DNA of 22,439 nt from a virus. The notes under the pieces were generated by a model that had not been told where the DNA came from, did not search any database, and saw nothing but the letters and a program-made list of their open reading frames with translations. Below, piece after piece: positions 1 to 22,439 of the stretch. Within the stretch, counting starts at the first letter, position 1. Each line of letters begins with the position of its first letter. The position numbers were made by a program, and so were the translations under genes. Location of the stretch: positions 1-22,439 of IMG/VR virus record IMGVR_UViG_3300028920_001543. The stretch is one strand, 5' to 3'.

Positions 1-8
1 CCCCTTTC

Positions 9-28
9 CGGGGGCCCTAAGGCCCCCG
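9..28 (-). terminator. GC-rich hairpin past the minus-strand genes, possible terminator
   Basis: Perfect 8-bp arms CGGGGGCC and GGCCCCCG close a 4-base CTAA loop. The hairpin begins 22 bases beyond the stop of the last minus-strand gene, where a transcription terminator is expected. No T-run follows in the minus direction (the next bases read GGAAAGGGG), so it may be Rho-assisted or only an RNA-stabilising 3' structure. The hairpin behind the capsid genes at 17259 has the same core (five G, CC, four-base loop, GG, five C), which supports a shared function. Confidence 0.45.
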
Positions 29-42
29 TGTGTGTTTCCGCT

Positions 43-80
43 AGTTGTTGTCATGCTTCCAAGTTGTTGTCATGCTTCCA
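43..80. repeat. 19-bp tandem duplication at the 3' end of a minus-strand gene
   Basis: The unit AGTTGTTGTCATGCTTCCA occurs twice head to tail, at 43-61 and 62-80, without a mismatch. It covers the end of the minus-strand gene at 51-269. Because 19 is not a multiple of three, the second copy is read in a different frame and supplies the present stop codon. With a single copy the protein would end at a TAG after WKHDNN, instead of continuing for LEA. Confidence 0.85.
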
Positions 81-269
81 AGATGTGTGCCAGGTTTCCC
101 ATGCGGCTTGCTGCGCGACCCAGAGCATCGGGACCAGGGCCGGAGGGAGAGAAACACCATCTTCCTTCAGACCCTTAGCCTCGATCCAGAGCCGCCTCAT
201 AAGCGAATCCGCCTCGCTAACCCGTTCCATCAGATTCCGGACCTGCACCTTTTGTTCTTCCGTGTTCAT
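51..269 (-). CDS. Hypothetical small protein, 72 aa
   Basis: A 72-residue cytoplasmic-looking protein beginning MNTEEQKVQVRNLMERVSEA. It has a charged, probably helical first half and a tryptophan-containing tail (MLWVAQQAAWETWHTSWKHD). The start at 269 is chosen over an upstream ATG at 338 because a GGAAGG Shine-Dalgarno lies 10 bases ahead of it. The whole initiation region is also identical to that of the next gene upstream (322-594), down to the first five residues MNTEE. It is the last of three minus-strand genes, probably in one operon from the promoter near 912-940. Its C-terminus was altered by a 19-bp tandem duplication. No family is recognised. A small early or accessory phage protein is a guess from position only. 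Confidence 0.6.
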   Translation of the reverse strand: MNTEEQKVQVRNLMERVSEADSLMRRLWIEAKGLKEDGVSLPPALVPMLWVAQQAAWETWHTSWKHDNNLEA

Positions 270-288
270 TTGGAACCAACCTTCCGTT
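253..288 (-). repeat. 36-bp direct repeat, copy 1 (translation-initiation region)
   Basis: Identical over 36 bases to 578-613. On the minus strand it contains 19 bases of leader with the GGAAGG ribosome-binding site, the ATG, and the first five codons plus two bases (MNTEE). Identity ends abruptly on both sides. Confidence 0.9.
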
Positions 289-321
289 CCGGGGACTCCG
301 CAGTGCCCCCCGTGTGCGCGG

Positions 322-594
322 CTACTGAACAATGGCATTCTTGACCCTGCGCGTATTCAGGTGAAAGCATTTCTGGCAGAGGTCGGAGACTGGCACCCGG
401 CCGTAAGGATTCGGGATGGTGTAGTCCGCCTTGACCCATTTGCCGCAGGCAAGGCAGGAAGAACCAGAAAGCTGCAGGTGAATCTTTCTTCCGGTCCTGC
501 CACCTCGGGCGATGTAGACGTCTCCTGGAAGACCCTCGCTGAGGGTTTCGAGATCGATCATCGTTCTGATTTCCACGTGTTCTTCCGTGTTCAT
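322..594 (-). CDS. Small zinc-ribbon protein, 90 aa
   Basis: A 90-residue protein with two CxxC pairs, CLAC (C47, C50) and CQKC (C73, C76), 22 residues apart: a four-cysteine zinc-ribbon or treble-clef knuckle. The N-terminal half (MNTEEHVEIRTMIDLETLSE and onwards) has no recognised motif. Such small zinc proteins are common in phage accessory regions and often bind nucleic acid or a host protein; which applies here is unknown. The ATG at 594 has GGAAGG 10 bases upstream, inside the 36-bp repeat shared with the downstream gene. The gene upstream ends 18 bases before it, and the gap to the next gene is 52 bases, consistent with an operon. The start is firm, the function open. Confidence 0.65.
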   Translation of the reverse strand: MNTEEHVEIRTMIDLETLSEGLPGDVYIARGGRTGRKIHLQLSGSSCLACGKWVKADYTIPNPYGRVPVSDLCQKCFHLNTRRVKNAIVQ

Positions 595-613
595 TTGGAA
601 CCAACCTTCCGTT
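578..613 (-). repeat. 36-bp direct repeat, copy 2 (translation-initiation region)
   Basis: Second perfect copy of the element at 253-288, placed identically relative to the start codon of the gene at 322-594. Its outer end touches the TAA stop of the upstream gene at 613-615. Confidence 0.9.
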
Positions 614-858
614 TAGTGCCCAGCTTCGTCCACGTTCAATTCGCGATCAGCTACCCAGCGACCGTCTTCGTCATACGCTACCAGAGCGCCGAATTCGTCG
701 TCGAACAAGCCGACAAGCCCCGCGGTTGTCTGGTCCCGCACGAAAGCGTCGATCGCAGCGCGACCGCTCGGAGCCTCGAGCATGCAGACGCAACTCTTCC
801 ATGCGAAGAGAAATCCGCGCGCATTCGCGCCAAACGCATCAATCTGAAATCTGGCCAT
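613..858 (-). CDS. Hypothetical acidic small protein, 81 aa
   Basis: An 81-residue protein starting MARFQIDAFGANARGFLFAW and ending in an acidic stretch (LFDDEFGALVAYDEDGRW, then DRELNVDEAGH). The middle (MLEAPSGRAAIDAFVRDQTT) looks like a compact alpha/beta fold, but no family is recognised. The start at 858 is chosen because GGGAGG lies about 9 bases upstream; longer readings reaching 954 lack such a site. It is the first gene of the minus-strand cluster, 18 bases before the zinc-ribbon gene. A candidate promoter at 912-940 would give a leader of roughly 45 bases. An early accessory protein is plausible by position only. Confidence 0.6.
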   Translation of the reverse strand: MARFQIDAFGANARGFLFAWKSCVCMLEAPSGRAAIDAFVRDQTTAGLVGLFDDEFGALVAYDEDGRWVADRELNVDEAGH

Positions 859-911
859 GGAATCAAACCTCCCGTTTTTCAAGCCCTGCCGGAACCCATC
901 CCGACACAACA

Positions 912-940
912 AGAATACCAAACAGAACAACGCGTTACAA
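912..940 (-). promoter_or_regulatory. Candidate sigma70-type promoter for the minus-strand operon
   Basis: Read on the minus strand, TTGTAA (940-935) and TATTCT (917-912) are separated by exactly 17 bases, with 4 of 6 matches to each consensus hexamer. It lies about 55 bases ahead of the first minus-strand gene at 858, in the right orientation. Predicted from sequence only. Confidence 0.4.
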
Positions 941-969
941 CCGATGTCTTGCAAACATCGCGCCGATGT
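941..969. promoter_or_regulatory. CCGATGT repeat cluster beside the minus-strand promoter
   Basis: CCGATGT occurs at 941-947 and 963-969, with the inverted form ACATCG at 955-960 between them. The cluster begins directly upstream of the -35 of the minus-strand promoter candidate, a position typical of a regulator-binding site. CGATGT(942-947)/ACATCG could also form a 6-bp stem with a 7-base loop. Confidence 0.35.
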
Positions 970-1113
970 GATAACGTGCGACGGGTTGGGGGGGAAGAAT
1001 TAAAGAAATCCCCTAAACACAACGTTTTAGAAGCCCCCCCGGCCGAATCCGCCCGACCGCTCAACGCCGAAACCCGCACAGAACCTCGCAATCCGCAACC
1101 CGAACCGCGGCGC

Positions 1114-1161
1114 GCGCGTGCGGTTTGCAAGCAAGCTGGAAGACTTGCAACCGCAACGCGC
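1114..1161. repeat. Long imperfect inverted repeat (hairpin)
   Basis: The left arm (1114-1131, ending GCGGTTTGCAAG) pairs with the right arm (1144-1161, beginning CTTGCAACCGC). About 17 base pairs form, with one single-base bulge on each arm and a 12-base loop. It lies in the gene-free region and overlaps the 9-bp tandem repeat at 1154-1170. It could be a structured RNA leader or an origin or recombination structure. Confidence 0.6.
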
Positions 1162-1170
1162 ACAACGCGC
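1154..1170. repeat. Tandem 9-bp repeat CAACGCGCA
   Basis: CAACGCGCA at 1154-1162 is followed at once by CAACGCGC at 1163-1170. It overlaps the right arm of the hairpin at 1114-1161. Only two copies are present, so an iteron role is speculative. Confidence 0.5.
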
Positions 1171-1252
1171 TATGCCGATTGAGAATTTGTCGCATCCGCC
1201 CGCAGGGTTTTCCAGCTTCGCCGAAACATATTCCAGCGATTATTTACATTAG

Positions 1253-1281
1253 TTTCGCCCTTTTCCCAACAACAGGCGAAA
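1253..1281. repeat. Inverted repeat TTTCGCC / GGCGAAA
   Basis: A 7-bp perfect inverted repeat (1253-1259 and 1275-1281) around a 15-base spacer. TTCGCC also occurs directly at 1218-1223. It lies in an A/T-richer patch of the intergenic region and is possibly part of a protein-binding array. Confidence 0.35.
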
Positions 1282-1552
1282 AGGTCGGCCCGCATAGACG
1301 GCCGCGATATCAAACTAAGGCTATCTGACACCGTTGAGACAATGTCGCAACTAACAATGATTCGCAACCTACACAAGCACAACGACCTGCACCAATGTCC
1401 ACGTTCACCAGTAAACAGCACCTCTCCCGCAGGGGGATGAGTAAGCCCTGCCCCTGTGGCTGGCCAGGAAAAAAAGCTCTTCCCACGGGGCGGTTGGGGG
1501 CCAATCAGGGCCGATCGGGCTTGCTAGGTGTGCCGATTCACTACAGTAGGCC

Positions 1553-1589
1553 TTGACAGATTGTCAATCGTGCCGTCATGGTGTACCGT
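1553..1589 (+). promoter_or_regulatory. Palindromic operator / candidate plus-strand promoter
   Basis: TTGACA, GAT, TGTCAA (1553-1567) is a perfect 6-3-6 palindrome, so a consensus -35 hexamer is present on both strands. For the plus strand, TTGTCA (1561-1566, 5 of 6 matches) lies 17 bases before TACCGT (1584-1589, 3 of 6). The -10 elements are weak, as in a promoter needing an activator. It sits about 125 bases before the first plus-strand gene. A dyad covering a -35 suggests repressor control. Confidence 0.35.
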
Positions 1590-1593
1590 GAGG

Positions 1594-1624
1594 TTCAATT
1601 GAAAGTCCGGCCCCCTGGGGGGGC
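1594..1624. promoter_or_regulatory. TTCAATTGAA palindrome followed by a small GC hairpin
   Basis: TTCAATTGAA (1594-1603) is a perfect 10-bp palindrome. Six bases on, GCCCCC (1610-1615) and GGGGGC (1619-1624) form a hairpin with a 3-base loop. Both would lie in the leader of a transcript from the candidate promoter at 1553-1589. They could be an operator and an attenuator or 5' stabilising stem; neither role is proven. Confidence 0.3.
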
Positions 1625-1714
1625 TATCGATCTGCTGATCTTACGGGCGCGCGTGGATGGTCAGCTCCTCCAGAATTGTGTTGGCTAAAAGGGGTGGATG
1701 GAAAGTCAAGAAAA

Positions 1715-1906
1715 ATGGCGGTAGTAGGTTCTAAGAATCCGATGTCGATTTCTCCTCGTCCGAGTGCTCGGGAGGCGCTGAAGCAGAAGATAGGTGTTCA
1801 GCGGGACATTTTGAATGATCTGGTTCAGTTGGAGAAGGAGATCAAGTGGGGGGAGTTGACGGCGTCGTCGGAGCGGGTGTTGTTCGCGATGATCAGGGCG
1901 ATGTAG
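1715..1906 (+). CDS. Hypothetical small helical protein, 63 aa
   Basis: A 63-residue protein (MAVVGSKNPMSISPRPSARE and onwards). After a flexible, proline-containing N-terminus it becomes charged and helical (EALKQKIGVQRDILNDLVQL, then EKEIKWGELTASSERVLFAM), possibly a short coiled coil. The ATG at 1715 is preferred because GGAAAG lies 9 bases upstream; in-frame starts further upstream lack a site. It is the first plus-strand gene after the intergenic control region. It uses T- and G-ending codons (GGT, GTT, TTG, CGG), unlike the C-ending codons of the virion genes from 3104 on. No family is recognised. Confidence 0.5.
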   Translation: MAVVGSKNPMSISPRPSAREALKQKIGVQRDILNDLVQLEKEIKWGELTASSERVLFAMIRAM

Positions 1907-2064
1907 TTTGTCCTGGTTGTTGTGACGCGTGTTTGGAGTGTGTGTGGGGTGTATTGGAGTTCGAGTTAGTAGCTCGGTCGACGTATGGCCACTGGTGTTT
2001 TTATGGTGGTCCGTGGATGGAGGCGGGTTTTGATGGTACGGGAAACTGCTGTCCATTATATTAG
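1846..2064 (+). CDS. Possible overlapping cysteine-rich small protein, 72 aa
   Basis: A GTG-initiated frame that starts inside the 3' end of the preceding gene and would fill the gap behind it. AAGGAG lies 5 bases before the GTG, although the same bases also encode EKEIK of the upstream gene. The product has a cysteine cluster (CPGCCDACLEC) and later WCFYGG and CCPLY, nine cysteines in all, suggesting metal binding or disulfides. Its codons share the G/T-rich style of the flanking genes. Its stop lies 55 bases before a terminator-like hairpin. Against it: extensive overlap with neighbours and no recognised family. If real it may be a small zinc protein; otherwise 1907-2032 is untranslated. 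Confidence 0.28.
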   Translation: MGGVDGVVGAGVVRDDQGDVVCPGCCDACLECVWGVLEFELVARSTYGHWCFYGGPWMEAGFDGTGNCCPLY

Positions 2065-2317
2065 GAATCACGGTGGTTTTGCTGGGGATGGTGTAGACAT
2101 TTCGTTAGTATCGATGCGGCCCGGCGTGATAGATCGCCGGGTTTTTCATGTATTTCGGCCGATCTGCGATCCGAGTTTCACAGGGAAGGAGTTCATGGGG
2201 ACCACGGAGTGGTTTTCCGTGACGTGTGAGTGTTGTCTTTCTTTACGTCCTGATCGGGATGATGAGGCGGAGAAGGACATGGAGCGGTTTTTGGAGGAGG
2301 TAGGTGGTGCTGAGTAG
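2033..2317 (+). CDS. Hypothetical protein, up to 94 aa (start uncertain)
   Basis: The frame ends at 2317 and overlaps the next gene's start, which supports translation of its 3' part. That part encodes a cysteine-containing, acidic C-terminus (TEWFSVTCECCLSLRPDRDD, then EAEKDMERFLEEVGGAE). The start at 2033 has a good GGAGG 9 bases upstream and gives 94 residues. A second possible start at 2195, behind AAGGAG at only 3 bases, gives 40 residues. The choice matters because a perfect terminator-like hairpin with a T5 run (2120-2146) lies inside the longer frame. Either the hairpin is an attenuator within a gene, or the true gene is the short one after a terminator. No family is recognised. Confidence 0.45.
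   Translation: MVRETAVHYIRNHGGFAGDGVDISLVSMRPGVIDRRVFHVFRPICDPSFTGKEFMGTTEWFSVTCECCLSLRPDRDDEAEKDMERFLEEVGGAE
2120..2146 (+). terminator. Rho-independent terminator-like hairpin
   Basis: Perfect arms CCCGGCG (2120-2126) and CGCCGGG (2135-2141) enclose an 8-base loop and are followed directly by TTTTT (2142-2146), the canonical intrinsic-terminator form. It would end transcripts carrying the small genes from 1715 on, or act as a partial attenuator ahead of the membrane-protein and packaging genes. It lies within the 94-residue reading of the gene ending at 2317, so one of the two calls may be wrong. Confidence 0.6.
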
Positions 2318-2729
2318 CCGCGTGAAATCTCTGATTTTGGTGATTTGTTGCGGTTGTTTGCTGGTGTCTCCAGCGTGGGCGGCGCTGCAGCTGACCTACA
2401 CGTGGGATCCGCCGACGACTGGTTCACCTGTGGTGGAGTATCAGGTGGAGTGGAAGACGGGTTCTGGTGATTTCGAGCCGCTGGGGGTGGTTACCGAGGC
2501 GTTGATCCGGGTAGATGTACCTGACGGTACACAGGGTTTGGTTTTGCGGGTAGCTGGTCGGGATCAGTGGGGTCGTCAGGGGTTGTGGTCGCCGCCGAGT
2601 GTACCTTGGACTGACGACGGTACTCCTGGGCCGCCTACTGAGCCTTCGATCATCGAGATCATTGCCTTGGCTGGGTTCGGTTTGCTAGCGCTGTTGATCG
2701 GGACAGTGTGGAAGGTGAGGCGGCGATGA
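2307..2729 (+). CDS. Secreted fibronectin-III-like protein with C-terminal membrane anchor
   Basis: A 140-residue protein with a clear Sec signal peptide (VKSLILVICCGCLLVSPAWA, cleavage after AWA). One FnIII-like beta-sandwich follows at about residues 28-110 (LQLTYTWDPPTTGSPVVEYQ; VEWKTGSGDFEPL; RVAGRDQWGRQG). A proline-rich linker then leads to a membrane segment (IIEIIALAGFGLLALLIGTV) and the stop-transfer tail KVRRR. The FnIII domain should face the periplasm or exterior. GTG at 2307 is chosen because GGAGGAGG lies 6 bases upstream; GTG at 2304 is the alternative. It overlaps the upstream gene's stop, and its own stop forms an ATGA with the next start, so translation is probably coupled. 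FnIII domains bind proteins or glycans; host-surface binding or superinfection exclusion are inferences. Codons are T/G-rich. Confidence 0.7.
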   Translation: MLSSRVKSLILVICCGCLLVSPAWAALQLTYTWDPPTTGSPVVEYQVEWKTGSGDFEPLGVVTEALIRVDVPDGTQGLVLRVAGRDQWGRQGLWSPPSVPWTDDGTPGPPTEPSIIEIIALAGFGLLALLIGTVWKVRRR

Positions 2730-2887
2730 ACATGGAACAGGCAGCTGCGTTGGGCGGGGTAGTCGAGGAAATCATGCGGTTGATTGTGGAGGAAGAGTCT
2801 CCGGATGTGGGGTTGATTTCCTTGGTAGCGACCCTGGTCGAGAGCTACGAGAACGACTGGGAGAACGACTGGGAGTACGAGGAGTAG
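2726..2887 (+). CDS. Small acidic protein with ENDW repeat, 53 aa
   Basis: A 53-residue protein (MNMEQAAALGGVVEEIMRLI and onwards) whose ATG overlaps the TGA of the membrane-protein gene (ATGA). GAGG lies 5 bases upstream. It is strongly acidic and looks mostly helical. The tail contains a perfect 12-bp tandem repeat (2849-2860 and 2861-2872) giving ENDWENDW, then EYEE. Its stop TAG is followed directly by the next ATG. The tight packing between two membrane-protein genes supports a real gene and suggests a linked role. No family is recognised. Confidence 0.55.
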   Translation: MNMEQAAALGGVVEEIMRLIVEEESPDVGLISLVATLVESYENDWENDWEYEE

Positions 2888-2998
2888 ATGAAGCCGCTTC
2901 CTAGCTTCAAGATACCACAGAAGCAGGACTGGCAGAAGCCGATCGTAGGTATAGCGATGTTAGCGGCCATTCTTTACTGCCTGTACAGGTTTTGGTGA
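2888..2998 (+). CDS. Single-span small membrane protein, 36 aa
   Basis: A 36-residue protein: a short basic N-terminus (MKPLPSFKIPQKQDWQK), then one hydrophobic helix (PIVGIAMLAAILYCLYRFW). The ATG immediately follows the upstream stop, and GAGGAG ends 3 bases before it, so reinitiation is likely. Size and topology would fit a pinholin-like or regulatory membrane peptide, but no lysis gene is seen nearby and a holin call would be unsupported. It belongs to a cluster with the FnIII membrane protein (2307) and the acidic protein (2726). Confidence 0.5.
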   Translation: MKPLPSFKIPQKQDWQKPIVGIAMLAAILYCLYRFW

Positions 2999-2999
2999 C

Positions 3000-3104
3000 A
3001 TGATGCAGCGGGCGTGCGCTGCTGGGGCCGGCTGGACGTTGTCGAGGCGCGTCGGGACTACGGATGAAGGCCGGCCCGTATTGCCAGCGATTGGGGTGCT
3101 CTGA
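3000..3104 (+). CDS. Possible small ORF before terS, 34 aa
   Basis: A 34-codon frame (MMQRACAAGAGWTLSRRVGT and onwards) that fills the gap between the small membrane protein and the small terminase. Its stop overlaps the next start as TGATG, as with other gene pairs here. The ribosome-binding site is weak and the protein resembles nothing known. The alternative is a 105-base untranslated leader for the packaging operon. Confidence 0.22.
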   Translation: MMQRACAAGAGWTLSRRVGTTDEGRPVLPAIGVL

Positions 3105-3565
3105 TGGCTCAACTCACGGCAGAACAACGAGAAAAAGTCCTTGAAAAAGCGCTGCGTGAAGTGGACAGCTGTCTGGGCACTCCCAATCACCTGGCTAGCG
3201 TGTGCGGGGTTTCTCGAGATGCGCTGGTCTCCATGCTGGAACTTCCCCTGGACATCTGCGAAGAGATCAAGTGGCGGCTGGCTGTCCGCAAGACGGAGCT
3301 GGTCGCAGCCAGCGAGGAGCGCCTGATGAAGGCCGCGATGGACGATAAGGGGCGCTTCAACCACATGGCCGTGTTCGCGGTGCTGAACAACATGGCGCCG
3401 CAGGAGTGGAAGTCGAAACAGGAAGTCGAGATCAAGGACGACCGCGGCTTCCAGCCGTTGACCGATGCAGAAGAGAAGAAGGTCGTTCAGGAGGCCGGGC
3501 CAACGGCCCCGTCGTTCCTGCGCGTCGTAGAAAACCAAGGTGTTGAGGACGACTCGTCTGACTGA
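3104..3565 (+). CDS. terS: Probable terminase small subunit
   Basis: A 153-residue protein of the size usual for small terminases, which bind the packaging site on phage DNA and load the large subunit. After a helical start (MAQLTAEQREKVLEKALREV) it has a helix-turn-helix-like segment at about residues 24-48 (LGTPNHLASVCGVSRDALVS). A long helical middle follows, with the segment MAAMDD-like KAAMDDKGRFNHMAVFAVLN, then NNMAPQEWKSKQ, which resembles TerS proteins. The tail is acidic and disordered. GGGGTG lies 5 bases before the ATG. The call rests on length, HTH and packaging-module context, not a diagnostic motif. It is unusual that terL does not follow directly: 6.7 kb intervenes. From this gene on, codon use shifts to C/G-ending. 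Confidence 0.6.
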   Translation: MAQLTAEQREKVLEKALREVDSCLGTPNHLASVCGVSRDALVSMLELPLDICEEIKWRLAVRKTELVAASEERLMKAAMDDKGRFNHMAVFAVLNNMAPQEWKSKQEVEIKDDRGFQPLTDAEEKKVVQEAGPTAPSFLRVVENQGVEDDSSD

Positions 3566-3589
3566 ATGTGGTCCGGCGGGGGGTGTTTA

Positions 3590-3641
3590 GGAGGGTTCAA
3601 GGCCCTCCACTGAGAAGAAGAAGTCTGGTAGTTCTACCAGA
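3590..3641 (+). repeat. Two adjacent hairpins after terS
   Basis: GGAGGG (3590-3595) pairs with CCCTCC (3603-3608) across 7 bases. TCTGGTAG (3624-3631) pairs perfectly with CTACCAGA (3634-3641) across TT. They fill most of the 104-base gap between terS and the small secreted-protein gene. No T-run follows either. They could be attenuators, mRNA-processing sites or, being next to terS, part of a packaging site; only the pairing is seen. Confidence 0.5.
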
Positions 3642-3669
3642 AAGACTGGCAGCACGAAGGAGAAAATCG

Positions 3670-3981
3670 ATGAGAGCGCTGTTGATTTCCATGCTGGTCG
3701 GCGTCCTGCTGGTCTGTGGGCTGGCTTACGCTTGGCAGACTCACCCGATCCAGTACCTGGCCGCTGACGGCGTTCTGGATCTGACCTCCGTCACTCACGA
3801 CGGGTACTTCCTGTACTCAACGCAGAATGCGTGGGTGACCCGCTATTTCCGGTCTCAGTCGGCAGACGCTATTCCGATGTTCCTGCCGGCTGGCGAGTGG
3901 TTCTTCGTCGATGCGCAGACAGACAGTCTGGCCGGCGTTGGCCTGAGTGACACCCTCTGGGTCCACCCGATGTCGAGGTAA
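3670..3981 (+). CDS. Small secreted protein, 103 aa
   Basis: A 103-residue protein with a clear signal peptide (MRALLISMLVGVLLVCGLAY, cleavage probably after AYA at residue 21). The mature part of about 80 residues looks beta-rich (VLDLTSVTHDGYFLYSTQNA, then WVTRYFRSQSADAIPMFLPA and GEWFFVDAQTDSLAGVGLSD). This could be a small jelly-roll or beta-sandwich, but no family is recognised. The ATG at 3670 has AAGGAG 8 bases upstream; an arginine-rich extension to 3568 lacks a site and would bury the signal peptide. It precedes the giant secreted protein by 6 bases, and both start with ATGAGAGC-CTG, encoding MRAL. A co-secreted partner or shared surface structure is inferred. Confidence 0.65.
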   Translation: MRALLISMLVGVLLVCGLAYAWQTHPIQYLAADGVLDLTSVTHDGYFLYSTQNAWVTRYFRSQSADAIPMFLPAGEWFFVDAQTDSLAGVGLSDTLWVHPMSR

Positions 3982-3987
3982 AGAAAG

Positions 3988-6900
3988 ATGAGAGCACTGC
4001 GCCCGCTTGCCTCGATCTTGTTTCTGGGGGTCCTGTTGGCTTGCGCTGTGGGTACTGGATCGAGGGCTGACGGCCCTCATGGCATGTATCCAGAAGGCTA
4101 CTGGCCGACGAATTTCAAGCGCTCGTCGAACCCGTTCTCCCCGATCGTAGCACAGAAGATGCTGGTCACCCCCGTCGAGGGGACCGATCACATCCTGGAC
4201 TACTATGACAACCTCGAGTCGACTGCTGACTCGGTTGTCGATATCGGAACCGACTACACGGGCTACTTCGCGTATGGCCTGTGGTCTACCCAGTCGACCG
4301 ACTCGTTCGCGATCAACAGCTCCGCCCAGGGCAAAAACTTCCGCTACGGCATGTGGGCCCCCTCGCCTGACTCCCTCAACCCATGGGACGATAGCGGTGT
4401 CCACTACGGCTCGATGGTCTACATCGACTGGAAGTCGGTCCTGCCACCTGGCTCGGACGTGATCTCCGCGAAGCTGCACTTCACTGCCGGCGGCCAGCAG
4501 AATATCGGCGCTCAGGATACCCTCGTTGCTGTTCTGATGACCAATCCAGCCGATTCCGCCTGGTATCGCTACGTTGGCGCCAATACCAGAGACTTCATGT
4601 CCTTCTGTTCCCTGATGTACCAGCGCCAGGGCGTTAACGATGCTGCAGCCGGCGATCAGGCTACCCTCACTTCTCGCGGCTTCCCCGCTAAAAGCGGCCC
4701 GGCCTGGGATCCGGAGATCACCAGCCGCACCCGTGAATGGGACTGGGGCGACTACGCCGACTGGTCCTGTGACGGCGGAGACCAAGGCTTCGGTACTGCA
4801 TCACACACAGCAGACAGCCTGTTTACTATCGATATCACAAATTGCGTCCGAGCCGCGAATGCTGGGCGCGTGAACAACGGCATCTTCCTGTACAAGAAGG
4901 ACGATTCTTCAATCGGGTATACCCAAATACGGCACTTCGACCCGACCTCGCCGGATGATAACGAGTTCGCGTTCTTCGAGATCGACTACGTCACCAGGGT
5001 CCAGAAGCCGCGCTGGCCGAACCAGGCCAAGTACGCCTTCGTCTTCTGTACCGACGACTGGCGCCGCAACGCGAATATGGCCTACAAGGCCGTTTTTGAT
5101 ACGTTCGATAGCCGGATCCCCGGTGGCGCGAAGATGACCATCTTCGGGTCTGCCAAGCACTACCCGAACGCTAACGTGCTGACCCTCGGCCAGGTACAGC
5201 AGTTCATCCGAGACGGCCACGAGGTCGGCTTCCACTCCATGTGGCACGCGAACGATGCCGGCGGCCTCGACGGATTCACCAGATACCGCGTGGCCACCGA
5301 CGAGATGATAGTCAATGAGTATACACGGGGCATGTACCCGGACACGCTCACTGCATCTGCTACCAACTGGGACAGCCTGCTATACGACTCCGACCCCGAA
5401 TGGCTGTACTACGTACTGGAAGACTCTCTCGGCGTGGACTATCGCAATCACCCGCTGGTCGGCAAGTCGATGGCCCTGCCGTTCAACATGTTTGACCCGG
5501 CCACCCTGCAGGCGATGGCCTACCACAACTACCTTGGGGTGCGCGGCAACCCGGTTGGCAACCTCACCCTGGCAGACGGGAACCGAACCTTCGGCGTGAA
5601 GGCCACTACTGGGTTCGCTGATACCGACACCATGTGGGCCTGCTGGGGCAACAGTCACGCTGAGTTTGTTAACCCGGTGAACGCGACCCTGTTGCCGCCC
5701 TGGGTTTCTTCAAATGCCCTCGTGGGCGACAGCACGGTCGCTGCAACGGTGGACGACTACATTATCAAGAACCGGGTGCGGCGCTGGGCGCGGCAGGTAT
5801 CTGCGGGCGACTTCGGTGTGTTTGGCATCTACACGCACGATCTGCGCACCGAGGCCGGCAAGACGGGCGGCTATAGCAACGGTATCGACGCTGCCGAGCT
5901 GGAGGTCATCCTCCAGGCCGTCGAGGAGACTGGCGGCTGGGTCTGTACCGTGAGCGACATGAAGCGCTGGATGCGTTCGCAGGCGGTCGCCGACTCGATT
6001 CCCAGCGGATGGGGCCAGGACGGCACTGCCTGGGACTTCACCGCCGAAGACGACAACTGGTATCTGCCGATGACGCCCGCTGGGCGAGACACCAACCGCG
6101 GCATGCTCTGGACGGCGGCGATCTCTCGAGTTACCGAGGCCGGCGAGTATCCGTATCTATCTGGTGCCTGGCGCGGGGGCCCGGCCCTGGACCGGAAGCT
6201 CCACTACAAGTGGCAGCCGCACTATGACTCTCCGACCCACCACTCGCGAGTTACTACCTGGACGGAGCTGACCGCGGCCTCGTCCTCGTTCGCTACCGCC
6301 GGCCTGATTGGCGACAACATTCCGCTCATGGCCTTTTCGGGCGACACGATCTCGTGCCGGCTGCTTTTGCAGGAGAGTGGAGGCGCCTGGTTCGCTGCGG
6401 ACAGCCTGACCTATGTCGTGCCGACCCTGCCATCGATCGTCACTCCGCTGGCTGCGGCGCCAACGCCCGAGGTTGGCCGCATGTGGCGGACCAACTACGA
6501 CCTGGACTGGTACTCGGCCGGCGCAACTCCGGCTAACCCGATGCCGGACTCGTCGACTAACGACTACCTCGACTACAAGGTCTTGCAGTGGAACCTATGT
6601 GAGGCCAGCAACTACGACATGGACCCGATCCAGTGGATCAAGAACACCCGCTCGATGTACAACGACGACTTCATGCCGGCGCTCTATGTCCACTACTTCG
6701 GGTTCCGCAAGCCGTGGGGGTCTGCCTCGGCCGGCAGCTACCAGCGCCGCATGCATGACGCACTGATTCCGTATCGACCGGTCTACATCAATGGCGACAC
6801 CGTGAGCCACTACTTCAGCGGCGACAGCAACGTCTACTGGCTCTTGAACCCCCTTCAGGAGGCCGGGATCGACTCGCTGATCTCCATCCAGATCGAGTTC

Positions 6901-9900
6901 ATGTTCCGCAACGGCTGGCTCGATTTGCCGTACACGGGCGTGTTCATCGACTGGGCTTACAGCGACTACCCGAACTGGCCGTGTGACGGCGGCGACTGCA
7001 CTGACTTCCTTGACCTGGACGTCGACGGGACAGGGCACGGGTCTGATGCCAACGAGCAGGCGGCCTACGATACGGCGGTCGATTCGTTCTTCACCAAGCT
7101 CAGGCGCAGACTGGACCACGTCAGGGGCGACGAGACTGCCCTGATCGTCAACAACGGCGATGCTGCGGAGCAGCGGGCCTCCGCAGGTGCCCTGCTCGAC
7201 GGCGAGATGATCGAGCACATCTTCAACGAACGCATGAACACCACCGAGGAGTTCGAGGCGCTCGGGCCCAGCGGGACCTACCAGCAGCGGTTCACCAATG
7301 CGCGAGTAGACCCGCCGCTTTTGATCCTGGCCGAGCAGGACACGCTCGACGGGGTCCGGGTGTCAACGGCGCTGCTGGCTGAATGCGGTGCCAACATGAG
7401 CCAGACCACCAGCACGAGCTGGTCGGATATCGCCCACCAGTACGGCTACGACTGGTTCGCGGCCAGCGATCCAGTTTTCGGGCCGGTGTACAGCACGGTT
7501 GGGTCTGAATGTACGGCGTACAGCGTCTACCCGAGCGGGTGGATTGTCGCCATGAACTTCGAGGAGGGTAGCTACACCAAGAACACGGTTCCGTACCCGT
7601 ACATCGTGTACCAGAACAACGAAGCCAACGCGATCTACGACGGCAACTGGGGAACCCTGCTGCTGGATCAGCCGGACGTTTCGATCTCGCACCCTGACAC
7701 AACCACCACGACCACGATCGGCCGTGGTGCGACCCTCGATGCAACTGCGGACTCCGTGATGGTCCTGGTGTCCAAGGATTTCGCGGCCGGTGTCATCGAT
7801 ACGTACTACTCGACCGATGACGACAGCATCCAGAACATCCGGCTTCTTCTGGGCGAGGGCGACCACATCCTGGCCACCAAGTCCATGCGGACCATTCTGG
7901 ACGGCTACGCCGGACCGTATTATTCGGCGGCCGACACGGACACTGTGCGTCTGGAGCGCGGCAGTGTCATGGAGATTGACAACGTCTCCGGGACCCTGGA
8001 GCACGGGCAGACGCTCACGATCACTGGCGTTGGCTTCGGGACGAAGGCATCGGCGCCCCCCACGGTGTTCGACTCGTTCGAGTCGGGGACCAACAACCAG
8101 GTGTTCGGGCCGAGCCCTATCGGCGATGTCGGGGAGTACTCGGTCTGGGGCAGCGAGGGCGGCAACTTCCGCCGTCCGCGCTACAGGGAGAACAGCGAGC
8201 GCGCCTGGGGCGGCGACTTCTACGCCGAGGAGCATCCACTAAGTGAGGCCGATTTTTTCACCGGCTTCTACAAGATGCACCACGACTGGGAAGATAGCTT
8301 CGGTACCAAGACGATGTATGCCTCGATGAAGGTCAGGATTACCACGAACGCTCAGGGCGGCCCGTGGGGCAGCGGCTCGTTTGTTAACCCATCCGTGTCA
8401 CAGAAGCTCTTCCGGCTGACGTCTTACAACCGTGGGCCGGGAATGCCGCCGCAGCATGGCAATCCGAACCTGTGGCTGGCGAAGTCCGGCGGCACGAGCG
8501 TGGTCGGGTACTACCTGCTCAACTCTGGCATCGGTGCCCAGGGGGCATACCTGGAGCACAACTGGTCCGACTGGACGGGCATGAATGACGTCTGGGTCGA
8601 CTGCCACCTGTGGATGAAGATCGGCACCGACGGCAACACCGATGGCCTGGCCGGGCACTTCTGGAAGGCCGAAAACGGCCTAGCGTTCAGCGTTCGCGAC
8701 TCGACTGGCATGGAGACCTATACCGAGGAGGGGCCCGATTACCCCGACGAGCTGCCGCTCATTCGTGGCCTGCGGGCCGTGGCTTGGTCCTGCCAGCCCG
8801 GCGGCTGGGAGCCTGACGAGCTGTACCTGGCGTGGGACAACCTGTATGCCGACACCTCGCTGGCCCGCGTGATCATCGGTGACAACTCCGAATACTACAC
8901 CTGCCGGACCTGGGAGCCGCAGCCGCCGACCGCCTGGGCGGATGACGAGATCCAGGTCACGGCCAACCTGAACCACTGGTTCGACAGCGAGGGCGCCACC
9001 ATCGACACGCTGTACGCGTGGGTGGTCGACACAGACAACAACGTCAGCGACCAGGACACCACGGTGGCCGGCAAGCAGGGCAAGCCGATCGCCATGACCC
9101 CGGACAGGCCGACGTTCATCAGCACGGTTGCCGGTGAGTTCAAGACGGCCTCGGCCTGTAGCGTGACGATCCGGGGCTTCAGCTTCGGTACAAAGAACCC
9201 GGCGGCTCCGCTGATCTGGGAGGACTTCGACGACTTCGCGGCGGAGTCGCGCCTGGACTCGACCCTGGCTGGCGGACAGCGGTGGAGCATTTACAGCGAC
9301 AACGATAGAGGTTTCGACATCCCACGAGCCTGCGACTGGTCGCATCGAATCAAGTACACTGGCGACATCATCGCGCGGTTCATTTATCCAGAACACAGCC
9401 ACCCGGACAACTACCAACGCGACATCATCTATAAGCCGCTCTACGGAATGTCGGCCGATCCAGACGTCGACTACCTCGGGCCGAGCGACCGTTTCTACTG
9501 GTCGATGTGGAGTCTTTCCGATTTCCCCGGCCCAGAAACGGCCGACCCCGAAACGAAGCAGTGGAAGCGTGCTCGCCTATCAGACGGGCCATACAACGCT
9601 GACACCGAGCCTTATATCGGCTGGTTCTGGCATAGAGCGTTACCAGACCCGCCGAATAACAACCCCCCCGGCCGTCCCTTTATGTGCTGGACCGACGACC
9701 AGCTGGGCTCAACAGGCTCGGCGTACTGCCCCGACCTGGTCGGCGGGCAGGCGTCGCAACAGTTCGTGTACGATATCCCCGATACGGGTGTATGGAACTG
9801 CTTCGAGATGTACGGCCAGCTTGACAGCGGAGCACAACAGTGCGATGCGCGAGTTTGGGCCTACATGAACCAAGAGGCGATCGTTGAGGAGAACGACCCG

Positions 9901-10308
9901 AAGGCCGCAAGCGTCGGGCTGTTTATCGACGATGAAAGTGGTCCCGGTGAAATGTGGGTTGGTGAGTATATACAGCAAGCCTCGCATCAATTCGAGTGCT
10001 TCTGGGATGACATCTATTTCGATGATACCTGGGCTCGGGTGATACTTGGCAACGCCGAGCAATACGACGATTGCACCTATATCCAGCTCCAGATCCCATA
10101 CTACTGGGACGACAACTTGATCTCGTTCAAGGTCAACCTGGGCGAGTGGCCGTCGGGGTACACCGGTTACCTGTACGTCGTGACCGCAGACGGGGAGTTC
10201 TCGGATGCGGATCTGTCGACGCCGGCAATTGACGGCAAGAGAGTGCTGATCTGGACTGGAGAGGGCGAGAAGCCCGGCGACGACGAGTTCGAGGAGTGGG
10301 CACCGTAG
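3988..10308 (+). CDS. Giant secreted protein: polysaccharide deacetylase-like, glycosidase-like and duplicated lectin-like modules
   Basis: A 2106-residue exported protein. Residues 1-28 form a signal peptide, either lipoprotein (LLAC, C19) or SPase I type (SRA before D28). Residues about 45-330 resemble a DNRLRE-type beta-sandwich (YIDWKSVLPPGSDVISAKLH). Residues about 340-660 resemble NodB polysaccharide deacetylases: TDDW (D356, D357), HSMWH (H416, H420) and YTHD (H617) match the metal-binding and C-terminal histidine motifs. Residues about 825-1220 resemble putative TIM-barrel glycosidases, with GVFIDW (D988) and LLDGEMIEHI (E1073). Two homologous modules of about 380 residues follow (1328-1705 and 1708-2106). 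Each opens IPT-like (VGFGTK / FSFGTK) and ends with WDNLY/WDDIY, ARVI and a short beta domain, perhaps lectin-like. Likely role: modifying surface polysaccharide. Whether it is free, lipid-anchored or virion-bound is unknown. It lies unusually between terS and terL. Confidence 0.75.
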   Translation: MRALRPLASILFLGVLLACAVGTGSRADGPHGMYPEGYWPTNFKRSSNPFSPIVAQKMLVTPVEGTDHILDYYDNLESTADSVVDIGTDYTGYFAYGLWSTQSTDSFAINSSAQGKNFRYGMWAPSPDSLNPWDDSGVHYGSMVYIDWKSVLPPGSDVISAKLHFTAGGQQNIGAQDTLVAVLMTNPADSAWYRYVGANTRDFMSFCSLMYQRQGVNDAAAGDQATLTSRGFPAKSGPAWDPEITSRTREWDWGDYADWSCDGGDQGFGTASHTADSLFTIDITNCVRAANAGRVNNGIFLYKKDDSSIGYTQIRHFDPTSPDDNEFAFFEIDYVTRVQKPRWPNQAKYAFVFCTDDWRRNANMAYKAVFDTFDSRIPGGAKMTIFGSAKHYPNANVLTLGQVQQFIRDGHEVGFHSMWHANDAGGLDGFTRYRVATDEMIVNEYTRGMYPDTLTASATNWDSLLYDSDPEWLYYVLEDSLGVDYRNHPLVGKSMALPFNMFDPATLQAMAYHNYLGVRGNPVGNLTLADGNRTFGVKATTGFADTDTMWACWGNSHAEFVNPVNATLLPPWVSSNALVGDSTVAATVDDYIIKNRVRRWARQVSAGDFGVFGIYTHDLRTEAGKTGGYSNGIDAAELEVILQAVEETGGWVCTVSDMKRWMRSQAVADSIPSGWGQDGTAWDFTAEDDNWYLPMTPAGRDTNRGMLWTAAISRVTEAGEYPYLSGAWRGGPALDRKLHYKWQPHYDSPTHHSRVTTWTELTAASSSFATAGLIGDNIPLMAFSGDTISCRLLLQESGGAWFAADSLTYVVPTLPSIVTPLAAAPTPEVGRMWRTNYDLDWYSAGATPANPMPDSSTNDYLDYKVLQWNLCEASNYDMDPIQWIKNTRSMYNDDFMPALYVHYFGFRKPWGSASAGSYQRRMHDALIPYRPVYINGDTVSHYFSGDSNVYWLLNPLQEAGIDSLISIQIEFMFRNGWLDLPYTGVFIDWAYSDYPNWPCDGGDCTDFLDLDVDGTGHGSDANEQAAYDTAVDSFFTKLRRRLDHVRGDETALIVNNGDAAEQRASAGALLDGEMIEHIFNERMNTTEEFEALGPSGTYQQRFTNARVDPPLLILAEQDTLDGVRVSTALLAECGANMSQTTSTSWSDIAHQYGYDWFAASDPVFGPVYSTVGSECTAYSVYPSGWIVAMNFEEGSYTKNTVPYPYIVYQNNEANAIYDGNWGTLLLDQPDVSISHPDTTTTTTIGRGATLDATADSVMVLVSKDFAAGVIDTYYSTDDDSIQNIRLLLGEGDHILATKSMRTILDGYAGPYYSAADTDTVRLERGSVMEIDNVSGTLEHGQTLTITGVGFGTKASAPPTVFDSFESGTNNQVFGPSPIGDVGEYSVWGSEGGNFRRPRYRENSERAWGGDFYAEEHPLSEADFFTGFYKMHHDWEDSFGTKTMYASMKVRITTNAQGGPWGSGSFVNPSVSQKLFRLTSYNRGPGMPPQHGNPNLWLAKSGGTSVVGYYLLNSGIGAQGAYLEHNWSDWTGMNDVWVDCHLWMKIGTDGNTDGLAGHFWKAENGLAFSVRDSTGMETYTEEGPDYPDELPLIRGLRAVAWSCQPGGWEPDELYLAWDNLYADTSLARVIIGDNSEYYTCRTWEPQPPTAWADDEIQVTANLNHWFDSEGATIDTLYAWVVDTDNNVSDQDTTVAGKQGKPIAMTPDRPTFISTVAGEFKTASACSVTIRGFSFGTKNPAAPLIWEDFDDFAAESRLDSTLAGGQRWSIYSDNDRGFDIPRACDWSHRIKYTGDIIARFIYPEHSHPDNYQRDIIYKPLYGMSADPDVDYLGPSDRFYWSMWSLSDFPGPETADPETKQWKRARLSDGPYNADTEPYIGWFWHRALPDPPNNNPPGRPFMCWTDDQLGSTGSAYCPDLVGGQASQQFVYDIPDTGVWNCFEMYGQLDSGAQQCDARVWAYMNQEAIVEENDPKAASVGLFIDDESGPGEMWVGEYIQQASHQFECFWDDIYFDDTWARVILGNAEQYDDCTYIQLQIPYYWDDNLISFKVNLGEWPSGYTGYLYVVTADGEFSDADLSTPAIDGKRVLIWTGEGEKPGDDEFEEWAP

Positions 10309-12062
10309 TGGCCAGAAAGCACCGCACACTTTCTGACAAACAGCGCGACGCGCTCGAGGCGCGGTTCGCCCAGGTCTGCTTCTACGGGACCCCCGAGAAG
10401 AACTACGCCGACAGCGGCCTGTGGCATTTCATCAACTACGTCTGCACGTTTGATGAGCATGACGAGGTCCGCCCGATAAAGAAGCTGCCCATCTGGGACA
10501 AGGAGTATGCCCAGATCATTCTCTACACGCTACTGGCGCACAAGATGGTGATCCTGCCCAAGTCGCGGCAGATCCTGATGTCGTGGCTGCTGGCCGCCTT
10601 CGCGTCCTGGTTCGTCCGAACTGCCCCACGAAGACGATTAATTTGGCAGAGTGAGACGGAAACCAAGGCGCAGAAGATGGTCAGCCTGGGCAGGGACGCC
10701 GTCGGAGCGGGTCGGATCGACCATATAGAACAGCACCTTCCTCAGTGGCTGCAGGACCCTCACGTGGCCAGCGGTCGGGGGAATAAGGCCGGCCTGCTCC
10801 TGTATTCTCCCAAGCCCATTGATCCATTCAGCGGGGTGAAGTGTCCCTGGTACGGCTCATCGATTTCTGCTGTGGCACAAGGAGCCCGGCAGGTCTGCGG
10901 CGATACTGTCTCGTGTTACATGGGGGACGAGGCGGCGTTCCAGGACTTGCTAGAGGAAGCTGTCGGCGCAATCTTGCCCGCGGTTAAGGGCGGCGGGCGA
11001 ATCATCCTGGCCTCGTCTGTATTTCAGGGAGCCTTCTTCACCGACATGGTGCTAGACGGCCTGGACGAGTCCGGCAAGGCGTACGACGGCACCGACTGGC
11101 TAACTGTCGGGCTCCTCCCAGACAGGAAACCTCTGCCCAACGGACAGAGATTTCGCATTAATCCGTCGGGGTACACGGTCGTTGAGACGCACTACACCGC
11201 TGACCCGGCCAAGGACCCGTCCACCAAGAAGGGCGCGGCGTGGCTTGCTGATTACAGCAAGGGCTACAAGGGTGGGATGGAGTCCAGCTCCTGGCAGACG
11301 GAGATGGAGATCAACTACGAAGCCCGCGGCGGTACGCCCATCTTCCCGTTCGCCGGCAACCCCCAGTCTCCGATCTACCGCGACGAGCACGAGGTGGACT
11401 GGTTCATCGAGAACTGCCTCATCTATGCCGGGTACGATTTCGGGCAGGTCAACCCTGCAGCGTTTGAGGTCGTTGGCTTCGACAGGACCGGAGACTCCTG
11501 GTTCATCTGGGAGCTGTACGAGCCGTGCGAGGACTACGTACAGCACTGCCGCCTTATCAAGGCGTGCCCGTACTGGGATCACATACGGTACATCGTTGCG
11601 GACCCGTCCATCCACACCCAGAAGGTCTGGACAGCGAAGGGGCAGCAGACCGTGGCCGCGCTCTTCGGAGAAGAGGGTGTCAGGATGAAGCCGGGCCGCA
11701 AGGGCCAGGACGCTGTGACCGCCATGCGCTTCAAGAGCATTTACTGGCAGGACCCGAACGACCCGCACGCCTATCTGACGCGGCACGTACCGGGCCTAAG
11801 AAAGGAGTTGTATCGCCTGCGCTGGGCTCTGCACAGGTCGCAGACCACTGCGGCATACAGGAACCAGCCAGAGCAGATTCAGCAGAAAGACAACCACGCG
11901 TGGGATGCGGTCTCGTATCTATTCGATTCGAGGCCGAAGGGGATGCGTGATCAGCTGGTCGAGGAAGTCAATCCGCATTCCATGGCCTTCGCGAGGAGAA
12001 TGATCAATGAACAAAAGCGCAGAGCCAGACAAGAGCAAGAGCACCTCCGGATCACCGCGTAA
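10308..12062 (+). CDS. terL: Terminase large subunit (ATPase and nuclease)
   Basis: A 584-residue packaging motor protein that translocates and cuts phage DNA at the portal. ATPase domain: the Walker A region is KSRQILMSW (residues 85-93), lacking the usual GKS/T; Walker B is YMGDEAAF (D207, E208); a coupling motif is ILASSV. The RNase H-like nuclease shows the three acidic positions: GYDFG (D377), VADPS (D432) and NHAWDAV (D533). Length is normal for TerL. GTG at 10308 shares one base with the stop of the giant gene, with AGGAG 11 bases upstream; GTG at 10296 is an alternative but overlaps its own purine tract. The 3' end overlaps the following zinc-ribbon gene by 56 bases. Terminase identity is secure from motifs and the adjacent portal. 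Confidence 0.93.
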   Translation: MARKHRTLSDKQRDALEARFAQVCFYGTPEKNYADSGLWHFINYVCTFDEHDEVRPIKKLPIWDKEYAQIILYTLLAHKMVILPKSRQILMSWLLAAFASWFVRTAPRRRLIWQSETETKAQKMVSLGRDAVGAGRIDHIEQHLPQWLQDPHVASGRGNKAGLLLYSPKPIDPFSGVKCPWYGSSISAVAQGARQVCGDTVSCYMGDEAAFQDLLEEAVGAILPAVKGGGRIILASSVFQGAFFTDMVLDGLDESGKAYDGTDWLTVGLLPDRKPLPNGQRFRINPSGYTVVETHYTADPAKDPSTKKGAAWLADYSKGYKGGMESSSWQTEMEINYEARGGTPIFPFAGNPQSPIYRDEHEVDWFIENCLIYAGYDFGQVNPAAFEVVGFDRTGDSWFIWELYEPCEDYVQHCRLIKACPYWDHIRYIVADPSIHTQKVWTAKGQQTVAALFGEEGVRMKPGRKGQDAVTAMRFKSIYWQDPNDPHAYLTRHVPGLRKELYRLRWALHRSQTTAAYRNQPEQIQQKDNHAWDAVSYLFDSRPKGMRDQLVEEVNPHSMAFARRMINEQKRRARQEQEHLRITA

Positions 12063-12276
12063 AGCGCGGGCGCGCCTGAAGTACGGGGCGCCGCGCAACG
12101 CGGAGCGGTTCGGCATGATGACAAAGGGGCAGGTCTATCTGATTACCTATCACTGCCCGTCCTGTGCCTCGGAACTCCAAATGGTCAGCAACGCCTTCAG
12201 CCGCGAGCTTTGCTGCGCCAAGTGCAGCCAGCGCATGAAGGTCACCAAGGAGTTCCTCCAGAAGGAGCCGGTCTAA
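12007..12276 (+). CDS. Small zinc-ribbon protein between terL and portal, 89 aa
   Basis: An 89-residue protein. The first 35 residues are basic and disordered (MNKSAEPDKSKSTSGSPRKA). A zinc ribbon follows, with CPSC (C50, C53) and CCAKC (C69/C70, C73), in the context LITYHCPSCASELQMV. It starts inside terL, 56 bases before its stop, with a GAGGAG-type site about 8 bases ahead, and ends one base before the portal ATG. The basic tail plus ribbon suggests nucleic-acid binding, and the position suggests a packaging or head-assembly accessory. This is the second of three four-cysteine proteins in the window, after 322-594 and before 14245-14724. Specific function unknown. Confidence 0.65.
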   Translation: MNKSAEPDKSKSTSGSPRKARARLKYGAPRNAERFGMMTKGQVYLITYHCPSCASELQMVSNAFSRELCCAKCSQRMKVTKEFLQKEPV

Positions 12277-12277
12277 C

Positions 12278-14245
12278 ATGCAGCGCGTTAACACCCGCAC
12301 AGCCCCGAATGCGTCAGAGTTCGTCAAGCTCTGGTTTCACCGCATTGATAAGGGCATAGCCAGGCGCGACGAAGAGCAGAAGATCTGGGACGCGAACGAG
12401 AAGTTCGAGGACATGCAGGTCCGCGCCACGATAGGCGTCGAGGGCTATGACGACGTCTGCATCAACAAGTGCGGCGCTTGGGTGGAAACGCGTGTTGCCA
12501 GCGTTGTGTACCACAGCCCGTATTTCAAGATGAAACCCATCAACACCGAGGGCTACGACCCGGTGCCGATCGTGGGCGTCGACGGCCAGCCGCGCCAAGT
12601 CTACCGCTACAAGGTGGCGGAAGGTCTTCTGAATGACATCGCCCGGCGGATAGGCGTGAAGCGCCAGCTGCGCCGCGGCGTCCACGCGGCCCAGTTCGGC
12701 TACGGCGCCTGGATGATCGGCTACACCGCCGACTTCGAGGGCGAGGATATCGGACTCCCGAAAGAAGTCGACGGGATGCCGAATCCCGAGGTCTACATGT
12801 ATGACCCGGTCACGGCGCTGCCGATGGTCGACGAGAACGAAGAGCCCATCCTGCGCCCCGAGTACCAGCGTCCCTTGCGCGAGCAGTGGTTCTGGGACTG
12901 GGTGTACTTCCGGCGCCTGATCGTCGACCCCGACGGCGAGAACGAGTTCCGCCAGCACCGCTGGATCGTGTACGAAGAGCTGGTTCCGCTGAAGGAGATC
13001 AAGGCCAACCCGCTGTACCGGAACACCTCGAACCTGAAGGCCACGCACACCGGCTACACGTCCGAGCAGGAAGACGACCACAAGTGGAAGACGGCCCACG
13101 TCGAGGATGACTTCATCCAGCAGCACGAAGACATGTGTCGCGTGTTCCACTGCTGGGATCTCGAAGAGCAAGAGTACGCCGTGGTCGTCGATGGCCATCA
13201 CCGGCATCTGCGCCGGGTGAATGTCAAGGACGCGTTTCCTGGCGTTGAGCACAGCCCGTACATCTTCTACCGGCCCAAGGAAAGAAACGGGCATTTCTAC
13301 CCCCGGCCCCCGCTAACGGATTTGGCCCCGGTCAACGAGATCTACGACCTGATGCGGCAGCTCGAGATTACGGCTGGGCGCCGCGTAGCGCGCAAGCTCA
13401 TGGTGGAGGCAGACGTCTGGGGCGAGGACCAACGTGCCCAGCTGCGCTCTAACGTCGACGTGGAGGTAATCCCCATTGAGTCTACCCGGCCGCTTTCCGA
13501 GACCATCATGGAAGTCCCGCTGTCCCCCTTGAGCAGTGACGTGTGGAACAACACGGCCCTGACAGCACAGGATTTCAATGAGGTCGGAGGACAGCCGGGA
13601 GAAAGCCGTGCCAGACCCGATGCAAAAACCGCAACGCAGGCCAAGGCCATGGTCGGTTACGACTCACTGCGCGTCGACTACCAGCGCAACCTCCTGAAGG
13701 AGGCGATTATCGAGGGCGGCGAGAAGCTGTGGAACTCGATCAAGCACAACATGACGCTCAGGCAGGCCGTCATGCTGGAGGGCAAGGAAGGGGAAGGAGC
13801 GTTCCTTGCCTTTGTCGACCCGGAAGAGATCGGCGGCGACTACATGATCGAGGTGGACGTTGAGGAGATGGCCCCGCAGGACAAGAACCTGGTTGCGGCC
13901 AACACGCTCAACGCCATCGGGGTCTTCTCCCAGGGCATGCAGACCGGGCTGTGGCGCAGCGAGGCGCTGCTACGGTCGACGCTCGACAACATCGGCATGT
14001 CCGACCCACGCATCGTCGAGGAGCTGGTCAAGATCGCCAACGAGCAGTTCCAGCTGCAACAGCAGCAGATGCAGATGGCGGCCCAGAGAGCCCAGCAGGA
14101 CCAGCAGATGAAGCAACAGGAGCAGCAGCGGCGCGACATGGAGACGGTCGCCAACCTGGCTGGCTCGATGCCCGCGGCAGAGGATGAGGCCCATGCGGCA
14201 CGCCAGCACCGCGACGACCCCGGCATGCTAGGAGGTCGGTACTAA
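12278..14245 (+). CDS. Portal protein
   Basis: A 655-residue protein of the size expected for portals of short-tailed phages. The portal forms the dodecameric ring at the capsid vertex through which terminase pumps DNA. Portal-like features include the N-terminal WFHRIDKGIARRDEEQKIWD, the wing/stem segments (VEVIPIESTRPLSETIMEVP; DFNEVGGQPGESRARPDAKT) and a glutamine-rich coiled C-terminus (residues about 590-620, FQLQQQQMQMAAQRAQQDQQ), as in P22-type barrels. The start lies one base after the zinc-ribbon stop, with AAGGAG about 11 bases upstream. The stop overlaps the next start as TAATG. Assignment rests on size, Q-rich end and position between terL and scaffold/capsid; it is a strong call. 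Confidence 0.88.
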   Translation: MQRVNTRTAPNASEFVKLWFHRIDKGIARRDEEQKIWDANEKFEDMQVRATIGVEGYDDVCINKCGAWVETRVASVVYHSPYFKMKPINTEGYDPVPIVGVDGQPRQVYRYKVAEGLLNDIARRIGVKRQLRRGVHAAQFGYGAWMIGYTADFEGEDIGLPKEVDGMPNPEVYMYDPVTALPMVDENEEPILRPEYQRPLREQWFWDWVYFRRLIVDPDGENEFRQHRWIVYEELVPLKEIKANPLYRNTSNLKATHTGYTSEQEDDHKWKTAHVEDDFIQQHEDMCRVFHCWDLEEQEYAVVVDGHHRHLRRVNVKDAFPGVEHSPYIFYRPKERNGHFYPRPPLTDLAPVNEIYDLMRQLEITAGRRVARKLMVEADVWGEDQRAQLRSNVDVEVIPIESTRPLSETIMEVPLSPLSSDVWNNTALTAQDFNEVGGQPGESRARPDAKTATQAKAMVGYDSLRVDYQRNLLKEAIIEGGEKLWNSIKHNMTLRQAVMLEGKEGEGAFLAFVDPEEIGGDYMIEVDVEEMAPQDKNLVAANTLNAIGVFSQGMQTGLWRSEALLRSTLDNIGMSDPRIVEELVKIANEQFQLQQQQMQMAAQRAQQDQQMKQQEQQRRDMETVANLAGSMPAAEDEAHAARQHRDDPGMLGGRY

Positions 14246-14724
14246 TGCCCTGGTACTCGTACCTGTGCCAGCACTGCGGCACGCTGACCGAGCTGCAGCA
14301 GTCCATCAAGGAACGGCACGACCATGCACTGTGCCGCGAGTGCGGCTTGCCGGCTGCCCGCGACTGGACGACGGACCTGCGCAGCGTGAGCCTGCAGGGA
14401 GACACGGTTGCCGGTGGTGTCAATTACGAGGGATACGACCAGGCGCTTGGTCAGCACATCAGGGGGCGCAGCCATTTGCGCGAGGTCATGAAGAGCCGAG
14501 GCCTGGAGTACTACGACCCGCCCAGCGAGGAGGCCGAGATATCGCGTGATATCAACTACTTGGTCGACCGTGGGGGGAGCAAGGATCCGCAGGGGAGGGA
14601 GGAGTTAAAGCAGCTCGCCAAGAAATCTGGTGAGCTACAAACAAAGAGGGCCTTCGAGAAGACCGAGAAGTCGGACAAGTTCAAGAAGATCCTCGAGCGC
14701 AAGATCGGCGAGGCCGATCTATAA
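14245..14724 (+). CDS. FmdB-like zinc-ribbon protein, 159 aa
   Basis: The N-terminus MPWYSYLCQHCGTLTELQQS with CQHC (C8, C11) and CREC (C30, C33) is the four-cysteine FmdB-type ribbon often found beside portal genes in phages. The remaining 120 residues carry a glycine/tyrosine segment (GGVNYEGYDQALGQHIRGRS) and a charged helical tail (KRAFEKTEKSDKFKKILERK). Translation is coupled to the portal gene (TAATG). The family's role in phages is not established; late-gene regulation or a head-assembly cofactor are both possible. The scaffold gene begins 14 bases after its stop. Confidence 0.75.
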   Translation: MPWYSYLCQHCGTLTELQQSIKERHDHALCRECGLPAARDWTTDLRSVSLQGDTVAGGVNYEGYDQALGQHIRGRSHLREVMKSRGLEYYDPPSEEAEISRDINYLVDRGGSKDPQGREELKQLAKKSGELQTKRAFEKTEKSDKFKKILERKIGEADL

Positions 14725-14738
14725 CGACAGGAAGTTCA

Positions 14739-15659
14739 ATGTCAGAATTACCAGACCCCACGCAGGTCAACCCTGACCTTTTCGCGGCAGGAGCCGACGA
14801 GGCTACCCTGAGCGAAGAGGAGCAGGACGCCTCGGCGGAGGAGGCTGGCGCTCCGGAGGACGAGCAGGAAGCCGAGGCCACTCCTGACGCCTCTGAAGAG
14901 CCCGAGCAGGGCGAGGAGCCGGGACCGGATGGGTTCGATTGGGACTCGATCGACCTACGGGACCCCGACACCATGCCGCCCCCCTTGAGGGCTAAGTACA
15001 AGGACCTGGAGAAGGGCGCGACCTGGGCGCATCAGGACATGCGCAAGGCCGAACGAGAAGCGAAGGAGCGCGCAGAGAGAGCTGCCGCGATGGAAGAGCG
15101 GTACAACAAGCTCATAGATGCCCTGACTTCAGGCAAGTTGCCGCAAGGCGAGCAAGCCGCAGCACCAGAGGAGCAGGACCCCGAGCCCGAGATTCTGATC
15201 ACCGGAACTCCGGAAGAGATCCAGAGGTCGATCAGGGAACACGGAGCGTGGGTCAAGCGCCAGGCCATCGCACCCCTGCAGAAGGAACTGCAGGAGTTGA
15301 GGGAGTGGAGGCAGAAGTCCGCGGTCGATTCTGTGGTGAACGAGATCCGCAGTCGCGAAGACTTCGAACCTGCCGTAGACGCCGAGATGGACCGGCTGAT
15401 CAAGGAAGATCCGCAACTCTGGACTGAGGACGTGCTCACCAAGCCGAACGGCATCAACCTTCTGTACAAGCACGCGGTGGCTAACGTGAAGTTGCACAAC
15501 AAGCAAGCGGCCACCGCCAAGAAGAAACAGTCGGCCCCCGCCAGAAGCGTTCCCCGACCGGGATCGACCAAGGCCGCTAGCAACGCGGAAGCGAAGCGAG
15601 CGAAAATGGGATTCCGGGAGCGACTGGAGCGCACCCTGGAGGAGGCCGGGTACACTTAG
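14739..15659 (+). CDS. Capsid scaffolding protein
   Basis: A 306-residue protein directly upstream of the major capsid gene. The first 70 residues are very acidic and low-complexity (ATLSEEEQDASAEEAGAPED). A charged helical/coiled-coil region follows (residues about 88-135, RKAEREAKERAERAAAMEER), then another helix (LQKELQELREWRQKSAVDSV) and a basic C-terminus (KKKQSAPARSVPRPGSTKAA) ending FRERLERTLEEAGYT. An acidic, helical protein with a basic C-terminal capsid-binding tail is the classic scaffold profile; it would chaperone capsid assembly and leave before or during packaging. AGGAAG lies 5 bases before the ATG. No protease motif is seen. Identification rests on composition and position. 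Confidence 0.82.
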   Translation: MSELPDPTQVNPDLFAAGADEATLSEEEQDASAEEAGAPEDEQEAEATPDASEEPEQGEEPGPDGFDWDSIDLRDPDTMPPPLRAKYKDLEKGATWAHQDMRKAEREAKERAERAAAMEERYNKLIDALTSGKLPQGEQAAAPEEQDPEPEILITGTPEEIQRSIREHGAWVKRQAIAPLQKELQELREWRQKSAVDSVVNEIRSREDFEPAVDAEMDRLIKEDPQLWTEDVLTKPNGINLLYKHAVANVKLHNKQAATAKKKQSAPARSVPRPGSTKAASNAEAKRAKMGFRERLERTLEEAGYT

Positions 15660-15682
15660 ACCCTATGAGGGGGTGACCAGAC

Positions 15683-16750
15683 ATGGCTGTGAGCAATACC
15701 AATGCTCGTTCCTCCACTCTCGACGGACTTCTGTCCTCGACGTGGGACGAATATCACAAGGACGGTGAGTTCCAGGACGCGATCTTCAAGTCCAACTACT
15801 ACTTCTACAAGTTGTATCAGGCTGGACGCATCACGAAGAACTGCTCCGGAACTCTCTGCGCCGTCAACCTGATGTACGCCGAGAACGAGAACGCCCAGTC
15901 GGTCGGTCCGTACGACACGTTCGCGACGGACGCTACCGATGGGTTCACCCAGGCGCTTTATCCTTGGTGTGAGTACGTGGTCCCCGTGATCATCGACCGC
16001 ATCTCCAAGGTGAAGAACTCGGGCAAGGCCGCGATTGTCGATCTGGTGGACGCGAAGCGTCAGCAAGCCAAGATGACCGCGATCTCGCTCTTGAACAAGC
16101 ACCTGATGGACATCGAGGGCATCTCGGCGACCGCGACTGGCAACGGCGGCAAGAACATCTACGGCCTGCCACTGCTCGTTGCCTCGGCCAACACCTACGA
16201 CCCGGCCGGCATCGACACGTCGGCCAACACCTGGTGGGACAACAAGCGGAAGACCTGGGGCGACGTCGACTCGTACGCCGGCTTCCGTGCAGACGTCCAG
16301 GACACCTACCTGCAAGCGTCCGAGGGCCCCGGCGGTGCGCCGGACATCGGCGTTTGCGACCGGATCACCTGGGCCGCGTTCGAGCGGTCGATGATCGACC
16401 AGCGCCGGTACACCAGTGGTGAGAGCGCCTCGATGGGCTTCCCCACGATCATGTACTGGAAGTGTGAGGTCGGCTTCGACGAGCACGTTCCGGACCTGGC
16501 CGGCGGTGCCAACTGGGACGCCGCGGCTAGCCCGACCGGCACTGGCGAAGGAACGCTGTGGTTCGTCAACTCCAATTTCATGGAGCTGAAGGTCATGCGT
16601 GACTCCGACTTCGTGTCGACCGGGTTCATGCCGGCGCTGAACCAGCTCGCCAGCATCAACCATCTGATCTTCGCGGGTCAGCACGTGTGCTCCAACCGGC
16701 GCAAGCAGGCCGTCCTGCAGGCGATCGAAGGCTCCGCGTGCGTGAGCTAG
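15683..16750 (+). CDS. Major capsid protein
   Basis: A 355-residue capsid subunit. The N-terminus (NARSSTLDGLLSSTWDEYHK, then GEFQDAIFKSNYYFYKLYQA) and following segments (YPWCEYVVPVIIDRISKVKN; SGKAAIVDLVDAKRQQAKMT; LNKHLMDIEGISATATGNGG) match the pattern of a widespread HK97-fold capsid family of tailed phages. Gene order portal, scaffold, capsid, decoration agrees. GAGGGGGTGA lies about 10 bases before the ATG. No cleaved prodomain is apparent, consistent with a separate scaffold. Codon use is strongly C-ending and regular, as expected for the most expressed virion gene. Six cysteines, four in the C-terminal half, are somewhat many for a capsid protein. Confidence 0.9.
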   Translation: MAVSNTNARSSTLDGLLSSTWDEYHKDGEFQDAIFKSNYYFYKLYQAGRITKNCSGTLCAVNLMYAENENAQSVGPYDTFATDATDGFTQALYPWCEYVVPVIIDRISKVKNSGKAAIVDLVDAKRQQAKMTAISLLNKHLMDIEGISATATGNGGKNIYGLPLLVASANTYDPAGIDTSANTWWDNKRKTWGDVDSYAGFRADVQDTYLQASEGPGGAPDIGVCDRITWAAFERSMIDQRRYTSGESASMGFPTIMYWKCEVGFDEHVPDLAGGANWDAAASPTGTGEGTLWFVNSNFMELKVMRDSDFVSTGFMPALNQLASINHLIFAGQHVCSNRRKQAVLQAIEGSACVS

Positions 16751-16770
16751 CCACCGAGGAGGTGATTTGA

Positions 16771-17238
16771 ATGCCTGGGAATCTGAATCTGGGTGGAGCT
16801 GGCGGCTACGGCCCGACCAGCCCCGTGCCCAAGAAGACGTACAAGTTCTACACCGGCGAAGCTGTTACCGCTGGCATGGTCGTCCGCTGGGCGCACTCGA
16901 CCGAGGTCGACGATGCGGCTGCGGTGGACGCTCGAGCGGTCAACGGCAACGTAGTTTGCCAGACGGACGCGAACACCGTTCCGATGGGCGTGGCGCTCGA
17001 TACGGCCGCGGCGGAGGGAGCGGTGATCCGCGTGCAGGTACAGGGTGTTTGCACCGTGACGACCAACGCCGATGACGACATCGCGGCCGGCGTCTACCTG
17101 ATTGCTGCGGCTGACGGTACGTGCGACTCCAGTACGACCCCGGACGAGTGCCTGCTCGGTGTCGCGCTGGAAGATGATGTCAACGCGGCTGACACCGTGG
17201 AGGCGCTGATTTTCCCGACCGGCGCGGTTGGTCTGTAG
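16771..17238 (+). CDS. Probable capsid decoration protein
   Basis: A 155-residue, glycine/alanine/valine-rich, beta-looking protein (KKTYKFYTGEAVTAGMVVRW; GVALDTAAAEGAVIRVQVQG; AAGVYLIAAADGTCDSSTTP; CLLGVALEDDVNAADTVEAL). It resembles DUF2190-type and head-decoration proteins in having short repeated beta motifs that return a bound value ('VPMGVALDTA', 'CLLGVALEDD'). It directly follows the capsid gene, and a near-perfect ribosome-binding site, GAGGAGGTGAT, lies just before the ATG, pointing to high expression. A strong hairpin ends the unit 20 bases after its stop. Likely role: a cementing protein on the mature head. The alternative is a head-fibre base. Confidence 0.7.
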   Translation: MPGNLNLGGAGGYGPTSPVPKKTYKFYTGEAVTAGMVVRWAHSTEVDDAAAVDARAVNGNVVCQTDANTVPMGVALDTAAAEGAVIRVQVQGVCTVTTNADDDIAAGVYLIAAADGTCDSSTTPDECLLGVALEDDVNAADTVEALIFPTGAVGL

Positions 17239-17258
17239 GCCAATTTCGCCATAACCGA

Positions 17259-17280
17259 AGGGGGGCCTTCGGGCCCCCCT
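17259..17280 (+). terminator. UUCG-loop hairpin ending the capsid gene block
   Basis: Perfect 9-bp arms AGGGGGGCC (17259-17267) and GGCCCCCCT (17272-17280) close a TTCG loop with a C-G pair, the exceptionally stable C(UUCG)G tetraloop. No T-run follows. It may act as a terminator, a partial terminator, or a 3' stabiliser that raises capsid mRNA relative to the tail genes downstream. The core matches the hairpin at 9-28. Confidence 0.65.
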
Positions 17281-17295
17281 GCCCCGAGGCTGATC

Positions 17296-17955
17296 ATGGG
17301 GCTAATACTTCCCGAGGTGACGGAGAAGATCCGCCGCCTCTTGCCGGGCACCGAAAACAGGTGGTCGGACGAGTATCTATACAAGCTCGTGCACATGGCC
17401 GACTGTGCCATCAAGGAGCGCGGCGAGACCCTGTGGGCCAGCGAGGAGATCGATCTGTACGCAGATACGATCTACTACGCCCTGCCCACTGACGTCATCC
17501 ACGTGCGTAGTGTCCAGTTCGCGATTGACGGCTCGTCCTATGAGCATTGGCTGGACAAGAAGACGTTCCGCGACCTCGATGAGCGCAGTCTGACCTGGTC
17601 GAAGGACCGCACTACGATTCCGGAGCTGTACGTGTTGATGTCGGCTCCCGGCACGAGCGCCTATTCCAAGATCTGTATCTATCCCGGCCTGTCTGCGGCG
17701 TCGAGTCAGAAGATTCGCGTCAATCACTTGTCGTGCTACCCGGACTACGGAGCCGCGGCCGTTGCGTCGACAGCCCCGGAATGGGTGCAGGTGCAGGTGT
17801 ATGTGCCGCACGTCATGGCCCTTCTATACGCCACCAGTCAGCCAGCGCTCGCTATTGAGTTCTGGGCCGAGTACATGAGGAACATCCGAAGGGTCAAGGC
17901 CACATACGCCCAGGACGGCCTTGAGACTCCGGTCAGGCTGGGGAATGCAGAATGA
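17296..17955 (+). CDS. Head-tail adaptor (neck) protein
   Basis: A 219-residue protein: an N-terminal helical part (GLILPEVTEKIRRLLPGTEN; RWSDEYLYKLVHMADCAIKE), a beta-rich middle (IDLYADTIYYALPTDVIHVR; LMSAPGTSAYSKICIYPGLS) and a C-terminal helical bundle (VQVYVPHVMALLYATSQPAL; AEYMRNIRRVKATYAQDG). This plan and the position behind the capsid genes match neck or 'structural' proteins that extend the portal ring before tail attachment. GAGG lies 8 bases before the ATG. The stop overlaps the next start as ATGA, so the two neck proteins are made together. A P22 gp4-like role is inferred. Confidence 0.65.
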   Translation: MGLILPEVTEKIRRLLPGTENRWSDEYLYKLVHMADCAIKERGETLWASEEIDLYADTIYYALPTDVIHVRSVQFAIDGSSYEHWLDKKTFRDLDERSLTWSKDRTTIPELYVLMSAPGTSAYSKICIYPGLSAASSQKIRVNHLSCYPDYGAAAVASTAPEWVQVQVYVPHVMALLYATSQPALAIEFWAEYMRNIRRVKATYAQDGLETPVRLGNAE

Positions 17956-18791
17956 CATACGCGCAGATCGCGGAGCGATTAAATGTGATGCTGTGGGGCA
18001 ATTCATCGTATTCGAGCACTGTGCCAAGGACACAGATCATGGGCTGGTTCGACGAGGTGGCCCAAGAGCTGGCCAGAGAATGTGGCCACATCGAGGACCG
18101 CTACGTGATCCCAGCTGAAGCCAACGTCGGGGAGTACGACTTGCCCGAGGGGTACCGCGAACTGCAGCGGTGCACCTACAACCTGAAGTACATGTACCCG
18201 ATCCGCGCCATCGAGCTGCGCCGGGTGGATTCTAAGTACAAAGAGCGAACGGGAGACCCAAGCTTTCGCTATACAGACGAGCTGAATCATCAAATAAAGC
18301 TGTATCCGACACCAACAGCTGGCGCGACCTACTTGTCGGAGAGCTACACGCCTGGCCGAGGAGCACTTGTGGCCCTCGACTCGACAACCACGCCTGGGCG
18401 CGGCGCGATCGTGGACGTGCTGTCCAGCGCCCCGCCGTCGTCTCAGCCGCCGCGTGGGGTGGTAGTAGACCTCATCCTGTCCAACCAGATCGAGGTCTTC
18501 TACAAGCACACAGGAGACGTGGAGGTGGGCGATGACGCCGAGCCCCCGGTGCCGGGCTGGGCGTGGCCGATCGTCCTGTACGGAGTCCTACAGAGGGCTT
18601 ACACGGCAGACACGAAGTTGCAGAACATCGAAGCCTCGAGGTTTTTCGGGGCGCTCTACGAAGACGGCAAGCGGCGCATTCGGGTGCGGTCCAACGACCG
18701 GGCGACTGCGCCCGAGGGGCGCAAGGAAGACAGCCTGCCACACAAGGCGGCTTACGACATCCGGCGCAGATGGCCCGAAACGATAGGATAG
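17952..18791 (+). CDS. Second neck/tail-adaptor protein with internal repeat
   Basis: A 279-residue protein coupled to the preceding adaptor (ATGA). It has the same general plan: helical N-terminus (AQIAERLNVMLWGNSSYSST; EVAQELARECGHIEDRYVIP), the motif EYDLPEGYRELQRCTYN, and a C-terminal helical part (IVLYGVLQRAYTADTKLQNI; ASRFFGALYEDGKRRIRV). In the middle, three short repeats PGRGALVAL, PGRGAIVDV and PPRGVVVDL are set in a Ser/Thr/Pro-rich stretch (about 18348-18473), which looks like an inserted, expanded loop. The tail ends KAAYDIRRRWPETIG. It is likely a neck ring or head-completion component joining portal and tail hub. The exact family is not recognised. Confidence 0.6.
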   Translation: MTYAQIAERLNVMLWGNSSYSSTVPRTQIMGWFDEVAQELARECGHIEDRYVIPAEANVGEYDLPEGYRELQRCTYNLKYMYPIRAIELRRVDSKYKERTGDPSFRYTDELNHQIKLYPTPTAGATYLSESYTPGRGALVALDSTTTPGRGAIVDVLSSAPPSSQPPRGVVVDLILSNQIEVFYKHTGDVEVGDDAEPPVPGWAWPIVLYGVLQRAYTADTKLQNIEASRFFGALYEDGKRRIRVRSNDRATAPEGRKEDSLPHKAAYDIRRRWPETIG

Positions 18792-18794
18792 GAA

Positions 18795-20078
18795 ATGAAC
18801 GCCCTTCGCAAGACCTGGTTTCTCTGGGCGCCGCTTCTGTTCGTGGTGCTCGTAGTCGGGCTCGACATCAGGGAGATGCAGCGTGAGGCTGAAGCGCAGA
18901 CGGTGACGGGAATTTGGCGCCGGACGGGCCTAGAAGACCTGTTCTATGGCGGCACAGACCAGGCTTTCATCTACGGCTCCGGGGACACGGTCACCACCCA
19001 GGGCCTGCTGCCGCTGGATGCTCGCTGGATGGGTGTCCAAGCCGGGGCCAACGTCACCGACAGCCTGCAGGCGGCGATTGACTCGGCCGCGGTGTGGGAA
19101 ACGGCGGTCTATCTGCCCGGCGGGTCGTACACGGTGGACTCCCTGGACGTCCCTGACGGGATGGTGCTGTATGGCGACGGCATGGGCCAGACCCAGATCA
19201 ACCATGCCCCCGGCTATACTTGCCCGCTGTTCTACAACTCCGCCGACATTCAGGACGTGCAAATAAGAGACATCGGCATTGTGATGACGGCCAACAGCGA
19301 GGCGGCCATCAAGTTCGACGACTGTGCTCTGGGGGTGTTCGAGCGCATCAGGGTCGCGGTTGGAGGATGTGACAACGCGGCCTTCATCTTGGACAGGACC
19401 GGCGGCAGTGGATACTACAACACCTTCTACGACTGCTCTGTGGCTGGCGCCGACACTCTGACCTACGGCTGGAAGTTCTTGTCGGGCGCCAACGAGAACC
19501 GCCTGATAGCCTGTCGCACCACAGGAGTAGACACAGCGGTACACATCGCTAACGCCAACGGCATCCACATCTCCGATTGCTCGTTTGAGCAGTTCGAGTG
19601 CGGCATCCGGGTGCCCAACACGGCGTCGGACAACACCTGGATAACCAACAACCGGTTCGAAGTGAACCGGGCCTGGGGCGACTGGGGTACGGGCGTTCTA
19701 GTCCCCGGCTTTAACACGGTAACCCGCCTCATGGGCAACTGGTATTCTGGCGTGGCGACCGAACTAGACGACAGCTCTCTTGTCGCCTTGCAGGTTCTCG
19801 ATCATTCAGTAACCAGCCTGCGCACGCTCAAGTTTGGTGCGCACGCAGATGCCGGGATGGCCAGCTCTCTGAACATGCGCAACTACAATATCAGGATGAA
19901 TGCGGCCTCTACTGACCCGATGATAATCTGGGGCACAGCCCCGCCTAACGGCAGCGTGTCAGCAGTTGGTGGCAGCATCTACCTGCGCGAGGACGCGAGC
20001 GGCTCCTCTGACTCGACCTTCTACATCAAGACCGGCACGGGCAACACCGGTTGGGTGTGTGTGAACGACGGGATGTAG
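18795..20078 (+). CDS. Tailspike-like beta-helix protein with N-terminal membrane/signal segment
   Basis: A 427-residue protein. Residues about 7-24 are strongly hydrophobic (TWFLWAPLLFVVLVVGLD) after a basic MNALRK, followed by REMQREAEAQ: either a signal anchor or a signal peptide cut after AEA. Residues about 75-300 form a pectate-lyase-3-type right-handed beta-helix (VQAGANVTDSLQAAIDSAAV; YLPGGSYTVDSL; GIHISDCSFEQFECGIRVPN). The C-terminus (GSIYLREDASGSSDSTFYIK; GTGNTGWVCV) matches a closing motif common in phage tailspikes and fibres. It sits between neck and tail-hub genes, where receptor-binding or depolymerase spikes occur. The membrane segment is odd for a virion spike, which normally folds in the cytoplasm and attaches through an N-terminal domain. 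Polysaccharide binding or cleavage is probable. Confidence 0.75.
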   Translation: MNALRKTWFLWAPLLFVVLVVGLDIREMQREAEAQTVTGIWRRTGLEDLFYGGTDQAFIYGSGDTVTTQGLLPLDARWMGVQAGANVTDSLQAAIDSAAVWETAVYLPGGSYTVDSLDVPDGMVLYGDGMGQTQINHAPGYTCPLFYNSADIQDVQIRDIGIVMTANSEAAIKFDDCALGVFERIRVAVGGCDNAAFILDRTGGSGYYNTFYDCSVAGADTLTYGWKFLSGANENRLIACRTTGVDTAVHIANANGIHISDCSFEQFECGIRVPNTASDNTWITNNRFEVNRAWGDWGTGVLVPGFNTVTRLMGNWYSGVATELDDSSLVALQVLDHSVTSLRTLKFGAHADAGMASSLNMRNYNIRMNAASTDPMIIWGTAPPNGSVSAVGGSIYLREDASGSSDSTFYIKTGTGNTGWVCVNDGM

Positions 20079-20080
20079 CC

Positions 20081-22171
20081 ATGAAGGTGTTCGGCACAGA
20101 CAGGCTCATGGGGATGCTGTCGGCGCCGGCTGACAACATCATCCCTGATGACTTTGGGCAGGAGGTCACCAACTACGACCACAGCGCCCTCGGGCTGCTC
20201 GAGCGGTCGAAGCTGAACCTCGAGACGGCCTATGGTGGCAACGGCGGCTTCAGCGACATCCACGTCGACCAGAACACCGGCTACTTCTACTACTGCTCCG
20301 GGTCTGTTGTTGGCACCGACGATCCCGATGGGCCAGAGGACCTTGAGGTCCTGTATTCCGGGGGCTGCCCGCAGGCCAGCGAGTCGTACCCGAACTTCGT
20401 GTCACACCGCAACGCCATTTACGTGCTGGACTGCTGCCGGCCCGGTTTCGCCACCGACCGGAACTGGGCTATCGATGGCGCGGTCTGGCGAGCCATGGGT
20501 CCGCTCGAGTACACGATTCCGTTTACATTCATCTCGCCGCAGGGAACCCACACCGTAGAAGAGGTGACATCTGGCAACGCGATCACTGACGTTGACTTCA
20601 CCACCGAGGCCGGCAAAACCATCGTGACGTTTACCTCGGCACATGGTCTGTCCAGCGGCGACAGGATCTATATCGACTCGTCCATGGCCGGCGCAGAGCG
20701 GCTGGAAAACCGCTGTTACACCGTCTACTACAAGGACGCTGACGAGATCTACCTGCGTGACGCAGACGGCAACGACATCGACGGCACGAGCTACACTGCC
20801 TGGTCAAGCGGCGGGCTGGTGTACAAGGACGGCAACGGCCGCGTCGGCGGCTCGTACCGCTACGCGCTGACGTGGCGGGTGACCATGCCGTCGGGCAAGG
20901 TCATCGAGAGCGACCTACAGTACATCTACCCGGACGGCAGCAAGAACTGGCTGGACTACGATTTCAGCCTGTTCGTTACCACCGGACCGCAGGAGAAGGT
21001 CAGTCTCAAGATCGACAAGATCCCCCTGACCACGGTCCAGGACTACATCTACACCGGCGGAGTGTCTCCCCCCGTCCTGGGCACCGACGTGTTGGTCACG
21101 GCCAGGATCTGGCGCACCAAGGCCGACGACGACGACTTCTATCTGATGACCACCGAGGCCCACGCCTTTGTCGTCGGCAACACGGGCTCGTTCGAGGTCT
21201 ACGACACGTTTCAGGATGGCGATCTCGGGGCGCTGTACCGCTACAACCTCGGAGACAGCCAGGCAGCGCCGGCCGCAGAGATGGGCGCCAGCATGGGGGC
21301 CCGCCTGTACCTGGTGTCGAAAGACAACCCCAACCGTCTGTACATCAGCGAGGCCGGGCGCCCCGAACACTTCAACCTCGACAACTATATCGAGCTTGAC
21401 GAGGAGATAACAGCGCTGGGCGTGCTCGGGCGATCGCTGATCATCTTCTCCCCGTCTCGGTCGTGGCGCTATGAGCATGCCACGGGTGTCGGGATCTTGA
21501 CCGAGACCGACTCTCGTGAGGGCTGCAGGTACCGCCGGGCAGTGGCCAGCACGCCGCATGGCCTGTTCTTCGCCAACGAGCGCGGAGCCTTCCTGCACGA
21601 CGGCGCCTGGGCCAGCGAGGTCAGCGGGGGTATCCGGGACGTCTTCACCGACAAGTCCGGCGGCGAGTGGTCCATGTGCTACTACGACAACGAGATCTAT
21701 CTCGCAGGGCGCAGCGGCACCAACCTGTGCCCGGTGCTTTCTATGCGCGACGAGAACCCGCGCTGGAGAACGCACAACTTCTACACGCAGCACGGCGTGG
21801 CTTCGCCCGGCCTTGACTTCATCGCCGCGGACTACCTGAACAACCGCCTTGTCGGTGGCACCTCGGGCGGCTACGTCGCAACGCTGTTCACGTCAGGGGA
21901 CGATGCCTCTGCGACCTTCGTCTCCAAGGCGTATGGCGACGGCACAACCCGACGGGCCTGGCGGGTAGAGATAGACTGCGAGGCCGATAGCGAGGAGATG
22001 GACGTCTACTTCAAGTCCAACCGCTCGGACTACACGCAGATCGCCACGAGCCAGGGCACGGAGGGCCGGCAGGTCGTTTGGGTTAGCACGCAAGATGTTG
22101 TGGGCGAGTGGTTCACGGTGAAAATACAGAACGCCAACAAGCTGTATGGCGTGAAGGTGCTGGTTTACTGA
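20081..22171 (+). CDS. Tail hub / nozzle protein, beta-propeller-like
   Basis: A 696-residue protein resembling the propeller-type hub or nozzle of short-tailed phages (P22 gp10 class, 'packaged DNA stabilisation'). Characteristic stretches are NPNRLYISEAGRPEHFNLDN, ALGVLGRSLIIFSPSRSWRY and VASTPHGLFFANERGAFLHD, then GAWASEVSGGI: propeller blades seen in many such proteins. Residues about 160-250 look like an inserted beta domain of the FCCH type (TIVTFTSAHGLSSGDRIYID; NRCYTVYYKDADEIYLRDAD), common as an add-on in phage tail proteins. The C-terminus (VYFKSNRSDYTQIATSQG; WFTVKIQNANKLYGVKVLVY) is beta-rich. The ATG at 20081 lies two bases after the spike stop with a weak ribosome-binding site, so coupling is likely. 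It would plug the portal and carry spikes or fibres. Confidence 0.75.
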   Translation: MKVFGTDRLMGMLSAPADNIIPDDFGQEVTNYDHSALGLLERSKLNLETAYGGNGGFSDIHVDQNTGYFYYCSGSVVGTDDPDGPEDLEVLYSGGCPQASESYPNFVSHRNAIYVLDCCRPGFATDRNWAIDGAVWRAMGPLEYTIPFTFISPQGTHTVEEVTSGNAITDVDFTTEAGKTIVTFTSAHGLSSGDRIYIDSSMAGAERLENRCYTVYYKDADEIYLRDADGNDIDGTSYTAWSSGGLVYKDGNGRVGGSYRYALTWRVTMPSGKVIESDLQYIYPDGSKNWLDYDFSLFVTTGPQEKVSLKIDKIPLTTVQDYIYTGGVSPPVLGTDVLVTARIWRTKADDDDFYLMTTEAHAFVVGNTGSFEVYDTFQDGDLGALYRYNLGDSQAAPAAEMGASMGARLYLVSKDNPNRLYISEAGRPEHFNLDNYIELDEEITALGVLGRSLIIFSPSRSWRYEHATGVGILTETDSREGCRYRRAVASTPHGLFFANERGAFLHDGAWASEVSGGIRDVFTDKSGGEWSMCYYDNEIYLAGRSGTNLCPVLSMRDENPRWRTHNFYTQHGVASPGLDFIAADYLNNRLVGGTSGGYVATLFTSGDDASATFVSKAYGDGTTRRAWRVEIDCEADSEEMDVYFKSNRSDYTQIATSQGTEGRQVVWVSTQDVVGEWFTVKIQNANKLYGVKVLVY

Positions 22172-22407
22172 TGGTGTTCGGCCCGAACAACAGGCGGCGC
22201 AGCGACCGCGACGAGATCCGGCGGCTGGAGTCTGAGATCCAGCGGCTGCGCGAGCTTCTCGAGGCCCTGTACCACCAGATATATGACCCAGCTTACGTCT
22301 TCAGCCCCACCAGGCTGCAGCTGCCGGACGCCCCATCGCCTGACGCCTTGCCCGGCGAGGTCTACTACGACTTCGAGGACAAGGAGATAAGGGTGTACGA
22401 GCCATGA
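22171..22407 (+). CDS. Small coiled-coil protein, 78 aa
   Basis: A 78-residue protein coupled to the tail-hub gene (TGATG). Its N-terminal half is basic, then a short coiled coil (RDEIRRLESEIQRLRELLEA). The rest (FSPTRLQLPDAPSPDALPGE, then VYYDFEDKEIRVYEP) looks like a short beta hairpin as found at ends of tail-fibre or hub-accessory proteins. It overlaps the following gene by ATGA. A minor tail or fibre-assembly component is plausible by position; no family is recognised. Confidence 0.6.
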   Translation: MVFGPNNRRRSDRDEIRRLESEIQRLRELLEALYHQIYDPAYVFSPTRLQLPDAPSPDALPGEVYYDFEDKEIRVYEP

Positions 22408-22439
22408 CATGGAGAAAGCACAAGCTCACCCGCGAGCAG
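22404..22439 (+). CDS. Start of the next gene, truncated by the window end
   Basis: The ATG at 22404 overlaps the preceding stop as ATGA, as for other coupled pairs here. Twelve codons are visible (MTWRKHKLTREQ), open to the edge. Nothing can be said about function beyond likely membership in the tail operon. Confidence 0.5.
   Translation, partial: MTWRKHKLTREQ

Follow-up and report, generated by a model that had tools for sequence, protein, structure and literature searches.

Two adjacent small genes of an uncultured tailed phage begin with the same 36 bp, and we consider it probable that a translation-initiation segment was copied here by recombination, which would have left one of the two genes, g2, between direct repeats and deletable as one 325-bp unit. 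The analysis covered a 22,439-bp linear record, a fragment of the phage, which we refer to in its entirety as the window. Copying of the start segment is strongly supported by the sequence comparisons set out below, from which we further infer that the copying was recent, that the genes are translated and that g2 is subject to gain or loss.

A perfect repeat over two gene starts

Positions 253-288 and 578-613 are identical over all 36 bp, as the preliminary description had reported, and the flanking bases differ on both sides. The window has no longer exact repeat than this pair; in order-1 simulated windows (n = 200), the longest exact repeat did not exceed 18 bp, half of the observed length. 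On the minus strand, both copies cover a start region, also as first described, and contain the Shine-Dalgarno (SD)-like GGAAGG, a 10-base spacing, the ATG and the rest of the MNTEE codons, plus the first two bases of codon 6. The first copy (253-288) belongs to g1, with the A of the ATG at 269, and its exact match (578-613) belongs to g2, with the ATG at 594, so that the register is the same on both ATGs, from -19 to +17. The synonymous positions of NTEE are all equal between the g1 and g2 starts, and the first base of the second copy doubles as the final base of the TAA stop codon of the neighbouring gene g3.

Past the 36 bp, homology was not significant, including the GGGCACT found upstream of both copies (downstream p = 0.21-0.43 and upstream p = 0.11-0.33, depending on the scoring). 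The proteins encoded beyond the repeat had been called unrelated, which is likely without being absolute: outside the repeat the local alignment score of g1 and g2 was unremarkable (p = 0.26), whereas residues 6-25 showed a weak similarity (p = 0.04, 20,000 shuffles). We treat the latter as a hint in the sequence that is not counted as evidence of homology, and record it for the explanation by paralogy considered below. The start region is weakly structured (-3.8 kcal/mol, centroid unpaired), its SD pairing amounts to -6.5 kcal/mol, and it folded no better than its shuffles. A regulatory RNA was rejected on this shuffle-level fold and on the lack of any Rfam match in the window.

Three genes are involved, all on the minus strand. 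The gene g1 (51-269, 72 aa, beginning MNTEEQKVQVRN) is an open reading frame (ORF) with an ATG and an SD; g2 (322-594, 90 aa, beginning MNTEEHVEIRTM) carries two CxxC motifs and is the gene bracketed by the repeat; and g3 (613-858, 81 aa, beginning MARFQIDAFG) is the first of the three in the leftward direction. No relative was found for any of them. Searches of Pfam, NCBIfam, PHROGs and PADLOC gave no match to g1, g2 or g3 at the curated cut-offs, the match of g1 to FdhE (E 0.05) lying far under the family cut-off, and tblastn against phage records returned no match. None of the three was found in viral contigs, nor g3 in genome contigs, and tblastn at E ≤ 1 in 72 loci gave only four matches, all to g1, short and weak.

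Codon scores trained on 12 plus-strand reference genes of the window amounted to 0.135, 0.106 and 0.182 bits per codon for g1, g2 and g3, respectively, compared with 0.314-0.603 for the reference genes themselves and -0.230 for a 384-aa plus-strand ORF (28-1182) that runs across all three. Because the scores of g1-g3 are positive and that of the plus-strand ORF is negative, the minus-strand reading is favoured; the plus-strand reading, in which the repeat copies would also fall in different frames, was rejected. The coding scores of g1-g3 are nevertheless low, which weighs somewhat against their translation. Near 1,400-1,600 the negative GC skew becomes positive, which is what divergent leftward and rightward transcription would produce, and g1-g3 are best read as a short leftward gene cluster. 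Between the leftward and rightward groups lie about 800 bp without a convincing gene (860-1700), which contain the skew switch and may be a divergent control region or an origin.

At its 3′ end, g1 contains a tandem duplication of 19 bp (43-82, minus strand, with a 21-bp exact overlap), by which the stop codon is displaced and the protein lengthened by three residues (LEA). The two longest exact repeats of the window thus mark the start and the end of one small gene. Beyond g1, at the contig edge, a GC hairpin with an 8-bp stem (9-28) is strong and terminator-like, with a T-rich tail on the plus side and a fold z-score of -3.9 (positions 1-52, minus strand).

A diverged leader at the third gene

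A third, diverged copy of the leader part precedes g3 (856-876, minus strand) and ends at its ATG (858); the preliminary description had overlooked it, as it had the tandem duplication. The g3 start reads AACGGGAGGTTTGATTCC-ATG, and its leader agrees with that of the repeat at 17 positions, with one gap and two mismatches, over AACGGAAGG-TTGGTTCCA. The bases preserved outside the SD are AAC before it and TTCC after it. The pattern AACGGRAGGTTN{0,1}GRTTCCN{0,2}ATG, which was composed from the same three sites, matched the window three times, at the leaders of g1, g2 and g3 only, with none expected from 100 shuffles.

Compared with random places in the window, the g3 leader gave values of 0 and 0.0002 under two scorings, in a control that skipped the first 950 bases yet kept them in the denominator. 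By gapped alignment, g1, g2 and g3 alone reached a leader score of at least 11, the score observed for g3, among 503 SD-bearing ATG starts from 39 sequences (the window, its relatives, T7, T4 and two cluster K phages), a set that includes nested starts and some overlapping loci. Some start scored at least 11 in 19 of 200 simulated windows, each represented by the best of about 900 starts, and a blind genome-wide search would therefore not call the g3 leader. We take it as real, though as less certain than the perfect pair, because g3 is the one neighbour where another copy was to be sought. Judged by this comparison, all three genes of the leftward cluster have a common leader.

A possible fourth copy, at a plus-strand gene (2726-2887) with GGAAGGT, a 9-base spacing and ATGAACATGGAA, is in register but was rejected as being at chance level: it agrees at 17 of 33 positions without gaps, and 15 of 100 simulated windows reached at least 17 when starts with an ATG and an ORF of at least 40 codons were considered.

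Rarity, relatives and known systems

Among 43 non-redundant stretches (552,650 bases, reduced from 69 sequences and including the window), the window alone had a repeat of at least 20 bp that covers two gene starts in one register, and start-overlapping repeats of 16-19 bp occurred in two others (L034 and L026). The 21-bp plus-strand match that the scan returned for the window is the tandem duplication at 43-82 and involves no gene start. As positive controls, the scan found in T7 the promoter common to genes 1.6 and 4.3 (25 bp, -28 to -3) and in the mycobacteriophages Pixie and Angelica it recovered the start-associated element SAS; among the repeats listed for these two phages, exact start-overlapping repeats extended no further than +4. 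A 20-bp repeat reaching +9 was present in none of T7, Pixie, Angelica and the first 30 kb of T4.

Exact direct repeats of at least 24 bp, 60-3,000 bp apart, were detected in four of the 43 stretches, the window included; in two of the other three the sequence is repetitive. Dispersed repeats in L061 and L026 were set aside because they belong to a repetitive protein or to simple repeats, which for L026 was judged from the letters only. In L015, from the relative G001, a 34-bp direct repeat of 94% identity (7483-7516 and 8486-8519) brackets about 1 kb that holds a 56-aa ORF and a 268-aa ORF, the latter matching a sulfotransferase below the Pfam threshold (E 0.0095). One of the copies falls within the last part of a membrane-like ORF of 41 aa, and the second covers the stop codon of the 268-aa ORF; this is possibly a further case of gene acquisition between short repeats, situated at 3′ ends.

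On its plus strand, the window has genes for a large terminase (PHROG phrog_2, E 3e-16) and a major head protein (phrog_9953, E 1e-41), besides one for a portal/adaptor-like protein and additional structural genes. No phage record matched the first 8 kb in distant blastn or the terminase in tblastn. The nearest viral contigs have 39-49% terminase identity (11 loci), and a profile search extended the terminase relatives down to 27% identity (34 loci in all). A 22-mer of the repeat and the degenerate leader were each found in 0 contigs of the viral_contigs set, and a 24-mer of the repeat in 0 contigs of genome_contigs. The 68 phage and three plasmid records returned by distant blastn with the 36-mer were rejected as its source and attributed to chance: none covers 80% of the 36 bases, and the matches listed have E values of 1 or worse, the named features being unrelated genes.

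Several further features of these genomes were observed in passing. An ORF of 2,106 aa in the window (3988-10308) has no Pfam match at E 0.01, and parts of it, to the eye, presumably resemble polysaccharide deacetylases. The product of 18795-20078 is of the beta-helix, pectate-lyase-like type (match to Pfam PF12708 above the cut-off, E 2e-7) and is likely a tail spike. In four relatives (L023, L026, L034 and L035) the terminase match is stretched over 2.1-2.4 kb for about 490-500 residues, which indicates that the ATPase and nuclease parts are split by inserted DNA; in L034 and L035 this DNA carries an ORF of 135 aa whose match is SprT-like but weak.

The closest published parallels come from mycobacteriophages. 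Genes 67 and 68 of Island3 are described as having about 60 bp in common at their 3′ ends, with a single recombinant copy in Brujita (PMC3029335). We reproduced this arrangement from the records: 53 of 58 bp agree, the copies are 257 bp apart, and the one Brujita copy joins both flanks. As in the comparison of Island3 67/68 with Brujita 66 (cluster I), the window has neighbouring, different small genes and a short direct repeat that runs into coding sequence, and the bracketed gene is an ORFan (85 aa in Island3, whose sister phage Brujita is single-copy). The Island3 repeat, however, takes in the stop codon and sits at the 3′ ends of its genes, whereas that of the window is perfect and lies at the 5′ ends over the start, and a single-copy relative such as Brujita was not found for the window. 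In LRRHood, a 1.35-kb insert is reported between 29-bp direct repeats, with related phages being single-copy (PMC3029335). Here too, short perfect direct repeats flank extra gene content, but the LRRHood repeat, as described there, occupies the end of one gene and a place upstream of a second, the insert comprises four genes, and the donor gene is recognisable. These cases are characterised by near-perfect direct repeats of about 30-60 bp that flank gene content; in the window, 36 of 36 bp agree at a spacing of 325 bp and g2 is the gene flanked. In the published accounts, phages with this geometry, Island3/Brujita and LRRHood, do show gain or loss.

The position of the repeat resembles that of the SAS/ESAS elements of cluster K mycobacteriophages, which are reported where the ribosome binds in many non-structural genes that are unrelated to one another; the SAS is given as a 13-bp sequence, GGGATAGGAGCCC, present in 11-19 copies per genome, about half of them with an upstream inverted repeat, and its authors proposed a role in translation initiation and named the repeats as possible recombination targets (PMC3203893, PMC12699233). 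All three leader copies of the window likewise lie directly before a start, 0-2 bases from the ATG. By inspection, the leader reads AACGGRAGGTTNGRTTCC and differs from the SAS consensus by more than the two deviations allowed, and the window, which is a fragment, holds three copies in 22,439 bp instead of 11-19. Unlike the SAS, the repeated leader segment measures 36 bp and reaches +17. A promoter of the T7 type would be repeated upstream of the SD and outside the gene, which does not agree with a repeat that spans -19 to +17. In the modular theory of phage evolution, exchange takes place where gene boundaries have short homology (PMC3029335); such boundary or linker sequences are common to different phages, whereas the repeat of the window is found within one genome.

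In the window case, the Island3 geometry occurs at the position typical of the SAS. What is new is the location, a whole initiation site with five codons in common, and not a class of system, and the principle has largely been published, for 3′ ends and for the SAS. The literature searched yielded no further useful parallels, and we claim absence from print only within that scope.

Origin of the repeat and its consequences

The reading that we prefer, a copied start segment that leaves g2 deletable, would proceed as follows. Three small leftward ORFans would employ one common initiation leader, and this leader together with the first 17 coding bases would recently have been copied, either through duplication or through recombination with a relative that had the same start region. 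The copy would keep each gene translatable, as it supplies the SD-like site, the spacing, the ATG and unstructured, A-rich first codons. The copies could then act as substrates of homologous recombination, single-strand annealing or replication slippage, with loss of g2 (325 bp), and through exchange with a second phage a gene could be inserted or replaced downstream of this start. As read from the sequence, a crossover between the copies loses exactly 325 bp and leaves g3, the leader and g1 intact and in frame. The equal synonymous codons and the common leader outside the SD argue for a common DNA origin and not for convergence on a ribosome site, and the sharp repeat edges combined with unrelated bodies point to recombination at, or copying of, the start site.

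Selection on a start-associated regulatory sequence, an mRNA or DNA site through which a phage or host factor would control the translation or transcription of the cluster in the manner of the cluster K SAS, would account for a leader that stands at three of three consecutive starts, each time directly before the ATG, and for the survival of AAC and TTCC around the SD in the diverged copy. We nevertheless regard this explanation as unlikely: the first two copies remain identical 17 bases into the genes while the third has none of that coding part, the leader is missing from the plus-strand genes, where the best ungapped agreement is the chance-level one at 2726, and with only three copies, two of them identical, one recent copying event suffices. 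Somewhat less likely still is that g1 and g2 are old paralogues, which would have arisen by tandem duplication, with the bodies diverged or one of them replaced and the start kept or homogenised by gene conversion. Their adjacency on one strand and the weak resemblance of residues 6-25 agree with such an origin, but the remainder of the proteins cannot be aligned, the DNA identity stops sharply at both repeat edges, and the two CxxC motifs of g2 have no counterpart in g1.

The preliminary description had named as damaging to its reading the case that the repeat is absent from relatives and arises from an assembly artefact. It is indeed absent from the relatives found, which have only 27-50% terminase identity, and the diverged third copy argues against an artefact. 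The record is an uncultured linear fragment, and two strain variants might in principle have been joined at a common word during metagenome assembly; yet each copy has unique flanks and a distinct ORF, the diverged third leader occurs where the pattern predicts it, and the GC skew is smooth through the cluster, all of which makes such a joining very improbable.

Under the preferred reading of a copied start segment, the earlier suggestion that the repeat is a site of deletion and gain of small genes holds for the structure, with perfect 36-bp repeats flanking g2 and precedents in Island3/Brujita and LRRHood; gain/loss events were not seen among the relatives found. As g1, g2, g3 and the leader were absent from every relative found, we put forward the gain or loss of g2 as what the arrangement would permit. 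Among the relatives and contigs searched, no genome had the leader or g1-g3, with or without g2, and hence neither an empty site nor a direction of change was seen. The further suggestion of a mobile expression cassette goes further than these observations allow: the leader was found nowhere else, has no recombinase-like attachment and occurs at only three consecutive starts. The diverged g3 leader does, however, speak for one start region having been used more than once.

A 30S initiation complex extends over about -20 to +15/+19. If the closeness of the repeat, at -19 to +17, to this footprint is no coincidence, selection would have kept what translation needs and left the flanks free to vary. 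A more far-reaching possibility, which we consider doubtful, is that new small genes enter the genome of this phage, or of its lineage, when foreign frames come to lie behind a portable, footprint-sized start site. If this were true, the three leaders, one old and two identical, would represent successive uses of one start, and new genes would be expressed at once and could be shed through recombination.

The repeat bears on how phages acquire their many small working ORFans. Repeats at mosaic boundaries are a rare finding, and at most boundaries they are described as unidentifiable (PMC3029335). A repeat that extends over the whole start site would keep expression whichever gene follows, and would thereby offer a concrete and testable route for the gain and loss of single genes.

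Follow-up and report, generated by a model that had tools for sequence, protein, structure and literature searches.

A candidate exported surface module between the terminase genes of a podovirus clade

What are genes for exported proteins doing between the two subunits of a phage packaging motor? The question is raised by a viral stretch of 22,439 nucleotides (the window; IMG/VR record IMGVR_UViG_3300028920_001543), in which two open reading frames with signal peptides separate the genes of the small and large terminase subunits, terS and terL. Our favored answer, to which we give an even chance, is that this slot holds, across a clade of related podoviruses, an exported late exit-and-surface module that would act on host exopolysaccharide.

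Layout of the locus and its terminase borders

The window features to which the analysis refers are the following:

2304 to 2729, +: exported fibronectin-III protein, immediately before terS (signal peptide; similarity to the L055 copy)
3104 to 3565, +: terS, upstream border of the cassette
3670 to 3981, +: small exported protein of 103 aa, some 82 aa when mature; probably a beta-sandwich (homologues, signal peptide, ribosome-binding site and start)
3670 to 3732, +: signal peptide at the start of the small protein, cleavage predicted behind AYA (heuristic hydrophobic region and AxA site)
3988 to 10308, +: giant exported modular protein, 2106 aa (single reading frame with coding score; relatives upstream of terL)
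3988 to 4047, +: signal peptide predicted for the giant, with cleavage behind ACA (heuristic); residues 16-19, LLAC, could form a lipobox
4567 to 4914, +: DNRLRE-type jelly-roll domain, aa 194-309 (NCBIfam NF033679, E=5e-4, 20.1 bits, below the 34-bit cut-off)
5008 to 6057, +: NodB/CE4-type deacetylase-like domain, aa 341-690 (motifs; weak Pfam Polysacc_deac_1)
6433 to 7215, +: alpha/beta region, aa 816-1076, possibly a glycosidase-like barrel (BLAST E=4e-6 to the L055/G006 giant)
7945 to 9120, +: TIG and lectin/polysaccharide-lyase-like module 1, aa 1320-1711 (module profile; Pfam TIG E=0.012)
9124 to 10296, +: TIG and lectin/polysaccharide-lyase-like module 2, aa 1713-2103 (module profile; cellular relatives in exopolysaccharide loci)
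10308 to 12062, +: terL, downstream border (phrog_2; alignment with relatives)
18795 to 20078, +: beta-helix tailspike-like protein with signal peptide, tail region (Pfam Pect-lyase_RHGA_epim E=2e-7; AEA site)

The terS gene, the small exported protein, the giant and terL follow one another on the plus strand as one tight operon, with the orientation and spacing originally described. The gap between the end of terS (3565) and the small reading frame (3670) is 104 bases, that between the end of the latter (3981) and the giant (3988) is 6 bases, and the TAG of the giant (10306-10308) shares one base with the GTG start of terL at 10308. The start at 3670 is preceded by AAGGAG and 7 bases, followed by ATG, and GC by codon position in the small frame and the giant (0.60/0.44/0.77 and 0.56/0.47/0.81) resembles that of terL, a normal coding signal. 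At the level of the borders, terL was recognized directly, as predicted (phrog_2, E=3e-16), and the 3104-3565 frame had no direct match in the profile library. A terS profile was built from the positional equivalents in L049, L045, L092, G005 and L005, three of which match phrog_309 'terminase small subunit' (E=1e-8 to 1e-11), and among the window frames it listed only 3104-3565 (E=5.5e-8). Since a profile that includes phrog_309-matching relatives finds this frame, the assignment of terS is supported; the C-terminal signature EWKSKQEVEIKDDRGF is common to the window protein and its relatives.

Signal peptides, the small protein and the modular giant

Signal peptides were called by a heuristic (charged n-region, hydrophobic core and AxA-type site), and by it both slot proteins carry all three elements (MRALLISMLVGVLLVCGLAYA, cut before W, in the small protein; MRALRPLASILFLGVLLACA, cut before V, in the giant). 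Both look Sec-exported, so that the secretion originally proposed for them is upheld as a prediction well supported by sequence. Across four contigs, signal peptides were found in 11 of 14 non-lysis slot genes vs 5 of the 82 genes called elsewhere on them (Fisher test, P=1.5e-8; the genes are not independent of one another).

Within the cassette the small protein is conserved best, and it is present in every complete slot seen. Its homologues lie in L005, L039, L045, L049, L055 and L092, with L127 added at 31 bits and G009 by its same position, and all of them have a heuristic signal peptide ending in an AxA-type site. An AlphaFold model points to a beta fold (pLDDT 62); no significant structural match to it was found, nor any match of the protein among INPHARED phages.

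The giant had been called polysaccharide-active, a description that predicted domains support for some of its parts and not for the protein as a whole. Its deacetylase-like region contains both CE4 metal-binding motifs, TDD and H(S/T)xxH, as CTDD (355-357; D356-D357) and HSMWH (416-420), together with THDL (616). The Pfam Polysacc_deac_1 score of the window copy (E=0.17, 12.3 bits) is under the gathering cut-off of 23.1, and that of its positional equivalent in L093/G007 is 22.2 bits (E=1.4e-4). The domain is 33-35% identical between the window and L009; its motifs are intact in the window and G007 and degenerate or lost in L009 and L005, so that binding may be all that the fold does in part of these phages. 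For aa 816-1076 the sequence pattern is suggestive of a possible glycosidase barrel; family searches gave no match and the AlphaFold model of the region (pLDDT 33) is unusable. Used as a direct query, the giant is too divergent to match viral contigs or phage records, and its relatives (upstream of terL in L003, L004, L008, L009, L013, L038 and L039) were reached via synteny only. PDB sequence searches returned nothing significant, and the L055 giant had no match among INPHARED phages.

Conservation of the slot and comparison with known phages

Searches with terL, portal and capsid gathered about 25 related IMG/VR podovirus contigs, among which lineages were counted when terS and terL were both in view (nine, including the window). 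The gene order anticipated by the original prediction recurs: an exported small protein occupies the slot in all nine (the window, L005, L039, L055, L127, G009, L049, L045 and L092), and a large exported protein follows it in 6 of the 9, window included. The terL proteins of these lineages are roughly 39-49% identical to that of the window and come from different metagenomes. The large protein is, on sequence comparison, modular and swapped between lineages, with a NodB-type deacetylase in the window and G007, a GDSL esterase in L127 (PF00657, above cut-off), polysaccharide-lyase-like TIG/lectin modules in the window, L003 and L039 (PF14099 in L003, E=2e-4), and LamG and cadherin domains elsewhere. 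The genomes themselves thus show that the position is conserved, that export signals are present, which domains occur and that the large protein is swapped. That the modules have cellular relatives might suggest host-derived secreted cargo with no role for the phage, or a chimeric assembly, and we consider this very improbable indeed given that nine lineages from different metagenomes keep these genes in one slot and one order, that one contig (G009) is closed by a 127-base end repeat, and that there are tight spacing and overlaps among the small gene, the giant and terL; the idea of a chimeric contig is rejected on the conserved synteny.

The split of terS from terL by exported proteins had been thought unusual, but it has a precedent in T7, where the Rz/Rz1 spanins gp18.5/18.7 sit between the two genes. 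Envelope or exported genes occupy this place in the window and eight relatives, and the slot of L055 also contains a holin, an endolysin and overlapping Rz/Rz1-like genes, and that of L127 a holin and overlapping Rz/Rz1-like genes. The slot proteins of the window are not spanins, however: they are the beta-rich small protein and the giant and nothing else, and Rz/Rz1-like pairs were seen only in those two contigs; whereas the T7 slot has small spanins only, this clade adds a conserved small protein and modular glycan-domain proteins of 583-2106 aa. Holin-like or endolysin genes also precede terL in L002, L008, L006 and L009. In G009 and G007 the lysis genes lie outside the slot, which weakens the idea of a cassette for lysis only; there is no fixed link between cassette and lysis. 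The podovirus ct52p938 (MW202803), the annotated genome closest in terL and portal, has a related capsid and a similar gene order, but unlike the window clade its terS adjoins terL without an exported cassette. No prophage was found with terL in 84,980 genomes, and therefore no host is assigned; nor was an isolate of a cassette-bearing phage found, or a description of the cassette in the literature on signal peptides with phage tails, depolymerases and exported carbohydrate enzymes.

Possible roles of the exported proteins

Phage depolymerases are usually viewed as tail parts acting during entry. Capsule and exopolysaccharide depolymerases and O-antigen deacetylases borne on tailspikes are, like the giants of this clade, glycan-modifying classes swapped among related phages, but the slot proteins differ from them in their signal peptides and in their location in the packaging block. 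To our knowledge, the depolymerase and deacetylase tailspikes described so far lack signal peptides and belong to the virion tail. The original argument that a signal peptide speaks against a virion role stands insofar as both slot proteins have one, but the tailspike-like beta-helix protein at 18795 has one too, so that here it need not mean a non-virion role. An unlikely though serious alternative is accordingly that the virion carries the giant and this beta-helix protein as receptor-binding or depolymerase appendages, the hydrophobic N-terminus serving as anchor, or the proteins being exported and joining the particle after lysis. The C-termini are modular and fast-swapping like those of tail fibres, the window beta-helix copy matches Pfam beta-helix/pectate-lyase families, the ends of the beta-helix protein in our judgement resemble tail-fibre ends, and G006 and G007, which have equivalents of it between tail genes, show no other obvious tailspike (INPHARED phages gave no match to it). 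A tailspike would be expected among tail genes and without a Sec signal peptide, whereas the giant sits between terS and terL, outside the tail block, with a clean AxA site directly after its hydrophobic core, and its small partner occurs without any giant. A distinctly improbable variant is export-first assembly, in which giant and beta-helix tailspike would be Sec-secreted, modify the coat and attach to particles once outside the cytoplasm, upon lysis or later; one protein would then be both secreted depolymerase and adhesin, and should the tail appendages themselves prove to be exported, a basic principle of how tailed phages assemble would have to be revised.

The appendage reading is further opposed by the cellular relatives of the giant's terminal module, which are exported proteins of XrtA/PEP-CTERM exopolysaccharide loci; in 3 of 3 chromosomal loci checked they adjoin XrtA/PEP-CTERM-type glycosyltransferases, and one of them is an exported PF14099-like protein. 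The TIG/polysaccharide-lyase-like proteins of Povalibacter and Krumholzibacteriota have a module homologous to that of the phage giant, and in L113 and L114 also a signal-peptide-like N-terminus; the cellular proteins consist of a single module, whereas the giant has two copies plus deacetylase-like and other domains.

Together with the deacetylase, esterase, lyase-like and lectin content, which fits a surface-glycan target, these relatives are consistent with the preferred exit-and-surface module. Late in infection, the packaging-motor operon would also yield Sec-exported proteins, namely the small beta-rich conserved protein and mostly one or two very large modular glycan-active or glycan-binding proteins, which would reach the periplasm or cell surface during intracellular virion assembly. 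There they may deacetylate, de-esterify, cleave or bind the host exopolysaccharide, and once the cell is opened by holin, endolysin and spanins, a coat so loosened would free the progeny and stop it from sticking to the spent cell. The surface-remodelling cargo originally proposed for the packaging operon thus holds as a conserved clade trait with fitting glycan-type domains, while its purpose is an inference, and so are the exopolysaccharide as target, the activity of the proteins, and when and how the cassette would profit the phage. The sequence is compatible with each of the purposes originally suggested, namely capsule stripping or masking, a superinfection block and the release of progeny.

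The small protein, present in every complete slot and without a giant in L045, L049 and L092, could instead be a blocker in superinfection exclusion, the exported proteins coating or modifying the surface against re-adsorption. We regard this as quite doubtful, as an operon shared with terminase is late for exclusion, the LLAC lipobox is possible in the window giant only and not conserved in other giants, and enzyme-like partners of 583-2106 aa far exceed the exclusion lipoproteins known to us.

If the exit-and-surface module is real, some environmental phages remodel the host sugar coat on their way out, by a soluble or surface-bound enzyme, and whether phages must cut the coat to leave becomes a testable question. 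The cassette also defines a small protein family of about 100 aa and offers a locus for mining new exopolysaccharide enzymes. The fibronectin-III protein encoded upstream of terS also has relatives, within the cassette in L055 (Pfam fn3 E=4e-7; 39% identical to that of the window) and, in G005, ahead of the small protein.

Late block of the window and its clade

The window comprises an entire IMG/VR record, a linear fragment of 22,439 bases, and carries a short-tailed phage's late block. Its genes encode terS, two exported proteins and terL, as well as a zinc-ribbon protein, portal, an FmdB-like zinc ribbon and scaffold. The capsid gene (phrog_9953, E=1e-41) is also present, along with genes for decoration and connector, a beta-helix protein and a large tail-stabilisation-like protein. 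Judged by terL and portal, the closest annotated genome is that of podovirus ct52p938 (MW202803; 22-24% identity, capsid also related), in which terS adjoins terL, whereas two genes for exported proteins separate them in the window. The coordinates, orientation and packing of these genes in the original prediction were confirmed by re-reading the ORFs and their spacing:

3104-3565, forward, terS
3670-3981, forward, small exported protein (103 aa)
3988-10308, forward, giant exported protein (2106 aa)
10308-12062, forward, terL

The small gene, preceded by a good ribosome-binding site, starts at 3670 and consequently lies 104 bases behind terS; the giant begins 6 bases after it, and its stop is overlapped by terL by one base. 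The identity of terS, only guessed previously, is now supported through relatives: positional equivalents in the related contigs G005, L049 and L092 match the small terminase phrog_309 (E=1e-8 to 1e-11), and a profile of positional equivalents reported 3104-3565 as the sole window ORF (E=5.5e-8). In several relatives (L005 1200-1787, L049 2283-3065, L092 2156-2989) the terS C-terminus is fused to an additional Cys-rich N-terminal stretch similar to endonuclease VII/HNH zinc modules (phrog_1035, phrog_2633).

Relatives were gathered by terL, portal and capsid searches; the giant as a direct query gave no matches. One clade of about 25 distinct contigs was delineated (more than about 500 bits against the terL profile; tree built). 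In most members the FmdB-like gene (window 14245-14724) lies between portal and scaffold. The terL of one phage (L093/G007, reverse) occupies two overlapping frames, 1192-1938 and 1926-2894, which could stem from faulty sequencing or from a real frameshift.

The exported cassette between terS and terL

In every clade contig that shows both terminase genes and the slot between them, the slot contains a small exported protein.

Cassette proteins in the slots of related contigs, in order
L005: 132, 583 aa
L039/G005: 126, 1822, 499 aa
L055/G006: 122, 871, 112 aa
L127: 115, 648 aa
G009: 122, about 947 aa
L045, L049, L092: small exported protein without a giant

G009 has an exact end repeat of 127 bases; therefore the circle is closed and its giant spans the join. 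Contigs cut upstream (L002, L003, L006, L008, L009, L013, L014, L038, L040, L053, L093) retain the 3' ends of such genes ahead of terL, in some cases with holin or endolysin genes in between. Outside the clade, the slot lacks exported proteins or is occupied by other genes. Directly before terL in the outlying relative L057, a probable DNA cytosine methyltransferase was read from the sequence (444-1142).

Export was assigned by a heuristic rule (positive n-region, hydrophobic core, AxA-type site), to which the small proteins and complete giants conform, many with textbook cleavage sites such as AYA, ALA, ASA, AKA and VSA. Among the slot genes of four contigs, lysis genes aside, 11 of 14 carry such a signal peptide, compared with 5 of the 82 remaining called genes (Fisher P=1.5e-8, genes of related phages not being independent). 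Three of these five outside genes encode one fibronectin-III relative and two beta-helix proteins. A small exported fibronectin-III protein occurs at differing positions in four clade phages (window 2304-2729, G005 1534-2385, G006 13663-14001, G009 25976-26311), in G009 even on the opposite strand.

Lysis genes, with holins and spanins labelled from sequence layout rather than library matches, share this slot. In L055 the slot goes on with a holin-like gene, a lysozyme and another membrane protein, and Rz- and Rz1-like genes that overlap each other lie immediately before terL; L127 has holin, Rz-like and overlapping Rz1-like genes upstream of the small exported gene, and in L002 and L008 terL is preceded by holin-like genes together with lysozyme or M15 peptidase genes. 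Since T7 likewise places its spanins between terS and terL, the slot is a known site for envelope genes. In G009 and G007 the lysis genes are located elsewhere, so the exported cassette cannot simply be counted among the lysis genes. Exported envelope genes in this slot and phage depolymerases are already known; what is new are the large exported glycan-type proteins and the conserved small protein. The cassette was not found in any isolate of the phage collection, and literature searches, with many subscription papers beyond reach, found no description of one.

Architecture of the cassette proteins

The small protein is beta-strand-rich, with a mature length of about 80-110 residues and a shared C-terminus of the form DTV..(I/L)P(M/W)(D/S)R. 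Its profile matches L005, L039, L045, L049, L055 and L092, and L127 at 31 bits; the G009 protein corresponds by position and general look only. No significant family was found in Pfam or PHROGs, and the AlphaFold model, a beta fold (pLDDT 62), has no significant structural match.

From N- to C-terminus, the giant comprises a signal peptide, a DNRLRE-type jelly roll and a deacetylase-like domain of the NodB type, in which CTDD and HSMWH motifs are present; these are followed by an alpha/beta region also found in the L055 giant (E=4e-6) and by two modules that combine TIG with lectin/polysaccharide-lyase-like sequence. The equivalent deacetylase-like domain of G007 matches Polysacc_deac_1 (E=1.4e-4). 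At the same place L127 carries a GDSL/SGNH esterase (PF00657, 29.7 bits, cut-off 23.6), L003 LamG and DUF2341, and G005 and G009 cadherin-like repeats; by eye, unconfirmed by any library, G009 also resembles an SGNH esterase. The deacetylase motifs are absent from L009 and L005, and therefore some copies need not be enzymes.

Cellular relatives and possible roles

The last module of the giant ends in a sequence whose family also has members in bacterial genomes; they are 51-61% identical to the L008 phage copy over about 75-90 residues. In the chromosomal loci of the unrelated bacteria L111 (Povalibacter uvarum), L113 (Krumholzibacteriota) and L114, an exported TIG/polysaccharide-lyase-like protein without any NCBIfam match is encoded close to glycosyltransferase genes and to others reminiscent of XrtA/PEP-CTERM exopolysaccharide systems. 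In L113, this protein carries a signal peptide and matches a polysaccharide-lyase family weakly (PF14099, E=5e-5). These neighbourhoods hint at the substrate.

We give roughly even chances to a late exported module in which the cassette proteins would act on host exopolysaccharide, an action that would ease exit and stop progeny from sticking to spent cells. Superinfection exclusion, above all by the small protein, is improbable, and functionless cargo or a chimeric assembly very improbable indeed. The strongest rival, somewhat better placed but still doubtful, is that the cassette proteins are virion appendages. In its favour, G006 and G007 have no other obvious receptor-binding protein, and a tailspike-like protein of the tail block also bears a signal peptide. 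The latter, a beta-helix protein (window 18795-20078, G006 24212-25858, G007 10042-11682), has a clean Sec signal, which is odd for a virion protein.

Follow-up and report, generated by a model that had tools for sequence, protein, structure and literature searches.

In the textbook account, tailed phages are assembled in the cytoplasm, and the known beta-helix tailspikes of the P22 type are synthesized there and carry an N-terminal head-binding domain. Beta-helix spikes and signal peptides are each ordinary alone; the combination of a signal peptide with a virion fibre or spike is recurrent, and in the literature searched signal-peptide tail fibres as a class received passing mentions only. 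For Caudoviricetes, no description of a route of Sec export followed by extracytoplasmic assembly was found in that literature. In a paper on flavophages, proteins with pectin/alginate lyase domains and signal peptides were reported in Cellulophaga phages (PMC8776804).

In Cellulophaga phage phi19:1 (NC_021799), signal peptides, scored here and below by our own hydropathy rule and not by SignalP, are present on gp101, gp102 (pectate lyase), gp103 (tail fiber) and gp104, and in phi10:1 (NC_021802) on gp91 to gp94, including gp93 (pectate lyase) and gp94 (tail fiber). All eight proteins carry the GenBank note 'annotation based on experimental MS/MS proteomics analysis', which is a database note on phages other than the one analyzed below, given without N-terminal peptides, and it is possible that a secreted protein co-purified. 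Altogether, signal peptides were found on eight of eight fibre/spike proteins versus none of 16 other virion proteins of the two phages (Fisher P 1.4e-6), the eight not being independent trials because their genes are adjacent and partly homologous between the phages. The explicit MS/MS note is attached to 12 of the 16 comparison proteins; for phi19:1 gp88 and gp96 and phi10:1 gp77 and gp80, the visible part of the note ends at 'part of structural virion'. By our reading of its sequence, phi19:1 gp104 (446 aa) continues from the signal peptide into a pectate-lyase-like start, and phi10:1 gp95, whose pectate-lyase annotation derives only from similarity, scored slightly below our threshold. The first 55 residues of gp86 of phi13:2 (Pachyviridae) equal those of phi19:1 gp102, and, as the two phages belong to different families, this module therefore moves between phages. 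The N-termini of phi13:2 gp86 and gp87 (L273, 33529-37843), of the signal-peptide pectate-lyase/fibre type, are shared with phi19:1 and phi10:1, which infect the same host species. No signal peptides were found on the structural proteins tested of phi38:1.

The locus compared with these systems lies in an IMG/VR fragment of 22,439 bases (the window) from a short-tailed phage, in which the spike gene, its neck- and hub-type neighbors, the capsid gene and the three genes for predicted exported proteins are on the plus strand. The structural module runs in the order portal candidate, FmdB-type zinc-ribbon gene, scaffold candidate, capsid, decoration candidate, two neck-type genes, spike, and hub/nozzle candidate. 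The major capsid protein (15683..16750) matches phrog_9953 (E 1e-41), as do the capsid proteins of the isolated Tunturiibacter (Acidobacteriota) phage Tunturi_1 and of the uncultured contig L082. The spike gene (18795..20078) encodes a tailspike-like protein of 427 aa with an export-type N-terminus, from an ATG at 18795 to a stop codon ending at 20078. Upstream are a neck/adaptor-type gene (17296..17955; phrog_399, E 1e-5) and a second neck/tail-type gene (17952..18791; phrog_399, E 1e-3, with a weak pairwise match to Mx8 p51, E 0.002), and downstream is a gene (20081..22171) that is a hub/nozzle candidate by a weak match to phrog_511 (E 7e-6) and by position. The placement of the spike between neck and hub genes in the initial annotation agrees with these assignments. 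The hub candidate had no pairwise BLASTP match to the gene at the same position of MW202489 and, like the 2106-aa protein described below, no homologues in IMG/VR. The neck-position gene of Mx8, BUCT555 and MW202489 directly adjoins or overlaps the one at the hub position, and therefore the spike gene looks like an insertion here. The zinc-ribbon protein of the window (14245-14724; PF09723 at cutoff) is encoded between the portal and scaffold candidates, and a similar ribbon-like ORF is found likewise between the portal and scaffold positions of L003 (8565-8927). Among the structural genes of this capsid relative, there is also a small ORF (12368-12661) ending in a fibre-like NGMVVYNETDNKFQGYENGAWANL motif.

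Residues 86-299 of the spike (19050..19691) correspond to a right-handed, pectate-lyase-like beta-helix, with matches to Pfam families PF12708, PF13229 and PF05048. The PF12708 match scored 31.6 bits, above its cutoff of 27, and the NosD match 24.1, above 23.6; the Beta_helix match, at 25.5, was slightly below its cutoff of 25.9. The C-terminal fibre motif occupies residues 380-427 (19932..20075; GTAPPNGSVSAVGGSIYLREDASGSSDSTFYIKTGTGNTGWVCVNDGM), and within these last 48 residues a GS-Y-LR ... GTGNTGW arrangement (GSIYLREDASGSSDSTFYIKTGTGNTGW) is recognizable that is C-terminal in many phage fibres; annotated tail fibres and minor tail proteins end in the same motif. Both the pectate-lyase-like helix and the spike-type C-terminus that had been read from the sequence were thereby confirmed. 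By its predicted beta-helix domain and its place in a structural operon, the protein is classed as a probable pectate-lyase-like beta-helix tailspike. Residues 35-73 matched nothing in Pfam, PHROGs or NCBIfam. No close homologue of the whole spike was found in IMG/VR or, beyond the C-terminal motif, by tblastn of phage records; a PDB sequence search returned chance-level matches only, and AlphaFold2, run on the spike sequence alone, gave a poor model (mean pLDDT 38).

The interpretation of the N-terminus depends on the start codon. If translation began at the internal ATG at 18876 (Met28), an ordinary cytoplasmic spike would result, and this alternative, which had been named as the one that would remove the hydrophobic segment, does have an ATG with a purine-rich AGGGAG directly before it. 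However, AGGGAG abuts this ATG with zero spacing, and the 81 nt upstream keep in-frame coding-type codon usage: codons 1-27 have an in-frame coding score of 7.7 (5-95% range 0.2 to 20.9 in frame, −28.8 to −7.8 out of frame). In contrast, the ATG at 18795 follows the neck-gene stop codon (18789-18791) after a 3-nt gap and is preceded, at a distance of 6 nt, by an AGGA ribosome-binding site (18785-18788) adjoining that stop, the two together spanning 18785..18791. For these reasons a downstream start is highly improbable, and translation from 18795 is well supported.

The protein made from this start begins with MNALRKTWFLWAPLLFVVLVVGLDIREMQREAEAQTVTG. Residues 1-34 (MNALRKTWFLWAPLLFVVLVVGLDIREMQREAEA; 18795..18896) form a predicted Sec signal peptide, with a charged MNALRK n-region (R5, K6), a hydrophobic core at about residues 8-23, the small residues A32 and A34, and an AEA↓QT junction (the arrow marks the predicted cleavage site). 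The best 17-residue hydropathy is 2.43 at residue 9 (KD13 2.84 from residue 9), so that the strong hydrophobic helix noticed behind MNALRK is real. Across 3652 windows of 17 residues from the other structural proteins from 10296 onward and from the spike itself starting at Met28, the maximum was 1.49 and none reached 2.0; 35 of 20,000 composition shuffles of the spike reached 2.43 near the N-terminus. The Sec/SPase I layout of charged n-region, core and small residues at −3 and −1 is present. A short polar c-region is absent; about 11 residues, several of them charged (DIREMQREAEA), lead from the core to AEA↓Q, which is untypical for a signal peptide without disqualifying it. Because of this long, charged stretch, the signal peptide may stay uncleaved.

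An uncleaved signal-anchor would keep the beta-helix attached to the inner membrane on its outer side as a surface element, for example for exclusion. The c-region speaks for such an anchor, as does the AlphaFold2 helix over residues 4-34, whose block pLDDT is 62-83 as far as residue 30 and falls below 50 beyond it. We nevertheless regard it as improbable: an AEA↓QT site follows the core, most of the relatives compared have short, classical cleavable signal peptides, and, if the host has two membranes, a spike held at the inner one would presumably miss its surface substrate. Moreover, an A/G/S↓Q junction occurs in 24 of the 33 hydrophobic N-termini compared, AEA↓QT included, in a set that we assembled and that is no random sample. 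Exposure of a glutamine by signal peptidase is a rule described in Bacteroidetes (PMC10367356), and glutamine at the cleavage site was remarked for Porphyromonas phage proteins of unknown function in the same paper. The glutamine at +1 of the predicted cleavage fits this rule, which is one of Bacteroidetes and may not be that of the host. The recurrent junction and the rule favour Sec export and cleavage. The 'membrane anchor' in the heading of the initial annotation is accordingly less likely than a cleavable signal peptide, since the AEA↓Q site follows the core and the junction recurs; the N-terminus resembles a Sec signal peptide with AEA↓QT at its end rather than a virion anchor. The helix could, as a further alternative, be an attachment or ejection element that acts in the cytoplasm and the particle and is no export signal, in line with the position of the gene in the tail operon. 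The signal-peptide layout, the A↓Q junction common to fibres of unrelated phages, and the lack of such a helix in the 16 comparison proteins from phi19:1 and phi10:1 virions make this even less probable than the anchor.

The assumption of the initial annotation that membrane insertion is out of place for a virion spike is not supported either. Eight proteins of phi19:1 and phi10:1 have clear Sec signal peptides and carry MS/MS notes, and the opposition between membrane-inserted protein and virion spike therefore fails. By analogy with such phages, we infer both export and a virion location for the spike of the window.

Similar proteins are encoded by Acidobacteriota phages. Residues 4-116 of the L082 fibre match gp12 of the isolated phages Tunturi_1 and Tunturi_2. 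Tunturi_1 has Sec-type signal peptides on gp12, gp13, gp14 (annotated tail spike), gp16 and gp17 (annotated virion structural protein), and its portal, capsid and neck proteins are without one. In this genome (PP887698) the signal-peptide fibre/spike genes begin directly after the neck gene, and in L082 the signal-peptide fibre gene likewise follows a neck-type gene, with one small ORF between. In the siphovirus Tunturi_4, gp113 and gp114 have signal peptides, and the tail fibre gene gp111 (L265, 32077-35172) would gain one (MNRISKAIGLCALALSVGSSYGQ) from an in-frame start codon located 357 nt before the annotated start. No signal peptide was found among the structural genes tested of Tunturi_3. 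The main text of the paper on these phages does not mention signal peptides and names proteomics only as future work (PMC11924767).

For uncultured contigs, IMG/VR was scanned for the codon pattern of GTGNTGW, and at least 108 ORFs with the wider motif, a sample, were examined. A clear hydrophobic N-terminal signal, that is, a hydropathy score of 2.3 or more, was present in 5 of the 108 motif ORFs listed (L021, L026, L115, L082, L091); the next score among them, 2.08, came from a sequence unlike a signal peptide. L026 and L115 are identical in their 50 N-terminal residues and in length, and were taken as the same protein. Motif and signal peptide were also found together in Verrucomicrobia L147 (from an internal ATG, next to a gene that is tail-hub-like by eye), in L258 from the same genome, and in Pedosphaera L181, where the neighbor is tape-measure-like by eye; a Pseudomonadota example (L260) has no signal peptide from the called start. 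L214 and L230, with motif and signal peptide, may be bacterial surface proteins and were left out of the phage cases, and the hydropathy hits L109 and L114 were unlike signal-peptide fibres. Phylum-wide surveys with a motif model matched 2 of 289, 1 of 299 and 1 of 297 genomes, too few for rates, and the tighter pattern KTGTGNTG yielded one locus, a fibre-like ORF without a signal peptide. The bacterial contig L218 (6-4974) encodes two consecutive large signal-peptide proteins of 862 and 790 aa, one of them with GTGNTGW. From these comparisons, we infer that the spike of the window probably belongs to a recurrent class of signal-peptide fibres and spikes in tailed phages of Bacteroidota, Acidobacteriota and Verrucomicrobiota.

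As the initial annotation remarked, the spike has parallels among other proteins of the window with signal-peptide-like starts. They comprise a predicted exported protein (2304..2729) with a signal peptide, an fn3-like domain and a C-terminal transmembrane segment followed by KVRRR; a small predicted exported protein (3670..3981) with the signal peptide MRALLISMLVGVLLVCGLAYA; and a 2106-aa protein with a predicted signal peptide (3988..10308), encoded between the small and large terminase genes. The fn3-like domain of the first, a type I membrane protein, matches phrog_31 (central tail fiber J; E 5e-8). For the 2106-aa protein, Pfam, NCBIfam and PHROGs gave no match and the PDB none that was credible; part of it (FCTDDW ... 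HEVGFHSMWH) resembles a polysaccharide deacetylase by eye.

The main rival to a Sec-exported tailspike is an exported free enzyme or decoy that stays outside the virion, is made during infection as a secreted or surface-bound depolymerase, and removes capsule or receptors, helps progeny to get free or restricts superinfection. Its signal peptide, the three further predicted exported proteins in the genome, one of them of 2106 aa, and the flavophage lyase-domain proteins with signal peptides (PMC8776804) would all suit such a protein; the GH32 enzymes of phages were rejected as a precedent of secreted depolymerases, since they have no signal peptide (PMC4595243). However, the gene is part of the head-tail operon, with neck genes before it and the hub candidate after it, the C-terminal motif is one that annotated tail fibres and minor tail proteins also have, and proteins of similar make-up with signal peptides are on record as constituents of virions, so that we consider a free enzyme unlikely, if a serious contender. 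The earlier proposal of an exported depolymerase thus holds for the export-type N-terminus, which is combined with a tailspike-like beta-helix body; that the protein is an enzyme is possible.

Taken together, we lean, with modest confidence, toward a beta-helix tailspike that binds a receptor, degrades polysaccharide or does both, and that uses the Sec pathway of the host and is assembled or released outside the cytoplasm. Translation from 18795 would yield the Sec-signal-peptide-like N-terminus, as the sequence supports. Sec would then export the chain, and signal peptidase would cut at AEA↓QT, leaving an N-terminal glutamine. To judge from the relatives, the mature spike would fold at the cell surface or in the periplasm, to be taken up by virions at or after lysis, and surplus spike would also serve as a free depolymerase or receptor-clearing protein. 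Against the Sec-tailspike reading stand the lack of a homologue of the spike beyond the C-terminal motif and the occurrence, in the same host groups, of fibres without signal peptides (Tunturi_3, phi38:1). The generalization that some tailed phages export tail fibres or spikes via Sec and assemble them onto virions outside the cytoplasm, in the periplasm or after lysis, is put forward tentatively, with less confidence than the reading of this one spike. If true, a phage can have its receptor-binding components produced and folded beyond the cytoplasm, perhaps with disulphide bonds, and its adsorption proteins may have a second function as secreted enzymes. The fibre class with Sec signal peptides would then span unrelated phages of the three phyla, and signal-peptide genes in phage genomes should not automatically be taken for host-derived cargo or auxiliary metabolic genes. 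The question of extracytoplasmic assembly is directly testable in the cultured phages phi19:1 and Tunturi_1.

Among known systems, secreted and SAR endolysins (fOg44 Lys44; phiKMV type) are phage proteins that use the host Sec, as is proposed for the spike, but they are lysis enzymes and not spikes; a SAR-type helix was rejected for the spike, which is without a muralytic domain (no lysozyme or amidase match). P22-type tailspikes share the right-handed beta-helix body, whereas the spike of the window has a predicted export signal in the N-terminal place. The L026/L115 protein (601 aa) has the signal peptide and the C-terminal GTGNTGW motif, with a Beta_helix match in L026 and no significant similarity of L026 to the spike outside the motif. 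L082 (604 aa) is likened to the spike by signal peptide, motif and capsid family, not by a beta-helix body. Phages phi19:1 and phi10:1 differ from the window as Assiduviridae with tape-measure genes and a Bacteroidota host, with no GTGNTGW seen; their gp101-gp104 and gp91-gp94, encoded after the tape-measure and hub-position genes and recorded as identified by MS/MS, resemble the spike in having a signal peptide and a fibre or pectate-lyase-type body, a likeness by architecture rather than by sequence match. Tunturi_1 has several such genes instead of one, and those tested have no Pfam domain; like the window, however, this podovirus (PMC11924767) combines a phrog_9953 capsid with a signal-peptide fibre/spike encoded after the neck gene.
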